Below are positions 1 through 5,973 of a stretch of 5,973 nucleotides of DNA, one piece after another. Numbering within the stretch: position 1 is the first letter of the stretch; each line of letters opens with the position of its first letter. Origin of the DNA: Candidatus Poribacteria bacterium (GTDB lineage: Bacteria; Poribacteria; DTPJ01; WJIO01); assembly GCA_014730235.1 (NCBI GenBank), contig WJIO01000450.1, positions 1 through 5,973 of the forward strand. Direction: 5' to 3'. The position numbers were made by a program, and so were the translations under genes. The notes beneath the pieces are model-generated. The model made no database searches and had not been told where the DNA came from. It saw only the letters and a list, made by a program, of their open reading frames with translations.

Positions 1-147
1 CTCTAAGGTAGGTAACTCATTTGGCTTATATGATGATTCCAGTCGGGATACAGCCTCTTTGTTGGTTAAACCTTGCTCCAAATCAGTATTTAACTCATGG
101 GCGACTGAGTCGACTTCCATCGTATGCCAGGGGAAAGCTGATGACAT
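1..147 (-). CDS. P-type cation-transporting ATPase, N-terminal fragment (probable Ca2+ pump)
   Basis: This is the start of a minus-strand gene that runs off the left edge; 49 codons are visible and the frame is open to position 1. The translation begins MSSAFPWHTMEVDSVAHELN, continues with TDLEQGLTNKEAVSRLE and reaches KPNELPTLE. This is the cation-ATPase N-terminal domain pattern (W-H, then V..L.T....GL...E...RL....PNEL) found in SERCA/PMR1-like calcium pumps and related P-type ATPases. The usual YGPNEL reads YKPNEL here. The ATG at 147-145 is preceded, in its own sense, by AGAGG with a six-base spacer, which fixes the start. The phosphorylation site, ion-binding helices and nucleotide domain lie outside the window, so the ion carried cannot be proven. 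Calcium is the likeliest substrate given the family and the divergently transcribed sodium/calcium exchanger. A Na+/K+- or H+-type P2 ATPase remains possible. Confidence 0.85.
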   Translation of the reverse strand, partial: MSSAFPWHTMEVDSVAHELNTDLEQGLTNKEAVSRLESSYKPNELPTLE

Positions 148-208
148 TTTTTTCCTCTAAACCTTATATTTTTACCGCGAGTTTCATTGGATTTTTTTTA
201 CTTTGTCA

Positions 209-270
209 GCTTGGTAATATATACTATCATGTCAATTTTTTTCAGTCAACAGAAAAAAAATTTACCAAGC
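209..270. repeat. Nested inverted repeat in the leader of the ATPase gene
   Basis: A nine-base arm GCTTGGTAA (209-217) is perfectly complementary to TTACCAAGC (262-270). Inside it, AATTTTTTT (234-242) can pair with AAAAAAATT (254-262), sharing one base with the outer arm. The structure lies upstream of the minus-strand ATPase and overlaps its tentative promoter. It could be an operator, a leader-RNA fold or a remnant of a small repeat. The inner A/T arms could easily be chance in such AT-rich DNA; the outer nine-base match is more convincing. Confidence 0.4.
216..245 (-). promoter_or_regulatory. Tentative promoter for the P-type ATPase gene
   Basis: Read on the minus strand there is a TATATT (-10-like, five of six consensus bases, plus positions 221-216) and, 18 bases upstream, CTGAAA (-35-like, four of six, plus positions 245-240). 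A perfect TTGACA also occurs on this strand at 235-230, but it lies only eight bases from TATATT, and no reasonable -10 sits 16-18 bases downstream of it. The region is so AT-rich that chance matches are expected, so this is a weak call. Confidence 0.25.
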
Positions 271-289
271 ATAAATTTTACATCCCTGT

Positions 290-312
290 GTTATTGCGAG
301 GAACGGAGTAAC
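290..312. repeat. REP-like imperfect palindrome (GCGAGGAACGGAG core)
   Basis: This 23-base hairpin has a stem of GTTATT against AGTAAC (one G-T wobble), a G-G mismatch, then CG against CG, closing on the loop AGGAA. The sequence resembles the dispersed palindromic elements of the form GTCATTGCGAGGAACGAAG...GTGAC that are scattered between genes in many bacterial genomes. Two transitions (GTCATT to GTTATT and its partner GTGAC to GTAAC) are compensatory, so the stem is kept. That resemblance is from memory; copy number in this genome is unknown. Confidence 0.5.
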
Positions 313-396
313 AAATAAAGTTTTTAGTCTGTATCAAAATTTTTGGCTCATCCAGTTTAAGTGTGGAAGTGTAAAAGACATCGTCCAATTAAGAAA

Positions 397-454
397 AAAA
401 TATCCTCCATTTGTCATTCCTGTGTACACAGGAATGACAAATGGAGGATATTTT
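397..454. repeat. Perfect 58-bp gapless palindrome
   Basis: Every base from 397 to 425 is complementary to its mirror base from 454 to 426, giving two 29-base arms with no spacer; the centre is CCTGTGTACACAGG. Symmetry breaks at 396/455 (A against C). The inner part (TTGTCATTCC ... GGAATGACAA) resembles dispersed REP-type elements that begin GTCATTCC and end GGAATGAC. As RNA it would form a very long hairpin. On the plus strand it is followed by TTTT, which is part of the arm. On the minus strand a run of seven T is followed by CTT, so it could end transcripts coming from the right. It sits between divergent genes, where an ordinary end-of-gene terminator is not expected. Confidence 0.9.
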
Positions 455-534
455 CAAATTATTACCATACTCAAACCGGAAGAGCTAAAGTTTTCACGGA
501 CATAAATTTTATGCTTGGTCAGAGGTATTCATAC

Positions 535-563
535 TTGACTTTTAATGTTGTTTGGATTATCCT
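535..563 (+). promoter_or_regulatory. Sigma-A/sigma-70-type promoter for the antiporter operon
   Basis: TTGACT (535-540) matches the -35 consensus at five of six bases. Exactly 17 bases downstream, TATCCT (558-563) matches the -10 consensus at four of six. Transcription would start near 570, giving a leader of about 75 bases before the antiporter ATG at 646. It is the best-spaced promoter I find in the intergenic region and probably drives the antiporter, trkH-like gene, tldD and tldE together. Confidence 0.55.
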
Positions 564-645
564 ACTGAAATGTGTAACTGCTGAATTTACGTTAAAATCA
601 AAATTTGAACAAAGATATATCTACAATGTTTATCTGGAGATAATA

Positions 646-1644
646 ATGAGTAAAACGGCTCTTGATCTGGTATTATTTGCGGTTGCAGTAGCACTTATTA
701 GCAAAGGTGCTGATTGGTTCACTGAGGCTTCGGTCAAAATAGCCGAGGCAACTCATATTCCCAAGGTTATAATTGGAGCGACTATAGTAAGTATAGCCAC
801 AACACTCCCGGAATTTTCAGTTTCGGCCATTGCCACAATACAAAACCATACAGATATGGCCATTGGAAATGCCATCGGATCATGTATATGTAATATAGGT
901 CTGATACTGGGAACATGTACTATAGCCCGGGCGAGTATTACTGATAAAAAATTACTGACTCAACAAGGTGGTTTCATGCTGGCAGCAGCGATAATCATTG
1001 CATTGTTAACTTTTACCGGCGGAATACCACGCTGGGGAGGAGTCATACTTATTATTGGGCTTGCATGTTACATGTATTATTCTGTACGCACAGCGAAATC
1101 AAGAAGAAGTAAAGCCCTTATAGAACAGGCTGTTGAAGAAGAAAGTAAGGACTTTCCATCCAAACCCACCTTGAGAAACCAAATCATATGGTTTTTAATA
1201 GGTGCTGCCTGTGTGGTGGCAGGGAGTCGTTTGCTGGTCTATACTGGTATAAAAATTGCGGAAATGCTGGGTGTACCGGAGATGATAATATCCCTTACTC
1301 TGGTGGCCCTGGGTACTTCTCTGCCTGAATATGTAACAGCTTTAACTGCGACTATAAAAGGACATCAGGAACTATCTGTAGGTAATATAATTGGCGCTGA
1401 TATGTTAAATATTTTCTGGGTACTGGGTGGATGTTCTTTAATCCGTCCTTTACCGCTTAATTCTGAAAATTCTTTCCTTGGCCTTCCGCAGACCCAATCT
1501 CTGGATATACCTGTAATGTTTCTCCTTATGATTCTAATGCTGGCTTTTGGTTTTTCAGAAGGCAAGTTAAGACGATGGCAGGGAGGAATACTCTTTCTGA
1601 TTTATGTTGTTTATATTATTATACTTTTTACAGTGGTAGGATAA
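646..1644 (+). CDS. CaCA-family calcium/sodium antiporter (YrbG-like)
   Basis: This 332-residue inner-membrane exchanger probably trades Na+ (or H+) for Ca2+. The length and two inverted alpha repeats are typical of the YrbG/NCX_Mj type. Repeat 1 has GATIVSIATTLPE (residues 44-56) and GNAIGSCICN (74-83). Repeat 2 has LVALGTSLPE (219-228) and GNIIGADMLN (246-255). The two ion-ligand glutamates, E56 and E228, are present. A charged loop at about 148-178 separates the two halves, as usual. Compared with the common GS-N-I-F-N signature, repeat 1 has cysteines at 80 and 82, and repeat 2 has A251 and D252. The open frame extends upstream to 361, but ATG 646 is chosen because GGAGA lies five bases before it, family homology begins there, and the upstream part would translate the palindrome. 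The next gene starts 12 bases after the stop. The exchanged ions are inferred from family; other divalent cations are possible. Confidence 0.92.
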   Translation: MSKTALDLVLFAVAVALISKGADWFTEASVKIAEATHIPKVIIGATIVSIATTLPEFSVSAIATIQNHTDMAIGNAIGSCICNIGLILGTCTIARASITDKKLLTQQGGFMLAAAIIIALLTFTGGIPRWGGVILIIGLACYMYYSVRTAKSRRSKALIEQAVEEESKDFPSKPTLRNQIIWFLIGAACVVAGSRLLVYTGIKIAEMLGVPEMIISLTLVALGTSLPEYVTALTATIKGHQELSVGNIIGADMLNIFWVLGGCSLIRPLPLNSENSFLGLPQTQSLDIPVMFLLMILMLAFGFSEGKLRRWQGGILFLIYVVYIIILFTVVG

Positions 1645-1656
1645 TTTTTTTGTTTT

Positions 1657-3414
1657 ATGCAAATAAATAGAGCAAAATTTCAGTCAAAGCTACTCCATAC
1701 ACTGGACCTGCTTATGGTTATTGTGGCTATGTTGGCCATAGTATCGCTTATTATTGAAGTAGGCGGATTCGACCTTAGTATGGAGACAAAGGAGCAGTTA
1801 GAGGTCCTTAATTGGATAATAATAGCTTTATTTCTTGCTGAACATTTTATAAGATGGGGTGTTGACCAATTTAGCTTTTCGTATTTAAAAAAACATTGGT
1901 TCAGCTTTTCTCTGGTATTCATCTTTGTGTTTCTTCTAATTATAATCAAGTATCCTGCAATTTTTAAACAGGATTCAGACACACTGCGTTTTGTAGACCT
2001 TTCAGTTACCCGGGCGTACGTGATAATTGTTCGGCTTTACATCTTGGTAAATCTTCTGATTAAGGGTATATCTACAAGTTCCAGGATAGCCAGAGCTAAT
2101 CTGCCAGCGGCCCAGATAGTATCTTTCAGTTTTATTTTTGTTATATTATTTGGTACTATATTTCTTATGCTTCCTGGTGCAACTAAAGCTGCAAAAGAAA
2201 TCAGTTTTGTAGATGCGCTTTTTACAGCTACATCCGCTACATGCGTCACAGGACTTATTGTTGTTGATACAGGATCTTTTTTCTCCAGATTTGGCCAGAT
2301 TGTTATTTTGATCCTTATACAGATCGGGGGCCTTGGGTTAATGACCATGACGGCTTTTTTTTCAATCATACTTGGCCGAAGTATGAGCGTAAAAGAAAGC
2401 GTTTTAATGAGCGATGTACTCAGTTCCAGCACTCTGTCAAAGATTTCTCACATGATAGTCTCAATCCTGATTCTGACATTTGTTTTTGAAGCCCTGGGTA
2501 TTTTATCCTTTTATTTATCGTGGTCAGATGTTAATGGGTTTGAACATGGATCAATTCTATATTACAGTGTTTTTCATTCTGTATCGGCCTTCTGCAACGC
2601 CGGTTTTTCTCTCTTCAGTGATAGTTTCTCCGGTTTCAAAGATGTTCTCAGCCATAATATGACTGTTACTTCCCTTATTATTTTTGGCGGTCTTGGTTTT
2701 ACTGTGTTGATGAATGTCTTCAGGTTTTTGCTTTTCAAGAAAGAACGGCTTTCATTACAAACCAAGCTGGTATTGTTATCAACGGCTTGTCTTATCGCTG
2801 TCGGTACAATACTGATACTGGTTACTGAGTGGGATCAAAGCCTGAAAGAATTACCCCTATTCACTAAAATACTGACAGGATATTTCCAGTCTGTAACAAC
2901 CAGAACCGCTGGGTTTAATACAATAAATATCGGTGGATTGACCAACGCATGTTACTTTTTGATGATGATATTAATGTTTATCGGAGCTTCCCCCGGTTCT
3001 ACCGGAGGGGGAATAAAAACCAGTACATTTAGCATACTAGTAGGCTCTATACTGTCTATGCTTAAAGGACGTGAATCTCTGGAAATGTTCAGGCGGAATG
3101 TTCCCAGGGAAATTGTAAATAAAGCCTTATCGGTTGTTATACTCGCCCTGGCATTATTGGCTGTGTTTGGTTTTGTCCTTTTGTTTACTGAAAAAGCTGA
3201 TCCCATGCACATACTATTTGAAATGGTATCGGCCTTTGGAACTGTAGGGTTATCGGCTGGCCTAACCCCAAACCTGAGTTTCTGGGGTAAAATTGTCATA
3301 ATAACAACCATGTTTATAGGTAGAATCGGACCCTTGACCCTGGCCCTGGCTATTGGACAAAGGCAGGAAAGAGTTGATTATGAATATCCTGATGAAGCTG
3401 TTATGATAGGATAA
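1657..3414 (+). CDS. TrkH/KtrB-family K+ uptake membrane subunit with N-terminal voltage-sensor-like domain
   Basis: This 585-residue membrane protein carries K+ inward, usually driven or gated with Na+ or H+ and an NAD/ATP-binding partner (KtrA/TrkA). The four pore loops are clear: TSATCVTGL (192-200), SVSAFCNAGFS (308-318), SVTTRTAGFNT (412-422) and MVSAFGTVGLS (523-533), each with the filter glycine. The gating loop GASPGSTGGGIKTSTF (443-458) and the family C-terminus MFIGRIGPLTLALA (552-565) are intact. The protein is about 130-150 residues longer than a plain KtrB. The extra N-terminal part has about four hydrophobic segments (roughly 17-35, 49-66, 81-98 and 117-137) and resembles the S1-S4 fold of voltage-gated channels (see findings). 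The ATG lacks a good ribosome site: the nearest AGG is 16 bases upstream in the preceding gene, so translation may depend on coupling across the 12-base gap. No ktrA/trkA gene is in the window. Confidence 0.92.
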   Translation: MQINRAKFQSKLLHTLDLLMVIVAMLAIVSLIIEVGGFDLSMETKEQLEVLNWIIIALFLAEHFIRWGVDQFSFSYLKKHWFSFSLVFIFVFLLIIIKYPAIFKQDSDTLRFVDLSVTRAYVIIVRLYILVNLLIKGISTSSRIARANLPAAQIVSFSFIFVILFGTIFLMLPGATKAAKEISFVDALFTATSATCVTGLIVVDTGSFFSRFGQIVILILIQIGGLGLMTMTAFFSIILGRSMSVKESVLMSDVLSSSTLSKISHMIVSILILTFVFEALGILSFYLSWSDVNGFEHGSILYYSVFHSVSAFCNAGFSLFSDSFSGFKDVLSHNMTVTSLIIFGGLGFTVLMNVFRFLLFKKERLSLQTKLVLLSTACLIAVGTILILVTEWDQSLKELPLFTKILTGYFQSVTTRTAGFNTINIGGLTNACYFLMMILMFIGASPGSTGGGIKTSTFSILVGSILSMLKGRESLEMFRRNVPREIVNKALSVVILALALLAVFGFVLLFTEKADPMHILFEMVSAFGTVGLSAGLTPNLSFWGKIVIITTMFIGRIGPLTLALAIGQRQERVDYEYPDEAVMIG

Positions 3415-3419
3415 ATACA

Positions 3420-3425
3420 GGGAGG
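3420..3425 (+). promoter_or_regulatory. Ribosome binding site deciding the tldD start
   Basis: GGGAGG is a near-perfect anti-16S match. Its last base is the first base of an in-frame GTG (3425), so it cannot serve that codon. The in-frame TTG at 3434 lies eight bases downstream, the ideal spacing, and is therefore the likely start. Confidence 0.75.
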
Positions 3426-3433
3426 TGCGTAAA

Positions 3434-4870
3434 TTGAAAGAACTTACAGACCTTGCAGTGGATACGGCAGCGCGCATGGGTGCTTCCTATGCGGATATAC
3501 GCATTATCCGTATCAATAATGAATCTGTATCAGCAAAAAACGAAAAAGTTTCGGGTATTGGAAAATCTGAGGATGAAGGTTTTGGCGTTCGGGTTTTAGC
3601 CAACGGAGCATGGGGATTTGCATCCAGCAGTAATCTTACGAGGGATGAAATTCAGAAAGTTGCCGCAGAAGCTGTGGAAATTGCCAGAGCCAGCGCAACC
3701 CTCAAGGAAACAGATGTAGTCCTTGCGCCGGAGGATACCCATGTGGATGTGTGGAAATCATCCTACGAAAAAGATCCCTTTGAAGTATCCCTTGAAACTA
3801 AGATTGACTTACTTCTGAAGATAAACGCTGAAATGATGAAGGTTAAAGATATAAAGGTAGCCAATGCTCATATGAATTTCATGCGGGAACACCAGTTCTT
3901 CGCCAGCAGCGAAGGAAGCTTTATAGAGCAGGAAATCCTGCGATCCGGTGCAGGATATTCGGCTACAGCTGTAGGCAATGACGACATGCAAACCCGTTCT
4001 TATCCCGATTCTCACGGTGGTCAATACATGGCAAAAGGCTATGAGGTTATAGAGGAAACACCCTTGCTGGAAAACGCCTTGCAAACAGCCGAAGAGGCAT
4101 CGGCCCTGCTTAAAGCTCCGCGATGTCCTGAAAGGGTCGCAGATTTAATACTGGGTGGATCCCAACTAGCCCTGCAAATACATGAGTCCATAGGTCATCC
4201 TACTGAATTAGACAGGGTACTTGGCACAGAAGCCAATTATGCTGGAACAAGCTTTGTTACTACAGACAAACTGGGTAATTTCCAATACGGATCTCCTGTT
4301 GTCAACGTAGTGGCAGACTCCACAATACCCTATGGTCTCGCTACTATAGGGTATGACGACGAAGGTGTTACAGCCCAGAAATGGCATCTGATAAAGGACG
4401 GCCTGTTCTCTGGTTATCTTACCTCTAGAGAGACTGCGCCGGTTATCGGTGAAGAACGTAGTAAAGGAGCAATGCGAGCCCATGGATGGGAGCGTATACC
4501 CCTTATCCGTATGACTAATATAAGTCTCATGCCAGGGGAATGGACTCTGGACGATCTGATCGCCGATACAAAAGACGGCGTATATATGGAAACTAACAAA
4601 AGCTGGAGCATTGACCAGAAGAGACTTAACTTCCAATTCGGCACAGAATTAGCCTGGGAGATTAAGAATGGTAAGAAGACCCGTATGTTTAAAAACACCG
4701 TATATCAAAGCATGACCCCGGAGTTCTGGAACTCATGCGACGCTATCTGTAATGAGGATCATTTCGTGTTATGGGGTTTGATTAACTGTGGCAAAGGGCA
4801 ACCGGGCCAGACGGCAGAGATGTCTCACGGTGCAGCACCAGCAAGATTCAGAAACGTAAAAATATTCTGA
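3434..4870 (+). CDS. tldD: TldD, zinc-binding subunit of the TldD/TldE metalloprotease
   Basis: TldD pairs with TldE to make a cytoplasmic protease whose active-site chamber degrades unfolded peptides. In E. coli the pair trims the microcin B17 leader and degrades the CcdA antitoxin. The product is 478 residues from TTG, the normal family length. The zinc motif HESIGH is at residues 250-255, followed by PTELDR, and the probable third ligand is the cysteine in NCGKGQPGQ (C452). Other family blocks are present: GFGVRVLANGAWGFASS near residues 49-65, GSPVVNVVADST in the middle, and a C-terminal MSHGAAPARFRNVKIF. The TTG start is favoured over GTG 3425 because of the position of GGGAGG. It follows the K+ transporter by 19 bases and precedes tldE by 16, so it is in the same operon and appears intact and catalytically competent. 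The substrate is unknown; no precursor-peptide gene is seen in the window. Confidence 0.93.
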   Translation: MKELTDLAVDTAARMGASYADIRIIRINNESVSAKNEKVSGIGKSEDEGFGVRVLANGAWGFASSSNLTRDEIQKVAAEAVEIARASATLKETDVVLAPEDTHVDVWKSSYEKDPFEVSLETKIDLLLKINAEMMKVKDIKVANAHMNFMREHQFFASSEGSFIEQEILRSGAGYSATAVGNDDMQTRSYPDSHGGQYMAKGYEVIEETPLLENALQTAEEASALLKAPRCPERVADLILGGSQLALQIHESIGHPTELDRVLGTEANYAGTSFVTTDKLGNFQYGSPVVNVVADSTIPYGLATIGYDDEGVTAQKWHLIKDGLFSGYLTSRETAPVIGEERSKGAMRAHGWERIPLIRMTNISLMPGEWTLDDLIADTKDGVYMETNKSWSIDQKRLNFQFGTELAWEIKNGKKTRMFKNTVYQSMTPEFWNSCDAICNEDHFVLWGLINCGKGQPGQTAEMSHGAAPARFRNVKIF

Positions 4871-4886
4871 GAGGGGGGATAGAAAA

Positions 4887-5973
4887 ATGTTAAGCAGAGA
4901 AGAAGCGAAAAAAATATTGGATAAAGTAATGTCAATGTCAAAAGCCGATGAAACAGAAGCCCATATAAGTGGTTACAAAAGCTCTCTTACGCGATTTGCC
5001 GAGAATCATATACATCAGAATGTCTCAGAAGACAACAAGGGCATATCAGTCACGGCTGTTATTGGCAAACGAATGGGAAGTGCCAGTACAAGTAAGCTGG
5101 ATGATGAATCCATAAAGAAAGTTGTCTCTGACGCTGCGGAAATAGCAAAACTTACCCCTCCTGAAGAGGATTTAATGCCAGGTCTGGGCCCTCAGGAATA
5201 CAGGACGGTAGATTCATACGATCCTGCTGTAGACAATATTACCCCCATGGACAGGGCTGAAGCTGTTGGTGAGATAATAGCAAAATGTCGAAAAAACAAC
5301 CTTCGGGCTGCGGGTGCTTTTTCCAACAACAAAGGCAGTCACGCTATAGCCACATCCAACGGTTTATTTGCTTATAATGCAGGAACAGGGGTAAATTTCA
5401 CCATGACAGCCCAGGGAGATAACAGCACCGGCTGGTCTGGAAAATCCTCCCATAAGCTTGTGGATGTTGAAACAAATGTTCTGGGTGATATAGCAGTAGA
5501 TAAGGCTTTAAAAAGCAGCAAGACCCGGGAACTACCTCCCGGTAAATATACGGTTATCCTTGAACCTGCGGCTATAGACATCATAAGTTTCATGTTCAGC
5601 GGCTTTAACGCCCTGGCTGTAGACGAGGGAAGGAGTTTTCTGGCCGGTAAGATGGGTCAAAAACTTCTTGGCGATAACATCACCATAACCAGCGATCCCT
5701 ATCACCCCTTACAGCAAGGTTCTCCCTTTGGTGGCGATGGAGTACCGAGGGAAAAGGTCTTACTGGTGGAAAACGGCGTGGCAAAAAATCTTGTTTATGA
5801 TCGATTAACGGCTAAAAAGCATAACGTAAAGCCAACAGGACATGGTTCTGGCGGCAGAAATGCTTATGGCGCCTATCCTTCCAATATAATTATGAAGGGC
5901 GGCAGTTCTACACTGGAAGAAATGATCGAATCTACAGATAAGGGTATACTCATTACCCGGTTCTGGTATATGC
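4887..5973 (+). CDS. tldE: TldE/PmbA, non-catalytic partner of TldD (3' end beyond window)
   Basis: The frame is open from ATG 4887 to the window edge, giving 362 residues of an expected 440-450. The translation starts MLSREEAKKILDKVMSMSKA and shows PmbA/TldE hallmarks: ETEAHISGYKSSLTRFAEN near 22-40, GISVTAVIGKRMGSAST near 52-68, and the C-terminal domain with LPPGKYTVILEPAA (216-229), SFMFSGFNALAVDEGRSFL (234-252) and GDGVPREKVLLVENG (284-298). Where TldD carries HExxxH, this protein reads DIISFMFS, so the zinc site is absent, as expected for TldE. It supplies the second half of the heterodimer and helps enclose the chamber. A strong AGGGGGG eight bases before the ATG fixes the start. No frameshift is seen; the break is only the end of the window. 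Confidence 0.93.
   Translation, partial: MLSREEAKKILDKVMSMSKADETEAHISGYKSSLTRFAENHIHQNVSEDNKGISVTAVIGKRMGSASTSKLDDESIKKVVSDAAEIAKLTPPEEDLMPGLGPQEYRTVDSYDPAVDNITPMDRAEAVGEIIAKCRKNNLRAAGAFSNNKGSHAIATSNGLFAYNAGTGVNFTMTAQGDNSTGWSGKSSHKLVDVETNVLGDIAVDKALKSSKTRELPPGKYTVILEPAAIDIISFMFSGFNALAVDEGRSFLAGKMGQKLLGDNITITSDPYHPLQQGSPFGGDGVPREKVLLVENGVAKNLVYDRLTAKKHNVKPTGHGSGGRNAYGAYPSNIIMKGGSSTLEEMIESTDKGILITRFWYM

Follow-up and report, generated by a model that had tools for sequence, protein, structure and literature searches.

A perfect 58-bp palindrome between divergent ion-transport genes of a Candidatus Poribacteria bacterium is the hairpin centre of a MITE-like element, very probably perfected by a template switch

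In this study, we analysed a stretch of 5,973 nucleotides, referred to throughout as the window. It carries a gene for a cation-transporting P-type ATPase (PF00690), whose N-terminus is encoded on the minus strand at positions 1–147, and one for a Na/Ca-exchanger-family antiporter (PF01699), which starts at 646 on the plus strand; TrkH and then two TldD/PmbA genes come after the antiporter. The earlier description of divergent ion-transport genes at this place is thus correct. Among named relatives the antiporter has distant matches only (Methanohalophilus at 43–44%). Between the two genes, the segment 397–454 equals its own reverse complement across 58 of 58 bases, with 29-base arms, no mismatch and no spacer, which bears out the original prediction of a gapless and mismatch-free palindrome. 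About 4e-14 palindromes of this length are expected per window from base composition, and the longest one found among 60 shuffles of the window was 20 bp. Its length is not extraordinary for this genome, because perfect or near-perfect palindromes of 47–52 bp are common there (sister cores as well as other hairpin copies), one of them being gapless over 52 bp; the instability ascribed earlier to long gapless palindromes therefore carries limited weight at such length. An Rfam search of the palindrome returned below-threshold models only, mostly microRNAs that fit any perfect hairpin, and viral contigs searched for the exact arm gave no match.

The palindrome forms the central hairpin of a dispersed, non-autonomous, MITE-like element of roughly 250 bases (family A), of which it marks one copy. 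This larger element, bounded by terminal inverted repeats (TIRs), had been missed, so that the first description, right about the palindrome, was incomplete. A count of arm copies in the host genome had been proposed, and in the 5.53-Mb draft the 24-base arm proved highly repeated, with 80 matches at up to 3 mismatches, among which two arms are joined arm to arm at 397–454 only. Read in its context, the arm makes up the left half of the central portion of a longer element, itself dispersed, that spans CCAAGCATAAATTTTACATCC to GGACATAAATTTTATGCTTGG, with inverted ends reading CCAAGCATAAATTTTAC.../...ATGCTTGG; the best full-length matches align end to end with the window copy at 84–92% identity. 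The 38 complete copies measure 163–356 bp and none is spanned by an open frame of at least 120 aa. A 9-bp target duplication is exact in 18 of them and agrees at 8 or more of the 9 positions in 23, matches that random pairing of flanks rarely gives. We read the family as MITE-like because of these inverted repeats, the 9-bp duplications and the lack of a 120-aa frame spanning the copies: its members share their TIRs and a target duplication of fixed length, are short and intergenic, carry no transposase gene, and occupy dozens of unrelated intergenic sites. This is in agreement with bacterial MITEs, which are short, non-coding, dispersed and intergenic, with TIRs and target duplications (reviewed in PMC10969869). 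However, no autonomous insertion sequence with the family A ends (CCAAGCATAAATTTTA) was found among the PF01609/DDE transposase loci and the unpaired TIR loci read in the draft genome, and the core is here a variable hairpin common to other element families of the genome. The element was absent from 39 related genomes, one of which gave two weak hairpin matches at one place. Shorter versions of 163–212 bp (L104:952-1114, L103:906-1117 and, on the minus strand, L116) retain the two ends together with a 9-bp duplication that is exact or nearly so, and their core is different or reduced.

Table 1. Features of the window copy and its surroundings, with the basis for each.
Feature	Position	Strand	Basis
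Whole MITE-like element copy (family A)	about 264..519	+	end-to-end alignment with sister copies
Left terminal inverted repeat CCAAGCATAAATTTTACATCCCTG	about 264/265..288	+	inverted pair; 155 genome TIR matches, up to 3 mismatches
Right terminal inverted repeat ...GGACATAAATTTTATGCTTGG	495..518/about 519	-	inverted pair; paired ends in 38 complete copies
58-bp perfect palindrome, hairpin core of the element with putatively homogenised arms	397..454		24/24 arm pairing, unique among 46 cores
Inner GTCATTCCTG-TGTACA-CAGGAATGAC hairpin, member of a dispersed hairpin family	413..438		361 genome sites with these stems
Smallest putative converted tract, with five private substitutions that each match the complement of the left arm	441..449	+	column counts over 45 sister right arms; alignment
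T7 tract on the minus strand, adjoining the extended stem (terminator-like)	394..400	-	terminator pattern in the window copy, none in L010 and L003

The window copy itself has no 9-bp duplication (4 of 9 positions match), and its history must therefore include something more, such as recombination between copies. The usual causes of an absent target duplication are recombination between copies, adjacent deletion and decay (PMC11708052). Flanks of a reciprocal partner, which would demonstrate that the window copy had recombined, were looked for and not found; the weak matches obtained do not fit the flanks of the window copy. Matching 9-bp flanks are lacking at window positions 265–518 and likewise in the copies of L001, L004, L029, L040, L049 and L110; mismatched flanks would be expected after genome rearrangement by recombination between copies, or from a draft assembly in which different copies were joined. 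An empty site was sought in relatives, where the sole same-order genome gave no match to the antiporter, and the closest antiporter (55%, in G016) is flanked by other neighbours.

The hairpin at the heart of the palindrome is not confined to family A. Among 107 examples of the GTCATTCC...GGAATGAC hairpin, 76 lie in or near elements with CCAAGCAT ends, 7 near TGTAATCGTTAAAAAATG ends and 15 near a third conserved context, the sample being biased to CCAAGCAT-ended elements since loci were fetched with the sequence of that element. As it is found in all three settings, the hairpin is a core common to at least two kinds of miniature element. The second miniature family, of 127–133 bp with TGTAATCGTTAAAAAATG ends and the same GTCATTCC hairpin, is represented at L094:1421-1547, L199:1432-1558 and L153:2754-2886. 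A 1.3-kb insertion sequence at L142:1105-2417 (1313 bp between matching ends) encodes a DDE transposase of about 411 aa and is likely to be the autonomous partner of this second family.

Arm pairing sets the window copy apart from its sisters: 24 of 24 positions pair here, against 15–20 in all 45 other sampled cores. The left arm equals the family consensus. The right arm, according to column counts over the 45 sister right arms and to alignment, carries five private substitutions (441, 442, 443, 447 and 449), every one of which is the base complementary to the left arm, and two of these positions are invariant in all 45 other cores. The window copy falls within a young cluster in which every other right arm is asymmetric, and its symmetry is derived, since the nearest relatives (96.3% identical to it outside the core) all have asymmetric cores. 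At the observed divergence of 3.7%, five such changes by independent point mutation have a probability of about 3e-10, and pairing at all 24 positions was never attained in 2 million simulated arms.

The changes thus cluster in a single arm, each of them pairs with the opposite one, and they derive from an imperfect ancestor, as in quasi-palindrome correction. Five complementary changes in an otherwise ordinary copy are most likely the mark left when a quasi-palindrome is corrected by template switching, and we hold with considerable confidence that the best explanation of the locus is a MITE-like copy whose core was perfected by a template switch that copied the left arm over the right. The copy would have arrived in the ATPase–antiporter intergenic region carrying a core of the usual, imperfect kind, in which about 19–20 of the 24 arm positions were paired. 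In replication or repair, synthesis would then have left its template within the hairpin, whether by fold-back or by a move onto the opposite strand, taken the left arm as the model for the right one and returned to the original template, so that AAGCTGAGAAA would have become AAATGGAGGAT in one event. Because one template switch would explain all five changes, neither function nor selection is needed for the symmetric form, and the perfect palindrome looks like the product of an ordinary mutational event and not like a special regulatory site. It had been proposed that perfect symmetry implies recent origin, active maintenance or selection; the recent event stands, and selection becomes unnecessary.

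The self-complementary centre, TGTGTACACA, which has no spacer, is not explained by a simple fold-back switch and counts to this extent against the template-switch reading. Sister loops of the same length are mostly non-symmetric tetraloops, and the predicted fold of the window core as DNA leaves a four-base loop. Self-complementary GTAC tetraloops are present in other hairpins of the genome (C39 and C351), and palindromic or near-palindromic loops occur at these two sites and at C24. The centre may be a chance self-complementary tetraloop, or else a product of the same switch if this was intermolecular.

Previous studies of template switching between inverted repeats have reported two outcomes, arm homogenisation and spacer inversion (PMC8604942; PMC8794818). 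Within the fixed frame of the element, loops of 51, 31 and 10 bases occur in both orientations, in ratios of 10:1, 9:5 and 6:1, respectively, and such two-orientation loops at different sites suggest inversion of the loop in place. Both orientations fit template switching, because such switching inverts spacers. The asymmetric 51-base loop, for example, lies in opposite orientations inside the element hairpins at L022:1501-1607 and L013:1501-1607 (and in similar cores). Clustered changes of one arm to the complement of the other and loops found both ways round recall the published cases of quasi-palindrome correction and spacer inversion (PMC8604942; PMC8794818; PMC7202029). In contrast to those cases, the present one concerns a mobile-element core, in a bacterium represented by a draft genome, and it was deduced from paralogous copies and not observed between strains.

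A less likely variant of this history would be that the right arm was acquired by gene conversion from a perfect copy, which would lie in the missing part of the draft genome.

It was also proposed originally that the palindrome might act as an operator, a cruciform or a two-way insulator. Selection for bidirectional termination or insulation between the divergent genes, or for a role as operator or cruciform switch, would be consistent with its location between the likely promoters of both genes and with the stability of its stem, the DNA folding energy dropping from -15.6 kcal/mol in the same-length sister core of L010 to -28.8 kcal/mol in the window core. The seven T of the minus-strand side, as first pointed out, are present (A7 on the plus strand), and the corrected stem abuts them and scores as terminator-like, unlike the sister copies L010 and L003 in the same frame; of these two, L010 allows a fair comparison, since the loop of L003 is longer than the terminator scan resolves. 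All aligned family copies have such a run, in most cases seven bases long. A minus-strand terminator-like hairpin may be a side effect of the corrected stem. The candidate ATPase promoters lie on one side of the palindrome and the antiporter promoter on the other, leaving no obvious target between the divergent promoters, and the hairpin would fall outside the ATPase transcript because the ATPase promoter-like sites are on the ATPase side of it. The element is found, moreover, at dozens of other, unrelated intergenic sites, and a single mutational event would account for the five arm changes and the symmetric form without selection. We regard a selected regulatory role as improbable.

The suggestion that the inner portion resembles dispersed REP-type elements holds in so far as this portion belongs to a dispersed hairpin family, with exact stems at 361 sites and in frames other than the family A element. 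Like the REP elements with GTAG or CGTC tags (PMC3733652), these are short, dispersed, intergenic hairpins. They differ from them, however, in being embedded in MITE-like elements, in lacking a GTAG tag at the stem base and in having no REP-associated tyrosine transposase beside the hairpins, as far as could be found. Of 32 stem ends checked, 27 have T before GTCATTCC, as does the window copy, and 5 have C, which would give CGTC, so that assignment of the inner hairpin to the GTAG or CGTC class is unsupported by tags and transposase alike. The sole Y1 (IS200-type) transposase of the genome lies in a 3.4-kb locus without such a hairpin or TIR, and the 58-bp unit, not itself a REP, is single copy and set in an element with TIRs and 9-bp duplications. 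A literature text search for GTCATTCC repeats returned nothing relevant. That the palindrome is a REP family member mobilised by a REP-associated tyrosine transposase is, in our judgement, very improbable.

An assembly fold-back or a chimera between repeats, to which the 451 contigs of the draft, many of them ending inside element copies, and the absent target duplication of the window copy might point, is highly unlikely, because a fold-back would run on into the reverse complement of the left flank, whereas the symmetry extends for just 29 bases, beyond which the ordinary right half of the element resumes, and because no other right arm in the assembly has this form, so that the tract is no long-overlap join of other assembled copies.

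In light of this study, a candidate regulatory site is removed and a well-supported mutational history takes its place. Hairpin template switching has so far been studied mostly in laboratory strains, yeast and primates, and the dozens of paralogous copies in one genome make template switching at hairpins measurable. We would propose, tentatively, that several unrelated miniature elements of this lineage carry one interchangeable hairpin core that is continually rewritten by template switching, through loop inversion, loop replacement and arm homogenisation, so that the element family may form a natural, replicated record of the process, in which a silent hairpin might occasionally become a terminator beside a T tract. 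Operator or terminator calls in this lineage should be made only once these elements have been masked.
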